Of a stretch of DNA of 64,000 nt, positions 1 to 64,000 are shown piece after piece. Positions within the stretch are counted from its first letter, which is position 1. Each line of letters starts with the position of its first letter. Source of the DNA: Vulcanimicrobiota bacterium. GTDB taxonomy: Bacteria > Vulcanimicrobiota > Vulcanimicrobiia > Vulcanimicrobiales > Vulcanimicrobiaceae. The notes below the pieces were generated by a model. That model was not told the origin of the DNA. It was given only the letters and a program-made list of their open reading frames with translations, and ran no database searches. The position numbers and the translations under genes are program-made. Where the stretch lies: the NCBI GenBank assembly GCA_027452165.1, contig DAIDGX010000004.1:62001-126000 (forward strand). Reading direction: 5' to 3'.

Positions 1-2214
1 CCAGTTGAAGAGGTCGTCGAGCGTCATCGTCCTACCGCGTCCGAACGTGTCAGCCATCTCGTCGATACGCTGCAGGCGAAGCGGCGAAAAGAGCTCGTGC
101 AGCGTCGCGAGTTGCGCCGCACCGACCATCTCGACCACCGGTACGTCATGACGCGGCGTGGGGCTGTACGCCCACGTCGCATCGAGCGTCAGCGAACTCA
201 TCTCGGAGTACGTGAGCGAGTCGAGGACTGCCGGATTGAAGTGCCACGCAGCATCGGAGAAGAGCCACGAGCTCAAGTCGTTCCATGCACGCAACTCTTG
301 CCCGCGCGAGACGGGTGTCAGCGGCGCGGCGGATCCCGGTTCACCCTTGACGGCGCGAGAAAGGTATTCGCCGCCGATCGTGTGCGCCGGCATCACCGCG
401 CAGTTGAGGTACCAGCGCATCGGCATCAGGAACGCACTTCGTGCTTCGTCGTAGGCCATGCCTTGCTCGGGGAAACGACGATTGACCGCATCCATGATGC
501 CGTGGAACATACGAAGCTCGGTACCGCACCACGCGAGCGGATGATTGGTGAGGTCGAACGTTGCGACGCGCGGATCGATCGAATGACCACTCGCAAATCC
601 ATCGGCATCCTCATCGCTCGCGAAACGGTATTTCGGGTCGTTCCAGCGCGAGGCCCATTGCGCAAGCGTCGCTTGCGTCTGCGCCGGCGATGCATTTGCC
701 GGAATATAGCCGTATCCGTAGTTCACCGCATAGTAATCGTACGGTCCGAGCACCAGTTGCACGTAGTCGCCTTGCGGCGTGCCCTTCGGCCACAGGTTGA
801 TCGGGCTATACTCCATGACCGAGCTCGCCACTCCGTACGCGTTGGTGAATGAGGTGCTCTGCAAATCCTTGGCCGTGTAGGCTTCGGAACCGATGAAATT
901 GTGCTGCAAGCCGAGATCGTGGCCGGATTCGTGCAGGATCACCGAACGGATGAAACCTTGAGTGAAATTCGCCTCGGCTTGTTTCGAATCGGCGAGCCCG
1001 CGTGCTGGGGCAATTTCGTACTTATAGATCAAACGTCCGCCCACGCCTTCGATCGCATCGAAGTTGACGCCGACGTTGAGCTCTTCACCGGTGCGCGGAT
1101 CGTCCATAATCAGCGCTTCGGCGCCGTACTCGGGACGGCTCGTGTCGATCCAGCGAATCATGTTGTGGGTGATGTCGTCGGGATCCCAATTCGGATCGTT
1201 CGGTTGCTGCTTCACCTCGATTGCATCGAGAATGCCGATCTTCGCAAAGGCTTGATTCCAGGTGAGCAGCGCATCCTTGACCGTCTGACGGTACTCGACC
1301 GGGATGTCGTCGCTCAAGTAGAAGATGATCGGATTCTGCGCGCGCGCCGGCGCTGGCGACGTACGCGGACCAAAGTTCCAGCGCGTGATGTAGTGGACGT
1401 CGCGGCGCAAGATCGCGTCATGCGCGAAATCGAGCAGCGGCTGCGAAAAATAGCCGACCCGCGGATCGTACACGCGCGGTATATATCCGTCCTGCGGAGC
1501 CGCGATGATATTATAGGTCATCTTCACTTCGACGCTGCGTGGATCGGGCGCGTTGTCGATGGTGTCGGGGTTCACCGACATCCACGTCTGATCGACCCGC
1601 AGCACGTCGTTCTTCGGAAACGCTTTCGCGGCCAAGAAAAACGAGCGGTGCGGATCGAGTCCGTACCCATGCATCGGATTCTTCACGGTGTCGCGGAAGC
1701 TCGATGCCAAGTCGGCGACGTCGCCCAAGAACGGATCGGCCGGAATGAGCACGTTCGTGCCGTCCTCGGCGACGATCGGAACCACTGCGACGACCGATGC
1801 CGGAAGCGATTCCTTGACGCCGTGGGCGGCGGCTGCGTTACTTCCCGTCACCGTGTAGGCGTTTGGGTAGCGGATGACGATCGTGCCGTTGACGCGATCG
1901 AAGTGCAGGATGCGCGCGGGCGCGACGTACGGCTCGCCCGGCGCGGGGCCAAAACCGCCGAGTCCCGTAGCGGGAACGGCCGTCTCGATAAAGTCCTTGC
2001 CGAGTTGCGCGTTCTGAATCTCGAGAAAGAACTTGCCGTTCTTTTCGACGATCGGCAGCAGCCCGTTGTGGACCTTCGCGCCTTTGACGAATGCGGCAAG
2101 CGGAGCGGGCTGACCCGCGGCACCGTTCGGTGCTGCCTGCGCGAGCGCACCGAGTGGCGCAAGGGAGAGGAGCAACGCCGCACACGACGCTACCCCGCCA
2201 AGATGACGTAGCAT
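1..2214 (-). CDS. Zinc-dependent metalloprotease (DUF5117/DUF4953-type), 3' end outside window
   Basis: The minus strand reads open from the window edge to an ATG at 2214 (738 codons, no stop inside the window, so the C-terminus is missing). The N-terminus is a Sec signal peptide: a short basic start, a Leu/Ala-rich core and an ALA-Q cleavage region near residue 27. A metzincin-like zinc site HESGHDLGLQHNF starts at His428, and the VMEYSP segment about 30 residues later resembles the Met-turn of this family. Together these match the large secreted zinc-dependent metalloproteases with DUF5117 and DUF4953 domains. Expected role: degradation of extracytoplasmic protein. The substrate is not visible from the sequence. 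The start gives a proper signal peptide. Confidence 0.85.
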   Translation of the reverse strand, partial: MLRHLGGVASCAALLLSLAPLGALAQAAPNGAAGQPAPLAAFVKGAKVHNGLLPIVEKNGKFFLEIQNAQLGKDFIETAVPATGLGGFGPAPGEPYVAPARILHFDRVNGTIVIRYPNAYTVTGSNAAAAHGVKESLPASVVAVVPIVAEDGTNVLIPADPFLGDVADLASSFRDTVKNPMHGYGLDPHRSFFLAAKAFPKNDVLRVDQTWMSVNPDTIDNAPDPRSVEVKMTYNIIAAPQDGYIPRVYDPRVGYFSQPLLDFAHDAILRRDVHYITRWNFGPRTSPAPARAQNPIIFYLSDDIPVEYRQTVKDALLTWNQAFAKIGILDAIEVKQQPNDPNWDPDDITHNMIRWIDTSRPEYGAEALIMDDPRTGEELNVGVNFDAIEGVGGRLIYKYEIAPARGLADSKQAEANFTQGFIRSVILHESGHDLGLQHNFIGSEAYTAKDLQSTSFTNAYGVASSVMEYSPINLWPKGTPQGDYVQLVLGPYDYYAVNYGYGYIPANASPAQTQATLAQWASRWNDPKYRFASDEDADGFASGHSIDPRVATFDLTNHPLAWCGTELRMFHGIMDAVNRRFPEQGMAYDEARSAFLMPMRWYLNCAVMPAHTIGGEYLSRAVKGEPGSAAPLTPVSRGQELRAWNDLSSWLFSDAAWHFNPAVLDSLTYSEMSSLTLDATWAYSPTPRHDVPVVEMVGAAQLATLHELFSPLRLQRIDEMADTFGRGRTMTLDDLFNW

Positions 2215-2332
2215 TCACGCCTCCAAAGCGATAGGGGTCACGCAACGGGGTGTACGCCGTCGCGCGTCATCCCTACGTTTGCAGCAGAGCCTCGCTGCGT
2301 CCTGGGAGACGGATGCCGGAAAGGTGGCCGCT

Positions 2333-3817
2333 TTAGCCGATCTTGGCGAGATGCAGTGCGTCGGCCGTCTCGTTGCGCACCCGGCGACACAGTTCCGCGT
2401 CGTCAGCGATTGATTGGCCATACGACGGGATCATCGCGCTAAACGTTGGCGCCCACGCGGTCATCCGATCCTTGTAGAGGCGCCCGAGAACGTCGAGCAT
2501 GACCGCCACCGCAACCGATGCGCCCGGCGATGCGCCGAGCACCGCCGCAAGCGATCCGTCAGCGGCCGAAACAACCTCGGTACCGAACTGCAACTTCCCG
2601 CCGCTCTTGGCATCGGGCATGATCACCTGCACGCGCTGGCCTGCGACGATGAAGTGCCACTTCGACGGATCAGCGTCGGGGAAGTACTCTTTGAGGGACG
2701 CGTACTTCGCATCTTTCGATTCAAGCACTTGACCGACGAGATACTTGGTCAAATCGAAGTTATCGCGCCCGACCGCGAGCAACGGCCCGAGGTTATCGCT
2801 CTTGACCGACCCGAAGAGGTCAGCGTACGAACCGTGCTTCAAAAACTTCGTCGAGAAGCCCGCGTACGGCCCGAAGAGCAGCGACTGCTTGCCATCGACG
2901 AAGCGCGAGTCGAGATGCGGCACCGACATCGGCGGCGCACCCACGGAAGCTTTACCGTACACCTTGGCGTGGTGGCGTTCGACGGTGGCCTGATCGTCGC
3001 AGCGCAAAAAGATGCCGCTGACCGGAAAGCCGCCGAAGCCCTTCCCTTCTTCGATGCCCGATTTTTGCAAGAGCGGCAACGCGCCGCCGCCGGCGCCGAG
3101 AAAGACCGTGGTCGCATCGAGCGTGCGCACCGCACCGCTCTTCTCGTCCTTGACGCTCACGCTCCAACCACCGGTTGCGAGGCGGCGCAGATCGGTGACG
3201 CGGTGCGAATAGGATACGTTGACACCGCCGAGTCGCTGCAGGTACGCGAGCAGTTGGCGCGTGATCGCGCCGTAATCCACGTCGGTACCGATCGGCATGC
3301 GCGTGGCCGCCACGCGCTGCTGCGGATCGCGACCCTCCATCACGAGGGGCATCCAGGTTTTGAGCACGGCGTGATCCTCGCTGTACTCCATACCCGCAAA
3401 GCAATGATGCGCGCTCATCGCCTCGTAACGCCTGCGTAGGAACGCGACGTTCTCGTCACCCCAGACGAAGCTGATGTGCGGCACGTCGTGGATGAAGCTC
3501 TCCGGCGCGTCAAGTTTGCCGCCGCGCACGAGGTAGGCCCAGAACTGACGCGAGAGGTCGAACTGCGTGTTCACCTTTAGCGCACGATCGATCGTGACAC
3601 TGCCGTCCTTGCCTTCGGGCGTGTAGTTCAACTCGCAGAGCGCCGCGTGTCCGGTGCCCGCGTTGTTCCACGCGTTCGAACTTTCTTCGGCTGCGCTCGG
3701 CAGCGTCTCGAAGATCTCGACGGTCATCTGGGGATCGAGTTCCTTGAGCATGGCGGCGAGCGTCGCGCTCATGATGCCGCCGCCTACGAGGACGATGTCG
3801 GTACGGTTATCGGCCAT
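2333..3817 (-). CDS. mqo: Malate:quinone oxidoreductase
   Basis: Mqo oxidises malate to oxaloacetate with FAD and passes electrons to the quinone pool at the inner face of the cytoplasmic membrane. The 494-residue length is normal for the family. An FAD-binding [11 protein letters not shown] motif lies at residues 11-21, followed by the family block [21 protein letters not shown] near residues 45-65. The C-terminal half carries the usual GASPGAS and PSYG segments. No partner gene is adjacent; the upstream neighbours are secreted peptidases, so this is probably a single gene. The sucD fragment at the other end of the window fits an active TCA cycle. Confidence 0.95.
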
Positions 3818-3904
3818 AACACCACGGACGATACGACCTCTCCGGCACCCCCGGCAACGTCAAAGTAGGCAGCCGGCCCCAAAAGGAGAGTCCCGCCAAG
3901 CAGA

Positions 3905-3927
3905 CGGCCCGCCAAAAAAGCGGGCCG
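3905..3927. terminator. GC hairpin after the S10 peptidase pair
   Basis: CGGCCCGC and GCGGGCCG form an 8-bp perfect stem around a loop that reads as a T-run on the minus strand. It lies about 27 nt past the stop of the downstream S10 gene. There is no T-run after the stem, so the terminator call is tentative. Confidence 0.45.
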
Positions 3928-3953
3928 CGTGCTACCGGAGCGGGGGCGATGCG

Positions 3954-5513
3954 TTAGGGAGCCGCTTCGCCGTACCAGCGTTCGAGATCGCGATGGTATG
4001 CGTCGAGCGCCGATTGGTTGAGGTAGATCATGTGCCCCGACTGGTAGAAGCCGTAGGTGATGTTGCGCTGGAGTTGCGGGGAGAGGTTCATGTGCTCGAG
4101 GGTGTACTTGGTCGCAAGCCACGGCGTTGCGAAATCATAGTACCCGTTCGCCGAGAAGACGCGCATCTTCGGATTATCCGACATCGTCTGCGCCAGCTGC
4201 GGAGCGACGTTGATATCGTTTTCGCCGTCCTGCCACGAATAGAGCCCGCTCTTACCAATCAGGGCATAGGTATCGGGGCTATAGGGAATCGGCGGGTTGT
4301 ACTTGAGCGTTTCACGCAAGTACTGATTCACCGCGGTCGTGTAGGGCGCGTTCATCGCGTCGTCGCTTGCATCACCATCGGGGTATGTGCTGCCCGGATC
4401 GAGCGTATGCACCGAAAAGCGGCCGTCATACCGGCCGATCGTCTCGGCCTTATCGCGCAACGATGCCGCGAGGAAGCGGCCATAGGGCACCATGAGATGC
4501 GAGTTGATGAGGTACTGGACCGGCATTCCGATGTAGCGGTGCATCTGCTCGGCGATCGCCCGCGTTTGAGCGGCGCTGCGCGTGTCGCCGGCGAGCAGCG
4601 CGTCGTAGTACGTGGTCAGCGCAAAGTGCGCGGCACTCTGGATGAACGCCTTCTCACTTCCGACGTGCGGCACCTGATCGTGATACCACGCGGTCGCGGC
4701 CTCGGTCGGGAAGTAGAACACGAAACCCATCAAACCGTCGCCGCCGATCGCCGCGTCTACGTACGACGTGTCTTGCGACCAGTCGAGTTGGAAGTCGAGA
4801 ATCGACGACTGCGAGACGATACCGTTGAGCGCGACGCCGTCGTTGAAGAGGATCGACGACAGTTCGGCCGAGCGCGGCGTCCCGTAGCTTTCGCCGAATA
4901 AAAATTTCGGAGAGTTCCAGCGCCCGAACTTCGTGCAATAGCGCTCGATGAATTGGGCAAACGCCTTGGCATCGTGCCGGAGGCCGAAGAAGTCCTTTGG
5001 CTTACCGACCCCCATGATGCGCCCGAACCCGGTGTTCGGCATGTCGATGAAGACGAGATCGGTTTTGTTCAGGATCGAATCATGATTCTCGACCCAGTGA
5101 TAGGGCGGCGCGCCCGCGAGGCGGTCGCCAGCGGTCACGACATGCACGGGGCCGACCGATCCCATGAGCAACCACATCGACGAACTGCCGGGCCCGCCGT
5201 TGTAGAGAAACGTCACCGGACGGTGCGGATCGTTCCCGACGGTGTATGCGACATACGACATACGCGCAGTCGCCTGATTCTTCTCGTTCTTGAGCGTGAG
5301 CGTTCCGGCTCGCGCGGTATAGTCGATCGTCTTTCCATCGATCTCCACCGTGTGATGCGTCACGGCATCGGGTGTATAGGGCATGGAGATCGGTTTGGGC
5401 TTCGGTTTTGCGTGCGCGGGCGCAGCCGCGGCGGCACCGAGTGGCGACATGATCACCGCGCAAGCGGCGGCGGCACCGACGAAGCGTCGGATCGTGAATC
5501 GTATCGTGTTCAT
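3954..5513 (-). CDS. Peptidase S10 family (serine carboxypeptidase-like) exported protein, copy 2
   Basis: 519 residues from the ATG at 5513, which overlaps the stop of the upstream paralogue by one base (TAATG). The N-terminus is a signal peptide (basic start, then FVGAAAACAVIMSPLGAAAAA). The nucleophile lies in GESYGTPRS at Ser209, an oxyanion-type YNGGPGSSS sits near residue 100, and the C-terminal SGHM supplies the likely catalytic His, all typical of S10 alpha/beta-hydrolases. Expected function: carboxypeptidase or esterase outside the cytoplasm. The open frame extends 57 codons upstream into the paralogue, but that extension copies antisense-like sequence and would bury the signal peptide. 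Confidence 0.85.
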   Translation of the reverse strand: MNTIRFTIRRFVGAAAACAVIMSPLGAAAAAPAHAKPKPKPISMPYTPDAVTHHTVEIDGKTIDYTARAGTLTLKNEKNQATARMSYVAYTVGNDPHRPVTFLYNGGPGSSSMWLLMGSVGPVHVVTAGDRLAGAPPYHWVENHDSILNKTDLVFIDMPNTGFGRIMGVGKPKDFFGLRHDAKAFAQFIERYCTKFGRWNSPKFLFGESYGTPRSAELSSILFNDGVALNGIVSQSSILDFQLDWSQDTSYVDAAIGGDGLMGFVFYFPTEAATAWYHDQVPHVGSEKAFIQSAAHFALTTYYDALLAGDTRSAAQTRAIAEQMHRYIGMPVQYLINSHLMVPYGRFLAASLRDKAETIGRYDGRFSVHTLDPGSTYPDGDASDDAMNAPYTTAVNQYLRETLKYNPPIPYSPDTYALIGKSGLYSWQDGENDINVAPQLAQTMSDNPKMRVFSANGYYDFATPWLATKYTLEHMNLSPQLQRNITYGFYQSGHMIYLNQSALDAYHRDLERWYGEAAP

Positions 5514-7069
5514 TATGAATGCAGCGCCTCGTCGTACCAGTGCTCGAGATCGCGGTGATATGCGTCGAGCGCCGATTGGTTGAGATAGATCATGTGTCCC
5601 GATTGGTAGAATCCGTAGGTGATGTTCTTCTGCAGATTTTCCGGCATGTTCATGTGTTGCAGCGCGTACTGCGTTGCCAGCCACGGTGTCGCAAAATCGT
5701 AGTATCCGTTCGCCGAAAATACCAGCATCTGCGGGTTCGACATCATCGTCTGCGCCAAATCGGGAACGACGTTAATATCGCCTTCGCCGCCCTTCCACGA
5801 GCGCAGGCCGGCCTGCGCGATCAACGCGTAGGTGTCGTTGCTGTAGGGAATCGACGGGTTGTATTTAAGCGTGTTGCGCAGGTAGTCGTTGACGGCCGTC
5901 GTGTACGGTGCAGCCATCGCGTCATTGGATGCATCGGTGTTCGGCGAGGTTGCTTCGGGGTCGAGGGTGGATTCGGCGAAACGCCCGTCGAGGCGGCCGA
6001 TCACTTGCCCTTGATTGCGCAAGAGCCCCGAGAGGAAGCGCCCGTACGGCACCATCAGATGCTGACGCACCAGATAATCGACCGGAAGCCCGATGTACCC
6101 ATGCATCTGCTGCGCGACCGCGCGCGTTGCCGCGGGGCTCAAGGTGTCACCATGCAAGAGCGCATGGATGTAGGTGGTCATCGCAAAATGCGCTGCCCCG
6201 TTGATGAACGCTTCTTCGCTACCGTTGCGCGGCACCATGCCGTGGTACCATGCCGCAGCCGCCATCGTGGGAAAGTAAAAAGCGTATCCGAGGTTACCGC
6301 CGCCGATCGCGCCGTAGAGATACGGGTAATTCTGCGACCAGTCAAGATGGAAGTCGAGCACGCTCGACTGCGACACGATCCCGTTAAGCGCGATACCCTT
6401 ATTGAAGAGCACTTGCGAGAGCGCAGCCGAACGCGGCGTGCCATAGCTCTCGCCAAAGAGAAACTTCGGCGAGTTCCAGCGATTGAATTTGGTGATGTAG
6501 TTCGAGATGAATTGTCCGAAGGCTTCGGCATCGTGCTGGAGGCCGAAGAAATCTTTCGGCTTACCCACGCCCATGATGCGACCAAAGCCGGTGTTCGGCA
6601 TATCGACGAAGACGAGATCGGTTTTATCCAGGATCGAATCGTGGTTGGCGATCCAGTGGTATGGCGGTGAACCGGCGAGTCGATCGCCTGCGGTCACCAC
6701 ATGCACGGGGCCGACCGAGCCCATCAGCAACCACATCGACGAACTGCCGGGCCCGCCGTTGTAGAGGAACGTAATCGGGCGATGCGGATCGTTCCCAACG
6801 GTGTAGGCGACATACGACATCTTTGCCGTCGGCTGGTTCATCGCGTTATGCAGCGTGATCGTTCCGACGCGCGCCGTGTACGCGATCTGCTTTCCGTCGA
6901 TCTCGATCGTGTGTTGCGTCACGGCGTCGGCCGGAAATTCGGCTGCAAGCGCAGGTGCAGGCGCGGCGCTCGGGGGCTTCGGCGATGCGTGATGGTTCGA
7001 CTTTGCGGCCACCGCTATCGGCCCGCCGGCGAACGCACACGCAATCGCTAATGCGAGGAAGCGTTTCAA
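5513..7069 (-). CDS. Peptidase S10 family (serine carboxypeptidase-like) exported protein, copy 1
   Basis: 518 residues, with an N-terminal signal peptide (MKRFLALAIACAFAGGPIAVA). It is closely similar along its whole length to the following gene. GESYGTPRS with Ser208, YNGGPGSSS and SGHM are all kept, so both copies look catalytically competent. The pair is translationally coupled (TAATG) and is best read as a recent tandem duplication. The most divergent parts are the signal peptide and the linker before the VTxHTxEIDGK segment. The substrate cannot be deduced. Confidence 0.87.
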   Translation of the reverse strand: MKRFLALAIACAFAGGPIAVAAKSNHHASPKPPSAAPAPALAAEFPADAVTQHTIEIDGKQIAYTARVGTITLHNAMNQPTAKMSYVAYTVGNDPHRPITFLYNGGPGSSSMWLLMGSVGPVHVVTAGDRLAGSPPYHWIANHDSILDKTDLVFVDMPNTGFGRIMGVGKPKDFFGLQHDAEAFGQFISNYITKFNRWNSPKFLFGESYGTPRSAALSQVLFNKGIALNGIVSQSSVLDFHLDWSQNYPYLYGAIGGGNLGYAFYFPTMAAAAWYHGMVPRNGSEEAFINGAAHFAMTTYIHALLHGDTLSPAATRAVAQQMHGYIGLPVDYLVRQHLMVPYGRFLSGLLRNQGQVIGRLDGRFAESTLDPEATSPNTDASNDAMAAPYTTAVNDYLRNTLKYNPSIPYSNDTYALIAQAGLRSWKGGEGDINVVPDLAQTMMSNPQMLVFSANGYYDFATPWLATQYALQHMNMPENLQKNITYGFYQSGHMIYLNQSALDAYHRDLEHWYDEALHS

Positions 7070-7170
7070 CGTGTTATCTCTCCTGGAAAGCGCTCTCTAC
7101 CGCGCCGTTCAAGTGTCGTATTATAGGCACAATGCGGCAGCGAGCGTAGCGTGCGGTTGTAGTGCAACCG

Positions 7171-7845
7171 TCAAGCCCGCGAGTCCTTTGCCAGGCGGGT
7201 CGTACTCGTGCCGCTATGGATCGAGATGATGCCGACGCCGCGCGCATAGGTCGTCATGGTGACCGATTGCACGTGAACGGGAATACTCTGCCCCATCACG
7301 TGCTCGACCCCGGACACGGTGACGTGCGAGCGTTCCACAAGCACCGTGAACGTGCCGGCCGGAACATGCGCCGTTCGCATTCCAACAAAGCGGTTGGCGA
7401 CGGTGACCGTGCCGATCAATCGAGCCGACACGCCGGGCGCCTGCGCGGTGCTGGTAAAGGTAAAATGATACGACCATGCGGTACCCAGGCGCCACTGCGC
7501 TGGCGGCGGCAGCACATAGCCCACGATGCCGGAGGCTTTCATCGTGTATCCCTGCGTGGCGATCGGCAGCGTTCCCGCCACATCAACAGCGGGAAGCGAC
7601 CAACCGTGCGCTCCGCATCGCCAGCGCAACGTCAGTGGATTCATTCCCGTTTGCACCTCGGTAAAGCCGTGCGACGATGTGGCCACGACCCGAACGCGAT
7701 AGCGGCCAGGCACGGGCCCGCTCACGACGTACGCCCACGTTGTCCCGAGAGCCGACGGAAGATATTCGTTGGAGCACGCCCGCGCAACGCCGGCCGCAGC
7801 AACCAGCAGCGTGCCGAGGGCCACGCTAAAAAGACGATTGAACAT
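7171..7845 (-). CDS. Hypothetical exported protein
   Basis: I do not recognise the family. From the ATG at 7845 it has 224 residues, beginning MFNRLFSVALGTLLVAAAGVA with an ARAC site that could be a signal peptidase cleavage or a poor lipobox. The rest is mostly beta-type sequence (alternating V/T/hydrophobic) ending in a strand-rich region, with no catalytic motif. Alternative starts at 7857 or 7908 would lengthen the N-terminus. The divergent gene on the other side also encodes an exported protein, so 7846-8031 probably holds promoters for both. Confidence 0.6.
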   Translation of the reverse strand: MFNRLFSVALGTLLVAAAGVARACSNEYLPSALGTTWAYVVSGPVPGRYRVRVVATSSHGFTEVQTGMNPLTLRWRCGAHGWSLPAVDVAGTLPIATQGYTMKASGIVGYVLPPPAQWRLGTAWSYHFTFTSTAQAPGVSARLIGTVTVANRFVGMRTAHVPAGTFTVLVERSHVTVSGVEHVMGQSIPVHVQSVTMTTYARGVGIISIHSGTSTTRLAKDSRA

Positions 7846-8031
7846 CCGCCCGCTCATTGGCGCCCGGGCCTGCTGCTCCCGCAAATCGTGCGCTCGCCGC
7901 CGAAGCACCCAAAAAATAAGCGACCTAAATCAACGGATTCGCTTGGCAGCGGCCCGAACGTCTTTTGTCGCACGCACGTATTTCACGCCGCGTTGCTACC
8001 GCCATACCACTGTGGCGAGAGGAGGACGAGT

Positions 8032-8688
8032 ATAAAGTGGACCTGGGGCCTTGGAGCATCCCTGACCGGCATCGCGTGCGCCGCCCTTATCGCTGGCTGC
8101 GGCGGCGGCAGCACCGGCGGAAGTAGTACGCCCGCGACGGCATCGCCAACCACATCGCCTTCGGGCTCACCGACGACCGCGCCATCCGCGGCGTTCCCGT
8201 GCGGCTCGGTCTCCGGCACAACCTCGGGCACGCTTACCCCAAGCGTTGGGACGGCCATGGCGTTTCCGGCGCTTGGCACATGCACGTCCAGCATTACCTT
8301 CCAGACCGGCACGACGATTGCGGCGGGCACAACAATCAGCGCAACCTCGAGCCTTACGCCACCCGCAGGCGCACCGTCTCCGTTGCCAACCAATCCGGCC
8401 GGCACGAATGCGCCGACCCCGTTGATATTCGAATCGTTCACGTTGAACTCCGGAAGCATTACCGTACCCACGGGCGCATCGGCCGCACCAGTTCAGTCGC
8501 TCACGCTTGCAAGCACGGGAACGTGCAGCGCGTATTACCAGACGTTTGCAACCCCAAGCGGATGGCAGGGATACGGGAACGCCGGAACGTTAAGCGGCCT
8601 CACGATCAACTTCCCAACGGGAAACAACAGTAACTCGACCACGTTAACGGCCGGGACACAATACTACCTCGCCTACGTCTGCTTCTAG
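8032..8688 (+). CDS. Putative lipoprotein, Thr/Ser/Gly/Pro-rich, with apparent ATA start
   Basis: The protein has a clear lipoprotein signal: hydrophobic stretch then LIAGC, followed by a Gly/Ser/Thr/Pro linker and a beta-rich domain with two Cys pairs. A strong Shine-Dalgarno (GAGAGGAGG, 8017-8025) sits six bases before an in-frame ATA at 8032; no ATG, GTG or TTG lies at that spacing, and the GTG at 8037 is out of frame. A TTG at 7993 is possible but has no ribosome binding site. From ATA the product is 218 residues. Function unknown. Confidence 0.6.
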   Translation: MKWTWGLGASLTGIACAALIAGCGGGSTGGSSTPATASPTTSPSGSPTTAPSAAFPCGSVSGTTSGTLTPSVGTAMAFPALGTCTSSITFQTGTTIAAGTTISATSSLTPPAGAPSPLPTNPAGTNAPTPLIFESFTLNSGSITVPTGASAAPVQSLTLASTGTCSAYYQTFATPSGWQGYGNAGTLSGLTINFPTGNNSNSTTLTAGTQYYLAYVCF

Positions 8689-8713
8689 CGACACCGACGC
8701 ATCGCGCATGCAG

Positions 8714-8755
8714 CACGAGTGGCCTCCGTCACCTTAGGGCCGGGGGCCACTCGTG
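8714..8755 (+). terminator. Inverted repeat after the lipoprotein gene
   Basis: CACGAGTGGCC and GGCCACTCGTG form an 11-bp perfect stem with a 20-nt loop, 25 nt past the stop. No T-tract follows, so it may stabilise or end the transcript without being a textbook intrinsic terminator. Confidence 0.5.
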
Positions 8756-8849
8756 TAGGCTAACCCACGACGCGACGCGCCCTAGCCCTAGTCACGTCGA
8801 TCGACCGTTGCAGTAGGCACCTGACAACATTTCTCGTCAGGAGGCCTTC

Positions 8850-10079
8850 ATGCAACCGGTTACCCTTACTGCGCCCGGCTCGCGTACGCTCGAGTTTGGT
8901 ATCTATCGCGACGGCGACAACAATCTCGACGCCTCACAGGCTGTGACGCTCGCTCAAGCGCTCCGCACGAGCGCCAGCGACCCGAATATCCAGTTCACAG
9001 TCGAAGATACGACGGGACTCCGGATCGCGGGCGGCGACATCGTCGAGGGGCGCACCCGTACCGATAGCTTCACGATCGCCGACGGTACTGTTCACGACGC
9101 GCATATCGGCCGTGCGCAGAACATGGCGCGCGAATCGAATCTTGCAACCTTCGTCGCGCGTACGCTCGACAACGCCGAGGCAACGGGCGCAAAACAGACG
9201 TGGATCGATCTCGTCGATCATGGCGGCGGCGACGGCGGCGGGCTCGAGACGCACACGGGTGCGGTAATGTCGATGCCCAACATGGCGAAGGCCATCGCCG
9301 ACGGCGTTGCCTTGCACGCACGCGCGCATCCCGAAGATGCCGGGCGCGGTGTGGACGGAATCGTGGCCAACCAATGCCTGATGGACACGATGGGATTTGC
9401 CGACGCCCTCTCGCACGCAGGCGTGAAGTACCTCGCAGCGAGCCCTGAGACGATGGTGTCGCCGGGCGTCCCAAGCGGCGTGGCGCACGACATCGCCGCG
9501 CATCTCGACGATCCCGGCGCGATGGCACACGCTGTGACGACCGACGTGATGCGCACGCACTATGGCGGCCCGCACGGATTCGGTCCGGCGGCGGCGTTCG
9601 ACGTGCTCGATCTCGCGCCGCAGAAGCTTGCGCGCGCGGAGGATGCTATCAAAACATTCAACGACAGCGCGTCACACGCGGCGGGCGATCCGGCTCTGCG
9701 GGCGCGGTTGCGGCACGATATCGGTTCGGTGCAAGGCATGGTGCGCTTTCACGATGCCACGCCCGACATGCCGTGGCACGCCGATCGTCCGGCGATTGCG
9801 ATGTATCGCGCGGTCGCAAGCGACGCCGCCCTCGATCCCGCCCTGCGGCGCGAGGCTAGCAACGCAGCCGATGCGATCGGCGGCATGCTCCTCGCGCACC
9901 GTGAGAGCGCACGCTTCGCGCCGTTCGATGGATCGAACTACCGCGATGCCGTCGGCCCGACGATCCACGCGCCGCTTTCGACGCGCGAGCGCGATCCGTG
10001 GGCGCCGGCAATTAGCGAAACGCACAATGCGTTTTACGTCGCGACGGATCAGGCTTCCTTAGCCGACGCCCTTGCCTGA
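8850..10079 (+). CDS. Clostripain-like cysteine peptidase (family C11)
   Basis: 409 residues, start supported by CAGGAGG eight bases upstream. The N-terminal strand GIYRDGDNNLD is the hallmark opening of C11/clostripain-related proteins. The catalytic dyad fits His124 in LVDHGGGDGGG and Cys176 in NQCLMDTM, with the following LAASPE segment also typical. No signal peptide is visible, which is unusual because many C11 members are exported. C11 enzymes cut after Arg or Lys and often self-process. The gene stands alone, convergent with a LysR regulator. I am confident of the family but not of the substrate. Confidence 0.8.
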   Translation: MQPVTLTAPGSRTLEFGIYRDGDNNLDASQAVTLAQALRTSASDPNIQFTVEDTTGLRIAGGDIVEGRTRTDSFTIADGTVHDAHIGRAQNMARESNLATFVARTLDNAEATGAKQTWIDLVDHGGGDGGGLETHTGAVMSMPNMAKAIADGVALHARAHPEDAGRGVDGIVANQCLMDTMGFADALSHAGVKYLAASPETMVSPGVPSGVAHDIAAHLDDPGAMAHAVTTDVMRTHYGGPHGFGPAAAFDVLDLAPQKLARAEDAIKTFNDSASHAAGDPALRARLRHDIGSVQGMVRFHDATPDMPWHADRPAIAMYRAVASDAALDPALRREASNAADAIGGMLLAHRESARFAPFDGSNYRDAVGPTIHAPLSTRERDPWAPAISETHNAFYVATDQASLADALA

Positions 10080-10080
10080 G

Positions 10081-10107
10081 GGCACCGGCTTAACGCACCC
10101 TGGTGCC
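10081..10107. terminator. Short inverted repeat between convergent genes
   Basis: GGCACC and GGTGCC (6 bp, 15-nt loop) directly follow the C11 stop and span the LysR stop codon. It could serve both convergent transcripts, but the stem is short. Confidence 0.3.
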
Positions 10108-11004
10108 GCTCTCGTGGGCCTGCATCGCGCGCACGACGGAGGCGACGGGCTCGTGGCCAAGATCGCGCCCGACGGCATAAAAGCCGAGCTTCGTTTCAAC
10201 GCGCAGGTCCCCGATCCGGATAAACTGCCCGTCGTCGATCAGGCGATCGTGCATGCCACCCCAGAACAGTGGAATCCCGTCGCCACGCGAAGCCGAATGC
10301 AGCATCATCACGTGGCTCGGAAAGCGGAGCATGTGCTTCGGATCGGGGTGCAGACCGAAGCTGCGCAAAAAGCGGCGCCAATTGAGTCCGGGATCATCGG
10401 GTTGATCGAGTTCGAGCAGCGGAAAGGCGAGCAGATCCTCGGCCCGGCGTACGTTACGGCTCTCGGGGTAGCGCTGCAGAAAGGCCTCCGACGCGGCCGG
10501 ATAGGCGCTTTCGTGAATCAGCAACGCGCTTTCCATATTCGGCCATTTTCCGTCGCCGAAGCGAATCGACAGGTCGATCTCCGGAGCATCGAAATTGGCA
10601 TACGAGGTCGCGGTGATGATACGCACCTCGACGTCCTTCATGGCCGCGCGGATGTCGGCGTACCGCGGCATGAGCCAGTTCATCCCGACATCAACGGTAC
10701 AGGCGATCGTCACATATCTGCCATTCTTCTCTCTTTGCAGCCGTTCGATCGTTCGCGCGATATCGTCGAACCCGGCTCGAACCGATTCCGCGATCGCGGA
10801 GCCCTCGGACGTCACGACGACGTGACGGCCGCGACGCTCGAACAATTGCAACCCACTCCACTCTTCGACCTGCGCGATGTGACGGCTGATTGCCGATGCC
10901 GCGACATCCAATTCACGTGCCGCTTGCGAGAAGTTTCCGAAGCGCACCGCAGCCTCAACCGCGGCCAGCGCATTCAGCGAAGGGAGATCACGACGTAAAG
11001 ACAC
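10090..11004 (-). CDS. LysR-family transcriptional regulator (GcvA-like)
   Basis: The N-terminal winged helix-turn-helix reads LPSLNALAAVEAAVRFGNFS, then a recognition helix in AASAISRHIAQVE; a LysR substrate-binding domain follows. The GTG at 11004 puts LPSLNAL at residue 6, as in GcvA-type members; an ATG at 11058 would add 18 residues, and neither has a clear ribosome binding site. The gene diverges from the acyl-CoA dehydrogenase operon, the usual arrangement for a LysR protein that controls its neighbour. The effector is unknown. Confidence 0.85.
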   Translation of the reverse strand: MSLRRDLPSLNALAAVEAAVRFGNFSQAARELDVAASAISRHIAQVEEWSGLQLFERRGRHVVVTSEGSAIAESVRAGFDDIARTIERLQREKNGRYVTIACTVDVGMNWLMPRYADIRAAMKDVEVRIITATSYANFDAPEIDLSIRFGDGKWPNMESALLIHESAYPAASEAFLQRYPESRNVRRAEDLLAFPLLELDQPDDPGLNWRRFLRSFGLHPDPKHMLRFPSHVMMLHSASRGDGIPLFWGGMHDRLIDDGQFIRIGDLRVETKLGFYAVGRDLGHEPVASVVRAMQAHESGTRVR

Positions 11005-11069
11005 GTGCGGAGCGTACCATAAAAGGAAACGAAGGTCACCAATAGTTTTTCGGAGCATGGCTTTTCTTG

Positions 11070-11086
11070 CTTCGATATTAACGAAG
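11070..11086. promoter_or_regulatory. Possible operator (CTTCG-N7-CGAAG)
   Basis: A 5-bp inverted repeat with an AT-rich 7-nt centre lies in the LysR/acyl-CoA dehydrogenase intergenic region. It is a plausible binding site for the LysR or the TetR regulator of this cluster, but short. Confidence 0.3.
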
Positions 11087-11119
11087 GGATAACGCTTCAA
11101 CATGCGTATGATCCAAGAG

Positions 11120-11143
11120 TGACCGATCTTCCACTTTCGGTCA
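11120..11143. promoter_or_regulatory. Possible operator (TGACCGA-N10-TCGGTCA)
   Basis: A perfect 7-bp inverted repeat spaced by 10 nt ends just before the ribosome binding site (CGGAG) of the acyl-CoA dehydrogenase gene. The position suits repression by the TetR protein encoded at the end of the operon, or action by the divergent LysR. Confidence 0.45.
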
Positions 11144-11155
11144 TCCGGAGAAATC

Positions 11156-12346
11156 ATGCAAGCGGACGCCATCGTTTCCCGCCTCCACGCATTCCTGACC
11201 GCGCACGTGTATCCGAACGAGCAGCGGTACGCGCACGAACTCGACGCTACGCCGTCGCGTTGGACGCAGCCGCCCATCATGGAGACCCTCAAAGCCCAAG
11301 CCCGCGAGATGGGACTTTGGAACCTGTTCCTGCCTGAGCCGGAGTACGGCGCGGGTTTGAGCAACCGTGAGTACGCACCCCTGTGCGAATTGATGGGTAG
11401 GTCGCCGATCGCCCCGGAGATTTTCAACTGCAACGCTCCCGACACGGGCAACATGGAGGTACTCGCGCGCTACGGATCGCCGGCGCAACGCGCCCAATGG
11501 CTCGAACCGTTACTGCGCGGCGAGATACGCAGCGGATTTTCGATGACGGAGCCCGGTGTTGCATCCTCGGATGCAACGAACATCGCGGCGTCGATTCGGC
11601 GCGACGGCGATGCCTACGTCCTACATGGACGTAAATGGTGGACGACCGGTGCACTCCACCCGCACGCGCGCATTCTGATCTTCATGGGGAAGTCCGATAC
11701 GAGCGCGCCCGTGCACAAACAACAGTCGATGATGCTCGTGCCGATCGACACACCAGGCGTACGCATCGTGCGTAACCTTCCGGTCTTCGGATTCGATGAT
11801 GCCCCCTTCGGGCATTGCGAGATCGCCTTCGAAGACGTCCGCGTTCCAGCCGAAAACTTGATTCTCGGCGAAGGGCGCGGTTTCGAGATCGCGCAGGGCC
11901 GGCTCGGCCCCGGACGTCTGCACCACTGCCTGCGTCTAATCGGCCTAGCCGAGCGTACGCTCGAGCGCATGTGCGTGCGCGTGCGCGACCGCGTTACCTT
12001 CGGACGTCCGCTCGCCGCGCAAGGCGTGGTTCGCGAATGGATCGCTCGTTCGCGCATCGAGATCGACCAGACTCGATTGCTCGTCTATCGCGCCGCAGCC
12101 GAACTCGACGAAGCCGGAAACAAGGGAGCGGCGCCCGCGCTTGCCATGGCGAAGGTTGCGGCACCGCGCATGGCTCAAGACGTCGTCGATCGCGCCATCC
12201 AGGCCTTCGGCGCGGAAGGTTTGCTCGACGACGCGGGGCTCGCGCACGCGTGGATCAATGCGCGCTCGCTACGCATCGCCGACGGCCCCGACGAAGTGCA
12301 CCTGCGTTCGATCGCCAAAGCGGAACTGGCAAAATACGATGCGTGA
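11156..12346 (+). CDS. Acyl-CoA dehydrogenase (ACAD10/11-like)
   Basis: 396 residues with a complete acyl-CoA dehydrogenase fold: the N-terminal helical domain, the FAD/substrate block [17 protein letters not shown] (about residues 123-139), the KWWTTGA strand, and a C-terminal helical domain ending [15 protein letters not shown]. These block sequences resemble the ACAD10/ACAD11 and LvaC group more than beta-oxidation dehydrogenases. The start follows a GGAG. It opens an operon with a histidine phosphatase (8-nt overlap) and an APH-type kinase, the same enzyme types that work together on 4-hydroxyacyl-CoA in known systems. The substrate assignment is inference. Confidence 0.88.
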
Positions 12347-12959
12347 TTTTCACGTCAAACACGGTGCATGCGAAGTTGTCCTGGTGCGTCACGCGGAGGC
12401 ACACCATATCGACCATCCGGTAACGCTCGACCCGAAAGACGTCGATCTTCCACTCTCCGAGCGGGGACACGAGCAGGCACGCTTGCTTGCCGCACGCCTC
12501 GCCAAGCGCGAACTTGCGGCCCTCTACACGAGCCCACTCAAACGCGCGCTTGAGACCGCCGACGCGATCGCGCATACGACAAAGCTTCCGATCGTTTCCG
12601 ACGCGCGCCTGCGCGAGGTCGAGATCGCCGGCGTCGGCCCGGTAGCGCTCCACGATCTGGCCGAAATCGCCATCGCGCGCGGCGGCTGGTCGCATCTTCC
12701 GGGAACGGAGTCGTCGGCGAGCGTACGCGGACGCATGCGCGATGCGATCAACGAGATCGTAAAAAAACACCCGGGCGAGCGCATCGCGCTCGTCTCGCAC
12801 GCAGGCGCAATCAACGCCTACATGTCGATGTTGCTTGCTCTCTCCGGAGATTTCTTCTTTCCGGCCGGAAACACGTCGCTCTCGATCGTGCGCGCGCGCG
12901 ACGACCGGCGGCTGATCGTGACACTCAACGATACGGCGCACCTGGAGTACTCACGATGA
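12339..12959 (+). CDS. Histidine phosphatase superfamily protein (phosphoglycerate mutase-like)
   Basis: 206 residues. The phosphohistidine motif LVRHAEA lies near residues 15-21, with [14 protein letters not shown] and [16 protein letters not shown] in the expected places and the second catalytic His in LVSHAGAI. The family is broad (phosphatases and mutases); the cofactor-dependent mutase role is not indicated. The ATG lies inside the acyl-CoA dehydrogenase stop (ATGCGTGA), so translation is coupled. Its position between an acyl-CoA dehydrogenase and a kinase suggests it acts on a phosphorylated intermediate of the same pathway. Confidence 0.85.
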
Positions 12960-14008
12960 GTCGCGACGATCCTGAAGTGATCGACGTACGGCCCGAGGAA
13001 CGCCTCGACCTTCGGCGGCTCGAACCATATCTGCGCGCGCATCTTCCCGAGACGGCCGGCACATTTTCGCTTCGCCAATTCAGCGGCGGACACGCAAACC
13101 TTACTTATCTCGTTGCATTCGGCGAGCGCGAGTACGTGCTACGCCGCCCGCCGCTCGGTCCGGTCCCAAAACACGCGCACGACATGCGCCGCGAACACGC
13201 GGTTCTCTCGCGAATCTACGAGACCTTTCCGCTAGCGCCGCGCAGCTATCACCTCTGCACCGACGCCATGGTGATCGGCAGCGATTTTGTAGTGGAGGAA
13301 CGCAAAAGCGGCATCGCGATTCGGCGCGAGCTTCCCGCGATGTATGCGGACGACACGACCTTCACCGCGCGCCTGGGAGCTGCGCTCGTCGATACGCTTG
13401 CCGACCTACATCGCGTCGATCCATATGCAACGGGCCTCGGCGAGCTCGGTCATCCCGACGGCTACGTGCAGCGTCAGCTCGATGGCTGGTCCTCGCGCTA
13501 CGACGCCGCGCGCACGACCGAAAGTGCCGATGCAAGCGCGCTCATCGCCTGGATGCGCGAGCGCCTGCCGCCGTCACCCGCAACGACGATCGTTCACAAC
13601 GACTACAAGCTCGACAATATGCTCCTCGACGCCAAGGATCCGGCTTGCATCGTCGCCGTTCTCGACTGGGACATGTGCACGCTCGGCGATCCGCTGATGG
13701 ATGTCGGCTATCTGCTCGCACTCTGGCCCGAAGCTCATGAGCCGCCGGCATTTCGCGTCGGCGCGATGCCCACGTGGCACGCCGGATTCCCCACGCGCGC
13801 GCAGGTGGTCATGCGCTACGCACAGCGCACCGGATTCGACGTCTCGCACGTGCGCTGGTATCACATCTTCAACGTCTTCCGTTTCGCGGGCATCCTGCAG
13901 CAAATCTACAAGCGTTACACGCTCGGACAGACGCACGACGAACGCTTCGCCGGTTTCGGCTCCGCGGCCAATAGCCTGATCTCCGCCGCAACGTTTCTCG
14001 CACAATGA
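12956..14008 (+). CDS. APH-type phosphotransferase (ACAD10/11 or LvaA-like kinase)
   Basis: 350 residues, start overlapping the previous stop as ATGA. Kinase-like motifs are present: a Gly-containing loop GGHANLTYLV, the catalytic IVHNDYKLDNMLL (His214, Asn215, Asp216) and the metal-binding VLDWDMCTLGDPLMDVGYLL (Asp237). This version of the fold is the one fused to acyl-CoA dehydrogenase in ACAD10/ACAD11 and found as LvaA in levulinate catabolism, where it phosphorylates a 4-hydroxyacyl-CoA. Resistance to aminoglycosides is unlikely given the context. The proposed substrate remains inference. Confidence 0.85.
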   Translation: MSRDDPEVIDVRPEERLDLRRLEPYLRAHLPETAGTFSLRQFSGGHANLTYLVAFGEREYVLRRPPLGPVPKHAHDMRREHAVLSRIYETFPLAPRSYHLCTDAMVIGSDFVVEERKSGIAIRRELPAMYADDTTFTARLGAALVDTLADLHRVDPYATGLGELGHPDGYVQRQLDGWSSRYDAARTTESADASALIAWMRERLPPSPATTIVHNDYKLDNMLLDAKDPACIVAVLDWDMCTLGDPLMDVGYLLALWPEAHEPPAFRVGAMPTWHAGFPTRAQVVMRYAQRTGFDVSHVRWYHIFNVFRFAGILQQIYKRYTLGQTHDERFAGFGSAANSLISAATFLAQ

Positions 14009-14586
14009 AACATCCGCCGGCTAAAGAACGCGCGATCCTCGATGCTGCGCTTCGCCTCTTCTCGCAACATGGCTATCGCCATACCTCGGTTGACGAGATT
14101 GCGACGGCGGCGGGTATCGCGAAAGGCACGATCTACCTCTATTTCGAGAGCAAAGAGGCGCTCTTCCGGGCGCTTTGCAGTCACGTTACCGAGCACATCT
14201 TTGCCGAAGTAGAGGCGGCGATCGGCGACGACGGACCGGCCCTCGTGCGCATCGCGGCGGCACTTCGGGTCAAATTCGGCCGCCTCTTTCGCGCCGTCAC
14301 GAGCGCCAGCCACGGACGCGAGTTGATCGAATCGCGCGACGACCTTGCTGCCGACATTTTTAAGGCCTTCGATCACCGCTTCGAAGCCTTGATCGCGACC
14401 CTCGTCGAACGCGGCTTGCTGCACGGCGAGCTGCGCACCACTGCAGAGCGCCTAAGCGCAAAGACGATCGCGCAGACGCTCTGCGCCTCGACCCGCGGCG
14501 TGAGCCTCATCGCACGCGATTCGGCAGATTTCGATCGCCGTTTCGAGGCCCTGCTCGCGATCGTTACCGAGGGCCTATCGGCGTAG
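14005..14586 (+). CDS. TetR/AcrR-family transcriptional regulator
   Basis: 193 residues, coupled to the kinase gene by ATGA. The N-terminal helix-turn-helix is canonical: ILDAALRLFSQHGYRHTSVD, then IATAAGIAKGTIYLYFESKEALF. The C-terminal ligand domain is divergent as usual. As the last gene of the operon it probably senses a pathway acyl-CoA and controls its own operon. It overlaps the end of the convergent NUDIX gene by 12 nt. Confidence 0.9.
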   Translation: MKHPPAKERAILDAALRLFSQHGYRHTSVDEIATAAGIAKGTIYLYFESKEALFRALCSHVTEHIFAEVEAAIGDDGPALVRIAAALRVKFGRLFRAVTSASHGRELIESRDDLAADIFKAFDHRFEALIATLVERGLLHGELRTTAERLSAKTIAQTLCASTRGVSLIARDSADFDRRFEALLAIVTEGLSA

Positions 14587-15120
14587 GCGTTCCTCGATCA
14601 TCGTCCGCATCGCATCCTGCGGATCGCTCCATGCATCGACGAACGTCCGCAAGATACGCCCCGTGAGCCCCCAGATACGCCGCGCTCCGTAATCGAGGAT
14701 CGTGGAATCGATCTCGAGCGCCCCAATCGTCACCACGCCTTCACGCACCTCTGCAAGCAGCGTTGCAAGCGGAACCGTAAAGACGCCGACCGTCTCGGTC
14801 GCATCGATACGCAACTCGCCCGGAGCGATCGTCGCGACGAACGGCGTTACCGCATAGCGGTTCACGCGTGCCCGGATCTCCGGGAGGGTCGCGAGAATGC
14901 GCACGCGATTCGGATGCACGCCCACCTCTTCGGCCATCTCGCGCAGCGCCGTCGTGCGAAGGTCGCCGCCATCGGTTGGATCCATGCCACCGCCGGGCAA
15001 CCCGATCTGGCCGCCATGGCTGCGCAGATGCGCAGCGCGTTCCACGAAGATGACGCCGTGCGGAGCCTCTTCGAGGATGCCGAGGATCACGGCAGCGGGG
15101 CGTCGCGCCTCGTCTTGCAT
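14575..15120 (-). CDS. NUDIX hydrolase, coenzyme A pyrophosphatase type
   Basis: 181 residues from the ATG at 15120. The segment SHGGQIGLPGGGMDPTDGG followed by TALREMAEEVGV is a NUDIX box in the form seen in CoA pyrophosphatases (HGGQ...LPGG..D..D). Such enzymes split CoA or acyl-CoA at the pyrophosphate to give a 4'-phosphopantetheine product and 3',5'-ADP. A longer frame to 15216 would overlap the divergent YqhA-like gene. The location next to acyl-CoA genes is suggestive but the gene is on the opposite strand. Confidence 0.85.
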   Translation of the reverse strand: MQDEARRPAAVILGILEEAPHGVIFVERAAHLRSHGGQIGLPGGGMDPTDGGDLRTTALREMAEEVGVHPNRVRILATLPEIRARVNRYAVTPFVATIAPGELRIDATETVGVFTVPLATLLAEVREGVVTIGALEIDSTILDYGARRIWGLTGRILRTFVDAWSDPQDAMRTMIEERLRR

Positions 15121-15154
15121 GGGTGCATCCTTCGACGCGCGAAACCCGCTCCTC

Positions 15155-15700
15155 ATGCAGTGGCTCACGAGCGCCATCGAGCGCCTGCTCTGGGCGAGCC
15201 GTTTTCTCGTCCTCATCGCCGTCTTTGCAAGCTTGGCGAGTTCGGCGATCCTGTTTTACGTCGCAAGCGGTGACGTGCTCCGCTTGTTCGGCTCGGTCGC
15301 CGGCTACACCGGCCAGGCCGTGACGCATATCTCGATCATCGGCCACGTGGCGGAGATCATCGACGGGTATCTCTTCGCCGCGATCCTCATCATCTTCGCG
15401 CTCGGACTCTACTCGCTCTTCATCGCTCGCTTGCAGGTAGCCGAGCACTCCGAGGTCGCGCGCCGGCTGCTCTTGATCACGAGTATCGACGAGCTCAAAG
15501 AGCGCCTCGCGAAGGTCGTCTTCCTGATCCTCGTCGTGCGTTACTTCCAGTTCACGCTCGAACACGAGCCGCAGACGTCGATCGAACTCTTAGAGCTAGC
15601 GGTCGGCATCGCGCTGATCGCGCTCGCGCTCTTCCTCACCAACCGCACGCAGAAGGCTAGCGCAGAAGGGGCACCCGTTCCGGATAGATCGGGCGATTGA
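15155..15700 (+). CDS. YqhA/UPF0114-family membrane protein
   Basis: 181 residues. Three to four transmembrane segments are visible: FLVLIAVFASLASSAILFYV, the segment around YLFAAILIIFALGLYSLFI, LAKVVFLILVVRYF, and a C-terminal hydrophobic stretch ending ALFLTNR. Conserved features around LFIARLQVAE and the IDELKERLAK linker match the YqhA (PF03350) family, whose function is unknown. The start at 15155 leaves 34 nt to the divergent NUDIX gene. The 3' end overlaps the convergent helicase gene by 44 nt. Confidence 0.8.
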   Translation: MQWLTSAIERLLWASRFLVLIAVFASLASSAILFYVASGDVLRLFGSVAGYTGQAVTHISIIGHVAEIIDGYLFAAILIIFALGLYSLFIARLQVAEHSEVARRLLLITSIDELKERLAKVVFLILVVRYFQFTLEHEPQTSIELLELAVGIALIALALFLTNRTQKASAEGAPVPDRSGD

Positions 15701-17651
15701 TGATTCGCTCGAGCGCATCAGCTTTCGCGCTCAGCACGAGATCGGAGAAGCGCCGGAAGCTTTCGCGCTCCGCCTCGCCTTCGGCGAAGCGCTCGTTGCG
15801 CTCTAGATCGACCTTCGCATCGACCGGAAGAAAGCGCACGTAGCGTCCTTCGTCGTCTTCGGCCAACTCCACCAAGCCTTCGTCTTCGAAGATGCGCAAC
15901 GCTATGCTCACCGTGCGGTCGCTCACTTTGTCCAGTTCGAGCGTCCGCGCGATATCCGTATAGTTCATGCGCACGACGCCCGATGAGGCAAGGCCGCGTA
16001 TCCCCCGATAGAGCGCGCGCAACGCGGGCAGCGTCGGTGCTTCACGATCGATGATGAACTCGTTGATCGTCCGATCGGCGGCACTGAAGAGCAGGTGAAT
16101 CCCGGCGTGCGCGCCGTCGCGCCCCGCGCGCCCCGCTTGCTGATTGAACTCGGTGTAATCGAAGTTGAGATGATAGAGCACGACGTGACGCACGTCGGGC
16201 AGATCGATGCCCTCGCCGAAAGCCGACGTGGCAACGACGACTTGCAGTCGCCCCTCGCGAAAAAATCGTTCGACTTCGTGCCGTTCAGGTGTCGGCATGC
16301 CCGCGTGATAAAACATAACAGTATTGCCGATCTTCTTGCGAAGCGAATCCGCAACGGCGGTCGCTTTCTGCCGCGACATACAATACACGATGCCTTTGTC
16401 TCCGCCGCGAAAGAGCTCAAAGAGATAGGCATCCTTGTCTTTGGTTTCGCGGGCGTCGATCACGTGCAGGTTCTCGCGTACGGTCGGATCGATCACCCAC
16501 GACTCGATCCGCAGAGCGCGCACGATCTGCGCGAACGCATCGTCGCTCGCGGTTGCCGTAAGCGCGAGCACCTGCGGCGATCCAAGCGACGCGATCGTTT
16601 CGCCTATGCGTCCGTACGAGGCACGGTGGGTCGATTCGTAAAGATGGTGAGCCTCGTCGATCACAACGAACGCGGGCGTGCTCGCACCGGAAAATTCAGC
16701 GCGATGAAAGTCGAGAAACTCCGGGGTTGCAAGCACGATATCCCACGCACCCGAACGCAGCGCCTCGAAGAGTTCTTCCCGCTCGTCGTGCGAGATCGCA
16801 CCGTTGGCGCGATAGATACGTAGGCCGAAGGGCTCGAACTTACGAACCAGCGCCTCGTATTGATCGTTTGCGAGCGCGCGCAAGGGGTAGATGACGAGCG
16901 TCTTTCCGCCGCCGCGAAGGGCGCGCAGCGCTGCCGGATATTGAAAGCAGAACGACTTCCCGCGCCCCGTCCCGAGCACGACAAGCGTATTGCGCCCGGC
17001 TTCGATGCGCTCGAGCGCCTGGAGTTGCGCCGCGTGCGGCCTGCCGTCCCCGATCAATGCGACGCGCACGCGTTCTTCGTCGCCATCCCACGTCGAGCGT
17101 GCGGCTTCGCGCGCAAGGGAGCGTTCCGCGACGATGCGCCCGGCATCGCGCCACACGTAGATGTTGACTCCGCGATGACGCGCTGTCCCGCTTTCCGCAG
17201 GTCCGCCGGTGAGCGATTCCACGCGCGCGCGGTAGCGCATCCCCGCGTCGATCGGTTCGGCCAGGTGCTTGGCGATCCCGCGATTGATGTAGCCGAGTTG
17301 CAAAGCGCCGTAGCGCACCGCGATCGCGTTGCGATCGTGCGGATTTGCAGGTTCCCGCACCAGATCGAGTTCACTGCCGATCGTCAGTCCCGCGATCGTG
17401 TCTTGCCGGCGCTCGAACGAGACGCCCGCGATCTTCGTGTGGAACTGCGTGGCGCTGCCGATCGATGCGTATCGATCGGCAGCGTATTCGTCTGCGCGCG
17501 CGAACTGCGCTGCGACGAACGCATCGATCTCGTTTCCCGGTGCGCCCGAAGACGATTCGAGCGCGCCAAAGGCGCGCTCGAATGCAGCTTCCGATGCCGT
17601 GGGCGGCGGCAGCCCGTTAGTGCTGCTCGGCGTCCGCATGCGACTCGGCAT
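15657..17651 (-). CDS. HIRAN-domain RecQ-like DEAH helicase
   Basis: 664 residues. Residues about 65-150 form a HIRAN domain (KIAGVSFERRQDTIAGL, REPANPHDRNAIAVR, LGYINRGIAKHLAE), a DNA-end or damage-binding module. A superfamily 2 helicase core follows: Walker A LGTGRGKSF, DEAH box VIDEAHHLY, TATAS, and the C-terminal motifs ATSAFGEGIDLPDV and QQAGRAGRDG. A winged-helix-like region (YTDIARTLELDKVSDRTVSI) closes the RecQ-like part. It follows secF with a 35-nt overlap; an internal ATG at 17639 is an alternative start. The likely role is DNA repair. Confidence 0.85.
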   Translation of the reverse strand: MPSRMRTPSSTNGLPPPTASEAAFERAFGALESSSGAPGNEIDAFVAAQFARADEYAADRYASIGSATQFHTKIAGVSFERRQDTIAGLTIGSELDLVREPANPHDRNAIAVRYGALQLGYINRGIAKHLAEPIDAGMRYRARVESLTGGPAESGTARHRGVNIYVWRDAGRIVAERSLAREAARSTWDGDEERVRVALIGDGRPHAAQLQALERIEAGRNTLVVLGTGRGKSFCFQYPAALRALRGGGKTLVIYPLRALANDQYEALVRKFEPFGLRIYRANGAISHDEREELFEALRSGAWDIVLATPEFLDFHRAEFSGASTPAFVVIDEAHHLYESTHRASYGRIGETIASLGSPQVLALTATASDDAFAQIVRALRIESWVIDPTVRENLHVIDARETKDKDAYLFELFRGGDKGIVYCMSRQKATAVADSLRKKIGNTVMFYHAGMPTPERHEVERFFREGRLQVVVATSAFGEGIDLPDVRHVVLYHLNFDYTEFNQQAGRAGRDGAHAGIHLLFSAADRTINEFIIDREAPTLPALRALYRGIRGLASSGVVRMNYTDIARTLELDKVSDRTVSIALRIFEDEGLVELAEDDEGRYVRFLPVDAKVDLERNERFAEGEAERESFRRFSDLVLSAKADALERIINRPIYPERVPLLR

Positions 17652-18912
17652 GCTCCGTCGCCTCGAACTCCTCGAGGTTCAGGGTTATCTCCTCGTGGCC
17701 TTGCTCGAGCGCTTCATCGTGCAGGCCGGAGACCTGCGCATCGAGCGGATCGATCTCGTGCGAGGAGACATCGAGCGTCTCTTCAACCGCCGTCGCGCCA
17801 TCACGCTTGCGTTTGTACCGCGCGGGAACAGGCTGCGCCGGACGTGCCGAGCCCTTCTCCTTCTCGCGACGTGCGCGGCGTGCGGCCACGATATCCTCGC
17901 GCTTGCGCCCCGCGGCCGAACCCGATGACGCCGCGGGCGAGATCGCGCGTGCGCCGAGCGAGGCGAGGCCTTCTTGCCGCTTACGCGCCGCGGCTTCGAG
18001 CTGACGCTTACGAAACACGAGCACCAGTGGCGCCGAGAAGAAGATCGAATGATAGCCGCCCGAGCAGATGCCGACGAGCAGCGCGAACGCAAAGTTCTTC
18101 AGGCTAGCGCCGCCCAGTGCGAGCAGAGCCACGAGCGTGATCACGACGGTGGCAAGGGTGTTGAACGAGCGCGTCATCGTCTGCTTGATCGACTCGTTGA
18201 CGATCGTTTCGTACGGCGCGTCGCCCATGATCTTGGTGTTCTCGCGTATTCGGTCCAAGATGACGATCGTATCCATGACCGAGTAGCCGATGACGGTGAG
18301 GACCGCAGCGAGGAAGGCATCGTCGGCGGCTTTGCCGGCGAGCGCGTAGATACCGATCATCATCAGCGCATCGCGAACGAGCGCGACGACGGTGACGAGG
18401 CCGAAGATGTAGTTCCAGCCAAAGCGGAACGCGATGTAAAGAAACTGGATCCCGAGCGCGATCACAAGCGCGAGCAACGCGTCGCGCAGGTACTCGGCAC
18501 CGAGCGACGGTCCGATCGCACTAATCGAGAGCTTCGATGGATCCCATGGCGCGATCTTGGTGAGCGCGTCCTTGAGCGGGATCGAGTTGTTCGCAAACGA
18601 CGTCTGCGTGGCGATCGTAAACTGTGCGCCCGAGCTACCCGCGGTCGTGATCCGCTCGTCGGCCAGCTTCAGCGCGGCGAGGCCGGCGCGCACCTGATCG
18701 GTCGTCAGCGGACGATCGAAGGTCACGTCCACCTCGGTGCCGCCGGTGAACGAGAGCCCAAGGCGCAGCATGTGCGAGGGCTGGAAGCCCTCTCCGCCCT
18801 GGAAGCCGTGATAAACCATCGCGGCGATACCGAGCGCGATGACGATAAACGAGATCGCCTGGACGGTGCGGAACCAGCCGACGATATTCCAATTCAGTCT
18901 GCGAAAGAACAT
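17617..18912 (-). CDS. secF: Protein translocase subunit SecF with long charged C-terminal tail
   Basis: SecF works with SecD to use the proton-motive force in late steps of Sec export. The first about 300 of 431 residues hold six transmembrane segments and the periplasmic loop, with family motifs LGLSFTGGTEVDV, IGPSLGAEY, GYSVMDTIVILDRIREN and ESIKQTMTRSFNT. After the last membrane helix comes an extra tail of roughly 125 residues, first Arg/Lys/Ala-rich and then acidic. Most SecF proteins end soon after the last helix, so the tail is unusual. The gene follows secD by 9 nt. Confidence 0.95.
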   Translation of the reverse strand: MFFRRLNWNIVGWFRTVQAISFIVIALGIAAMVYHGFQGGEGFQPSHMLRLGLSFTGGTEVDVTFDRPLTTDQVRAGLAALKLADERITTAGSSGAQFTIATQTSFANNSIPLKDALTKIAPWDPSKLSISAIGPSLGAEYLRDALLALVIALGIQFLYIAFRFGWNYIFGLVTVVALVRDALMMIGIYALAGKAADDAFLAAVLTVIGYSVMDTIVILDRIRENTKIMGDAPYETIVNESIKQTMTRSFNTLATVVITLVALLALGGASLKNFAFALLVGICSGGYHSIFFSAPLVLVFRKRQLEAAARKRQEGLASLGARAISPAASSGSAAGRKREDIVAARRARREKEKGSARPAQPVPARYKRKRDGATAVEETLDVSSHEIDPLDAQVSGLHDEALEQGHEEITLNLEEFEATEHAESHADAEQH

Positions 18913-18921
18913 TGCTTGGTC

Positions 18922-20295
<1,374 letters not shown>

Positions 20296-20308
20296 CGGCT
20301 TCTACATG

Positions 20309-20334
20309 AAAAAGGCAGCGCCGGAGCTGCTGCC
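20309..20334 (-). terminator. Intrinsic terminator between flhA and secD
   Basis: Read on the minus strand, GGCAGC and GCTGCC form a 6-bp GC stem with a 9-nt loop followed at once by TTTTT. It lies about 40 nt after the flhA stop and just before secD, so it likely ends the flagellar-type transcript. Confidence 0.6.
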
Positions 20335-20376
20335 CGGCGTCAACCTTACGAGTGTAGCAATGGCCCGGAGCGGGGG

Positions 20377-22437
20377 TCAAACCCCCAGGGCCGACCGCGG
20401 GGTTTCGCCGCGCACTCCCCCGCTCACTGCCGCCGGAGCCAACGGAAGTTCAGGCGGCAGTTCCGCGTAGGCCAGAACCTCGACCCGCAGCCCCGAGCGC
20501 AGCACGAAGTCGCCCAGCACCGGGCGCAGGGGCCCCATGCAGAGCACCGCGGCCCGCTCGCGTGGCACCCGGGCGGCATAGGCCGCGATCTCGTCGCGCA
20601 AGGCCAGGGCCTGGTGCGGATCGGGGCCTCCCTCCACGCCTGCGCCGCCCCAGGTTCGCGTGAGGTCGCGTTCGAGGTCGGGCGCCAGCAGGAAGGGCTC
20701 CAGGCGCTCGATTCCGCGGCGCCGGATCAGATCGGGCAGGATCGCACGGCGGGCCGCCTCGGCCAACTCGCGCGGCTCGCGGCTGGGCGCCTCGAGCATG
20801 GCCTGCAGCACGGCAACGGGATCGCGCGGCCATGCCCCCTCGCGCAACAGGAAGACAAACGCCCGATGGAGCGCTCCGAGCGGAAAGGCGTCGGTGCCGA
20901 TCTCGCGCACCAGCGCAGGCATCGTCGCGCGCAGATGTTCGAGCAGCGTGTGCAGCTCTTGGCGGCCGAGCAACTCCGACGCGTGGCGCCGCACCGTCTC
21001 GGCCACGTGCGAGCCAAGGATCGAGATCGGATCGAAGACGAGCGCGCCTGCATCGGCCAATCGCTCGCGCTCCTGCGGCGGGATCCAGGCTGCGGGAAGA
21101 CCGTACACCGGCTCGCGCTCGACGCGCAGGGCGTGACGCTCGAGCACCGGCGTGTCGGCAACGGCGAGCATGCATTCGAGTTGGAGGCGCCCCTCGGCAA
21201 CGACACGGTCGCGCACGCGAATCGCGTATCCGTGCGCCTCGCGCGCGAGATCGTCGCGCAGACGCACGCCGGGCAGCACGATGCCGATCTCCGCGACCAG
21301 CGCGCGACGCACCTCGCCAATGCGATCGAGCAGTGCATCGGCGAGCGGTGGCGCAAGCAATTGCGCGATCTCGCCGCCGATATCGAGCGACATCGCGTCC
21401 ACGCCGACAAGGCCGAGCGCGAGTTCCGGGCGTCGTAGCGCTTGCCTGCGCGCGCGCTCCTTCGCTTCGCGTCCTCGCTCGACATCCGCACGCGCGCGAC
21501 GTACCGCGACCTGCGCAAGCACGAATGCGGCGCACGCGAGCACAAGAAAGACCGGTCGCGGCAGCGCGGGCACGAACGAAAGCACGAGCAACAACGCGCC
21601 CGCACTGCGCAGCACGTCCGGCCGGGCGAAGAGCTGTGCCGCGAGATCGACGCCGAGCGCTCCCTCCGATGCGACGCGTGTCACCATCATCCCCATTGCG
21701 GTCGAGATGAGGAACGCAGGGAGCGTCGTAACCAGCGCATTGCCGATCGAGAGCAACGCAAAGGTGTTGATCGCATCGAGCGGCGAGAGCCCGTCGTAGG
21801 CCACGCCGACGACCACACCGCCGAGCAGGTTGAGCGCGACGATCACGAGCGCGGCGACGGCGTCGCCCTTGACGAATTTTCCCGCCCCATCCATCGCACC
21901 GTAAAAATCGGCCTCGCGCTGTACCAGTGCGCGTTTGCGCCGAGCACCCTCGGCATCGAGCGATCCTGCGTGCACGTCGGCATCGATCGCCATCTGCTTG
22001 CCCGGCATCGCATCGAGCGTAAAGCGCGCTGCCACCTCGGCGACCCGTTGCGAACCGCTCGCGATCACGACGAATTGAATCGTGACCAGAATCGCAAAGA
22101 CGATGAGCCCCACGACCAAGTTGCCATGTACGACAAAAGCGCCGAAGGCCGGAATGATCGCGCCCACCGCGTCCGGCGTCCCACCCTGCGTGAGGATCAA
22201 ACGTGTCGCCGAGACATCGAGCGAGAGGCGAAAGAGCGTCGCAACGAGCAACGCCGGCGCGAAAGCCGAGAACTCGAGCGGCTCTTCGATCGTCACCGCA
22301 AGCAAGAGCACGAGCGCCGAGCCGAAGATATTGATCGCGAGGAGCACGTCTAGCAACGACGGTGGCAGCGGGACGATCAGGATGCCGACGATCGCAAGCA
22401 GTACACCGGCGAACACGTACACCGGCAAGCGCGTCAT
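20377..22437 (-). CDS. flhA: Flagellar-type export protein FlhA
   Basis: FlhA forms the nonameric export gate ring of the type III apparatus. 686 residues: about eight N-terminal transmembrane helices with the FHIPEP-family signatures SATRLILT and RVAEVAARFTLDAMPGKQMAIDAD, a LVQREADFYGAMDGAGKFVKGD loop with conserved charged residues, and a cytosolic C-terminal domain. The start overlaps the flhB stop (ATGA). It is the last gene of the cluster. Core residues of the membrane part look intact, so the export gate should be functional. Confidence 0.93.
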   Translation of the reverse strand: MTRLPVYVFAGVLLAIVGILIVPLPPSLLDVLLAINIFGSALVLLLAVTIEEPLEFSAFAPALLVATLFRLSLDVSATRLILTQGGTPDAVGAIIPAFGAFVVHGNLVVGLIVFAILVTIQFVVIASGSQRVAEVAARFTLDAMPGKQMAIDADVHAGSLDAEGARRKRALVQREADFYGAMDGAGKFVKGDAVAALVIVALNLLGGVVVGVAYDGLSPLDAINTFALLSIGNALVTTLPAFLISTAMGMMVTRVASEGALGVDLAAQLFARPDVLRSAGALLLVLSFVPALPRPVFLVLACAAFVLAQVAVRRARADVERGREAKERARRQALRRPELALGLVGVDAMSLDIGGEIAQLLAPPLADALLDRIGEVRRALVAEIGIVLPGVRLRDDLAREAHGYAIRVRDRVVAEGRLQLECMLAVADTPVLERHALRVEREPVYGLPAAWIPPQERERLADAGALVFDPISILGSHVAETVRRHASELLGRQELHTLLEHLRATMPALVREIGTDAFPLGALHRAFVFLLREGAWPRDPVAVLQAMLEAPSREPRELAEAARRAILPDLIRRRGIERLEPFLLAPDLERDLTRTWGGAGVEGGPDPHQALALRDEIAAYAARVPRERAAVLCMGPLRPVLGDFVLRSGLRVEVLAYAELPPELPLAPAAVSGGVRGETPRSALGV

Positions 22438-23456
22438 TGCGGCCCCCCGAGCACGCCAGCGCGCGCAAGCGCGGCCACGATTTCGGCCACGGCAACGTAG
22501 TGCGCGCTCGGAATCGGCCGATCGATCGCACCGTCGCGATAGAGGGCGCGCGCGAGCGCAACGTTTTCGACCACGGGAACGCCGTACTCCGCGGCAAGCT
22601 CGCGCACGCGTAACGCAGCCTCGTCGAGCGCGCGCACGAGCACCGTCGGCACCGGTACCTGCGGCGGACGATAGTCGAGCGCGATCGCCACGTGCGTCGG
22701 GTTTGCTATCACGAAAGCCGCCTCACGCACGCGCCCGAGCGACCCGCGCGCCATCGCGCGATGCAACGCCTTGCGCCGGCCACGCAGGAGCGGGTCGCCG
22801 TCGCGTTCCTTGATCTCGCGCTTGAACTCTTCGTACGTCATACGCAGCTTGCGCAGCCACGTCCGACGGGCCGTCGCATACTCCCCAGCCGCAAAGAGCG
22901 CGCCGATCGCCATCGTCGCAAACACCACGTGAAACGCCCCGTTCCACGCGATGCTGGCACCGGCGAGCACGCCGGATCGGCCGAGCGCCGCGCCAAGGAC
23001 TCCGCGCGCGACCGGCCATACGACAAGCGCCGCCACCGCGAACGCGATGCTCGCACGAAGGATCTGCGCGAGCGTTTCGCGCGAGCAGATGCGCTTCAAC
23101 CCGGCAAGCGGATCGATCCGTTCGAGCTTCGGAACCACGGCCACCACCCGGATACCGCCGCTCTGCACGATGCCCGCGCACGCCGCCGCGGCCGCCGCGC
23201 ACGCCATCGGCACCAGCGCCAAACCGAGGATCGCCGCGAAGTCGCCAAGCGGCGCATCACCGTGTGCCGCCGCGACCATCGCCGCACGCGCTGCGCCGCC
23301 GATGCGCGGCGCGACCGCGAGCGTGGCCACTACGGCACCGGCCACAGCCGCGTTCGCGCCGAACTCCTGCGCACGCGCTACGTTGCCGTCACGTAGCGCG
23401 CGCGCGATGCGCTGCGGCGTTGCGTCGAACTGCCGCTCGCCGGCCCCCGCGCTCAT
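22434..23456 (-). CDS. flhB: Flagellar-type export switch protein FlhB
   Basis: 340 residues from the ATG at 23456, which overlaps the fliR stop (ATGA). Four hydrophobic segments precede a cytosolic domain with the autocleavage motif NPTH (in VIANPTHVAIAL). This cleavage is needed for substrate-specificity switching, so its retention suggests the machine still exports ordered classes of substrate. The family blocks RRTWLRKLRMTYEEFKREIKERDGDP and VVENVALARALY are present. The N-terminal membrane part is Ala-rich and more divergent. Confidence 0.92.
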   Translation of the reverse strand: MSAGAGERQFDATPQRIARALRDGNVARAQEFGANAAVAGAVVATLAVAPRIGGAARAAMVAAAHGDAPLGDFAAILGLALVPMACAAAAAACAGIVQSGGIRVVAVVPKLERIDPLAGLKRICSRETLAQILRASIAFAVAALVVWPVARGVLGAALGRSGVLAGASIAWNGAFHVVFATMAIGALFAAGEYATARRTWLRKLRMTYEEFKREIKERDGDPLLRGRRKALHRAMARGSLGRVREAAFVIANPTHVAIALDYRPPQVPVPTVLVRALDEAALRVRELAAEYGVPVVENVALARALYRDGAIDRPIPSAHYVAVAEIVAALARAGVLGGPQ

Positions 23457-24166
23457 CGCGTCACCCCCGTAAAGAACACGATCGGCGACCCGGCACGCAG
23501 CGCCATCAGCGGCACGCTGATCGCGGTTGCAACGAGCACGACGCCGAAGACGAGCGGAAAGGAGAGCGTGAAGCTCGCAAATCGCGGAATCGTTCTCGCG
23601 AGAGCGGCAAGCGCGATCTGCGTCACGAACGCAAGCGCGATCGCCGGTGCTGCAACCGCAAGCGCAACCAATACGATCGTCGTGGTGAGCGTCGCCGCGT
23701 AGTGCGACCACACGGTGCCGTCGAGCGGCACTCCAGGGGCGACGCGCGCAAAACTCGCGGCAAACGCGAGCAGCGTTACGCGATAGGCTCCGAATACGAA
23801 GAACCCGCCCGTAAATGCGCTTGCCCAGATACGTCCAAACCCACTCGGCGCGACCAAGTCGAGGTTCGGCGCCACCGCCTTGACGCCGACGTAATCATCC
23901 ACCATACGGCCGCCGGCAAAGGCGCCGTCGTAGAGCACCGACGCGCCGATCCCGATCGCACTGCCGATACCAAGTTCGAGCACGCACGCAAGGAGCATCT
24001 CGATCCCGCTCGTGCTCCGGACGTGGACCGAGGGCGCGATTGCGACCGTGAGCGCAAGCGCAATGCCGACGCGCACGATATGGGGCACGCTCGGATGCGA
24101 AAAGCCCGGCGCACGAAACGCAAATCCCGCGCATCGCGCAAGCACGAGCAACGTAGCGACGCTCAT
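23453..24166 (-). CDS. fliR: Flagellar-type export protein FliR
   Basis: 237 residues, almost entirely hydrophobic with about six transmembrane helices and the typical N-terminal RCAGFAFRAPGFSHPSVPHIVRVG segment and the LLACVLELGIGSAIGIG helix. FliR is part of the FliPQR export-gate helical assembly. The ATG at 24166 overlaps the fliQ stop (ATGA); the longer frame to 24340 runs antisense-like through fliQ and is rejected. Confidence 0.9.
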   Translation of the reverse strand: MSVATLLVLARCAGFAFRAPGFSHPSVPHIVRVGIALALTVAIAPSVHVRSTSGIEMLLACVLELGIGSAIGIGASVLYDGAFAGGRMVDDYVGVKAVAPNLDLVAPSGFGRIWASAFTGGFFVFGAYRVTLLAFAASFARVAPGVPLDGTVWSHYAATLTTTIVLVALAVAAPAIALAFVTQIALAALARTIPRFASFTLSFPLVFGVVLVATAISVPLMALRAGSPIVFFTGVTR

Positions 24167-24432
24167 CCGCCGGCGACGAGGGCTGGAATCGCGTTCAGCG
24201 CATCGTGGAAGAGCCGCGCACACGCCTGCATGCCGAACGCACCGAAAAGCGCCACGAACGCCCCGACGGCGAGCACCTTTGGCAGCATCGTCAGGGTCTG
24301 CTCCTGCACTTGAGTGGCTGCTTGAATCACCGCCACGCACGTGCCCGCAAGGGCCGCAACGCCGAGCACCGGCACGCTCAGTAGCGCCGCGATCACCAAC
24401 GTCTCGCGCAACAGTCCGTCGTACGTCTCCAT
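24163..24432 (-). CDS. fliQ: Flagellar-type export protein FliQ
   Basis: 89 residues, two transmembrane helices, with the family pattern ETLVIAALLSVPVLGVAALAG followed by IQAATQVQEQTLTMLPKVL. The QE-T-L-PK core is the diagnostic FliQ/SctS motif. In most bacteria fliQ directly follows fliP; here fliP lies 4.1 kb away, past metF and an ECF sigma unit. The start has no close upstream coding neighbour, so a separate promoter may lie in 24433-24495. Confidence 0.93.
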   Translation of the reverse strand: METYDGLLRETLVIAALLSVPVLGVAALAGTCVAVIQAATQVQEQTLTMLPKVLAVGAFVALFGAFGMQACARLFHDALNAIPALVAGG

Positions 24433-24495
24433 GCGGCGATCCTATCCGCCGCGTGTTACCACCGTGTGTCCGAAAGGCGAACCCTGGAGCGTCGT

Positions 24496-25395
24496 TTAGG
24501 GATGCGCCGCGAAATTCGGTCGCCAGGCACTCGCAGCGATCAACGCCGAAACGATCGCGCGCGTCGCGGGCGAGCGGTTCAGGGTGTAAAAGTGGACGCC
24601 AGGAACCCCGCGTTGCAGCAATTCGGTCGCCTGCACGGCGGCATAGGCGACGCCCAAGTCTTCGACGGCTTTGGGATCGTCGCGGCGCAGTTCCAACTCG
24701 CGCAAGAGCTTCGGCGGAATCGTCGCGCCGATCGCCGAGGTGAAGCGGGCCACCTGTTGATAGTTGGTAATCGGCATCAGTCCAGGAAGAATCGGTATGC
24801 GGATTCCCGCGTCGGCGGCACGTGTGATGAAGTCCGCGTAACGATCGTTGTTGAAGAACAACTGCGAGATCAGGAAATCGGCGCCGGCTTCAACTTTTGC
24901 TAAGAGCGCGCGGAGATCGTCGTCGTCGGAGGGCGCCTCGACGTGCGTCTCCGGATAGCATGCGGCGCCGACGCAAAAATCGTAATTTCGCTTGAGCATC
25001 GCGATCATCTCATTTGCATGCGCGAAGCCACCGGGTGGTGCTTCGAAACGTTCGGTGCCCTTGGGCGGATCGCCGCGCAGGGCCAGCACATTCTCGATGC
25101 CTGCCCGCGCCAGATCATCGAAGAGCGCGCGTAGCTCGGCCCGCGTCGAACCCACGCACGTGACGTGCGCCATTACGGTGAGCCCGGTTTCGGCTTGCAC
25201 GCGTTTGGCGAGCGAGACGGTTCGTTCGCGTGTCGAGCCGCCCGCACCATACGTGATCGAGATGAACGCCGGACGCAGCGGCAAGAGCGTTGCGATCGTT
25301 TCGAAGAGATGCACGGCGCCATCGTCATCCTTGGGCGGGAAGAACTCGAACGAGAAGATCGGACGCGAGGTCGCGAGTACGTCGGAGATGCGCAT
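24496..25395 (-). CDS. metF: 5,10-methylenetetrahydrofolate reductase
   Basis: 299 residues, the normal bacterial length. Motifs: SFEFFPPK near the N-terminus with the catalytic Glu, FISITYGAGGSTRERT, HVTCVGSTRAEL, LALRGDPPKG and the Gln/Phe block DFLISQLFFNNDRY. The FAD enzyme makes 5-methyl-THF for methionine synthesis. No other one-carbon gene is adjacent. It sits between fliQ and the beta-propeller gene on the same strand, as part of the block that separates fliP from fliQ. Confidence 0.95.
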   Translation of the reverse strand: MRISDVLATSRPIFSFEFFPPKDDDGAVHLFETIATLLPLRPAFISITYGAGGSTRERTVSLAKRVQAETGLTVMAHVTCVGSTRAELRALFDDLARAGIENVLALRGDPPKGTERFEAPPGGFAHANEMIAMLKRNYDFCVGAACYPETHVEAPSDDDDLRALLAKVEAGADFLISQLFFNNDRYADFITRAADAGIRIPILPGLMPITNYQQVARFTSAIGATIPPKLLRELELRRDDPKAVEDLGVAYAAVQATELLQRGVPGVHFYTLNRSPATRAIVSALIAASAWRPNFAAHP

Positions 25396-25492
25396 GATGT
25401 ACCGAAGAGAGTTACCGCAGGGTTATCGTAACGCCTCTGCAGCCGAGGGCCAATAGCCGAAATGATGCCGGCATGCGAATCTCGATGGCATA

Positions 25493-26863
25493 TTAGGCCG
25501 GTGGCACGAGGATGACCGCCGAGTCACGCAAGAGCTGCGCTGCGCGAGCCGCAGGAACACCCCGCACCGTTAAATCCCGTAGCCGACGGAAGTTCCCGTT
25601 CGTAACAAAGACGGGCATCCATCGATCGTCACGGTGGCGCATCAGCGTCGCCGCATTTCCATTATCATCGCTCCAGCCGACAACCGCGAAATCCCGATCG
25701 ATGCTGATCGTATCCGCAGTCACCCGGCTCATCTTGTATCCGGCCCGCGGCTGGAGCGTGCTTTTCCAGGCCCGAAGAACCTCCGACGCTCTTTCCGTCA
25801 ACGGCGCGACTTGTGGATGCGGTTCCTTTCCGATATTTGGTCCACAGATGCCAAGCTTCTCGGTTTGCGAGTTCGTAAACCAAAGGTCCCCAAGATCGTC
25901 CGCCGCCATCCCCCAAACGTCAAAACTTGCGAACGGTGTCATGTACTGGACAACATTGCCTGAGCGATCGATATTCGCAATCCTGCCGTCGTACGCCATC
26001 CACGCGGATCCACGAGCACCGGCCGCGATAACCGCAGGTCCCCAACCCGCGCCCGGAAGCTTGTATCGTGCGAGCCGATCTGGAATTGTGAACCGCCATA
26101 CGTACGGATCGCGGCCGCTCTTCGTGTAGGCGGTCATCCACCAAGCGCCGCTGCCCGCTGGGACCATGTTCCGCATGCCATCAATATATTTTGGGAGCGG
26201 AATCTCAAAGCGCCGCTCGCCCCCACTCCGCGAGAGTCGAACGAGAGCGTCGTCTTGCAACACCCAGACCGTTCCATCGACAGCGACGTCAATACTGCGA
26301 ACCAACCTGTGTGCGGGGCCAGGAAGAACGAACTCTCTGATCGCGCCCGACGCGCTCACGTGCGCAACCCGATGCGCACCAAATTCGGAAACCCACACGC
26401 CGCCCTTCGGATCAGCAGCTATCGCAGAAGCGAAAGCATCGTCGCGCGGCAATCGATACAGGGTTGTCCGCCCGTCCGGCAGGATGTAGCCCACACGGTT
26501 ATGCGATCCATCGTATGTCTGCGTTTGCGTGAACCACACCCTGCCATCATCCGCCACGACGATCGCTTGTATCTGCTCGTGCGATCCGGGGATGGGGTAG
26601 ATGCGCAAAGCTCCGTCGACGCGAAGCTCGCCGATCCGCGTTCCGGCGTTCTCCGCAAACCAAACGTCATGCTCCCGATCGACCGCTATCGGCCCTGGGA
26701 CGAACTCGACGGCAGGCAAAGCGTATTGGTCGATTGAGGATCCACTAATCGTCAAAACACGTCCAGCGGTCAAAACGATCATTGCCAGACTCACCAGCAC
26801 CTGCATCACCGTGCCGATCCTTTCTATCTTCTTTGAGGTCTTCCCAGCATCGGTCCTAGCCAC
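25493..26863 (-). CDS. Membrane-anchored beta-propeller protein (Vgb/NHL-like)
   Basis: 456 residues. One N-terminal transmembrane or uncleaved signal segment (TVMQVLVSLAMIVLTAGRVL) is followed by repeated blades of the type P-G-P-I-A-V-D...VWFAE, VVADDGRVWFTQ, AADPKGGVWVSE, DVAVDGTVWVLQ and AADDLGDLWFTN, as in streptogramin lyase-like (Vgb) propellers. The C-terminal about 100 residues form a separate domain I do not recognise. Lyase catalytic residues cannot be assigned, so enzymatic activity should not be assumed. The gene follows the sigma/anti-sigma pair and may belong to their regulon. Confidence 0.65.
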   Translation of the reverse strand: MARTDAGKTSKKIERIGTVMQVLVSLAMIVLTAGRVLTISGSSIDQYALPAVEFVPGPIAVDREHDVWFAENAGTRIGELRVDGALRIYPIPGSHEQIQAIVVADDGRVWFTQTQTYDGSHNRVGYILPDGRTTLYRLPRDDAFASAIAADPKGGVWVSEFGAHRVAHVSASGAIREFVLPGPAHRLVRSIDVAVDGTVWVLQDDALVRLSRSGGERRFEIPLPKYIDGMRNMVPAGSGAWWMTAYTKSGRDPYVWRFTIPDRLARYKLPGAGWGPAVIAAGARGSAWMAYDGRIANIDRSGNVVQYMTPFASFDVWGMAADDLGDLWFTNSQTEKLGICGPNIGKEPHPQVAPLTERASEVLRAWKSTLQPRAGYKMSRVTADTISIDRDFAVVGWSDDNGNAATLMRHRDDRWMPVFVTNGNFRRLRDLTVRGVPAARAAQLLRDSAVILVPPA

Positions 26864-26909
26864 CGATATAGGGGCGGAACCTTTGCCAATTCCTGGTATC
26901 GGTCATCCT

Positions 26910-27680
26910 TCACGGATGGTGTATCAGCATTTTCACAGCGTTGGGACTTGCCGTAGGCGGCCACGCGGTCGCGATGGGAATGCCGTGCATCGCATCGCGG
27001 ATGGCAACGATCTCGGCTGCGGAGAGATGCTCGCTGACGATCGCCGCCGTGACTTGATCGCCATTGCGCCACACAAATCGCTCTCGGCGCACGAGTATGG
27101 GATTGCCAGCCTTATCGGCCCCGCGATCCTCGAACATATATCGAGATAGAGGCGCCCTCAGACTCTCGGCCGAGGCCGCGATAAGGACAAAATCGCCGCC
27201 ATCGGCGCGTTGGTAGCCGAACTCAACGTATTTCGAACCCCGCGTCCAGGCATGCGTCTGCGCGGAGTAGATACCGGCCGATGCTACGCGAATAAACGAC
27301 GGCTTTGCAAAGCCCGGAAGCCCGGCTGGAGCAACCAGCGCGAAATTCACCGCTTTACGGGCGGCCTCAAAATCAACATTGCTCCCTTGTAGTGCCGGAC
27401 GCAATGATGTCGGAATCGGTTGCGCCGGAGGCGTCCAGTGCAAGATCGCAGCGACGCGCGCTTCCAACGATTCGACGACAGCGGGTGCCGCAAGCGGCAA
27501 CGCGATCGTCGCGACCACCGCTACCGAAGCAGCGGTCGCGAGCCAACGGCGCGACATTAGCGAGGCTGACGAAGGAACGGGTCCCTCGATCCGCGCGCGA
27601 ATGCCGGCTAACGGCGGTTCCGGGACCTCGAGATCGTTCAGCATGGCGACAAAGCCGTCGTGCAGTTGCTGTTCAAAGCC
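26910..27680 (-). CDS. Probable anti-sigma factor-like membrane protein
   Basis: 256 residues from the ATG at 27680, chosen because GGAG lies six bases upstream; this start overlaps the sigma gene by 8 nt. A cytosolic N-terminal part of about 55 residues precedes one transmembrane helix (WLATAASVAVVATIALPLAA) and an extracytoplasmic domain. The gene order sigma then single-pass membrane protein is the common ECF sigma/anti-sigma arrangement. No zinc-binding HxxxCxxC motif is seen, so it is not a ZAS-type anti-sigma; the regulatory role is inferred from context. Confidence 0.55.
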   Translation of the reverse strand, partial: GFEQQLHDGFVAMLNDLEVPEPPLAGIRARIEGPVPSSASLMSRRWLATAASVAVVATIALPLAAPAVVESLEARVAAILHWTPPAQPIPTSLRPALQGSNVDFEAARKAVNFALVAPAGLPGFAKPSFIRVASAGIYSAQTHAWTRGSKYVEFGYQRADGGDFVLIAASAESLRAPLSRYMFEDRGADKAGNPILVRRERFVWRNGDQVTAAIVSEHLSAAEIVAIRDAMHGIPIATAWPPTASPNAVKMLIHHP

Positions 27681-28218
27681 CATGAGATACTCCATTCGTT
27701 TCAAAGCCGGAGGAAGGTTCAAGGGTCGCTAACGCTCGCTTGAGCGTGCGACGCGCCAGCATGAGATGGAACCGCACGCTCGACGCAGGAATCGAGCAGG
27801 CCGTAGCGATCTCGCCGCTGCTCAGCCCGACGTAGTAGTGCAATACGACAACCGCGCGCTGCGTAAGCGGAAGCTGCGCGAGGGCACGGTAGAGATCGAC
27901 GTTCGTCACCGGATCCTCGCGCGAAAACACATCTGCATCAGCGAGATCGCTTTCGGTACGTCGCCGACGGTTCATCGAGATGGCCGCATTGACGACGATG
28001 CGGTAGGACCAACTCCGAAAAGCCTCGCCGCGCTTCAGTTTCGACAGCGAACGCGAAATCGAAGCGCAGGCTTCCTGCGCGGCATCTTCGGCAAGCCCAC
28101 GATCACGCAAGATACCGAAGGCGGTTCGGTACGCATCGGGCCATATAAGGGCGATGAGCCGGTCGAGCGCGTCGCCGCCGAACCGAGCTGCCTCGACAAC
28201 GCTCCATTCTAAATCCAT
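27673..28218 (-). CDS. ECF-type RNA polymerase sigma factor
   Basis: 181 residues. Region 2 is visible as YRTAFGILRDRGLAEDAAQE, then SWSYRIVVNAAISMNRRRR, and region 4 as LPLTQRAVVVLHYYVGLSSG with the helix EIATACSIPASSVRFHLMLARRTLKRAL. It drives transcription of its own regulon together with a membrane anti-sigma (next gene, overlapping). The signal sensed is unknown. The gene and its two followers look less GC-rich than the flanking flagellar genes. Confidence 0.9.
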   Translation of the reverse strand: MDLEWSVVEAARFGGDALDRLIALIWPDAYRTAFGILRDRGLAEDAAQEACASISRSLSKLKRGEAFRSWSYRIVVNAAISMNRRRRTESDLADADVFSREDPVTNVDLYRALAQLPLTQRAVVVLHYYVGLSSGEIATACSIPASSVRFHLMLARRTLKRALATLEPSSGFETNGVSHGL

Positions 28219-28573
28219 CTGGCCCTATAGACGCACCGCGACGCCGATCTGTTGGTTCGTCGATACGAGCTATCGACTTCGTCGTGGACGCTCCACGCCA
28301 CATCCGGCCGCTTATCGCGGTCGTGCAGATGGCGTTTCCGAAGTTGGATATCCCCACCCCATTGGGTATACACGACGTGCCTTCACCTTACATGCGAAGC
28401 ATGTCGCCACGGCGCCGCGCACGCTTGCCACTAATCATGCCCAGCGATTCTCGGGGGCGAGATCGGGCGGGAACACGTAGCCTCGCTCGCGTCCATAGGC
28501 ACGTCCCTCATCGACAGCAACCTGGCCAAGCGACGTTTCGTATCGTACACGGTCTGCCTCCGCTGTGTCGAGT
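28219..28573. other. Intergenic region between fliP and the sigma gene
   Basis: About 355 nt with no convincing gene, tRNA or strong hairpin. Short frames on both strands have no ribosome binding site or family signature. It must hold the sigma factor promoter and marks one border of the block inserted between fliP and fliQ. The base composition is lower in GC than the flanking fliP. Confidence 0.5.
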
Positions 28574-29233
28574 CTACCTAAAACTGGCAGCAACGCCTGC
28601 GCAGACCAGTGCCCAGCCGTCCACCATCACGAAGAGCAGCAGCTTCACCGGCAACGATACCACCGGCGGCGAGAGCATCATCATTCCGAGGCCCATCAGC
28701 ATCGCGGCGACGGCAAGGTCGATTGCGACGAAGGGCAGATACAGCGCAAAGCCGATCGCAAACGCGCTGCGCAACTCACCGACCACGAACGCCGGAACGA
28801 GCACGGTGATTGGCGCGCGATCCGCCGGTTCCGAAACACGGTGCGCGACCCGTTCGAAGAGCGCGATGTCGTCGGCGCGCGTCTGGCGCAGCATGAATGC
28901 GCGCAACGGTACCATTGCACGCTCGAGCGCCTGCGATGGCGAGAGCTTGCCGCTCGCGTAGGGATGCACCGCTTCGCTGTCGATGCGCTGCAACGTCGGC
29001 CCCATCACCACGAGCGTAAGGACGAGCGCGAGCCCAGAAAGCACCGCATTCGGCGGGAGCGACGAGGTGCCGATCGCGGAGCGCACGAGCGAAAGCACGA
29101 CCACGATACGTGCGAACGAGGTGCACATCATGAGCAGAAACGGCACGATCGAGATCAGCGTAAGGCCCACGAGCACGTCGAGCGGCGCCGTCGCGTGCGA
29201 GCTCGCGTGCGCGAGCGAAAAGAGGTCATCCAT
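28574..29233 (-). CDS. fliP: Flagellar-type export protein FliP
   Basis: 219 residues with the conserved opening LTLISIVPFLLMMCTSFARI, then VVLSLVRSAIGTSSLPPNAV, and the closing LPVKLLLFVMVDGWALV. Transmembrane pattern and length are those of mature FliP; no long signal peptide is present. The C-terminus looks complete, so the downstream block did not truncate it. FliP builds the core of the export gate with FliQ and FliR. Confidence 0.93.
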   Translation of the reverse strand: MDDLFSLAHASSHATAPLDVLVGLTLISIVPFLLMMCTSFARIVVVLSLVRSAIGTSSLPPNAVLSGLALVLTLVVMGPTLQRIDSEAVHPYASGKLSPSQALERAMVPLRAFMLRQTRADDIALFERVAHRVSEPADRAPITVLVPAFVVGELRSAFAIGFALYLPFVAIDLAVAAMLMGLGMMMLSPPVVSLPVKLLLFVMVDGWALVCAGVAASFR

Positions 29234-29290
29234 ACGACGAAGGGTGACGCGCGCACGTCACCCTTGTGTAAACCGGATGTTACCGAAATC

Positions 29291-29563
29291 CTAAATCGGT
29301 CGCGAGATCAACTCCGTGATCCGTACGCCGAAGTTCTCATCCACCGCAACGACCTCACCGCGGGCGATCAGCTTGTTGTTCACGAGCAGATCCACCGGCC
29401 CACCGGCCAGCCGATCGAGTTCGATGATCGACCCGCTCCCGAGGCGCAGCACCTCCGAGACCGACATCTTGCACGTCCCAAGCTCGGCCGTTACCGTCAA
29501 CGGCACGTGCATCAACACGTCGAGGTTCGCGCGTTCTTTGAGCTTCTCCGCATCGAGCGTCAT
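29291..29563 (-). CDS. fliN: Flagellar switch/C-ring protein FliN
   Basis: 90 residues, the short form of FliN. The SpoA domain is clear: [33 protein letters not shown], then [26 protein letters not shown]. The ATG overlaps the fliM stop (ATGA). FliN forms the C-ring base and docks FliH-FliI export ATPase. It is the best conserved C-ring protein here. Confidence 0.93.
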
Positions 29564-30369
29564 GATGCCGTCCGAGTACTCCCTTCGAGTGACGGGCCGA
29601 GCGCAAACGCGAATCGGGGCCCGAGAACCCCACATTCGCCGCGAGCGATCTCCCTTCCGGCGAGGAGCAGGCTCCCCGCGAAGGCTGTTGTTCCAGTCAT
29701 CGGCACGACCGAGCCGAGTTCCAAGGCCGCAAGCTCCGCGATCGAGATGGGAGGTGCCTCTGAGCGTACGCGGAGCTCGAGTTCGCAGGGGAGCAGATCC
29801 TCGATCTGAAGACTTGGCCCACGCGCCGGGGCAGCGTCCGCGGCGAGTGCGATCCCGATGCGTGCGCTGACCGGCTGCTCCACCAGCACCTCAAAATAGA
29901 CCGCGAAACCGGCGAGGAGCGCGCCATCGCCAGGGCCCGCCGCGGCCGCGGTGACGCCGCACACGGGTGAAAGCGCACCCGCAAGCACGGTCACCAGACG
30001 CTCCACAACGCGACGTTCGATGTGCGAGAGTTCGCGCGCCGATACGACCGTCTCTCCGAAAACCGCGGCAGCAAGTTTCGCTGCATCGATCTCATGAAGA
30101 ACCAGCGCCGCGTCGCCGCTTGCGCCGTGGACCACAACGATCGTCGAGCGATCGGCGATCGCGCGCCATGCCGATGAGGAGGGCACGACCGGCGCCAAGA
30201 GACGCACCTCGACGTCGCAGGCAATCGCTCCCGCGAGCGCTTCACGCACGCCGTTTGCGACCAGACACGCAGCGCTTACCGGCAGCAACGAGCGCTCGAC
30301 AAACCGCCCGGCCCGCACGCGGCGCCCATGAACCGCATACGCGTCCGGCTCGAACGCCAGCGTCTTCAC
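29560..30369 (-). CDS. fliM: Divergent FliM-like C-ring protein
   Basis: 269 residues (usual FliM is about 330), GTG start overlapping the previous stop (GTGA). The middle part resembles the FliM CheC-like domain only weakly. The C-terminal about 70 residues ([20 protein letters not shown], then ELGSVVPM and a [19 protein letters not shown] strand) form a SpoA domain. The N-terminal CheY-binding peptide of normal FliM is missing. Position before fliN supports the assignment. It could be regarded as a SctQ-like scaffold rather than a switch. Confidence 0.75.
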
Positions 30370-31088
30370 TTGAGCAGGTCCATCGTGGTGCTCGTCGCAC
30401 GATCGTTCGCCCGATACGCCGCATGCATGGCATCGAGCGCGAGATAGGCTTCGCGAAGGCGATCCAGACTACGATCGACGTCGATGCCGCTCGTGGCGCG
30501 CCGCCCTGGCGAAAGCAGGCCGAACACAGCATCCCCGGGACGGCCGATATGCGGCTCAACACCGGCCGGCGGCGCGATCAGGCTCGCATTGATGCTTGCC
30601 AATCGCGTTGCTGCCGGAAAACGCGCGAGCGCGAGGCGCCCCACGACAACGCGTTGATCGCTCGACGCACCGGTGCGGGGATCGATCGCGACGCGATCGT
30701 AGCATAACGTGCCGTCGGCTTCGATGCGTGGCCGCTGAACGCGGCCGAGTTCGTTGTCGATCGGATCTACGCGCAGCGCGTCGAGCGGCGCCCCATCCGC
30801 CGCGTAACCGCGTAGCGCGCGCCCATCCGGCCCAACGAGCGTACCCTCCGCCAAACGGCACGTACCGTCACGCGTGTATGCATCGCGGCCGCGCTCGTCG
30901 GTGGTCACGAAGTACGCATCGGGCGGCGGCGCGGCCGCGAGCGGGTCGAATGCGAGCGAGGTTCCCGGCTGTTTCGCAACATCGTCAAAGTGCGGAACCG
31001 CTCCCGGCGTGTAGGCGTGCTGCACGTCCTGCGCGCGATCCGCGACACGCTCGAGCGCCCGGTCGATCGCAACGTCAACCAACATCAT
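30366..31088 (-). CDS. Flagellar rod/hook-family protein (FlgF/FlgG-like)
   Basis: 240 residues. The central block AYFVTTDERGRDAYTRDGTC followed by EGTLVGPDGRALRGYAADG is the signature of FlgE/F/G rod-hook proteins. The C-terminus (ALDAMHAAYRANDRATSTTMDLL) matches the FlgG C-terminal coiled region. The N-terminal helix is atypical. The next ATG (31085) has the better-spaced GGAGG and may be the real start. Only one such gene exists in the cluster, where normal flagella need FlgF, FlgG and FlgE, so the axial structure would be short. Confidence 0.75.
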   Translation of the reverse strand: MMLVDVAIDRALERVADRAQDVQHAYTPGAVPHFDDVAKQPGTSLAFDPLAAAPPPDAYFVTTDERGRDAYTRDGTCRLAEGTLVGPDGRALRGYAADGAPLDALRVDPIDNELGRVQRPRIEADGTLCYDRVAIDPRTGASSDQRVVVGRLALARFPAATRLASINASLIAPPAGVEPHIGRPGDAVFGLLSPGRRATSGIDVDRSLDRLREAYLALDAMHAAYRANDRATSTTMDLLK

Positions 31089-31636
31089 GCCTCCTTCACG
31101 TCGAGCACGCAGCGCAGGCCACGCGCGGCAAGGGCATAGCGCGCCTCCTCGAGGGCACGTGCGACACGCGCGTAAAGCGCCGGCGGGCAGACCGCAACGA
31201 GGCGAAGCTCACCTTCAGCCCCTTGCAACGTCACATGCACGCGCGCGTTCGTTCCATCTACGGTAAAGGTTGCGCGTTCGGCGCGCTTGGCCGGCAAAAG
31301 CAAGGTCCGTTCGATCTTCTGCGAGAGCGCCGAACGCGCCAGGCGCCGCTCGGGCACGTTTGGCGCGCACCGATCGCGAGACTCGCCGCATCGTTCCGCC
31401 GCACGTCGCTCGGTCGCGACCGCGTGCGAGCGCGAGCGGTCATCGACCTCACCCGCGCGAACAGCGCCGCCTTCCGCTTCGACGCTCGCGCGAAGCGGGT
31501 CGGGCACCGGCCGCGCGGCGCGCCCCTGTGCGCGCGCACAATGCAGCGCTGAATACCATGCCTGCGAAAGCGCGCGCCGGTCGATCGCGGCGAGCGGTGC
31601 GCTCAACACGCTGAATCCGATTTGCTGCGTCATCAT
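31085..31636 (-). CDS. Unknown protein of the flagellar-type cluster (possible FliK-like)
   Basis: 183 residues from the ATG at 31636 (a GTG at 31654 is also open). The N-terminal two thirds are Arg/Ala-rich and low complexity. The C-terminal about 70 residues, with a strand pair (ATFTVDGTNARVHVTLQGAE, GELRLVAVCPP) followed by a long helix (LYARVARALEEARYALAARG), could be a shortened FliK-type C-terminal domain. This resemblance is weak. Its place between the transglycosylase/protease genes and the rod gene suits a hook-length or secreted accessory protein. Confidence 0.45.
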   Translation of the reverse strand: MMTQQIGFSVLSAPLAAIDRRALSQAWYSALHCARAQGRAARPVPDPLRASVEAEGGAVRAGEVDDRSRSHAVATERRAAERCGESRDRCAPNVPERRLARSALSQKIERTLLLPAKRAERATFTVDGTNARVHVTLQGAEGELRLVAVCPPALYARVARALEEARYALAARGLRCVLDVKEA

Positions 31637-31696
31637 ACGCCGATGGTCGCGCACGGAGATCGCCGCACGATGGCGAGCGTGTTGCCGGAATGTGTG

Positions 31697-33256
31697 CTAG
31701 CCTCCGGGTGGCCCATCTCCCGGCACGACGACCGTGCGAAACCGCCCGTCGTCGAAACCTTGTGCTTTCTGCAAATATATCGCCCCGTTCGCAAGATCGA
31801 AGGTCACGACGAAATTGTGCAACGTGCCGTACCCGATGTTCCCTCCGTCCGTGGTACTGGAGAAGGCGCCCGCATCCGCGAGAATGACGTCCGCGTACCG
31901 ATTGTATAGATGCGTTCCGCCAAGCGTGAGATCGTTCACGACGACGGTAATCGATCGCATCGATCCGCCGATGCCGGCATCGCTCGCACTACGGTCGCCT
32001 ACGTACGAGATGAGCCCGGGGTGCGCCGTTATGAAGCTCTTGAAGAGCAGCAATTCCTGCGTGTCGCCTGTATCGACGACAAAGCGCCCTTTCACGCCGT
32101 TCACGCTCGCGACGACTTCAGGAAATGCGCGATCGGTATCGACGGCAAGCTTCTCCCCGTCGAGCGGCAACGTTCCGGGCTTTGCGATCGTCAGCGTGTG
32201 CCGCGTCGGGTCGAGGCGCACCTCGGCGGACTCAAAAAACGGAAATCCGAGAACGCCGTCAACCCGCGCCGTCCCCGCGACGACGCTGCTCAAATCCAAT
32301 ACCGTCGCGACGTGCGCGGGAAAGGGAACGCCGGCGATCTGCAAATCCGGCAACGCGACGATCCCGCGGCTCGCCGTTCGCGCGGTGCCCGTCACCTCGA
32401 GCGTTCCTTGGGGCTTGAGTCCGAGTTGCCGTGCGACGCGCGGATCGATCACGTTGCCCTGTGACCCGGAGTCGATCAGAAAATGATAGCTCCGGCCGGC
32501 AATCGTGACGTTGGTAAAGATGAGACGCCCGTGCTCTTCAAAACTCGTCGTGACCGGCGACGCGATCGTCACCGCTACCGGGCGTAACGCCGCGAAGATT
32601 TCCGGCGGGATCGGTCGATCGACGACGACCTGTTGTACGTGGAGGGTGACGTCGTATGCGCGATCGCCGTTGGAATCGACTTCCACGTAGGGCACGAGGT
32701 AGCCGTGGATCACGTGATACTGCGCAAACGTGATCGTGAAGGGTCGCGCGTGATCCTCGTACGACTCTTCATCGACGAGCCAATCCTTCGCGTCGATGCC
32801 GACGACGTACGACTCCCCGAGGGGCGGCGCGACGCGCAGGCGATAGACGACGCGTCCGTCGGGGAGCGTCGCCGTACCAAGAAAGGTAACGAGTTCGGGA
32901 TGGCGCGCGAAGGCACCCGAGGCGATGAAGTCTTCGGTGATCTGACGGCGAGCGAGCAATCCCGTCAGCTCACGCGTCTCACCATTTTCATTCTGCACCC
33001 ATAGGCGGTCGCCGACGCGTAACGTCCGCTGCGTGCGCAGCCCCAATCGTTCGTCACGGCGCGCATCGTCGCCGGCTTGCCATTCGTGAAACTCGCCCAC
33101 CAAGCCGTCGCCGGTGAGCGTGCCGATCGTTTCGTGTGAGGCGGGCTCGCGGACGCCGAGTCGTGCGAGCGCGCGCAGGTGCGAGGCGAGGATGACGGCG
33201 AGTGACGGGTGCGGCGATGCCGGCGTCTGCGCGCAGAGCGCAAGCGCGGCCGCCAC
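31697..33256 (-). CDS. Exported retropepsin-like aspartyl protease with two aspartyl motifs
   Basis: About 519 residues. After an N-terminal export signal (VVAAALALCAQTPA) comes a 200-residue domain of unknown type, then two retropepsin-like half sites: FLIDSGSQGNVIDPRVARQL and, about 120 residues later, FVVDTGDTQELL. DSGS and DTGD are the catalytic Asp motifs, so a single chain could form a complete pepsin-like pair. The start is uncertain: GTG at 33256 gives a signal without basic residues, whereas the open frame reaches 33493 across the transglycosylase gene. It lies inside the flagellar-type cluster, which is unusual. Confidence 0.7.
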   Translation of the reverse strand: MAAALALCAQTPASPHPSLAVILASHLRALARLGVREPASHETIGTLTGDGLVGEFHEWQAGDDARRDERLGLRTQRTLRVGDRLWVQNENGETRELTGLLARRQITEDFIASGAFARHPELVTFLGTATLPDGRVVYRLRVAPPLGESYVVGIDAKDWLVDEESYEDHARPFTITFAQYHVIHGYLVPYVEVDSNGDRAYDVTLHVQQVVVDRPIPPEIFAALRPVAVTIASPVTTSFEEHGRLIFTNVTIAGRSYHFLIDSGSQGNVIDPRVARQLGLKPQGTLEVTGTARTASRGIVALPDLQIAGVPFPAHVATVLDLSSVVAGTARVDGVLGFPFFESAEVRLDPTRHTLTIAKPGTLPLDGEKLAVDTDRAFPEVVASVNGVKGRFVVDTGDTQELLLFKSFITAHPGLISYVGDRSASDAGIGGSMRSITVVVNDLTLGGTHLYNRYADVILADAGAFSSTTDGGNIGYGTLHNFVVTFDLANGAIYLQKAQGFDDGRFRTVVVPGDGPPGG

Positions 33257-33266
33257 GACGAGGACG

Positions 33267-33875
33267 CTACGGTACGCTGCCGCGATATTTCTGATAGCTC
33301 GAAAGCACGTTCTGAACGTAGTTTTGCGTCTCCGCGTAGGGCGGTACGCCGCCGTACTTTGCGACGGCATTCGGCCCGGCATTATACGCTGCAACGGCGA
33401 GCCGAACGTCTCCGTTGAAACGGTCGAGCAACCCCTTGATATACTTCGTGCCGCCCCACACGTTCTGCGCGGGATCGTAAGCATTTGTGACACCGAGTCC
33501 CGCAGCCGTTCCCGGCATGAGTTGCATCAGACCCTGCGCGCCGACGTCCGAGGTCGCGTTGGCGTTGAAGCCCGACTCGTTGGCGATGATCGCCTTGACG
33601 AGTGCCGGATCGACGCTCCAATGCGCCGCGTTGCTCTGCACCAACTGATCGATCTCCGCGGGCGGCACCATGGCGGGCGCATTCGGAGCGGCCGCAACCG
33701 CATCGCCGGGGGTCTGGGGCGCGGCGTTCTCCGCGGCTAGCTCGGCTTGCACCATCGAGGCAAAGGAGCCGCCCTCGCCGGCCTGTGTCGCGGGAAATCC
33801 GGGCAGGCTCACGGGTGCCCCGGTGATCTGCGAGATGCGTGCGGCGATGGCCGCGAGATCAGTCGTAATGTCCAT
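33267..33875 (-). CDS. Lytic transglycosylase (SLT domain) of the flagellar-type cluster
   Basis: 202 residues, ATG at 33875 with GGGAG seven bases upstream. Residues about 80-200 form an SLT domain: catalytic Glu in AIIANESGFNANATS, then VGAQGLMQLMPGTA, GGTKYIKGLLDRF and AVAAYNAGPNAVAKYGG. The N-terminal about 75 residues are low complexity. No signal peptide is present, as in flagellar transglycosylases that are exported through the type III route. It probably opens peptidoglycan for the rod, replacing FlgJ. The start overlaps the end of fliI by 17 nt. Confidence 0.88.
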   Translation of the reverse strand: MDITTDLAAIAARISQITGAPVSLPGFPATQAGEGGSFASMVQAELAAENAAPQTPGDAVAAAPNAPAMVPPAEIDQLVQSNAAHWSVDPALVKAIIANESGFNANATSDVGAQGLMQLMPGTAAGLGVTNAYDPAQNVWGGTKYIKGLLDRFNGDVRLAVAAYNAGPNAVAKYGGVPPYAETQNYVQNVLSSYQKYRGSVP

Positions 33876-35112
33876 GGGGTTCTCCCAGAATATCGGCGGT
33901 TTCGGCAAGCATCGCTAGGGTGCGCGCCGGCTCGACGATCTCGCTGCCTTGGCGGAGCAACGCCTCGAGCCGGTCTTGCACCGCAACCGCACGCTCGGTT
34001 GCGGCATCCTGCGCGGCGAAGCCGAGCGCCCGGGCATCGGCGCTGCGCGCAAGCAGGGCGAGCGCCGCGCGCACGACGCCTGCGGCGCGCATGTGATCGG
34101 CGCCGGCCACGGCCCCCATTGTGCGCGCCGCGCTTGCGAGCACGTCGATCGCGGGAAAATGTCCCGCCCGTGCAAGCTCCGGCGAGAGCATCACGTGCCC
34201 GTCGAGCAGCGACCGCGCGGCGTCACTCACCGGATCGCGTTCGTCGCCATCGCTCAGCACCGTTGCAAGCAGGGTGACCGATCCGCGCGCAAACGCTCCC
34301 CCGCACTCGAGCAGGCGCGCGAGCGCGCCAAATACGCTTGGGGGATAGCCACCGCGACCCGCGGGCTCGCCGAGGGCAAGCGCGAGTTCCCGCGAGGCCG
34401 CCGCGAAGCGGGCGAGGCTATCCAGCATCACGAGCACGTGCGCACCACGCTCGGCCAGCGCACGCGCCTGCGCGAGCGCAAGGTGCGCCGCGCGCACGCG
34501 TTCGCTCGGGCTGCGATCGCTCGTGGCACACACGATCGTAGACCGGCGCTCGAGGCGATCGATCCACAGCCGCGCCTCGCGGCCGCGCTCGCCGATCAGG
34601 CCGACGATCACCGCATCCGCCCGAGCGCCACGCACGATCGCTTCGACGAGCGAACTCTTGCCCGCACCGGGTGGACCGAAGATGCCGACACGCGCGCCCC
34701 GACCGATCGTCAGCAGTGCATCGATCGCCTTGATCCCCGTCCAGAGCGGGCTATCGATCCGTCCGCGCAGCGACGGCGCCGGAGCGGGCGCATCGACCTC
34801 GTGCACGGCCCCGCGCAACCGAGGTCCTTCGTCGAGCGCGGCTCCGCGCGCATCGATCGCTCGCCCCAGCGCCGCGCATCCCAACACCGCTCGCGAAGCG
34901 CACGCATCTTCGCGCACGGCGACGCCGGCGGCGATGCCGCGCGTATCACCGTGCAACGCGGCCAGCACGCCGTCGTGCATGCACGCGACGATGCTGCCGA
35001 AGCTCGCGCACGGCTGCGTCTCGATACGTACGCCGGTACCGACGGGAAGCGCGGGCATCGCGATCTCGACGAGCGGGCCACGCACGGCACGCACCGATCC
35101 GCGCGCGATCAT
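33859..35112 (-). CDS. fliI: Flagellar-type export ATPase FliI
   Basis: 417 residues from the ATG at 35112 (ATGA overlap with fliH). Walker A GPPGAGKSSL, Walker B VLVMLDSLARFAAASREL, GLIGERGREARLWIDRL and the GGYPPSVFGALARLLE segment define the FliI/SctN family. It hexamerises under the export gate and unfolds or delivers substrates. The beta-barrel N-terminal domain is slightly short. Its presence with FliH, FlhA, FlhB and FliPQR shows a full export engine. Confidence 0.93.
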   Translation of the reverse strand: MIARGSVRAVRGPLVEIAMPALPVGTGVRIETQPCASFGSIVACMHDGVLAALHGDTRGIAAGVAVREDACASRAVLGCAALGRAIDARGAALDEGPRLRGAVHEVDAPAPAPSLRGRIDSPLWTGIKAIDALLTIGRGARVGIFGPPGAGKSSLVEAIVRGARADAVIVGLIGERGREARLWIDRLERRSTIVCATSDRSPSERVRAAHLALAQARALAERGAHVLVMLDSLARFAAASRELALALGEPAGRGGYPPSVFGALARLLECGGAFARGSVTLLATVLSDGDERDPVSDAARSLLDGHVMLSPELARAGHFPAIDVLASAARTMGAVAGADHMRAAGVVRAALALLARSADARALGFAAQDAATERAVAVQDRLEALLRQGSEIVEPARTLAMLAETADILGEPHGHYD

Positions 35113-35594
35113 GCATCGCTCCGCGTGAGAAGGCGATCGAGTCGAGCCCCAAGCGATGCATCGATCGTTCCGCAACGCACCTCGAGCACGACGTCACCGC
35201 GCCGCAAACGCTCGTCACCGATGACGCGCGCAAAGCAGGCACACGCCGCAACGTCATCCGGATGCACACGAATCGTCAGCGGTTCGTCAAAGGCGTACCG
35301 CTCGCGCGCGCGCGCAACGATCGCGCGCAGGTCGGGGGCTGCAAGCTGGAGCTCGCGCGCGAGCACCTCGTGCGCGATCTCTTCTCGCAGCGCCGCAACC
35401 GTCGCCTCGAGCGCATCGTCGAGGGCCATCCGAAAGCGCCGCGCCTCGGCGAGGGCATCGTCGCGTGCATCCGGCTCGCCGAACGCCTCGTCCGGTGCGC
35501 CGGTGGCAGAGCTCTCGTCAACCGCACGTGGCGCGCATTCGCCGGAGGACTCGGGGCGCAACCACGACACCAAGGAGACGAATGCATCAGGCAT
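35109..35594 (-). CDS. fliH: Flagellar-type export stator protein FliH
   Basis: 161 residues from the ATG at 35594, overlapping the fliF stop by 8 nt. Pattern: a variable acidic N-terminal part, a long helix (DDALAEARRFRMALDDALEATVAALREEIAHEV) and a C-terminal domain with RVHPDDVAA and GDVVLEVRCGTIDASLGARLDRL, which is the FliH/SctL/V-ATPase subunit E-type domain (the D-x-S-L sequence is typical). FliH regulates FliI and tethers it to FliN. Confidence 0.82.
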   Translation of the reverse strand: MPDAFVSLVSWLRPESSGECAPRAVDESSATGAPDEAFGEPDARDDALAEARRFRMALDDALEATVAALREEIAHEVLARELQLAAPDLRAIVARARERYAFDEPLTIRVHPDDVAACACFARVIGDERLRRGDVVLEVRCGTIDASLGARLDRLLTRSDA

Positions 35595-37056
35595 GCGTGC
35601 GCAGCACCTCGTCGAGATCGGGAACGATGGGCGCGTGCGCACGCTGCATGCGACGCACGATCGCCTCGCGTTCGTGCGCAGGATAGAGTTCGAGCACGGC
35701 TGCCGCGGTTGCCGCAGGAAGCGCACTGATGATCGCCGCCGCAGCGTGCGGCGGTTCATGCGCGAGCACGCCGCGCACCTGTGCCGGCGCATATCCCGCG
35801 ACCGTACGGGTAGCACGCTCGACCGCGACGCTCTCGGCATGCGCGCGTACGAGCCCCACCAGCGCAGGTAACGCCGCCTTCGTAAGCGCGATCGCCGCGA
35901 CCGCGAGGGCCACGAACGGCAGCAGCGCGGTGAGGATACCGTACGCGAGCATCCACGGATCGCTGCGCGCTCGCAAGGCGCGATGAAATTCGACCGCCTC
36001 GACGCTCAGTTGATCGCCGCGCCGTGGGTCGTATCCAACGGTCGCCGCGGCGAGATCGCGCACGCGCACGAGATCACCCGCGCGCGATGCGTCCAGAAAC
36101 ACCGCCGTACTAACGCGCACGAGCGCGCCCGCCGCGGTACGCGCCACCGTCTCGCGGGTCTCGGCGCCGCGATCGTCGCGCTCGTCGCTCTTGCGATAGC
36201 GCTTGGCACCATCGTCGTAGGACTCGGTGTCGAGGCTGCGCGTCACGGCCCCCGCAACCGGGGCGCGTAGCGTCTCGCGATGTTCCGTCGCCGCCTGCGT
36301 GCGCGCTTCGTGTACGCGCACGATCGCCATACCAGGCCCAAGCGCGGCGTCCAGCGCCGACTGCAGTTCCCGCTCGCGGGTTGCGCCATCGTCGCCGTCA
36401 TCCTCGCCAGCGCCGAGCGCGACGCCACGGTCATCGACGATCGTCACCCGCGCCGCGTCGAGCTGCGGAACGCTTGCGGCAACGAAGGCCCGTATGCCCT
36501 CGATTTGCGCGCGTGTCAGGTGCACGCCGGCACGCAGGTGCAGCCGCACGCTCGCGGTGGCGTCGCTCGCATGCTGGTCGGCAAATTCAGCCGTGTGGGC
36601 CGGAGCGACGATCACGCGCGCGTCCTCCACGCCGTCGATGCTGCGCAGTCCCATCTCGATATCGCCCGCGAGACCCGTACGCGTCTGGGCGTCGATCACG
36701 CTCTGCGGCGTGAGCACGCCAAGATTTGCGAGCGCCTCGCTCGTGGTCGCAACGTGCGCGTGCGGGACGCCTGCGAGCGAGAGACGCAGGAGCAATTCGC
36801 TACGCCGGCGAGATTCGACGATCACGTTGTCCGCGCGCGGCGTGAACGGAACGCGCCACTGCGCAAGCTGCGCCTCGACCTCACCCACCTGATCCGCGTG
36901 GAGCGGAGTCGCGAAGAGCGCCGAGCGAGGTGCATGCGCCATCACGCCGACAATGATGGCAACGAGCATCGCAGCACCGGATACGGCGGTCCCCAGTAAC
37001 CGGGCACGTGCGGGAAGCGCAGCACAGCGTTCGGCGAACGACTGAACGCTCCACAT
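35587..37056 (-). CDS. fliF: MS-ring protein FliF fused to a FliG middle-domain-like module
   Basis: 489 residues from the ATG at 37056 (TGATG overlap with fliE). Two transmembrane helices (LLGTAVSGAAMLVAIIVGVM near residue 20 and the segment WMLAYGILTALLPFVALAVA near 375) bracket a periplasmic region with ring-building motifs such as FTPRADNVIVES, GLAGDIEMGLRSIDGVEDARV and a VRLHLRAG strand. After TM2 the last about 63 residues (427-489; VLAHEPPHAAAAIISALP, then AAVLELYPAHEREAIVRRM) look like the FliG middle ARM domain with its EHPQ-type motif. No FliG C-terminal torque domain follows and no other fliG is seen. Confidence 0.85.
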   Translation of the reverse strand: MWSVQSFAERCAALPARARLLGTAVSGAAMLVAIIVGVMAHAPRSALFATPLHADQVGEVEAQLAQWRVPFTPRADNVIVESRRRSELLLRLSLAGVPHAHVATTSEALANLGVLTPQSVIDAQTRTGLAGDIEMGLRSIDGVEDARVIVAPAHTAEFADQHASDATASVRLHLRAGVHLTRAQIEGIRAFVAASVPQLDAARVTIVDDRGVALGAGEDDGDDGATRERELQSALDAALGPGMAIVRVHEARTQAATEHRETLRAPVAGAVTRSLDTESYDDGAKRYRKSDERDDRGAETRETVARTAAGALVRVSTAVFLDASRAGDLVRVRDLAAATVGYDPRRGDQLSVEAVEFHRALRARSDPWMLAYGILTALLPFVALAVAAIALTKAALPALVGLVRAHAESVAVERATRTVAGYAPAQVRGVLAHEPPHAAAAIISALPAATAAAVLELYPAHEREAIVRRMQRAHAPIVPDLDEVLRTHA

Positions 37057-37337
37057 CAGATTTGCAGGTTCAAGAGCGATTGGAGCGCTTGCGTCGCCCG
37101 TTGCGCCGCCGCGGTCGCGATCGAGAGCGCAACGTCGGCGCGAGCGCGTTCGTAGATCGCATCGTTCAGCGACCCGCCTCCAGTAGCAAACGCATCCTCT
37201 GCTCGAGTTGCCGCGCCGAGCACCGACGCCACGTCGTCGAGCGCCCGTGCAAATGCTCCCGGCTGTACGTCGCCGCGAGCGCGCAAGGCATCGGCATGCG
37301 AATCTGCTCGATCCGGCATCAAAAGCTCGACCCTCAC
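37056..37337 (-). CDS. fliE: Flagellar hook-basal body protein FliE
   Basis: 93 residues; GTG start overlapping the flgC stop (GTGA). The C-terminal half GGGSLNDAIYERARADVALS followed by IATAAAQRATQALQSLLNLQI is a textbook FliE sequence (S-L-x-x-x-x-x-x-A-x-A-D-V-A-L-S). FliE joins the MS ring to the rod and is among the first export substrates. Its N-terminal half is less conserved. Confidence 0.92.
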   Translation of the reverse strand: MRVELLMPDRADSHADALRARGDVQPGAFARALDDVASVLGAATRAEDAFATGGGSLNDAIYERARADVALSIATAAAQRATQALQSLLNLQI

Positions 37338-37669
37338 GAGAGCCGCCCCATATCGATCGTCTTCTCAGCAAGGGTCTTGCCGACGTCGAAGAGTGAGGCA
37401 TCGGATTCGTATGCGCGTGAGGCGTTCATCACCGCGATCATCTCGGTGAGGATATCGACGTTGACGCCACGCTCGTTGCGCGTACCCACAAACCGCACGG
37501 TTGGCGCGCCGCCATCGTCGGAGACGACGAAGCGGGGAATACTCCGTTGATAGGTTCCGTTCGGACCGGCTGCTTCGGCGGCGGCGACGTTACGCGCTTC
37601 GACGTCGAGCGCGGCGCGTTGTGCGTCCATCGCCGAAGCCGCCGACCGTAAGAGTGGCATGCCGTCCAC
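37334..37669 (-). CDS. flgC: Flagellar proximal rod protein FlgC
   Basis: 111 residues (typical about 135). N-terminal rod motif MPLLRSAASAMDAQRAALDV, then ARNVAAAEAAGPNGTYQR in place of the N-x-A-N-x-x-T pattern, and the C-terminal ERGVNVDILTEMIAVMNASR, AYESDASLFDVGKTLAEKTI. These match FlgC, in a compact form. GTG at 37669 or ATG at 37660 can start it; flgB ends two bases upstream. Confidence 0.88.
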   Translation of the reverse strand: MDGMPLLRSAASAMDAQRAALDVEARNVAAAEAAGPNGTYQRSIPRFVVSDDGGAPTVRFVGTRNERGVNVDILTEMIAVMNASRAYESDASLFDVGKTLAEKTIDMGRLS

Positions 37670-37671
37670 GG

Positions 37672-37887
37672 CTAGCGAGCGACGGCCTTGAGTTCGTTCA
37701 AGCGCGCATGCACCGCGCTCATGACGGCCTCGGTGAAGATTGCCGCACGCGCCGTCGCCGCCATCGCGGCGTCCGCATTGCGTCCGGGATCTCCGGCATT
37801 CGCGCGTGCGACGGCGCGCTCCGCGCCGGCCAGTCGATTCTGCGCGTCCGCAAGGCCCGGACGCAAGGATTGAGCTACATCGAACAT
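37672..37887 (-). CDS. flgB: Very short FlgB-like proximal rod protein
   Basis: 71 residues, about half the usual FlgB length. The N-terminus (MFDVAQSLRPGLADAQNRLA, then ARANAGDPGRNAD) seems to compress the FlgB N-terminal helix and the N-x-A-N motif, and the C-terminal helix (AAIFTEAVMSAVHARLNELK) fits the FlgB end. First gene of the cluster, directly before flgC, in the normal flgBC-fliE order. Homology is modest and the call rests partly on position. Confidence 0.6.
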   Translation of the reverse strand: MFDVAQSLRPGLADAQNRLAGAERAVARANAGDPGRNADAAMAATARAAIFTEAVMSAVHARLNELKAVAR

Positions 37888-37943
37888 GCCCTCACGCTAC
37901 GCTGCGTATGTAGCCGCAAGGCGACGCGCATGTGTCCGCCGCG

Positions 37944-38954
37944 TTACCGTGCGGCTTGGGGCACTCCCGCTCGATCGAGCGCGATACCGAGATAGAGCCG
38001 GGTGACCTCGTCGTAACTTTCGACGCCGTTCGCGATGCGTTCGCTCTTGAGGTAGGCATTATACGCATGCCACGACCAGCGCGCGAGCCGCGCGTTGATA
38101 CGCTGCGCGTTACGCTTGCGCAGCGCCGCAAAATCGCTCCACACGAGCGGGGTGAACGTCGAACGCGCGTAGTGCGGCAGCGGCGGCAAATACAGAAAGA
38201 GTTCGAGCCAGCCCGAATATCGCAAGACCGGATCGCGTGCGCGCGTGCACGCCAAGATAGCGAGGTAATTCGCCTCGTCTTCGCGCGCGTAGGCGGCATC
38301 GTGGCTCCACTCGTGCGCAAGCGAAAACGGACGTTCGAACCAAAGCAGATCGCTTGCAAGGTGGACGTTCAGGGTGAGCGGATTGATGTAGCCGCTCGTG
38401 CCGGTCGCGTTCATGAACGGGTCTGCGAGGGTGGGTTTGGGGGCATTGACGCTCGGGCTCCAGCGATCGCCGCCCGCCCGCACCACGGGCAGCCACGCCC
38501 GGAACAGCGCCGCGCGATCGAGATGCCGTCGCGCGTGCGCGCGCGGCGCCAGCCGATTCAGTTCGCGGATGGCACGGAGCCGTAACGCATCGATCGTGCG
38601 GTTGTCGATGCGCGCCGCGTCATACCGCACCCGCGTTTCGATCGGCGCACGGTCGTAATTCCAGCCCCAGCTCACTTGAAACCACGTGGCGTAACACGCG
38701 AGGACTGCGAGCGCGCCGAGCCAGTCTCGCCGGCGCAAACGCCACACGACGAGCGCAACACCGAGTAGCACGCTCAGGTCGCCGAGTGACCACGGAGCGA
38801 GCGAGTCGATCGCAACCGCTGCGTGTTCCCAAACAGGATAGGCGCCGTTGACGTACGCACTCTCCACCCAGGCCGCGCTCGGGTGCACGAGCAGCGCGCC
38901 AAGGCCGGCCGCGATCGCGCACAGACGCACCCACAAACGCAAAGAGCCGCTCAT
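37944..38954 (-). CDS. DUF3810-family membrane protein with HExxH site
   Basis: 336 residues from the ATG at 38954. Two or three N-terminal transmembrane segments precede a large domain with SLAHEWSHDAAYAREDEANY (His214, Glu215, His218 and the downstream E-D-E-A-N), the zinc-metallopeptidase-like core of DUF3810. Also present are TSGYINPLTLNVHLASDL and RSTFTPLVWSDF blocks. The assigned ATG lies in the loop of the rpsI terminator-like hairpin; an upstream ATG (38972) and a TTG (38942) are alternatives. Its 3' end is 56 nt before flgB, so it may share a transcript with the flagellar-type cluster. Confidence 0.75.
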   Translation of the reverse strand: MSGSLRLWVRLCAIAAGLGALLVHPSAAWVESAYVNGAYPVWEHAAVAIDSLAPWSLGDLSVLLGVALVVWRLRRRDWLGALAVLACYATWFQVSWGWNYDRAPIETRVRYDAARIDNRTIDALRLRAIRELNRLAPRAHARRHLDRAALFRAWLPVVRAGGDRWSPSVNAPKPTLADPFMNATGTSGYINPLTLNVHLASDLLWFERPFSLAHEWSHDAAYAREDEANYLAILACTRARDPVLRYSGWLELFLYLPPLPHYARSTFTPLVWSDFAALRKRNAQRINARLARWSWHAYNAYLKSERIANGVESYDEVTRLYLGIALDRAGVPQAAR

Positions 38955-38967
38955 CGAGCGGCTCTTT
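38941..38967 (-). terminator. Terminator-like hairpin after rpsI, overlapping the next start codon
   Basis: AAAGAGCCGCT and AGCGGCTCTTT form an 11-bp perfect stem with a 5-nt loop, A-rich before and T-rich after on both strands. It lies about 30 nt past the rpsI stop. The loop contains the ATG proposed for the DUF3810 gene, so termination and the start of that gene are linked. Confidence 0.65.
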
Positions 38968-38997
38968 GGCATCGTAGCGTCGCTGGACGCGAATTCA

Positions 38998-39387
38998 CTA
39001 GCGTTTCGAGAACTGGAAGCGTTTGCGGGCGCGCTTGCGTCCGTACTTCTTCGATTCTTTCTCACGCGGGTCGCGGGTAAGGAAGCCGTGCTTGCGCAGC
39101 GTCTCTTTGAACGACCCGTCCATCTCGACGAGCGCGCGCGCGATCCCGTGGCGCACGGCTCCGGCCTGACCGGTGACGCCGCCGCCTTCGGCTTTGACGA
39201 TCACGTCGAAGCGGGCACCGCTCTGCGTCGCTTCGAGCGGCTGACGCACGATCTGCTGCAGTTGCGGGCGCGGGAAGTACTCTTCGATCGGCTTCTTATT
39301 GACCGTGATGACGCCTTGCCCGAGCACGAGCTTGACGCGCGCAATCGCGCGCTTACGACGTCCGGTAGCTTGAATCTGGTTTTCCAC
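38998..39387 (-). CDS. rpsI: 30S ribosomal protein S9
   Basis: 129 residues ending in the conserved [13 protein letters not shown] tail, which reaches the ribosomal P site. The N-terminal [14 protein letters not shown] and the [19 protein letters not shown] block are standard. It follows rplM by 8 nt, the near-universal rplM-rpsI operon. Confidence 0.98.
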
Positions 39388-39395
39388 AGCTTCTC

Positions 39396-39821
39396 CTAGA
39401 ACAGCGGTTGCGGCTTCTGCGCGTCGTGCGGATGTTCGGCTCCGGCGTACACCTTGAGGCGTCCGAGCTGAACGTCACGCATGCGATTGGTCGGGAGCAT
39501 GCCGCGCACGGCCTTCTCAATCAGACGCTCGGGGTGCTTGTCGTGAATCTCACGCGCCGTCTGCGTCTTGAGGCCGCCCGGGAATCCGCTGTGGCGGTGA
39601 TAGACCTTCTCGTCCCACTTCTTGCCACCGAGTTCGATCTTCTCCGCGTTGATCACCACGACGAAGTCACCGTCGTCGATGTGCGGCGTCCAGCTCGGCT
39701 TGTGCTTGCCCGAGAGCGCGCGCGCAATGCGCACCGCGAGCGTGCCGAGGCGTTGCCCGGCCGCATCGACGATGTACCAACTGTGCGCCGTATCTGCGGT
39801 CTTCTGCAGGGTCGTTCGCAT
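39396..39821 (-). CDS. rplM: 50S ribosomal protein L13
   Basis: 141 residues, normal length, with [49 protein letters not shown] and the [10 protein letters not shown] block. First gene of the rplM-rpsI operon. Its promoter should lie in 39822-39935, divergent from the MarR gene. A small GC hairpin (CCCCG, loop, CGGGG around 39858-39872) is present in the leader; its role is unknown. Confidence 0.98.
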
Positions 39822-39936
39822 CTATCGAAATCCTGAAAACAATCGAGTAACAACTCCACCCCGGAGGCGGGGCGAACTTTGGCATCTTAGCCCCTGTTCC
39901 AAGCGGCGTCAAGCGATTTCCGCGTCTTTCTTTTGC

Positions 39937-39966
39937 TTGACATGTACTTGACTCATCAAATATCAT
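39937..39966 (+). promoter_or_regulatory. Sigma-70-type promoter of the MarR gene with embedded palindrome
   Basis: TTGACA (39937-39942) and TATCAT (39961-39966) are spaced by 18 nt. A TTGACTCATCAA palindrome (39948-39959) fills the spacer and is a likely self-repression operator. The -10 box ends only 7 nt before the ATG at 39974, so the transcript would be leaderless or nearly so. Confidence 0.6.
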
Positions 39967-39973
39967 CCCGGGT

Positions 39974-40381
39974 ATGCCGACCGACGCCATCGAGACCCTC
40001 CTCGCCCTTGCGCAGGCCCACGCAACGGTTACACGCGCCATCGAGGTGCAGGGGCTCAGCTTTGCCGAGCTGCGCCTGCTGCTCGTATTGCGGGCCGCCC
40101 AGCCGCACGGCCGCCGCCCGACCGAACTCGCTCGCGAGGTGCTCCTCACCCCTTCGGGCGTCACCCGCGCCCTGCTGCCGCTCGAGAAGCGCGGCATCGT
40201 CGAACGCGAGCGCGACCCGGACGACGCCCGCGCCTCACAGATTCGCCTCACCACCGCGGGCGTGACGCTCCTGGACGACGCCCTCATCCCGGCGGGTGAA
40301 CGCGCGAGCAAACTGCTGCGCCGATTGAGCCTCGGTCAAACCAAACAACTCCAGCGTCTGCTCGAAGAGATCGGCCGCTAA
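39974..40381 (+). CDS. MarR-family transcriptional regulator
   Basis: 135 residues. The winged helix-turn-helix is clear: LSFAELRLLLVLRAAQP, PTELAREVLLTPSGVTRALL, PLEKRGIVERERDPDDARAS and the wing RLTTAGVTLL. C-terminal helices form the dimer interface. It is divergent from rplM and convergent with truA, and no typical MarR target (efflux pump or stress enzyme) is adjacent, so the target may be itself or distant genes. Confidence 0.9.
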   Translation: MPTDAIETLLALAQAHATVTRAIEVQGLSFAELRLLLVLRAAQPHGRRPTELAREVLLTPSGVTRALLPLEKRGIVERERDPDDARASQIRLTTAGVTLLDDALIPAGERASKLLRRLSLGQTKQLQRLLEEIGR

Positions 40382-40424
40382 CGGACACAGGCTCCCGCGC
40401 TTCAGGCCGGATCGACGAGGCCGG

Positions 40425-41201
40425 CTACCGGCTCCACGGAAAGACGGCGGGCTCTGCATAGGAATCGTAGCCGTCTTCGTATCGAACGCCCGCGAGATAG
40501 AGCCCGTGCGGCGGCGCCGTAAGACCGGCCGCCGCACGGGAGCGCGCGTCGAGCATCGAACGCACGGCGCGGGGATCGCGGCGCCCGCTGCCGCACTCGA
40601 CGAGCGTTCCGACGATCGTGCGCACCATGCGATGCAAGAAACCGTCCGCCGCGATGCGCACGCGAACGATCGCGTCTCGGCGCTCGATTTCGAGCATGCG
40701 AACCGTTCGCACCGTGATGCCGTTATCGGGAACGCTCGCGCAGAACGAGCGAAAATCGTGCTCGCCCACAAGCAGCGCCGCCGCCTCGCGCATGCGCGCG
40801 AGATCGAGCGGACGATAGACGTGATAGGCCCGTTCGGCGAGCAGCGCGGAGCGGTCCGGGCGATTGAGGATCGCGTACACGTAGGTGCGTTCGCGCGCCG
40901 AGAAACGCGCGGAGAAGCCGTCAGGCACCACCGCGACGTCGCGCACGCTGATATCGGCGGGCAACGAGCTGTTGAGCGCGATCGCGAGACGCTGGAACGG
41001 AAACGAGCGGGCCGTGGTAAATGAGACCACCTGCCCGCTCGCGTGTACGCCCGTATCGGTGCGTCCGGCGCCGGTGAGCTTCACCGGTTCGTCGAGCATC
41101 CGGGCGAGTTCGGCCTCGATCGTGGCCGCAACGGTTCGTACCGACGGCTGCCACTGAAAGCCGCAAAAACGCGAACCGTCGTATTCGACGGCCGCTCGCA
41201 C
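40425..41201 (-). CDS. truA: tRNA pseudouridine(38-40) synthase TruA
   Basis: 258 residues from the GTG at 41201, with AGGCG seven bases upstream. The catalytic Asp lies in GAGRTDTGVHASGQV; other family blocks are YDGSRFCGFQWQP, FSARFSARERTYVYAI, ADGFLHRMVRTIVGTL and TAPPHGLYLAGV. The enzyme modifies U38-U40 in tRNA anticodon arms. It follows the DUF5069 gene by 8 nt on the same strand. Confidence 0.94.
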   Translation of the reverse strand: MRAAVEYDGSRFCGFQWQPSVRTVAATIEAELARMLDEPVKLTGAGRTDTGVHASGQVVSFTTARSFPFQRLAIALNSSLPADISVRDVAVVPDGFSARFSARERTYVYAILNRPDRSALLAERAYHVYRPLDLARMREAAALLVGEHDFRSFCASVPDNGITVRTVRMLEIERRDAIVRVRIAADGFLHRMVRTIVGTLVECGSGRRDPRAVRSMLDARSRAAAGLTAPPHGLYLAGVRYEDGYDSYAEPAVFPWSR

Positions 41202-41209
41202 GGTGACGC

Positions 41210-41650
41210 CTATGCGTGCGTCGCCTGACGCACCGGAACGGTGCGCTTCTCGTCCAGATCCAGCAAGTCGGCCCAGGTCATCACGTCGGTGCGATCCGGA
41301 GCCACTTGGCTGCGAAGGTTCAGAAAATATTGGAGCGATTCTCCCTCGGGTTGATGCGAGACCCATTCCCGGTTCCAGCGCTCGATCTCCTCGGCCGGCT
41401 TCTTGTCAATGAAGGTTTTGACGTACGCATAGATCTCGTCGTCGTTCTTCGCGTTCTTGATCACTTCGAAGAGCGCGTCGTGATCGATGCCCAGAAACGA
41501 GAAGACCGCCACATCCATCGGGCAATTGAAGTTGTACTCGCCCGGATTGCCGTGCGCGAGGGCCTTGCCTTTGTCGATCGCGCGGCCGATCTGCACGAGG
41601 CCGTGCACCTTATCGTGCACGCTGCGGGGATACTCTTTGGTCAGGTCCAT
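41210..41650 (-). CDS. DUF5069-family protein
   Basis: 146 residues with the DUF5069 features: MDLTKEYPRSVHDKVHGLVQ, a GRAIDKGKALAHGNPGEYNF segment, NCPMDVAVFSFLGID and a C-terminal helix around FIDKKPAEEIERWNREW. Function unknown. Soluble, no signal peptide. It probably forms a two-gene unit with truA. Confidence 0.8.
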   Translation of the reverse strand: MDLTKEYPRSVHDKVHGLVQIGRAIDKGKALAHGNPGEYNFNCPMDVAVFSFLGIDHDALFEVIKNAKNDDEIYAYVKTFIDKKPAEEIERWNREWVSHQPEGESLQYFLNLRSQVAPDRTDVMTWADLLDLDEKRTVPVRQATHA

Positions 41651-41743
41651 GCTCGAGGCTCCTTCGAAAACGGTTGGTACACCGCTTGATGACCCCGCTA
41701 ACGAAACATCGGTTGCAGCTTTTGCGTAGCCGCGAGCGAGCGC

Positions 41744-43243
41744 CTAGCCGTGCTGACGCTGGAGCGGGAAGAGCAGCACGTCGCGGATCGAGGTGTTGTT
41801 GGTTAGGAGCATCACCAGACGATCCATACCGATCCCGATACCGGCCGTCGGCGGCATGCCGTACTCGAGCGCGCGCACGAAGTCCCAATCGGGCTCGGGT
41901 ATCTCCTCATCGCCCTTCGCACGTTCGTCGATCTGTGCTTCGAAGCGCGCGCGCTGATCGTCAGGATCGTTCAACTCCGTAAACGCGTTCGAAATCTCCA
42001 TGTTGGCACAGAAGAGTTCGTACCGATCGACCAGTTCACGGTCATCCGCTTTGCGTTTGGCGAGCGGCGAGATCAGCACGGGATAGTCGACGACGAAGGT
42101 CGGCGCAATCAGGTGCGGCTCGAGGACCCGTTCGAAGATCTTGTCGAGCGCGTGGCCGTGGGTTGGCGACTCCGGCAAACCGAGCTCGCGCAGGATCTCC
42201 GTGGCCCCCTTCGGGTCGAGCAGGCGTTCGCGCGTGAACCGGCCGTCGGAATACTTCGCGATGCCTTCGAGGTAACCGATGCGCGCAAACGGACGCGCAA
42301 ACGAGATCGTGCGTTCGCCGATCTGCAGATCGGTGCCGCCGCCCGAGACGACACCTGCGAGATGCGCGATCAACGCCTCGTTGAAGTCCATCATGTCGTG
42401 GACGTCCCAATACGCGGCATAGAGTTCGAGCATCGTGAACTCGGGATTGTGCGTCGTGTCGATGCCTTCGTTGCGAAAGATCCGCCCGATCTCGTACACG
42501 CGCTCCATCCCGCCGACGATCAAACGCTTCAGATTCAGTTCGGTCGCGATACGTAGCTGCATCGCCTCGCCCGAGAGCGCGTTTACGTGCGTGAGGAATG
42601 GGCGAGCGGAGGCGCCACCGGCCACGTGCAGCAACGTGGGCGTCTCGACCTCGAAAAAACCTTGCCCGTCGATGAATCGGCGCGTCTCCGCGATGATACG
42701 CGAGCGCATGATCATCGTGTCGCGAACCTCGCTATTGACGATCAGATCGACATAGCGCTGGCGGTATCGCTTCTCAACGTCCTGCAAGCCGTGCCACTTG
42801 TCGGGGAGCGGCATCAGGGCCTTACCGAGCACGGCGAATTTCAGGACGTGCAGCGTAAGGTCGCCCTTCTTCGAGCGAAACATGAAGCCGTGCACACCGA
42901 CGAGATCGCCGCGATCGAGATCTTCCCAATCGGCAAACGACGCGTCGCCAATCTCGTCTTTACGGATATAGCACTGGATCCGCCCGGTTCGATCGTGCAG
43001 GTCGGCAAAGATCGTTTTGCCCATCGTGCGCTTCGACATCAGGCGCCCGGCAAGATACCAGTTCTCCGATTCGGCATGCTGTCCGACCTCGAGGAAGCCG
43101 TATCGCGCGAGCAGCTCTTGCGCCGACGCATCGACGGGATAGCGCGTTTGCGTAAACGGATCGTTGCCGCGCGAACGCAAAGCGGCCAGATTGTCGCGTC
43201 TGGCCGCTACGAGGGCAGCTTCGGATTTCCCGAGCTCGTCCAT
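41744..43243 (-). CDS. lysS: Lysyl-tRNA synthetase, class II
   Basis: 499 residues: an N-terminal OB-fold (KRTMGKTIFADLHDRTGRIQ) for the anticodon and a class II catalytic domain with motif 2 FRNEGIDTTHNPEFTMLE and motif 3 GIGIGMDRLVMLLT. Lysine-binding EISNAFTELNDPDDQR is present. The gene follows greA by 24 nt, the common greA-lysS pair. Confidence 0.97.
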   Translation of the reverse strand: MDELGKSEAALVAARRDNLAALRSRGNDPFTQTRYPVDASAQELLARYGFLEVGQHAESENWYLAGRLMSKRTMGKTIFADLHDRTGRIQCYIRKDEIGDASFADWEDLDRGDLVGVHGFMFRSKKGDLTLHVLKFAVLGKALMPLPDKWHGLQDVEKRYRQRYVDLIVNSEVRDTMIMRSRIIAETRRFIDGQGFFEVETPTLLHVAGGASARPFLTHVNALSGEAMQLRIATELNLKRLIVGGMERVYEIGRIFRNEGIDTTHNPEFTMLELYAAYWDVHDMMDFNEALIAHLAGVVSGGGTDLQIGERTISFARPFARIGYLEGIAKYSDGRFTRERLLDPKGATEILRELGLPESPTHGHALDKIFERVLEPHLIAPTFVVDYPVLISPLAKRKADDRELVDRYELFCANMEISNAFTELNDPDDQRARFEAQIDERAKGDEEIPEPDWDFVRALEYGMPPTAGIGIGMDRLVMLLTNNTSIRDVLLFPLQRQHG

Positions 43244-43267
43244 GGATCTCCAGCCTCTATGCGAGGA

Positions 43268-43789
43268 TTACGATGCTTTCTTCGCCGTCTTCTTCGCCGG
43301 GGCGGCGCCGTTGGTGCTGCGGATCGATTCGATCTTGTACTTCACCACGCCGCGCGGGGTGGTGACATCGACCGTCTCGCCCTTCTTGTGCCCGATGAGC
43401 GCGCGACCGAGCGGGGACTCATTCGAGATGCGTTGCACCTTCGGATCGGCCTCGGCCGAACCGACGATGTGAAACTCATAGCTCTCGTTGTTCTTGAGGT
43501 CTTTGACCTTGACCGTCGCACCCAAGTGCGCTTCGTCGGCTGCGTACTCCGACTCGTCGATGAGACGCGCACCGCGAATCATCGCCTCGAGCTTCAGGAT
43601 ACGCCCTTCGATGAACGCCTGCTCTTGCTTGGCATCCTCGTACTCGGCGTTCTCGCTCAGGTCGCCGTACTCTTTAGCCTGACGAATCCGATCGTTGACT
43701 TCTTTCCGATGGACGGTCTTCAACTCGTCGAGCTCATTTTGGAGCTTTTCGAGTCCCTCGGCGGTGAGGATGATCTCTTTCTCGTTCAA
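43268..43789 (-). CDS. greA: Transcription elongation factor GreA
   Basis: 173 residues. Coiled-coil N-terminal domain with LTAEGLEKLQNELDELKTVH, AKEYGDLSENAEYEDAKQEQ and FIEGRILKLE, then the FKBP-like C-terminal domain with GSAEADPKVQRISNESPLG and RALIGHKKGETVDVTTP. The acidic DLSENAEYEDAK tip is intact, so backtracked-complex cleavage should work. The protein carries a short extra Ala/Lys tail. Confidence 0.96.
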   Translation of the reverse strand: MNEKEIILTAEGLEKLQNELDELKTVHRKEVNDRIRQAKEYGDLSENAEYEDAKQEQAFIEGRILKLEAMIRGARLIDESEYAADEAHLGATVKVKDLKNNESYEFHIVGSAEADPKVQRISNESPLGRALIGHKKGETVDVTTPRGVVKYKIESIRSTNGAAPAKKTAKKAS

Positions 43790-43870
43790 ATCGAGCGACC
43801 CCGGATAACAGCAAACGCGCCCATGGAGGACGCTGGCGCGGTGTGTTTGGGGAGCCCTCTGCGTTCCCCT

Positions 43871-45208
43871 TCAATCGCTGCGCAGCCCCCGGCCACGCAA
43901 CAGTGCAAAAGGTATACCCAGCAGGATGCCGCCCCATGCATAGTACTGCAGGGTTCTATCCTCGACGCCGATCGTGGCCACGAGGACCCCGAAGAGCGCT
44001 GCGGCCCCGAGAACGGGCACGATCACCCCGCCCAAGCGCGCCTCGCGCTCGCCCCAGAAGCGTCGCGCCGCCGCCGCGGCCGAAAGAACGAAGAGGAGCC
44101 CCAGAAAAACGGAACTCGCGTTCAAGACAATCTCGAGCTGAGCGGCCGCGCTTTGCGAGAAGCCGGTGACCAGTTCGCAGACGGTCACCAGAACGGCGAC
44201 GACGCCGAGCGCCCAGAGCGGTTCGTCGCGACGGTCGAGTTCACCGAGGGCGCGCGGCAATACGCCGTCGCGCCCCATCGCGAAGACCGAACGCGAAAGG
44301 TACAGAATCGTCGTCCAGAGCGTGGAGAGCGTGGAAAGCAAGACCGTGACGACGATGATCGTGCGCCACCAACCCCCACCGAGCAACTCGCCGACATAGG
44401 CGAGCGTATCGGCTTGGTGATCGACGAAGCCCGTCAACGTACCAAGGTGCAAGTAGGCGTACATGCAGCCCACAAGCACGAGCGTCGAGAGGATCAACCC
44501 CGCGATCCCGCCGCGCCCCGAGGCCGAGGCCGTATCGTCCACCTCTTCGCTCGTCGAAGCGCTCACCTCCCACCCGTCGCTCATCCATACCGCAAGCGTC
44601 ATCGCGGTAACGAAGCCAGCGATACCCACACCGGGAAGCGGCGGCGTCGCACCCGCGACCGGTGCGACGGCATGCGGATGCACGACGTACGCGGCGATCG
44701 CCGTCGCGACCAGCACGACGATTTCGAAGGCGAGCGCGAGAAACGTGACGAGCGCCGTCGGACGCACGCCCGCATAGAGCATGAGCGAACTCGCTAAAAT
44801 CCACACCGCTCCGACGATCGCGGCCCACGCGGGATCGTTTTCGTACGCGGGCGCAACGAGCGCGAGCGTGTAGATGCCGGCCGGCACCGCAATCGCCATC
44901 GTCGCAAAGAAATTGGAGAGCAGCAGCAGCCACGCGCCGTAGGCGCCCATACGATCGCCGAAGGCCATCCGTATCCACGAGTACGACGAGCCCGCGTTCG
45001 GCGCGATGCGCGACAGGTACGAAAACGAGACGGCGACGCAGAGCATGATCGCCGAGAGCGCGACGAGCGCGACGGGCGAGCCGAAACCGGCCGCCGCCAC
45101 CATCGGCCCCATCGTCGAGGCAAGCGAATACGCCGGCCCCATCGACGCCGAGGCAAGCACCGAAATATCGAAATAATGGAGGACGCGCGGGAGGTGACGC
45201 GCCGCCAC
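43871..45208 (-). CDS. APC-family amino acid permease
   Basis: 445 residues, about 12 transmembrane helices. APC signatures: MGPAYSLASTMGPMVAAAGF, SRIAPNAGSSYSWIRMAFGD, SDGWEVSASTSEEVDD and LWTTILYLSRSVFAMGRDG. It imports or exchanges an amino acid or amine. GTG start overlapping the upstream stop by one base (TAGTG), so it is coupled to the quinate-dehydrogenase-like gene. With an aminotransferase in the same run of genes it may bring in the amine substrate; this is inference. Confidence 0.88.
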   Translation of the reverse strand: MAARHLPRVLHYFDISVLASASMGPAYSLASTMGPMVAAAGFGSPVALVALSAIMLCVAVSFSYLSRIAPNAGSSYSWIRMAFGDRMGAYGAWLLLLSNFFATMAIAVPAGIYTLALVAPAYENDPAWAAIVGAVWILASSLMLYAGVRPTALVTFLALAFEIVVLVATAIAAYVVHPHAVAPVAGATPPLPGVGIAGFVTAMTLAVWMSDGWEVSASTSEEVDDTASASGRGGIAGLILSTLVLVGCMYAYLHLGTLTGFVDHQADTLAYVGELLGGGWWRTIIVVTVLLSTLSTLWTTILYLSRSVFAMGRDGVLPRALGELDRRDEPLWALGVVAVLVTVCELVTGFSQSAAAQLEIVLNASSVFLGLLFVLSAAAAARRFWGEREARLGGVIVPVLGAAALFGVLVATIGVEDRTLQYYAWGGILLGIPFALLRGRGLRSD

Positions 45209-46116
45209 TAGCCGTTCAAGGGCACGACGCGCGGGGTGAGATGGAGTTCACGCAACACGCGATCGTAATCGGCGGCCGTTACGTCTTCCCAACGCTTGCC
45301 GAGCAGCGCCAGCAGCGCCGCTTCGATGACGTTGGTGCCAAACGAACGCCCGGCAAAATCGGGCGTCGTCGTGATCAACATCGTTACGCCGCGCGCGCGC
45401 AGTTCCTCGATGTTCGCTTCGGTGACGGTGTTCGTGAGCACGATCTTCCCGTCGAGACGATCGGGCATGAACTGCCGCATGAAGTGGAAGTCGCCAGCGA
45501 TCACGTCGGCTTCGTCGTAGTACTGCGGGTATTTCGGTTGCGGCGGCTTCTCCTGTTTCTTGCCGGTCGGATAGAAAAACTGGAAGGGCAGCTTGCACGC
45601 ATCGGGGAGATACTTCTCCGCCATCTCTTCGAACGTATGAAGATCGCGCACCGCGATGTCCTTATCGAGCGCGAAGATGAAGTCGCCAAAAAGCACGTCG
45701 GCACCGGCATCAACGAGCGCTTGCGCCATGCCGAAGCGGTCGAGCGCGCTCACCATCAGCACTTTCTTGTCGCGCAGATCGATCGTGAGCTCGTCTCGCA
45801 TGAAACGGACCGCCGCGCGCTCGAGCGTATTCTTCAGCCCGCTCCCGTCGACGACCGGCGTGATCTTGGCCGCCTGCAGCAAACGCAGCCCGTCGCGCAG
45901 CGCATAGCGCTTCGAGCCCGCGTACAGATACACGTCGATGCCGCCAAGCCCGATCGCATCGACGGTCCCGTCGAGTTCCGCCATCTTCGCAAGCGCAACG
46001 TCGAGCTTTCCATCGACGCCCTCGCGTGAAATATCGAACTCTTCACCGAGCAGCTTCACGACCGCGCGATGATCGCGTGTCGAGGACCCGAGCGAAACCG
46101 AAACGATGCGTTTCAC
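45208..46116 (-). CDS. Quinate 5-dehydrogenase-like protein of unclear function
   Basis: 302 residues from a GTG at 46116. The sequence has repeated Rossmann-like pieces: an N-terminal IVSVSLGSSTRDHRAVVKLL, GLGGIDVYLYAGSKRYALRD, KKVLMVSALDRFGMAQALVD, and a conserved tail LTNTVTEANIEELRARGVTM with TTTPDFAGRSFGTNVIEAAL. Such proteins are commonly named quinate/shikimate 5-dehydrogenase in annotation, without strong biochemical support known to me. Its neighbours suggest a role in the aminotransferase/reductase pathway rather than aromatic synthesis. Confidence 0.6.
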   Translation of the reverse strand: MKRIVSVSLGSSTRDHRAVVKLLGEEFDISREGVDGKLDVALAKMAELDGTVDAIGLGGIDVYLYAGSKRYALRDGLRLLQAAKITPVVDGSGLKNTLERAAVRFMRDELTIDLRDKKVLMVSALDRFGMAQALVDAGADVLFGDFIFALDKDIAVRDLHTFEEMAEKYLPDACKLPFQFFYPTGKKQEKPPQPKYPQYYDEADVIAGDFHFMRQFMPDRLDGKIVLTNTVTEANIEELRARGVTMLITTTPDFAGRSFGTNVIEAALLALLGKRWEDVTAADYDRVLRELHLTPRVVPLNG

Positions 46117-46246
46117 GTTTACAGGCGCTCCGCCCCGGGCTCCGCGCCCCCCACTTCGTGGGGCCCCCATACCACGGCGCGCGACAGATCTCCGTTCGCC
46201 GGAGATCCCCCTGGGGCGCGCCGAACGAATTCTGATACGCGAGCGA
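46117..46246. repeat. Hairpin-rich spacer related to the one at 49.1 kb
   Basis: Contains CCCCAC-TTC-GTGGGG (46149-46163) and GATCTCCG-TTCGC-CGGAGATC (46187-46207), plus GCGCGC-rich flanks. The spacer upstream of the aminotransferase has comparable pieces (CCCAC-TT-GTGGG, GATCTCCG). It may be a terminator/attenuator between the reductase and dehydrogenase genes, or a REP-like element. Confidence 0.45.
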
Positions 46247-47365
46247 TCATACAGCGAGACTCCGTCGAGCTAACGCCGCTTGGCGTGTTGCGGCGATTTT
46301 TTCCGGCGTGATGGCGGTGTCGAATGCGCGCATGTCGGCGAGGGTGAAGCCGCAGCGGGTCGCCATCTGCTCGATCTCGATCACCTTCTCGAGTTCGATG
46401 CCGCGGCCGAGCGTGTAGTTCTCGACACGGTTCTCAAGGGCGAGCACCATCGTCTCGCTCATACAGGCAAGCGCGGTGCGCGGCGGGAGGTTCAGATCGA
46501 ACTCCGATCCCGGTTGACGCACGCGGTCGAAACGGGGCGTTCCGGGTACGAGCATGTTACCGCCTTCGGTGACGAGCACATCCGGGCGCTCGAGCGCCAC
46601 GCGGCGGCTGACGTCGTGCGGCAGCGAGAGTTCGCATACCACGGCGCCGGTCTGCAAATCTTCGGGTTGAATCACGTCCTGCGTCGATGAGGTCGCAGTG
46701 AGAATCAGTTGCGCGCGGCGCACCGCATCGCTGATGTCGGTGGTAAACGACGACTCGCATGGGAGCGAGCTTTTGATCTCGTCGTGAAATTTTGCGAGGC
46801 GCGTGTTGTTGCGCGCAACCAAGATCACGTGCTTGACTCGCTGCGCGATGAGGCGCGCGCAGGCGCTTCCGATCGACCCCGTCGCACCGACGACGACCGC
46901 GGTACTCTCGGCGGGATCGATGCCCATCTCGTCGGCGCCGCGGAAAAGGCTCTGAATACCCGCCGCGATCGTAAGCGAGTTGCCGGTGGTCACCGCGATC
47001 GGCGAGCGTTCGGCGATCGTCACGCCGCCGTCGCCGACGACGCCCGTGAAGGCGCCAAGGCCCGCGATCTCCGCACCGAGTTCCACGCCGATTTCGATCG
47101 CACGCAGGATGCGTTTATAGACCTCTTCGCGCGGGAATTCCATCATCTGCTCGGGCAAGAGCGGCGCGGTCACAAACCAGCCTTCGGTCTCGCGTCCGTC
47201 GGGCGCGCGCACGCCCGTGACGTGTACCGCGGCCCACGGCGGCATCCACTCCATGATCTTGCGAATGATCGGCGCGCCTTTGCCGGCCGCGCCGGGCTCG
47301 TATCGCGCGACGTCGTCGAGCGAGAGCGGATGGATGACGAAGCAGAACTTCGGCGTGCGGTTCAC
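46247..47365 (-). CDS. Long-chain acyl-ACP reductase (AAR)-like oxidoreductase
   Basis: 372 residues from a GTG at 47365 overlapping the previous stop (GTGA). It aligns along its length with cyanobacterial acyl-ACP reductase: FVIHPLSLDDV at the N-terminus, GLGAFTGVV, TTGNSLTIA, the NAD(P) loop VVGATGSIGSA (158-168), ILVARNNTRL, TEGGNMLVPG and ALACMSETMVLALEN with Cys301 at the position of the catalytic Cys of AAR. It would reduce an acyl thioester to an aldehyde. No aldehyde-deformylating oxygenase is nearby. Many annotation systems would call it a shikimate dehydrogenase-like protein. Confidence 0.75.
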   Translation of the reverse strand: MNRTPKFCFVIHPLSLDDVARYEPGAAGKGAPIIRKIMEWMPPWAAVHVTGVRAPDGRETEGWFVTAPLLPEQMMEFPREEVYKRILRAIEIGVELGAEIAGLGAFTGVVGDGGVTIAERSPIAVTTGNSLTIAAGIQSLFRGADEMGIDPAESTAVVVGATGSIGSACARLIAQRVKHVILVARNNTRLAKFHDEIKSSLPCESSFTTDISDAVRRAQLILTATSSTQDVIQPEDLQTGAVVCELSLPHDVSRRVALERPDVLVTEGGNMLVPGTPRFDRVRQPGSEFDLNLPPRTALACMSETMVLALENRVENYTLGRGIELEKVIEIEQMATRCGFTLADMRAFDTAITPEKIAATRQAALARRSLAV

Positions 47366-47799
47366 GCGCGTTCGGCCTCGGCCTTTAGAGCGGCGAGCAT
47401 CATCTCGCTGTTCTCCTGCACCTTCTTGTGCAACGTCGGTCCGATCAGTTCGGCGAGCGTCGGCACGCCGAAGTCGTATTCGACGCCGAGCGTCACGTGC
47501 GTTGCACCGTCGCGTTCTTCGAAGGTCCACGCGCCCTCGAACGTGTCGAGATCGCCTTCGAGGAGCCGGTAGTCGATGCGCAGTGCGCCGTCGTCAAAGC
47601 GGTCTTCTTCAGTCCACTCGATCGGTGCCTCTTCGACCAGCGTTTTCCAGCGCGTGATGACGCGATCGGGGTGACGTTCGAGCACCACGACCGTCTCAAC
47701 GTCCGGCATGAACTCGGGGAAGCGCTCTTGCTCTTTGGCAAGGTCGTACACGCGCCGGGCAGGAGCCGCGACCGCGATGCGGGTTTCGACGTAGGGCAT
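47362..47799 (-). CDS. SRPBCC-family protein (polyketide cyclase / COQ10-like START domain)
   Basis: 145 residues forming one SRPBCC hydrophobic-ligand fold: MPYVETRIAVAAPARRVYDL, KEQERFPEFMPDVETVVVLE, then a strand region (WTFEERDGATHVTLGVEYDF) and a long C-terminal helix. COQ10-like members bind quinones or lipids. It lies 7 nt after the aminotransferase and overlaps the reductase, so it may carry or cyclise a hydrophobic substrate of that pathway. The exact ligand is unknown. Confidence 0.82.
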   Translation of the reverse strand: MPYVETRIAVAAPARRVYDLAKEQERFPEFMPDVETVVVLERHPDRVITRWKTLVEEAPIEWTEEDRFDDGALRIDYRLLEGDLDTFEGAWTFEERDGATHVTLGVEYDFGVPTLAELIGPTLHKKVQENSEMMLAALKAEAERA

Positions 47800-47806
47800 G
47801 ATATTT

Positions 47807-49066
47807 TTACAAGCGGCCTAGCTTCTCAGCCGCAGTAGCGACCCCTGCCCGCAGGGCTCCAAGCGCCCGCTCCACCTCCCCCGCGCTCACCACGAGCGGG
47901 GGTTCGAGCCGGATCACCCGCTGCTGGTTGAGCGTCCAGGCGGCGGTGACGCCCGCCTTGAGCATCTCGGGGATGATCCAGCCGCCGTAGCCCTCGCTCG
48001 TGAGTTCCACGCCCACCAGAAGGCCAAGGCCCCGCGTCTGCGCGATCACCGAGGGGTACTCGGCGGCGATCGCGCGCACGCCCTCGAGCAACTGCGCACC
48101 ACGCTCGCGCGCGTTCTCGACCAGGCCGTCCTCCACGAGCACCTCCATCGCGGCGAGTGCCGCGGCGCAGGCGATCTCGCTGCCGCCGAAGGTGGAGGTA
48201 TGCACCAGCGGCTGCTTGGCATAGGCTCGATTCCACACGGCGGGGCGCGCGATAAAGGCGCCGACCGGGATGATCCCGCCGGAAAGGCCCTTCGCAAGCG
48301 TCATGACGTCGGGGACGATCTCGTCGCGATTGCACCCGAAGAGGTAGCCACAGCGGCCGAGCCCGGTCTGCACCTCGTCGGCAATGAAGACCGCGCCAGC
48401 ACGATCGCACGCCTCGCGCACCGCGCGCAGGTAGCCCGCGGGCGGCACGTTGACGCCGCCCTCGCCCTGCACCGGCTCCACGATAAACGCCGCCGCGTCG
48501 CGCAGCGCCTCATCGAGCACCGAGGCATCGCCATAGGGCACGTGCGCAACGTCCGCGAGCAACGGACGGAACGGCGTTTGGAAGGCCTCGCGACCGCTCA
48601 CCGAGAGCGCACCGAGCGTCTTGCCGTGGTATGCGTCGTGGGTCGCGACGATCTTGGCTCGTCCGGTTGCGGCGCGCGCGAGCTTCGTCGCACCCTCGAC
48701 CGCCTCGGTGCCGCTGTTGCACCAGAACGAGAGTTGCAAATCGCCGGGTGCGAGTTCCGCGAGACGTTTTGCCGCACGCCCGAGTACGACATTGAACATC
48801 GTCTTACCCGAGAGCGACATCGACTCCATCTGTTCGCGCACCGCCGCGATTACTCGCGGATGCGAATGACCGAGCGTGAAGACGCCGTAGCCACCCGCGA
48901 AATCGAGATACGCCTTCCCGTGCTGATCCCAGATCGTCGTGCCCTGCGCGCGTACTTCCACGGGCGAACCCGAGAGTTTCATCACGCGCGCGAGCGGCGG
49001 ATTCAGATAGCGTTTGTAGTTCTCGAAGACGTCGCCTGCGAGATCTTGGGTATTGTTGTCGAGCAT
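47807..49066 (-). CDS. Class III aminotransferase (putrescine/acetylornithine type)
   Basis: 419 residues from the ATG at 49066. PLP enzyme: substrate-side FAGGYGVFTLGHSHPRVIAAV, phosphate loop NSGTEAVEGATKLARAATGR, DAYHGKTLGALSVSG, IVEPVQGEGGVNVP, FIADEVQTGLGRCG and the PLP-binding Lys in MTLAKGLSGG. Its N-terminal NPPLARVMKLSGSPVEVRAQ fits the putrescine/diamine aminotransferase branch better than argD. It opens a run of five co-directed genes (SRPBCC, acyl-ACP-reductase-like, dehydrogenase-like, permease). Confidence 0.88.
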   Translation of the reverse strand: MLDNNTQDLAGDVFENYKRYLNPPLARVMKLSGSPVEVRAQGTTIWDQHGKAYLDFAGGYGVFTLGHSHPRVIAAVREQMESMSLSGKTMFNVVLGRAAKRLAELAPGDLQLSFWCNSGTEAVEGATKLARAATGRAKIVATHDAYHGKTLGALSVSGREAFQTPFRPLLADVAHVPYGDASVLDEALRDAAAFIVEPVQGEGGVNVPPAGYLRAVREACDRAGAVFIADEVQTGLGRCGYLFGCNRDEIVPDVMTLAKGLSGGIIPVGAFIARPAVWNRAYAKQPLVHTSTFGGSEIACAAALAAMEVLVEDGLVENARERGAQLLEGVRAIAAEYPSVIAQTRGLGLLVGVELTSEGYGGWIIPEMLKAGVTAAWTLNQQRVIRLEPPLVVSAGEVERALGALRAGVATAAEKLGRL

Positions 49067-49103
49067 AGCTGCGTGATCGTACCTGTGCCTGGGGCGTCTC
49101 GAT

Positions 49104-49227
49104 GGTGTCGACACCGAGCCTGATACCCTACGGTGCCGCGGGTTCCATTCCCGCACGCTCCAGGCGCCGCCCACTTGTGGGCGGCCGATCTCCGGTGATA
49201 TCGTGGGGTGGTATCAGGCTCGGTGTC
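49104..49227. repeat. Large inverted repeat enclosing nested hairpins
   Basis: An 18-bp perfect inverted repeat, GACACCGAGCCTGATACC (49110-49127) with its complement at 49210-49227, encloses 82 nt. The left arm merges with the palindrome GGTGTCGACACC (49104-49115). Inside lie GCGGG-loop-CCCGC (49138-49154) and GCCGCCCAC-TT-GTGGGCGGC. It sits between dusB and the aminotransferase. It could be a structured leader, a REPIN-like element or a relic of a mobile unit. Confidence 0.6.
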
Positions 49228-49230
49228 ACT

Positions 49231-49263
49231 CGGGCGCCGCATGCAGCACGCGTGCGGCGCCCG
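49231..49263 (-). terminator. Hairpin terminator after dusB
   Basis: CGGGCGCCGCA and TGCGGCGCCCG make an 11-bp perfect stem with an 11-nt loop, 17 nt past the dusB stop. No T-tract is present. Confidence 0.55.
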
Positions 49264-49279
49264 ACGCATGTCGTCCGCC

Positions 49280-50287
49280 CTACGCGGCGTTCGCGGCGGC
49301 GGCTCCGATGCGGACGATCGCATCATCGATCACCGCAATCGCCTCGTCGGCGCGATCGATGCGCATAATCTGCTCGCGAATCGCCGCCGCGCCCGGAATG
49401 CCTTTGAGGTACAGCGCAACGTGCCGGCGCATCTGCGGGACCGCGCGCTTCTCACCGAGTTCGTCAACCATGCGCTCGTAGTGCACGATGCAGAAACGCA
49501 GGCGTTCAGCGGGCGGCGGCAGCGGCTGCGCTTCGCGCCCCTCCATGAGATCGCGAATCTGGGAGATCAGCCACGGATTGCCGAGCGTAGCACGGCCGAG
49601 CATGATCGCGTCGACGCCGCTCTCGCGCATGCGCGTCATCGCGACGTGCGCGTCGTCCAAATCGCCGTTTCCGATAACCGGAATATCCACGTTTTGCTTG
49701 AGGCGTGTGATGTGCTCCCAGTTGGCGCTGCCCTTGTAGAACTGGCGCGCGGTACGCGCGTGGAGCGTCACCGCCTTCACGCCGACCCTTTGCGCGCGCT
49801 GCGCGACGTCGATATAGACGATCTGATCCTCGGTCCAACCCAGGCGCATCTTCATCGTGACCGGACAATCGACGGCCTCGACGACCGCGCGCATGATCTC
49901 TTCGCAGCGGTCGGCGTCGCGCAGGCACGCCGAGCCACCGTTGGTTTTGGTCACCTTGGGAGCGGGACAGCCAAAGTTGATATCGACGATATCCGCGCCG
50001 CACTCGCGCACGAGCCTCGCCGCCGCCGCCATCGTCGCCGGATCGTCGCCCCATAGCTGCGTGGAGACCGGCTTCTCGAGCCCGTGCTGGTCGATCATCT
50101 CCATCGTCCGCTTGCTGCCGTATTTGAGTGCGTTCGAAGAGACGAACTCGGTGACCGTGAGGCCGAGGCCGAAGGGCTTATACAGGGCCCGCATCGTCTT
50201 GTTCGTCACGCCGGACATCGGCGCGAGGACCAGCGGGGGCCAGATCTGATGATCGCCGATCTGCAGCGGCGCAACGGTAGGAGGCAT
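49280..50287 (-). CDS. dusB: tRNA-dihydrouridine synthase (DusB-like)
   Basis: 335 residues from the ATG at 50287. FMN TIM-barrel signatures: LVLAPMSGVTNKTMRALYKP, the catalytic Cys in INFGCPAPKVTKTNGGSACL, VTMKMRLGW, LHARTARQFYKGSANWE, PVIGNGDLDD and GRATLGNPWL. The enzyme reduces uridine in the D-loop of tRNA. The longer frame to 50326 adds only a low-complexity Gly-rich start. Confidence 0.94.
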   Translation of the reverse strand: MPPTVAPLQIGDHQIWPPLVLAPMSGVTNKTMRALYKPFGLGLTVTEFVSSNALKYGSKRTMEMIDQHGLEKPVSTQLWGDDPATMAAAARLVRECGADIVDINFGCPAPKVTKTNGGSACLRDADRCEEIMRAVVEAVDCPVTMKMRLGWTEDQIVYIDVAQRAQRVGVKAVTLHARTARQFYKGSANWEHITRLKQNVDIPVIGNGDLDDAHVAMTRMRESGVDAIMLGRATLGNPWLISQIRDLMEGREAQPLPPPAERLRFCIVHYERMVDELGEKRAVPQMRRHVALYLKGIPGAAAIREQIMRIDRADEAIAVIDDAIVRIGAAAANAA

Positions 50288-50366
50288 CGCGCCCCAACTA
50301 TACGACCCCCACCCCCCACCACGCAACGCCGCAATGCGCCCCCGCCGGAGACCAACAGGCGACGCT

Positions 50367-50445
50367 CACCGGTTGGGAGCCCATCAAGGGCTCCCAACCG
50401 GTGGTAGCTTTACCGCGCAAAGCTTCAGCTTTGCGCGGTAAAGCT
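50367..50445. terminator. Tandem perfect hairpins after the DUF3465-like lipoprotein gene
   Basis: Hairpin 1: CACCGGTTGGGAGCCC (50367-50382) with its complement at 50388-50403, 16 bp. Hairpin 2: AGCTTTACCGCGCAAAGCT (50406-50424) with its complement at 50427-50445, 19 bp. The second abuts the stop codon of the lipoprotein gene. No T-run follows, so they may act as strong bidirectional blocks or RNA ends. Confidence 0.6.
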
Positions 50446-51614
50446 TACCAATATTTCTGGCAGTTGTTGCCGGCGTTGTCGCAGACGTAGACCCAGCCGA
50501 CGTTCGGCCACGAGCCGGTGTCGTCTTCGGTCCAGTCGATACCCTGACTCGACGCGTTGTCGTAGTAGTAGCGACCCTGCACGTAGACGTACTGCCCGAC
50601 CGCAACCCACGGCCAGTTCGAAGGCGGCTGATTGCTCGGCGCCTGCGCCATCGCGTCAAGATTCGAGACGATCTCGATGTCGTATCCCGAGGGCATCTGC
50701 ACGTAGAAGTACCCGTGCAGACCGCTCGAGGTGGTCTTCGAGGGCAGCACCTGCGTGACCGTACCACAGACGTCTTCGAGCTGATCGCCCGAGAGCGCAC
50801 CCGACGCAAACGCACTCTGATCGCTCAGGAACTGTTGGTTGTTGCACGGCGCAGCGCCCGGTGTCGCGGTCGGCGCAATCGTCGGTGTCGCGGTCGGCAT
50901 CGGCGTCGGCGATGGCGTCGAACTGGGATTCGGCGTGGGTGCCGGCGTCAGCGTCGGAGCGGGCGTCGGGGTCGCACCGTTAGCACCGAGAAACACGTCG
51001 TCAACGTACTGGTAGATGTAACCACTGTTCCAGCCGTTGCCATACACGCCGAAGAACAGCCACACCGTCTGGCCCGCGTAGGAGCTCAGATCGAAGCTCT
51101 TTTGCACCCAGCCGTTCGTACTCGCGGCCTCGCTATAAAGCGCATCGACCACGTTGCCGCTCGCATCCAGCAGATCGGCTTCTTGATCCGCATAGGCAAG
51201 CGTGTCGTTCGTTCCCTCGTACACCCAGAACGAGAGCTGCCCGTTGGCCGGAATCGTCACTTGCTGGCAGACGCCGGAATATCCATTGACCTCGGGCGTC
51301 GTCGTCGCGCCGTTGAGATCGCTGTAGCTACCGCTATGCACGCGCGTCGTCGAGATCGTCGCGTTCACGCTACCGCACTGCTGCCACGTGGAGAAGCCCC
51401 CGCTTTCGAAACCGGGATCCCCGATCACGTTCGTCGCCATGCTCGTGACGCGCCCAGCGGGTTTGCGCGCCGGAACGACGATACGCGTGCTCGCCGGCCG
51501 CTTCGCGCCCGTGTTATGCGGCGCGCTGGGGATGGCCGGCTGCGAAGCCCCTCCGCTACACGCGGAGACGAGCACCGCAAGCGCAACGCTCGTTGCGCCA
51601 AATCGTTTGAACAT
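50445..51614 (-). CDS. Lipoprotein with carbohydrate-binding-like domain, Thr/Pro linker and DUF3465-like domain
   Basis: 389 residues; the ATG at 51614 is six bases after GGAGG. Lipobox LVSAC. Domain 1 (about residues 63-215) is a jelly-roll-like binding domain: NVIGDPGFESGGFSTWQQCG, LSFWVYEGTND, WLFFGVYGNGWNSGYIYQYV. A Pro/Thr linker of about 40 residues follows. Domain 2 (about 265-389) follows the DUF3465 pattern: VCGTVTQVLPSKTTSSGLHG, then VSNLDAMAQ, VQGRYYYDN, IDWTEDDTGS and a closing GWVYVC. Surface-anchored; function unknown. Start chosen by the ribosome binding site. Confidence 0.7.
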   Translation of the reverse strand: MFKRFGATSVALAVLVSACSGGASQPAIPSAPHNTGAKRPASTRIVVPARKPAGRVTSMATNVIGDPGFESGGFSTWQQCGSVNATISTTRVHSGSYSDLNGATTTPEVNGYSGVCQQVTIPANGQLSFWVYEGTNDTLAYADQEADLLDASGNVVDALYSEAASTNGWVQKSFDLSSYAGQTVWLFFGVYGNGWNSGYIYQYVDDVFLGANGATPTPAPTLTPAPTPNPSSTPSPTPMPTATPTIAPTATPGAAPCNNQQFLSDQSAFASGALSGDQLEDVCGTVTQVLPSKTTSSGLHGYFYVQMPSGYDIEIVSNLDAMAQAPSNQPPSNWPWVAVGQYVYVQGRYYYDNASSQGIDWTEDDTGSWPNVGWVYVCDNAGNNCQKYW

Positions 51615-51706
51615 ATACACCCTCCAAAACGAATGAACTCGGAAACAACCGCTCCGAGTCTATCGCGAGGATATTAAGCCGGCGTAAACATTACTAGATG
51701 ATTTCC

Positions 51707-52495
51707 TCATCTACCTGAGGTTTTGCCGTGCTCCTTTACGTGGAAAAGCTGCAAACCCGTGAGCCCGAGATACGGATCCACGTGTTGGATCAGCGTACTA
51801 TGACGCGCAACAACATCAGCAAGACCACCCGTCGCGACCACGCGCGCCGGGACGCCCATCTCGGCGCGCATCCGCGTCACGATCGCTTCGGTTTGCCCGA
51901 CGAAGCCGTAGATGAATCCGGCTTGAAGCGCTTCGACCGTGTTACGCCCGATCGCACGTTCGGGTGCGTCGAGTGCGATCTGTGGAAGCTTTGCCGTGCC
52001 TCCCGTGAGTGCGTCGATCGAGATGTTGATCCCCGGCGCAATCGCCACGCCTAAATACTCGGAGGCTGCGGAGATGGCAATGAACACCGTCGCCGTGCCG
52101 TAGCTGACCACAATAAGCGGCGCACCGTATCGGGCAACGCCGCCGATTGCCGCCGCAACGAGATCGGCGCCGACCTCGGCCGCGCGATCGGTAACGATCG
52201 GCATCAGCGTTTGATGCTGCGGTTCGAGAAAGCGCGGCGTGACCGAGAAGAATTTCTCGCATACCGCCTGAAGCGTTCGATCGAGCCGTGGCACGACGCT
52301 CGCGATCACCACCGCATCGATCGCACTTGCCTTCACGCCGGCCGTTGCGAAGAGTTGGGTAAAGAAGGCACCGTACTCATCGGCCGTGCGCCGCGATTCC
52401 GTCGTGACGCGCCAATGCTGCACGAGCCGGTCGGAACCGTCCATGAAGCAGCCGAGTTTCGTCTCCGTGTTACCAACGTCAATCGCCAAGAGCAT
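51707..52495 (-). CDS. coaX: Type III pantothenate kinase-like protein with altered active-site motifs
   Basis: 262 residues; ATG overlaps the coaBC stop (TGATG). Fold and position fit type III pantothenate kinase: AIDVGNTETKLG with Asp6, ASVVPRLDRTL, EVGADLVAAAIGG, GTATV, GGTAKLP and VVATGGLADVV. Two positions differ from active enzymes: GADR has become GADL (Leu112) and the Asp before GTAT has become Ser131. The protein may be a weak or repurposed kinase, or the sites may be compensated. Operon order panC-coaBC-coaX supports a role in CoA synthesis. Confidence 0.75.
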   Translation of the reverse strand: MLLAIDVGNTETKLGCFMDGSDRLVQHWRVTTESRRTADEYGAFFTQLFATAGVKASAIDAVVIASVVPRLDRTLQAVCEKFFSVTPRFLEPQHQTLMPIVTDRAAEVGADLVAAAIGGVARYGAPLIVVSYGTATVFIAISAASEYLGVAIAPGINISIDALTGGTAKLPQIALDAPERAIGRNTVEALQAGFIYGFVGQTEAIVTRMRAEMGVPARVVATGGLADVVARHSTLIQHVDPYLGLTGLQLFHVKEHGKTSGR

Positions 52496-53694
52496 CAGCG
52501 CGTCCTCCGCAACTCGGTGATAGCATCGAGCAGGCGCGCCGCAAGCATCGTCTTTCCGGCCGTCCCAAGCTCGCGGCGGCCGTCGCCCGGCCACAACAAC
52601 GCAAGCGTGTTTTCGCCTGGGCCGAAGCCGCGCTCGTCGCGCACGTCGTTTACCACGATCGCATCCAGGTGTTTGCGCGCGAGCTTTTCACGTGCATGCG
52701 CCTCGTGATCGTCGGTTTCGGCGGCAAAGCCGACAAGGAATGTCGCGCCCTTGCGTTCGCCGAGCGCCGCGAGCACATCGGGGTTTCGTACCATGCGTAC
52801 GTGCAAGTCGTCATCGCTCTTTTTTAATTTCGTTTCGGAGCGCTCGTGCGGGCGCCAGTCGGCGACCGCGGCCGTCGCAATCACGACGTCGCTTCCCACC
52901 GCGTGCGCCAAGGCAAGATCGTACAACTGCTCGGCCGTCGTGAAGCGCAGCGTGCGAACGCCCGCCGGCGGCTCGAGATGCGTGGGACCGAGCAGCAGCG
53001 TCACCTCCGCGCCGCGTAGCGCCGCCTCGCGCGCGAGGGCGATGCCCGTAGCGCCGGTTGACGCGTTGCTCACGAAGCGGATCGGATCGAACGCTTCGCG
53101 CGTCGGTCCGGCCGTGATCGTGACCCGCTCACCGCGAAACGTCTCGCCGCGCGCGAGCGCGTTCGCAAGTGCCTCGAAGAGCCGTTCCTCCGGCGCGAGC
53201 CGCCCAATGCCACTCTCGCGCTCGGCGAGGAAACCGCGTTCCGGCTCGACGATCTCGTAGCCACGCGCGCGCAGGAGTGCGAGATTTTCGACGGTGGCCG
53301 GGTGTTCGTACATTGCGCTATTCATCGCCGGGGCCACGATCACCGGAATGCGCGCGGCAAGTAAGGCCGTGGTCAGCAGATCGTCCGCGATTCCGTGCGC
53401 GAGCTTCGCGATCGTGTTTGCGGTTGCGGGCGCGACGAGAATCACCTGCGCTTCGCGTACGAGACGAATGTGCGGGATACGTTCGGGCGCGTCCCAGAGC
53501 GAGGTATAGACGGGCCGCGCGGTCAGCGACGAAAACGTTAGCGCGCCGACAAAACGTTCGGCCTCCGCCGTCATGATGACGTCAACCGTGGCGCCGTGCT
53601 GTACGAGGGTGCTCGTGAGCCCGGCGATTTTATATGCGGCGATCCCACCGCACACGCCGAGCACCACACGCGATCCGTCTATGCGTCGATCCAT
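52495..53694 (-). CDS. coaBC: Bifunctional phosphopantothenoylcysteine decarboxylase / phosphopantothenate-cysteine ligase
   Basis: 399 residues. The CoaC flavoprotein half has VLGVCGGIAAYKI, VAPATANTIAKLAHGIADDL and VIVAPAMNSAMYEHP; the substrate-clamp region reads FLAERESGIGRL, so the usual active-site Cys of ACGD is not at that place. The CoaB half has ITAGPTREAFDPIRFVSNAS, TGATGIALA, AVADWRPHE, and KLKKSD with MVRNPDVLAALG. It makes 4'-phosphopantetheine from 4'-phosphopantothenate and Cys. Starts inside the panC stop (16-nt overlap). Confidence 0.92.
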   Translation of the reverse strand: MDRRIDGSRVVLGVCGGIAAYKIAGLTSTLVQHGATVDVIMTAEAERFVGALTFSSLTARPVYTSLWDAPERIPHIRLVREAQVILVAPATANTIAKLAHGIADDLLTTALLAARIPVIVAPAMNSAMYEHPATVENLALLRARGYEIVEPERGFLAERESGIGRLAPEERLFEALANALARGETFRGERVTITAGPTREAFDPIRFVSNASTGATGIALAREAALRGAEVTLLLGPTHLEPPAGVRTLRFTTAEQLYDLALAHAVGSDVVIATAAVADWRPHERSETKLKKSDDDLHVRMVRNPDVLAALGERKGATFLVGFAAETDDHEAHAREKLARKHLDAIVVNDVRDERGFGPGENTLALLWPGDGRRELGTAGKTMLAARLLDAITELRRTR

Positions 53695-54506
53695 ATGTTA
53701 TCCAGCAGGCGCGTCGCGCCGAAACGCGCGGCCCCGATAATAAACGCGGGTGGCCGCAAAATATCGATCGGTTCGAACGTATCGCTATCCACGACGTCAA
53801 GGTAATCGAGATGCGCAAGCGGATGGAGCAGGCCACGCGCCGCCGCGAGCGCGTCGCCCTTTGTCCGGCCGCCCGCCATCGCCAAGCGAACCGCTTGCAG
53901 CGCGCGGTGGAGTGAGGGAGCGGCTTCGCGTTCTTGCGATGACAGATACACGTTGCGGCTCGAACGCGCAAGACCATCGGGCTCGCGTTCGGTCGGTACG
54001 ATCGTCACCCGGACCGGCAAATCGAGATCGCGCACGACGCGGCGAATGACCGCCGTTTGCTGCGCGTCCTTCTGCCCGAGGTACAGCACGTCGGGGCGCA
54101 CGATATTGAGGAGTTTCGTCACCACGGTCGCGACGCCGCGAAAATGCGTCGGGCGGAGGGCGCCTTCGAACGACGTGCCGAGCGCGCCCGGATCGACCGT
54201 GGTCGAAAACTCTTCAGGATAGATCGCCGCGACGTCCGGCGCAAAGATCACGTCAACGCCGGCCCGATGCAGTTTCGCGCAGTCGCCTTCGAGGTCGCGC
54301 GGATAGCGATCGAAATCCTCACTCGGACCAAACTGCGCCGGGTTTACGAAGATCGACACGGCGATCGCCGAAGACTCGTCGCGCGCGCGCGTTACGAGCG
54401 CAAGGTGCCCATCGTGCAACGCACCCATCGTCGGCACGAATCCGAGCGGTCGCGGCAAGACCTCGAAGAGCGCGCGCGCCTGCGCGACGGTCGAAACGGT
54501 GTGCAC
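53679..54506 (-). CDS. panC: Pantothenate synthetase
   Basis: 275 residues, GTG start. Ligates pantoate and beta-alanine with ATP. Motifs: GFVPTMGALHDGHLALV (HxGH), VSIFVNPAQFGPSEDFDRYP, LYLGQKDAQQTAVIRRVVRD and the KMSKS-like ARSSRNVYLS. First gene of panC-coaBC-coaX. No panB or panD is in the window. Confidence 0.96.
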   Translation of the reverse strand: MHTVSTVAQARALFEVLPRPLGFVPTMGALHDGHLALVTRARDESSAIAVSIFVNPAQFGPSEDFDRYPRDLEGDCAKLHRAGVDVIFAPDVAAIYPEEFSTTVDPGALGTSFEGALRPTHFRGVATVVTKLLNIVRPDVLYLGQKDAQQTAVIRRVVRDLDLPVRVTIVPTEREPDGLARSSRNVYLSSQEREAAPSLHRALQAVRLAMAGGRTKGDALAAARGLLHPLAHLDYLDVVDSDTFEPIDILRPPAFIIGAARFGATRLLDNIWIDA

Positions 54507-54518
54507 GTTGACAAGCTT

Positions 54519-54812
54519 CTATGCGCGCGTCACGCGCAACACGGTACGGCCGACCATAAACGGCGTGCCCAGATCGATGCTTGCGTCACCCTCTACGGCT
54601 TCGCCGTTCACCTTCGTGCCGTTGCGGCTATCGAGATCGGTCAATTGCAAGCTCTCACCACGCACGCGGAGGTGTGCGTGTTTGCGCGAGACGTAGCGAT
54701 CGAGCGCAATACACGCTTCGGCGACGGTATCGTCGCGTCCGATCGTGATCTCGCTCTCGAACGTCCAGGTTTTTCCATCAAGGGGGCCGCTCAGGACCTC
54801 GAGCAGGTACAT
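54519..54812 (-). CDS. FHA-domain protein
   Basis: 97 residues, a single forkhead-associated domain: GKTWTFESEITIGRDDTVAE, DRYVSRKHAHLRVRG, LTDLDSRNGTKVNGEAV. The phosphothreonine-binding residues (GR, S-R-K-H, N-G) are present. Start at 54812 with AGAAGG upstream; a longer frame to 54887 has no support. It lies 12 nt upstream of panC on the same strand. A partner Ser/Thr kinase is not in the window. Confidence 0.88.
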   Translation of the reverse strand: MYLLEVLSGPLDGKTWTFESEITIGRDDTVAEACIALDRYVSRKHAHLRVRGESLQLTDLDSRNGTKVNGEAVEGDASIDLGTPFMVGRTVLRVTRA

Positions 54813-54922
54813 CGCGGCGTGGCCTTCTCTCGTGCAGTGGGCCAGCTCCTGGTCGTTCGACCCGCTGGCCTCGGATTCGGCTAACAAAACGGCCCCGGCG
54901 GTCGATATCTCATAGGGTGACG

Positions 54923-55144
54923 ATGAACGACCGGATCGACGAGCTTCTCGAGCTCATAGAGGTGGAACCGGACGCGTTGCGCGAGGCGGAGTTCGCCCAG
55001 GCGCAAGCGATTCTGGAGACATTGGTCGGAAAGACCGTCGCGTCGGCCGAGCTCCAAGACACCCGGATCGTGCTCACGACGAGCGACGGCAACCGGTACT
55101 TTTTCTACGGATTCCTTGGTGAGGCGCGCGAGGCGCACGCCTAG
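54923..55144 (+). CDS. Small hypothetical protein
   Basis: 73 residues, ATG with AGGGTG upstream (a GTG at 54917 is also possible). Acidic N-terminal helix (DELLELIEVEPDALREAEFA) then a two-strand part (SAELQDTRIVLTTSDGNRYF). No family recognised. Divergent from the FHA gene and convergent with the PilZ gene, sharing the palindrome CTAG as both stop codons. Confidence 0.6.
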   Translation: MNDRIDELLELIEVEPDALREAEFAQAQAILETLVGKTVASAELQDTRIVLTTSDGNRYFFYGFLGEAREAHA

Positions 55145-55497
55145 GCGCACCCGGCGTCAGTCATAAACTTCGCGAGCAAATCATAATCGCTCGACGCGTA
55201 CTGCGTGAAGGCGATCCCGTGCATGAACGTCTGGCTGCTTGCATCGTAAAACGACAGGACGATCTTTGCGCGCACGAGCATCTCGTGGTCGGAGCCGGGC
55301 AGCGCAAAGCGCATGACGATCGCCTGCCCCATGGGCAGATCCGTCGTCGTCGCGACACGCATCCCGCCGCGACTCACGTCGAGTGCTTCGCCGCCCAGGA
55401 TCAGCTCATGTCCCGGCACGATCAACGTTACCGGAAAATTGACTCGCGCCCGAAAGAATCGGCGCTCGCGCGAGCGGTCTTCTTCTTGCGTACCCAC
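55141..55497 (-). CDS. PilZ-domain protein (c-di-GMP receptor)
   Basis: 118 residues, a single PilZ domain. The c-di-GMP-binding motifs are both present: R-x-x-x-R in RRFFRARVNFPV and DVSRGGMRV (D-x-S-x-x-G). The rest shows the beta-barrel pattern to FMHGIAFTQY. Probably a stand-alone effector; the target is unknown. Its stop overlaps the convergent small gene. Confidence 0.85.
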   Translation of the reverse strand: MGTQEEDRSRERRFFRARVNFPVTLIVPGHELILGGEALDVSRGGMRVATTTDLPMGQAIVMRFALPGSDHEMLVRAKIVLSFYDASSQTFMHGIAFTQYASSDYDLLAKFMTDAGCA

Positions 55498-55533
55498 CGG
55501 GGGGAGGTTTTCTCTGCGTTACGCACGCCGCCT

Positions 55534-56781
55534 TCAAGCAACCACGGCCTGCGCCGCGAACATCGCGCCGACGACCGTGTGCTCGCTCAGTACGCCCCCT
55601 TGTAGATAGACTTCGTATGGCGGCCGTAGCGGAGCGTCGCACGAGAGTTCGATGGTTGCGCCGCCGACGAACGCACCGCCCGACATGATCACCTGATCCA
55701 CATATCCCGGCACGGCTCCCGGCTCGGGACGAAAGCGCGCATTGAGCGGCATCGCCCGTTGCAACCCCGCGGCGAAGCGCTGTAAGCGCTCGGTCGAACC
55801 GAGACGAATCGCCTGCACGATATCGGTGCGCCTCGCGCCCGGCAGCGGATCGACCGCAAAGCCGAGTTCGGCAAAAAGCGCGGCGGCGAAGTCCAGTCCG
55901 CGCAGCGTTTGCTCGACGACGAGCGGCGCGACGAACAGCCCTTGAACGAATGCACGCCCGAAGCCGAGCGACGGGCCAAGCGCCGCGCCGAGCCCCGGCG
56001 CATAAAGGCGCGCTGCGATGCGTTCGACCAGCTCGGCGCGTCCGGCCACGTACCCGCCGGCGGGCGCGAGTGAACCGCCGAGATTCTTGATCAACGACCC
56101 CATCACGAGATCGGCACCAACGTGCGTGGGTTCGCGCGCTTCGACGAGTTCGCCGTAGCAGTTATCGACCAAGATCGCGACGTGCGGTGCAACCGCCTTG
56201 ACCGTCGTGAAGAGCTCTGCGCACGCTGCGATATCGAGCGAGGGACGCGGCGCGTAACCGCGGGAGCGCTGCACGAAGATCGCACGCACGTCATCTTCTC
56301 GAACGGCACGGGCGATCGCGTCGAGATCGAGCGCGCCATCGTCACGCAGCGCGATTTCCCGATAACGAACGCCATGTTCGACGAGACTTTCGGGCGCGTC
56401 GCAGATGGCGTTACGCAGCGTATCGTACGGACGGCCCGCCACGGCGATCAACGCGTCGCCTGGCCGCACGCATGCGGCGAGCGCGGTGACGATCGCGTGC
56501 GTGCCGCTCACGATCGAGAGTCGCGCGAGCGCGCGTTCTACGCCAAAGATCCGCGCGATCAGCGCTTCATAGCCGGCGCGCGCGGCATCGTCGTACCCGT
56601 AACCGCTCGAACCGGCGAGATCGCTCTCGTTCAAGCCTTGGTCGTAAAAGGCGCGCAAGACGTTTGCTTTAACGTGCGCCTGCGCAGGATACGCAAGCGT
56701 TGCCACGCGCGCCTGCGCGCGTAGCGCAGCCTCGCGCACGCTGGGCTCAATTTCGAAAAGCTCGCACAACAGCTCGATCAT
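55534..56781 (-). CDS. Methionine gamma-lyase family protein (YnbB/aluminium-resistance type)
   Basis: 415 residues from the ATG at 56781. PLP fold type I: SSGYGYDDAARAGYEALIAR, IVSGTHAIVTALAACVRPGD, ILVDNCYGELVEAREPTHVG, the PLP-binding Lys in GSLIKNLGGSLAPAGGYVAG and a C-terminal QVIMSGGAFVGGATIELSCD. This is the group named after a Bacillus YnbB-like aluminium-resistance protein; substrate unproven. The long frame to 57372 runs over the upstream permease gene and is rejected. The gene follows the EIIC gene by 29 nt. Confidence 0.85.
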   Translation of the reverse strand: MIELLCELFEIEPSVREAALRAQARVATLAYPAQAHVKANVLRAFYDQGLNESDLAGSSGYGYDDAARAGYEALIARIFGVERALARLSIVSGTHAIVTALAACVRPGDALIAVAGRPYDTLRNAICDAPESLVEHGVRYREIALRDDGALDLDAIARAVREDDVRAIFVQRSRGYAPRPSLDIAACAELFTTVKAVAPHVAILVDNCYGELVEAREPTHVGADLVMGSLIKNLGGSLAPAGGYVAGRAELVERIAARLYAPGLGAALGPSLGFGRAFVQGLFVAPLVVEQTLRGLDFAAALFAELGFAVDPLPGARRTDIVQAIRLGSTERLQRFAAGLQRAMPLNARFRPEPGAVPGYVDQVIMSGGAFVGGATIELSCDAPLRPPYEVYLQGGVLSEHTVVGAMFAAQAVVA

Positions 56782-56810
56782 CGCGCTCTCATTCGCTTCG
56801 CTTCTTCCAC

Positions 56811-57980
56811 TCACCCCGAGCTTGCCGAAGCGCGCAGAGTGTGTCGTTCGTAGGCGCGCACAAATGGCCAGTAGCAGATCGACGAGATCGCGATATTGAC
56901 GAGCACAAGCACCACCGCACGCCAGTCGAGCGTCGCGATGAAGGTGGCGATCACGCTCGGAACCGACCCGGGGACGTAGTAGATCGCGCGCCCCACCCAG
57001 CCGAGCGCGACGCTCACGTAGGTCGTGGTTGCAAGCAGCAGCGGGACGACGACGAACGGCGGGATCAGATACGGGTTGAAGACGACCGGCGCACCGAAGA
57101 GCAGCGGCTCGTTGGTATTGAAGAGCGCCGGAAGCAGCGCGACACGCCCGACCGCGCGCAAGCGCTTCACCCGCGAGAACGCGAGCAGGGCGGCCAGCGG
57201 TAGCGTGGCGCCGGCTCCGCCGGGAAAGACGAAGAGAAAGAGCGAGACCACGACAATATGCGGCAGCGGCGCATGATGCAGATACGCTTGGGTGTTCTGC
57301 ATCTGCAACGTCAGGTACACGGGCGTCACCACCGCGGCGAGCAACGCCGGCCCGTGCAATCCGCACGACCACAGCAGCGTCTCGACGAGGACGATCAGCA
57401 CGAGTGCGAGATAGCTATCGCCAAGATGTCCGAGCGGGCCGAGTGCCGCCTCGATGCCGCTCGCAAGCGAGATGTGGAGCGGCCGCAGCGCCAGGGCGAG
57501 CGCAACGACGAGCAGAGCTGCGAGCCTCGGGCGACGCAGCGTGCTCGTGAGGCCCGCGAGAACGCCGGCGACGATCAGGGCCAAAAAGAGCCCGCTTGCG
57601 CCAACCGAGCGCAGATATTCGATCGGGTCGCCGTGCAGCGGCGGAAGCGCGGCAAGATACGCACCAAGCGCTCCGGCGGCGAGGACCAACGGCGCGCGTC
57701 CCGTGCGCGTGGCATACTGCCAGGCAAGCGACGGGGCGAGCACCAGTCCCATCACCCCGAAGGCCGGTAGGAGCGCCGCCGAGACGCGCAGCCCAAGGCC
57801 CGGGCCGAAGAGCGGTCCGGGCTCGTGCACGACGGTGAGCAGCGCTACGAAGGCGACGAGGAGCCCGAGAAACGACCACGGCAACGCGTCGCGCGTTGCC
57901 GCAAGAAAGGGCAAGTCGGCGAAGCGCTTGACCTTAGAGGCGGCGGACGACAGCCTCGACGCGACCGACGATCTCGACAT
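56811..57980 (-). CDS. PTS EIIC-family sugar transporter subunit, orphan
   Basis: 389 residues, about nine to ten transmembrane helices. Diagnostic EIIC features: LLWSCGLHGPALLAAVVTP and ALFNTNEPLLFGAPVVFNPY (N-E-P-L-L-F-G). EIIA and EIIB domains are absent here. The ATG at 57980 overlaps the lexA 3' end by 47 nt; a TTG near 57914 would avoid most of the overlap. EIIC alone could serve as a facilitator or work with distant EIIB/EIIA. Confidence 0.8.
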   Translation of the reverse strand: MSRSSVASRLSSAASKVKRFADLPFLAATRDALPWSFLGLLVAFVALLTVVHEPGPLFGPGLGLRVSAALLPAFGVMGLVLAPSLAWQYATRTGRAPLVLAAGALGAYLAALPPLHGDPIEYLRSVGASGLFLALIVAGVLAGLTSTLRRPRLAALLVVALALALRPLHISLASGIEAALGPLGHLGDSYLALVLIVLVETLLWSCGLHGPALLAAVVTPVYLTLQMQNTQAYLHHAPLPHIVVVSLFLFVFPGGAGATLPLAALLAFSRVKRLRAVGRVALLPALFNTNEPLLFGAPVVFNPYLIPPFVVVPLLLATTTYVSVALGWVGRAIYYVPGSVPSVIATFIATLDWRAVVLVLVNIAISSICYWPFVRAYERHTLRASASSG

Positions 57981-58557
57981 CGCTCGCGTAGATTGGCGCC
58001 ATAGCCTGATTCTCCGGCTGCAGACGGATACGCCCGGCTTCCCGGTAGAAACGCTTCACCGTCGCCTCGCCCTCCAGCATCGCGACCACGATCTCGCCGT
58101 TGGAGGCGGTCTTCTGCGGACGGACCACGATCAGGTCGCCGTCAAGGATCGCCGCGTCGATCATGGAGTCGCCCTGCACCCGCAGCATGAACGCGTCGGA
58201 GCCGCGCGGCACGAACGACGACGGGAGCACGAAGTCGCCCTCGACGTTCTCCTGGGCGGTGATCGGCACACCCGCCGCGACCTTGCCGATGATCGGCATG
58301 ACGACGCTCTCGGGCCCCTTGGCGGTTGTCGCGCCGGCGCTCGCCGGCTCGCTCATGGCGCGCGGCTTGGTGGGGTCGCGCCGGATCAGGCCGCGGCGCT
58401 CGAGCGCTTTGAGGTGCGCGTGAATCGTCGATGAGGACGAAAGCCCAACACGCTCGCCAATCTCGCGCACGGACGGCGGGTAGCCCCGCTCGGCCATGAA
58501 GGCGCGGATCACCTCGAGGATGCGTTGTTGACGCTCGGTCGCAGGCTTGTCGATCAC
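57934..58557 (-). CDS. lexA: SOS repressor LexA
   Basis: 207 residues from the GTG at 58557, chosen for GGGGGT upstream and the standard N-terminus. Winged helix: SVREIGERVGLSSSSTIHAH, LKALERRGLI. Self-cleavage bond Ala95-Gly96 in KVAAGVPI, catalytic Ser131 in GDSMID, Lys168 in ATVKRFY. LexA represses SOS genes until RecA filament stimulates its cleavage. Four CGAAC-type boxes lie upstream and in front of the divergent LysM gene. Confidence 0.96.
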   Translation of the reverse strand: MIDKPATERQQRILEVIRAFMAERGYPPSVREIGERVGLSSSSTIHAHLKALERRGLIRRDPTKPRAMSEPASAGATTAKGPESVVMPIIGKVAAGVPITAQENVEGDFVLPSSFVPRGSDAFMLRVQGDSMIDAAILDGDLIVVRPQKTASNGEIVVAMLEGEATVKRFYREAGRIRLQPENQAMAPIYASDVEIVGRVEAVVRRL

Positions 58558-58637
58558 GGGTACCCCCAAAATACTAGCAACGATCTCCGCGCAGAGGGCC
58601 ATGCGTATGGCACCAGCCTGCCGTATAACCCTAGCAT

Positions 58638-58651
58638 AGAAAGCACGTTCG
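58638..58651. promoter_or_regulatory. Candidate LexA box 1 (lexA side)
   Basis: AGAAAGCACGTTCG differs from the Gram-positive SOS box (CGAACRNRYGTTYG) at two main positions. Centre 17 bp from box 2. Confidence 0.5.
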
Positions 58652-58654
58652 TGG

Positions 58655-58668
58655 CAAACATACGTTCG
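58655..58668. promoter_or_regulatory. Candidate LexA box 2 (lexA side)
   Basis: CAAACATACGTTCG fits the Gram-positive-type SOS box at nearly every position. It likely serves lexA autoregulation. Confidence 0.7.
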
Positions 58669-58676
58669 CAGCAAGC

Positions 58677-58707
58677 TTGACAGCGGCCGAATCCGGTGTG
58701 CTAAAAT
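58677..58707 (+). promoter_or_regulatory. Promoter of the LysM gene
   Basis: TTGACA (58677-58682) and TAAAAT (58702-58707) preceded by TGC (extended -10), with a 19-nt spacer. The next LexA box covers the expected transcription start. Confidence 0.55.
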
Positions 58708-58715
58708 CTAGGGGA

Positions 58716-58729
58716 CGAACAGCTGTTTG
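58716..58729. promoter_or_regulatory. Candidate LexA box 3 (LysM gene side)
   Basis: CGAACAGCTGTTTG, a near-perfect palindrome matching the Gram-positive-type SOS box, placed right after the -10 element of the LysM gene. Confidence 0.75.
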
Positions 58730-58755
58730 GCCCAAGATATAGACCGATTGGTGCT

Positions 58756-58769
58756 CGAACGCTCGTTTG
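58756..58769. promoter_or_regulatory. Candidate LexA box 4 (LysM gene side)
   Basis: CGAACGCTCGTTTG lies 10 nt before the ATG of the LysM gene and matches the SOS box consensus in both half sites. Confidence 0.6.
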
Positions 58770-58778
58770 CCACAAGAT

Positions 58779-59087
58779 ATGGCGGATACGCCGAAGGAGT
58801 TACTTCAAGTGGTACGGCGCAAACGGTTCAGCCTTATGCCGGTGATCTCACTGGCGGCGCTCAGCTTGATGGTCGCGATCCCGTCGCTTTCAAACATGCA
58901 TCTGTATGCCGCGACCGCGCGACGCTATACAACCGTCACCGTGCAACCGGGTGATACGCTCTGGTCGATCGCCGCGCAACACACGCGTTCGGGCGACGTT
59001 CAAGAAACGATCGACCGCATCAGCGAAGCAAACCATCTCGGGGTCGCGACGATTCAGCCCGGCGAGCACCTTCGCATACCGCAGTAA
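58779..59087 (+). CDS. LysM membrane protein, YneA-like SOS cell-division suppressor candidate
   Basis: 102 residues from the ATG at 58779. An N-terminal signal anchor (FSLMPVISLAALSLMVAIPS) precedes one LysM domain (VTVQPGDTLWSIAAQHTRSG to IQPGEHLRIPQ), which binds peptidoglycan. Size, topology, divergent position next to lexA and the SOS boxes in front of it match YneA of Bacillus-type bacteria, which halts division during DNA damage. Sequence alone cannot prove the role. A strong terminator follows. Confidence 0.75.
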   Translation: MADTPKELLQVVRRKRFSLMPVISLAALSLMVAIPSLSNMHLYAATARRYTTVTVQPGDTLWSIAAQHTRSGDVQETIDRISEANHLGVATIQPGEHLRIPQ

Positions 59088-59126
59088 GCCTCAATGGCGC
59101 GCGCGATCGCGCCCACGACACAACGT

Positions 59127-59163
59127 ACGACGGCCGTTCTTGGTAGCGGCCGTCGTTTTTTTT
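59127..59163 (+). terminator. Intrinsic terminator after the LysM gene
   Basis: ACGACGGCCG and CGGCCGTCGT form a 10-bp stem with a 10-nt loop, running into a T-tract (59155-59163). Textbook intrinsic terminator. Confidence 0.9.
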
Positions 59164-59180
59164 CGGGATGCGGTTGACGC

Positions 59181-59390
59181 CTATCGGCGCGAAACGAGGA
59201 CGATCGAGTGTCCCTGATGATCGTTCAAGAACTCGAGACCGTCCATCATCCAGGAATCGAGTCCCGTCCCGCTATGTTTCGCCACCTCACGCACCACGTG
59301 GATGCGATCCTTCAGCCAGGCAAGCTCGGTGCGCGTCGTGGTGGGAAAGATCGCCACCTCACAATCCTCACATTTGTAACCGTACTGCAT
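59181..59390 (-). CDS. Small hypothetical protein with CxxC
   Basis: 69 residues. The N-terminal YKCEDCEVAIF looks like half of a zinc ribbon; the rest has a helix (TELAWLKDRIHVVREVAKHS) and a strand pair ending HSIVLVSRR. Family not recognised. It follows the TonB receptor gene beyond a terminator-like hairpin, so it likely has its own promoter. Confidence 0.5.
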   Translation of the reverse strand: MQYGYKCEDCEVAIFPTTTRTELAWLKDRIHVVREVAKHSGTGLDSWMMDGLEFLNDHQGHSIVLVSRR

Positions 59391-59418
59391 CGCGCTCGAC
59401 AGTTGCTCGCGACATGCA

Positions 59419-59449
59419 AGAAGGCCTCCGCATGGTGCGGAGGCCTTCT
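59419..59449 (-). terminator. Terminator after the TonB receptor gene
   Basis: AGAAGGCCTCCGCA and TGCGGAGGCCTTCT form a 14-bp perfect stem with a 3-nt loop, 34 nt past the receptor stop, with a few T residues after it on the minus strand. Confidence 0.75.
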
Positions 59450-59482
59450 CGTTCGCGTGCTGCGAGGTATGCGTTTCGACGA

Positions 59483-62400
59483 CTAGATCTTGATCCGGAA
59501 GTCGAGGTACGCGTTGAACGGCAGCGAGCCGAATTGCGGCGAGTACGAGTTCGCAAACGCCGGCTGGATCGATTGACCCGGGTTATACACGTTGCCGACC
59601 GGCGGGATTGCCCCGACGCCGACAGAGCCGTAGCTGCAGATCTTACTCTGCGGTACACCGACGGCCGAGGTCCACGCGTTCTTCGTTCCGCCGAAGCAGG
59701 TGTCGAAGATGTTCGTGAGCGTCAGCACCGACGTCACACGTGGGCTCAGTTCGTAGGAGATCTGCGTGCTCATCGTGAGACGTGACGGATTGGTGAAAGC
59801 ACCCATGCCGTCGAACGCGCCCGTTGCCGGGTTCGGGATGTCGATCGTTCCGCACGTCGTCGCGTTATACCGCGTCGAGCCGGCAAGGGCCGTACAGGTA
59901 TTCGGTGCAACGCCCGGCGTCGAGATCGGGAAGCCGTAGTGCGTTCCCGTCTGGAACTGCCACGCCGGCGTGATCGAGAGCTTATCGTGCTTGTAGTTCA
60001 GGATAAGCGTCGCCACGTTCGGCGCCACGAACGAGCTGTAGCTGCCGCCACCGATGCTCGCTGCGGGGAAGAGATCGTAAGGCGCATACGATCCGCTCGG
60101 ATCGAAGAAGCCTTGCGCGGCCGAGTTGTAGTATGGGTTTGCAACCGCACCTGCGGCCGAACACGAACCGGCAACGCCGCCAACGAAGCACTGTGCCGCG
60201 AACGGGCTTGCGCCCGAACCGCCACAGAGGTACTGGCCGTACACCTTTTGGCCGACATCGGCGCCGCCTGCGGCGCACTGGCTCGTGTACGCATTGTACT
60301 GGCTGATCGCGCCATTGATCGGGTCGATGATCGAGCCACCGTTCGCAAGACGGTTGTACTTGATCTTCGCGCTGGTGTACGTGTAGCTAAAGAGCCCAGC
60401 GAAGCCGTTGCGCGAGAAGTCGCCCTTCTGCAACTGGAACTCCACGCCCGACGAGGTCTGCTGTCCGACGTTGAGACCCGAGACGAAGTTCGTCTTGAGG
60501 TTCAGGTAGAACTGTTCGACCTGGTCGTTGGTCTTACGGTAGAACGGCGTGACCTTGAAGGACATGTCCGTTCCCTTGATCTGATGCTCCCACGAGAAGT
60601 CCGTATTGTACGACACTTCCGGCACGATCGGATAGGTCGGGCTCGTACGGCCGTACGCATAGAACGTCGGGCCGAGGAGATCCGGCAGATCCTGTTGCGA
60701 GGTGTTGTACTGTTCGAACGCCGTGTTGGGCGCCTGATCGTACTTGCCGTAGCTGAAACGCAACACGTTTTGCGGATTAACCGTGTACGTGAACGCAACG
60801 CGCGGCTGGAACACCGAGAACGACTGGGTGACGGGGGTATTCGTCAGCAGCGCCTGCGTGTAGGTGATGCCGTTCGCGTTGAGGGTGCTACAGCCACCGT
60901 TTGCCGCCGTGAATCCGGCCGCGAACGCAGCCGCGCCGGCTGCGGTGCCGAGAAGCGGCGTCGGGTTGGCACCCGGCGTGTTCGCGACGCACATCGCGTT
61001 GTTCCACGAGTTGAAGAACAGGTTGCGAGCAGGCCCGGTGTTGGTGTTTTGCGGATCGAACTCGAAGCGATCGAAGCGCACGCCGATGTTGATGTGCAGA
61101 CGATCGGTCGGGTCGAACTCGTCGGTGATGGAACCGGAGGTGAACTTCGGCGTCACCTGGTTGTACGTACCGCTTTGGCCGTTCTCAACCGCGAGGTACT
61201 CGCACGGCGCGCCGCTGCAGTTGACGCCCGCCAAGCTCGTCGGCGCGGTGCCGAGGAGCGCGTTTGCGAGGCTGAGCTGCGTCGGGTTACCGTCTTGATA
61301 CTTGCTCGAACCACACGCGGTCGGCGTCGCCGTTGCGCCGGCAACAGCGTAGCAGATGCCGTCGTACGGGTTCGCCGAGCTCACCGCAAGCGCAAGCGGC
61401 TGCCCTTGGAAGGCTGCGTACGGCTGCGTGTTGTTGTCGCGAATAGCCGTCGCCGTGGTGTACGACCCTTGGATGCTCAAGAGGTTCTTCGAGTTGAGCT
61501 GATCCGCGAAGGTCGCACTCACGCCGCGCGTATGCGATTCGAGCTCGTAATCGGCGGGATTGATGCCGTCGTAGTTCGAGAAGAGTGAGTTCGGGCCGTA
61601 GAGGAACCAGTTCGAGTACACGGTGTACCCGTACACGCGCAGGTACGCATCCGAGCCCATGTTGCGCTGGTACTGCACCTTGACGATGCCGACGCCGTTG
61701 TTCGAGCTATCGCGCAGGTTGGCCGGAATCGCGCCCGCGTTGCCGAGCGCGGTCGGCTGCGACGGGTAGCTATATGGCGTCACCAGCGACTGGTAGTTCG
61801 CCGGAAGCGGCTGCCCGAGCGGTCCCGAGTAGCTGCCACCGAAGGCGGCCGCGCCCGGAATGACACCGGAGAAGAAGAACGGCGAGTAGCCGACCGCAGC
61901 CGACGCCGGGCCACCCCAGTCGCTTGGCGACGAGTAGTAGTCGGTCGTCAGACTTGAGGTCTGGTAGAGGAGCTGCAGGTCGTCCCGGCCACCATCCTTG
62001 CGATGCGGGATCGCAAAGTGGAAGTTCAACACGTTTTCGCGATCGGCAATATCCGAGACGCTGAACATGTTGTACGGGCCGAGCGCCGTCCAACTCGACT
62101 GGAACGTTCCGGTCGAATCGAAGCACGATGGCAGCGCCGACTGCGGCGATGCGCCCGCGCACGGGGCGAACGGGATGCCGTAGTTTTGGCTGATGCCCGC
62201 GCCGTTGTTTTGATCGTAGTAACGGAACGCTTGATCGTAACCGCCGAATCCCGCGTAGTACGAGAAGTTGCGGTCGGGCGTCGCGCCGCCGACTTCGATG
62301 TTGGCCTTGTGGTAGAAGGTCGGGCCGCCGATGCCGAGATCGCTCGAAGCGAATCCGGGGTAGGTGCCCGTCTTGATGACTTGGTTGATGAAGCCTGCGA

Positions 62401-63118
62401 GGCCCTGGCCCTCGGCGTTCGACGGCGAGGCGCCGGTATAGACCTGGACTTCTTGCTGGCCGAGCGCCGACTGCGTGTTCGACGGGTAGTTGTCGAACGA
62501 GCGGTTGACCGGGACGCCATCGACTTCGTAGCCGACTTGGTCGTAGTCGCCGCCGCGGATGTATACGTTCTGATACCAGCCGTTGCCGCCAACCGGGACG
62601 AAGGCGCCCGGCACGGTCGCGATCGCCGAGTAGGCGTTATCGAGACCGCCGCCGCCACCCAGGCCGGTGATGTGGCTCGCGGTGGCCGAGTTGACCGAAT
62701 AGACATCGGAGGTCGTGCCCGCGCGCACAAGCGCACCGGCCGCGACCGAGGTAACCTTGGCGATCGTCTTGAGCGCCTTGGTCAATTTGAAGGTGAGCGT
62801 CTGCGATTGGTCTGCGAAGACCACGACGCCCGAGTAGGAAATCGGGTTAAACCCGTCCTTCTCGATCGAGACCGAATACGTATCCGGCGTCAACGAGAGG
62901 AACGTGAAGTGACCCGAGGCATCCGTGGTGACAGAGCCGACCTGCGATGCCGAGGCGACCTTGACGGTCGCGCCCGATACCGGAGCTCCGGCTTCATCCG
63001 TGACAGTGCCGCTCAATCCGCCCGTCGTGCCTGCCAGTGCCCATGTTCCCTGGAACAGGAATGCGACGAGAAGGAGCAGCGTCACGGCCACCTGACGGAG
63101 GGTTCGCTTACTATGCAT
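59483..63118 (-). CDS. TonB-dependent outer-membrane receptor with carboxypeptidase-regulatory-like N-terminal domain
   Basis: 1211 residues. Signal peptide (VAVTLLLLVAFLFQGTWALA), then a carboxypeptidase-regulatory-like domain (about 33-115: GLSGTVTDEAGAPVSGATVK, FTFLSLTPDTYSVSIEKDGF), a plug domain with VYIRGGDYDQVGYEVDGVPV and a large beta-barrel with alternating aromatic strands to the final NAYLDFRIKI. This is the Oar/SusC-like TonB family common in diderms that digest polymers. The ligand is unknown. It proves an outer membrane. A separate gene, flanked by terminators. Confidence 0.9.
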   Translation of the reverse strand: MHSKRTLRQVAVTLLLLVAFLFQGTWALAGTTGGLSGTVTDEAGAPVSGATVKVASASQVGSVTTDASGHFTFLSLTPDTYSVSIEKDGFNPISYSGVVVFADQSQTLTFKLTKALKTIAKVTSVAAGALVRAGTTSDVYSVNSATASHITGLGGGGGLDNAYSAIATVPGAFVPVGGNGWYQNVYIRGGDYDQVGYEVDGVPVNRSFDNYPSNTQSALGQQEVQVYTGASPSNAEGQGLAGFINQVIKTGTYPGFASSDLGIGGPTFYHKANIEVGGATPDRNFSYYAGFGGYDQAFRYYDQNNGAGISQNYGIPFAPCAGASPQSALPSCFDSTGTFQSSWTALGPYNMFSVSDIADRENVLNFHFAIPHRKDGGRDDLQLLYQTSSLTTDYYSSPSDWGGPASAAVGYSPFFFSGVIPGAAAFGGSYSGPLGQPLPANYQSLVTPYSYPSQPTALGNAGAIPANLRDSSNNGVGIVKVQYQRNMGSDAYLRVYGYTVYSNWFLYGPNSLFSNYDGINPADYELESHTRGVSATFADQLNSKNLLSIQGSYTTATAIRDNNTQPYAAFQGQPLALAVSSANPYDGICYAVAGATATPTACGSSKYQDGNPTQLSLANALLGTAPTSLAGVNCSGAPCEYLAVENGQSGTYNQVTPKFTSGSITDEFDPTDRLHINIGVRFDRFEFDPQNTNTGPARNLFFNSWNNAMCVANTPGANPTPLLGTAAGAAAFAAGFTAANGGCSTLNANGITYTQALLTNTPVTQSFSVFQPRVAFTYTVNPQNVLRFSYGKYDQAPNTAFEQYNTSQQDLPDLLGPTFYAYGRTSPTYPIVPEVSYNTDFSWEHQIKGTDMSFKVTPFYRKTNDQVEQFYLNLKTNFVSGLNVGQQTSSGVEFQLQKGDFSRNGFAGLFSYTYTSAKIKYNRLANGGSIIDPINGAISQYNAYTSQCAAGGADVGQKVYGQYLCGGSGASPFAAQCFVGGVAGSCSAAGAVANPYYNSAAQGFFDPSGSYAPYDLFPAASIGGGSYSSFVAPNVATLILNYKHDKLSITPAWQFQTGTHYGFPISTPGVAPNTCTALAGSTRYNATTCGTIDIPNPATGAFDGMGAFTNPSRLTMSTQISYELSPRVTSVLTLTNIFDTCFGGTKNAWTSAVGVPQSKICSYGSVGVGAIPPVGNVYNPGQSIQPAFANSYSPQFGSLPFNAYLDFRIKI

Positions 63119-63304
63119 GAGTTAGCCCTCAGGAGATGTTGAGTGACGAAGCGCGCCAACTTGCGATGGCACGCGACGATATGACAATGGCCGAGGGCCG
63201 CGCTGCGACTCTCAGCATTTTCTCATATCGCACACTGCGACTTCTCGCGACAAAGGTCTCTTCCTTTATGCGCCCTTAAAATCTAGCTCAGGTTAGAAAA
63301 ACAT

Positions 63305-63330
63305 GGGGCCGCTGAACGATCAGCGGCCCC
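63305..63330 (-). terminator. Intrinsic terminator after sucD
   Basis: Minus-strand GGGGCCGCTGA and TCAGCGGCCCC pair over 11 bp with a 4-nt loop, followed by AT and TTTTT. It lies 40 nt after the sucD stop. Confidence 0.8.
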
Positions 63331-63369
63331 TCAAAATCGGGCGATTCGGGTTGCGATTCACCCGCGGAT

Positions 63370-64000
63370 CTACGCGATGGCGGCCATCCGCTCGGCTAGC
63401 AGCTTCGGAATCTCGGACGGGCGATCGGCAACGGGCACCCCCGCCGCTTGGAACGCCGCGATCTTGCTTTGCGGGGTGCCGAAACCTCCGGAGATGATGG
63501 CGCCCGCATGACCGAGCGATTTTCCCGGAGGGGCGTTGCGGCCGCCGATGAAGGCAACGATCGGCATGCCCGCGAGGTGCTCCTTGACGTAGGCGGCGGC
63601 CTCTTCTTCGTCGGAGCCTCCGATCTCGCCGCAGATCACGACCGCCTTCGTCTGCGGATCGTTCTTGAACTCGCGCAAGCAATCGACGAAGGTCGTGCCG
63701 ATGATCGGATCGCCGCCGATACCGACGCAGGTCGATTGGCCGAGTCCCGCGCGCGTGAGCCCATCGACGACTTCGTACGTAAGCGTGCCCGAGCGTGAAA
63801 TCAAGCCGACGTTCCCCTCTTTGAACACGTGTCCCGGCATGATGCCGATCGAGGATTTGCCCGGCGAGATGAGGCCGGGGCAATTGGGGCCGATGATACG
63901 CATGCCGGGCGTCGCGCCCACGACGCGCAACATATCGTGCACGGGCACGCCTTCGGTGATGCACACCGAGAAGCGCACGCCCGCTTCGTACGCCTCAAAG
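63370..64000 (-). CDS. sucD: Succinyl-CoA ligase alpha subunit, 5' end outside window
   Basis: About 210 C-terminal residues are present; the first about 80 lie beyond the window. Motifs: [69 protein letters not shown], and the phosphohistidine loop [13 protein letters not shown]. The enzyme makes succinate and ATP or GTP from succinyl-CoA in the TCA cycle. sucC should lie just outside, upstream. With mqo it shows a TCA cycle. Confidence 0.97.

Follow-up and report, generated by a model that had tools for sequence, protein, structure and literature searches.

A four-gene operon, encoding a class III aminotransferase, an SRPBCC protein, a predicted acyl-thioester reductase of the acyl-ACP reductase (AAR) fold and an undescribed protein, here named U, is a near-universal core operon of the Vulcanimicrobiota, placed ahead of greA-lysS. 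With a probability of roughly 0.6, we regard this module as a core biosynthetic route to long-chain primary amines, most likely for a membrane lipid. The operon was studied in a window of 64,000 nucleotides, to which all positions refer, from a bacterium of the Vulcanimicrobiota/Eremiobacterota with a genome of 2.64 Mb, where the genes are arranged as follows:

49280 to 50326, minus strand: dusB, conserved upstream neighbour
47807 to 49066, minus strand: class III (PLP) aminotransferase, 419 aa, ATG start, PLP lysine K259
47362 to 47799, minus strand: SRPBCC/START-like hydrophobic-ligand protein, 145 aa, 7 bp past the aminotransferase gene
46247 to 47365, minus strand: predicted AAR-fold acyl-thioester reductase, 372 aa, GTG start, Cys301, GATGSIG loop
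45208 to 46116, minus strand: protein U, 302 aa, GTG start, undescribed conserved family
43871 to 45208, minus strand: APC amino-acid permease, 445 aa (PF13520, 8e-28), optional operon member
43268 to 43789, minus strand: greA, conserved downstream neighbour
41744 to 43243, minus strand: lysS, conserved downstream neighbour

The coordinates given in the first-pass annotation proved correct, as did its observation that the five genes from the aminotransferase to the permease are co-directed on the minus strand, along which the order reads dusB, aminotransferase, SRPBCC, reductase, U, APC permease, greA and lysS. The GTG start of the reductase gene overlaps the stop codon of the SRPBCC gene as GTGA, and a gap of 130 bp separates the reductase gene from that of U. 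A promoter scan gave no signal above chance. The proposed five-gene unit could be upheld for its first four members but not for the permease, which is a variable insert across loci of the phylum and missing at most loci beyond the window's family; a permease beside U in Desulfofundulus differs from it (25% identity), and the gene was thus dropped as a core part. The adjacency to greA and lysS is probably positional only. With coaX and coaBC also among the neighbours of the operon, alongside dusB, greA and lysS, a prodiginine- or tambjamine-type cluster was discarded, as was a role in defence, for which PADLOC returned no match.

A survey of gene order in other genomes found the order of the four genes conserved throughout the phylum, with aminotransferase-SRPBCC-reductase-U-greA-lysS kept across distant families. 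The reductase is encoded by 137/148 and U by 134/148 of the sampled phylum genomes, some of which bear labels like Armatimonadetes or Bacillota; the reductase mostly occurs as one copy each, and contig-end truncation explains several of the few mismatches between the two. Together with the presence of the reductase in 113/121 genomes of the Armatimonadota, these frequencies argue for a place in core, not secondary, metabolism, and the near-universal presence within the phylum favours a product with a structural or housekeeping role.

The reductase had been described as a 372-residue protein retaining an NAD(P) loop and, in the motif ALACMSET, a cysteine at the position of that in cyanobacterial AAR. 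These features were all recovered: the loop reads VVGATGSIGS, Cys301 aligns with Cys294 of S. elongatus AAR, and a cysteine at the catalytic position is kept in 21/21 aligned reductase sequences. Among NCBIfam families, it scores best with the reductase half of PigE (1.7e-60, 205 bits), then with cyanobacterial AAR (TIGR04058, 8e-28, 97.7 bits); because of these values and the phylum-wide gene order, the similarity is considered real and beyond chance. Compared with solved structures, the reductase profile ranked PigE (5e-61) ahead of AAR (1.7e-43), after which a steep fall was seen. An AlphaFold model (pLDDT 92) matched the AAR crystals 6jzy, 6jzq, 6jzu and 6jzz with TMt values of 0.78-0.82, including an NADPH- and stearyl-bound form at a TM of about 0.8; next in rank was TAD, the thioester domain of carmabin, AAR and TAD together spanning TM 0.7-0.8, and all other structures lay at or below about 0.5. 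A shikimate/quinate dehydrogenase was excluded by fold, the TMq to shikimate dehydrogenases being 0.30-0.38, and the PF01488 match covers residues 151-256, only part of the length. The model therefore supports an AAR-type enzyme by fold (TM 0.81), and the earlier label of AAR-like stands in this respect and for the cysteine, but not as membership in the cyanobacterial AAR clade, given 97.7 bits against a curated cut-off of 449.7 and, less firmly, its placement in the tree. There, in a comparison with AAR proposed earlier, the window's reductase falls in a phylum clade adjoining Bacillota and Armatimonadota proteins and reductase-aminotransferase fusions, with both PigE and the long-branched S. 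elongatus AAR outside and the deep forks weak. By sequence, the reductase is closer to PigE than to cyanobacterial AAR.

The aminotransferase (PF00202, 2.3e-99) also has PigE as its best NCBIfam match (aminotransferase half, 5.7e-125, 419 bits), followed by putrescine aminotransferase (1.8e-124, 415.9 bits), and it lies below every curated cut-off among its NCBIfam matches (850 for NF053554, PigE; 612 for NF008570, PatA). Its identification as the putrescine aminotransferase PatA was rejected by score, 415.9 bits being below 612. In the tree, it clusters with Negativicutes and Armatimonadota aminotransferases that neighbour SRPBCC genes, and E. coli PatA, in a sister group, is the nearest characterised free-standing relative. 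At five Bacillota loci and in Leisingera, an aminotransferase is fused N-terminally to the reductase, and the domain order of PigE, with the reductase first, occurs at one further Bacillota locus (L208) and in PigE proteins of Proteobacteria. Such fusions tie the two enzymes functionally and, with the shared operon, bear out the pairing of the reductase with a class III aminotransferase that was suggested at the outset.

A second kind of fusion ties the reductase to glycerolipid acyl groups: in six genomes of the Armatimonadota, a PlsY-like domain precedes the reductase in one fused protein, and the four of these six domains that were compared with Pfam all matched PF02660 (about 1e-42 to 1e-44). 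This bears on the alternative, which we think unlikely, that the reductase acts on a short or amino-acid-derived thioester (in the manner of GluTR, PigE or carmabin TAD), leading to a small amine or a precursor of a cofactor. The fold is common to carmabin TAD and, distantly, to GluTR, the APC permease belongs to the amino-acid carriers, and the aminotransferase is close to PatA of E. coli, a putrescine enzyme; moreover, relatives of the reductase use other thioesters (PigE, 3-acetyloctanoyl; carmabin TAD), which counts against a fatty-acyl substrate. Set against these points are the PlsY-reductase fusion, the hydrophobic-ligand nature of the companions SRPBCC and SCP2, and a permease that is not conserved. 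Very improbable, by comparison, is a catabolic scheme in which the permease would import amines or diamines for transamination to aldehydes and AAR-like oxidation to acyl-CoA. A permease within the operon and a PatA-like aminotransferase would suit it, but the near-universal core distribution, the variability of the permease, the fusion of the reductase to the biosynthetic PlsY and the reductive operation of the studied relatives AAR, TamH and PigE all speak against it. Of the aldehyde/amine pathway first proposed, in either direction, the acyl and lipid setting is thus strengthened by the PlsY-reductase fusions, whereas the reverse direction is disfavoured by the variable permease and the core distribution.

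The SRPBCC protein (PF03364, 3.5e-19) has as closest solved relative of its profile TTHA0849 of Thermus thermophilus (2d4r, 4e-32; next, 1.6e-11), on the function of which nothing was found in the literature. Its gene adjoins that of the aminotransferase in Negativicutes and Armatimonadota, and in Desulfofundulus an SCP2 gene adjoins that of U. The probable task of SRPBCC, taken by SCP2 in some Bacillota, is to hold a hydrophobic intermediate. Protein U had been taken for dehydrogenase-like, a description that could not be maintained; it has no match in Pfam or NCBIfam, no real match among PDB sequences and none among plasmids, and neither the loop nor the cysteine motif of the reductase was recognised in its sequence. 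Its model (pLDDT 91) is loosely AAR-like (6jzq, TMq 0.51, 12% identity), with other loose likenesses to sugar-binding and amino-acid dehydrogenase folds. U is a new, widespread conserved protein family and a close companion of the reductase. With its loosely AAR-like fold and its close co-occurrence with the reductase, U probably works alongside or regulates that enzyme, or catalyses the step after it.

The association extends to the Bacillota, where the locus reads dusB-[HTH regulator]-[U]-reductase-greA-lysS, with the aminotransferase and SRPBCC genes not at the locus; greA-lysS lies downstream in most Bacillota loci, as in most loci of the window's phylum. Ten such genomes all encode U (10/10) and, elsewhere, a class III aminotransferase (10/10, 44-52% identity). 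Among 249 Bacillota genomes, 158 have both reductase and U, 5 the reductase alone, 28 U alone and 58 neither (Fisher odds ratio 65, kinship ignored). In Sporomusa, one Acidaminococcaceae genome and two others, the aminotransferase gene directly adjoins that of SRPBCC and its product clusters with the window's; this SRPBCC type occurs in 13/119 Bacillota genomes, 12 of the 13 with the reductase. Many Clostridia have a more distant variant of the aminotransferase and lack SRPBCC, and these, together with the 28 U-only genomes with no reductase detected, weigh against an amine module.

Such genomes also bear on an alternative given low odds, namely that the reductase supplies fatty aldehydes from which ether lipids, plasmalogens, alcohols or hydrocarbons are made, and that the aminotransferase is an unrelated amino-acid or polyamine enzyme sharing the operon. 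Many Clostridia indeed carry reductase and U alone at dusB/greA-lysS with the aminotransferase elsewhere, and the PlsY-reductase fusions present a lipid role without an aminotransferase. Against this reading stand the recurrent reductase-aminotransferase fusions in both orders and the occurrence of the operon-type aminotransferase in all 17 Armatimonadota examined (full length, E <= 1e-169, in 15/17 and as fragments in 2/17), 16/17 of which also have U; as in the Bacillota, the orthologous or related aminotransferase of the Armatimonadota is encoded apart from reductase and U. For the hydrocarbon part, the operon has no gene for a deformylating oxygenase, as was noted at first, and an aldehyde-to-alkane route was dropped on this ground.

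For the amine route, both chemical steps, from thioester to aldehyde and from aldehyde to amine, are well supported by homology, also to the experimentally studied PigE and TamH; the substrate, direction and amine product of the module we infer on the same basis. In the first, predicted from the fold, the catalytic cysteine and the relatives of the reductase, the acyl chain of acyl-ACP or acyl-CoA would move onto Cys301, and reduction by NAD(P)H would yield a fatty aldehyde. In the second, to which the operon, the fusions and the precedents of PigE and TamH point, the aminotransferase would turn this aldehyde into a fatty amine, using an amino acid as donor. PtTamH, which combines an AAR-type domain with a transaminase, makes a C12 amine from acyl-ACP through the C12 aldehyde (PMC9594044), and lysate containing PigE turns a thioester into a transaminated product (PMC8341465). 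SRPBCC or SCP2 would probably keep the hydrophobic intermediate bound, and U would probably assist or control the reductase or act as a follow-on enzyme. The most likely, if speculative, destination of the amine is then a membrane lipid that contains an amide or amine, akin to the N-glyceroyl alkylamines of the Deinococcota.

Alkylamine phosphoglycolipids have been known from Deinococcus and Thermus since 1985; to our knowledge, alkylamine lipids have been reported from neither Bacillota nor Armatimonadota, which counts against the amine-lipid reading. In Deinococcus and Thermus, the major phosphoglycolipids bear an amide-linked alkylamine (PMC3035268, PMC3398001), and N-glyceroyl alkylamine lipids require a fatty amine with a chain similar to the fatty acids of the cell, iso-heptadecyl in T. 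thermophilus (PMC3398001, PMC3035268, PMC9636437). A fatty-amine pathway was stated in 2022 to "probably" exist, with the gene for the amine unnamed (PMC9636437); no literature report of a gene for this step was found, none being named in these three papers, nor was anything found on the function of fatty-amine membrane lipids. For Vulcanimicrobium, the first cultivated member of the phylum, every polar lipid is entered as unidentified (PMC9758169). Matches to TIGR04058 in Thermus composti and Deinobacterium chartae are a weak signal, as one also occurs in M. jannaschii, whose GluTR may be enough to produce it.

A link of the module to the alkylamine lipids of Deinococcus and Thermus is plausible, and a destination of the amine in an N-glyceroyl-alkylamine-type lipid as in the Deinococcota is speculative. 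The wider proposal of an ancient membrane-lipid alkylamine route common to Vulcanimicrobiota, Armatimonadota, many Bacillota and Deinococcota, with U as an essential new component, is doubtful. If true, lipids with an alkylamine would be much more widespread than the handful of cases on record suggests; fatty-amine lipids are predicted in phyla in which standard fatty-acid profiling would overlook them, in Vulcanimicrobium WC8-2, with iso-C14:0 as main fatty acid, chiefly with an iso-C14 amine, and candidate genes are offered for the fatty-amine step of the alkylamine phosphoglycolipids.

Compared with known systems, the module is a split, core-metabolic pair of the PigE/TamH type with a new companion family, U, and in this form a new variant. 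It shares with PigE of prodigiosin biosynthesis (PMC8341465, PDB 4ppm) the same two domains, each with PigE as best NCBIfam match, and the conserved cysteine; it differs in having two separate genes, both below the PigE cut-off of 850 bits, in the addition of SRPBCC and U, and in its phylum-wide core presence. With PtTamH of tambjamine biosynthesis (PMC9594044), compared by described reaction and domains, it shares the logic of acyl-ACP to aldehyde to fatty amine, whereas TamH is fused and encoded within a natural-product cluster that includes a dedicated ACP-loading enzyme. The amine-forming pair is thereby shifted from rare pigments to core metabolism, and a widespread undescribed family is brought to light. 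Cyanobacterial AAR (TIGR04058, 6jzq/6jzy) has the fold (TM 0.8), cysteine and NAD(P) loop in common with the reductase but only about 25% identity, with a score far under the cut-off, a separate position in a tree with weak deep forks and no deformylating oxygenase in the operon. E. coli PatA shares the class III aminotransferase and differs in gene context. With the alkylamine lipids of the Deinococcota, the shared points would be the need for a fatty amine and TTHA0849 of T. thermophilus as closest solved SRPBCC relative.

Immediately upstream of dusB, the conserved upstream neighbour of the operon, the window carries the CoA genes coaX, coaBC and panC, and a coaX-dusB neighbourhood occurs in Bacillota loci as well. 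A protein encoded between dusB and coaX looks secreted, given its lipoprotein-like start, and elsewhere in the window a FliF protein may represent a FliF-FliG fusion.

35587-37401, minus strand: FliF protein whose C-terminal end matches the FliG middle domain
50445-51620, minus strand: 391-aa protein with no Pfam match
51707-54506, minus strand: coaX, coaBC and panC, read from sequence

In the Bacillota, a member of a helix-turn-helix family is found upstream of U, the reductase's companion protein, and the reductase; in genome G156, a copy also adjoins the aminotransferase.

L083:7468-7995, L113:6508-7038 and similar; L191:8852-9379: helix-turn-helix protein with no Pfam match

Within the window's own family, one genome (G096) was observed to encode a second AAR-like protein, separate from the remaining operon genes.

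L051:7186-8241: second AAR-like protein, 28% identical

The AAR-type reductase also occurs joined to other proteins. In six Armatimonadota genomes (loci L210-L215) it is joined to PlsY with its Cys motif retained, an apparently undescribed fusion. Bacillota ORFs join it to the aminotransferase; no prodiginine genes adjoin these, and the genome of L196 has a single reductase besides the fusion.

L196, L197, L198, L199, L204: ORFs of approximately 900 aa or longer, aminotransferase N-terminal, AAR-type reductase C-terminal

The converse order, that of the prodigiosin biosynthesis fusion PigE, was found at another Bacillota locus.

L208:7081-15157: PigE-order fusion, with a large MMPL-type-transporter-like protein and a LolA-like protein close by (neighbours read by eye)

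An annotated trio in Leisingera (L054) resembles this set, and the arrangement suggests that an amine-containing lipid is exported.
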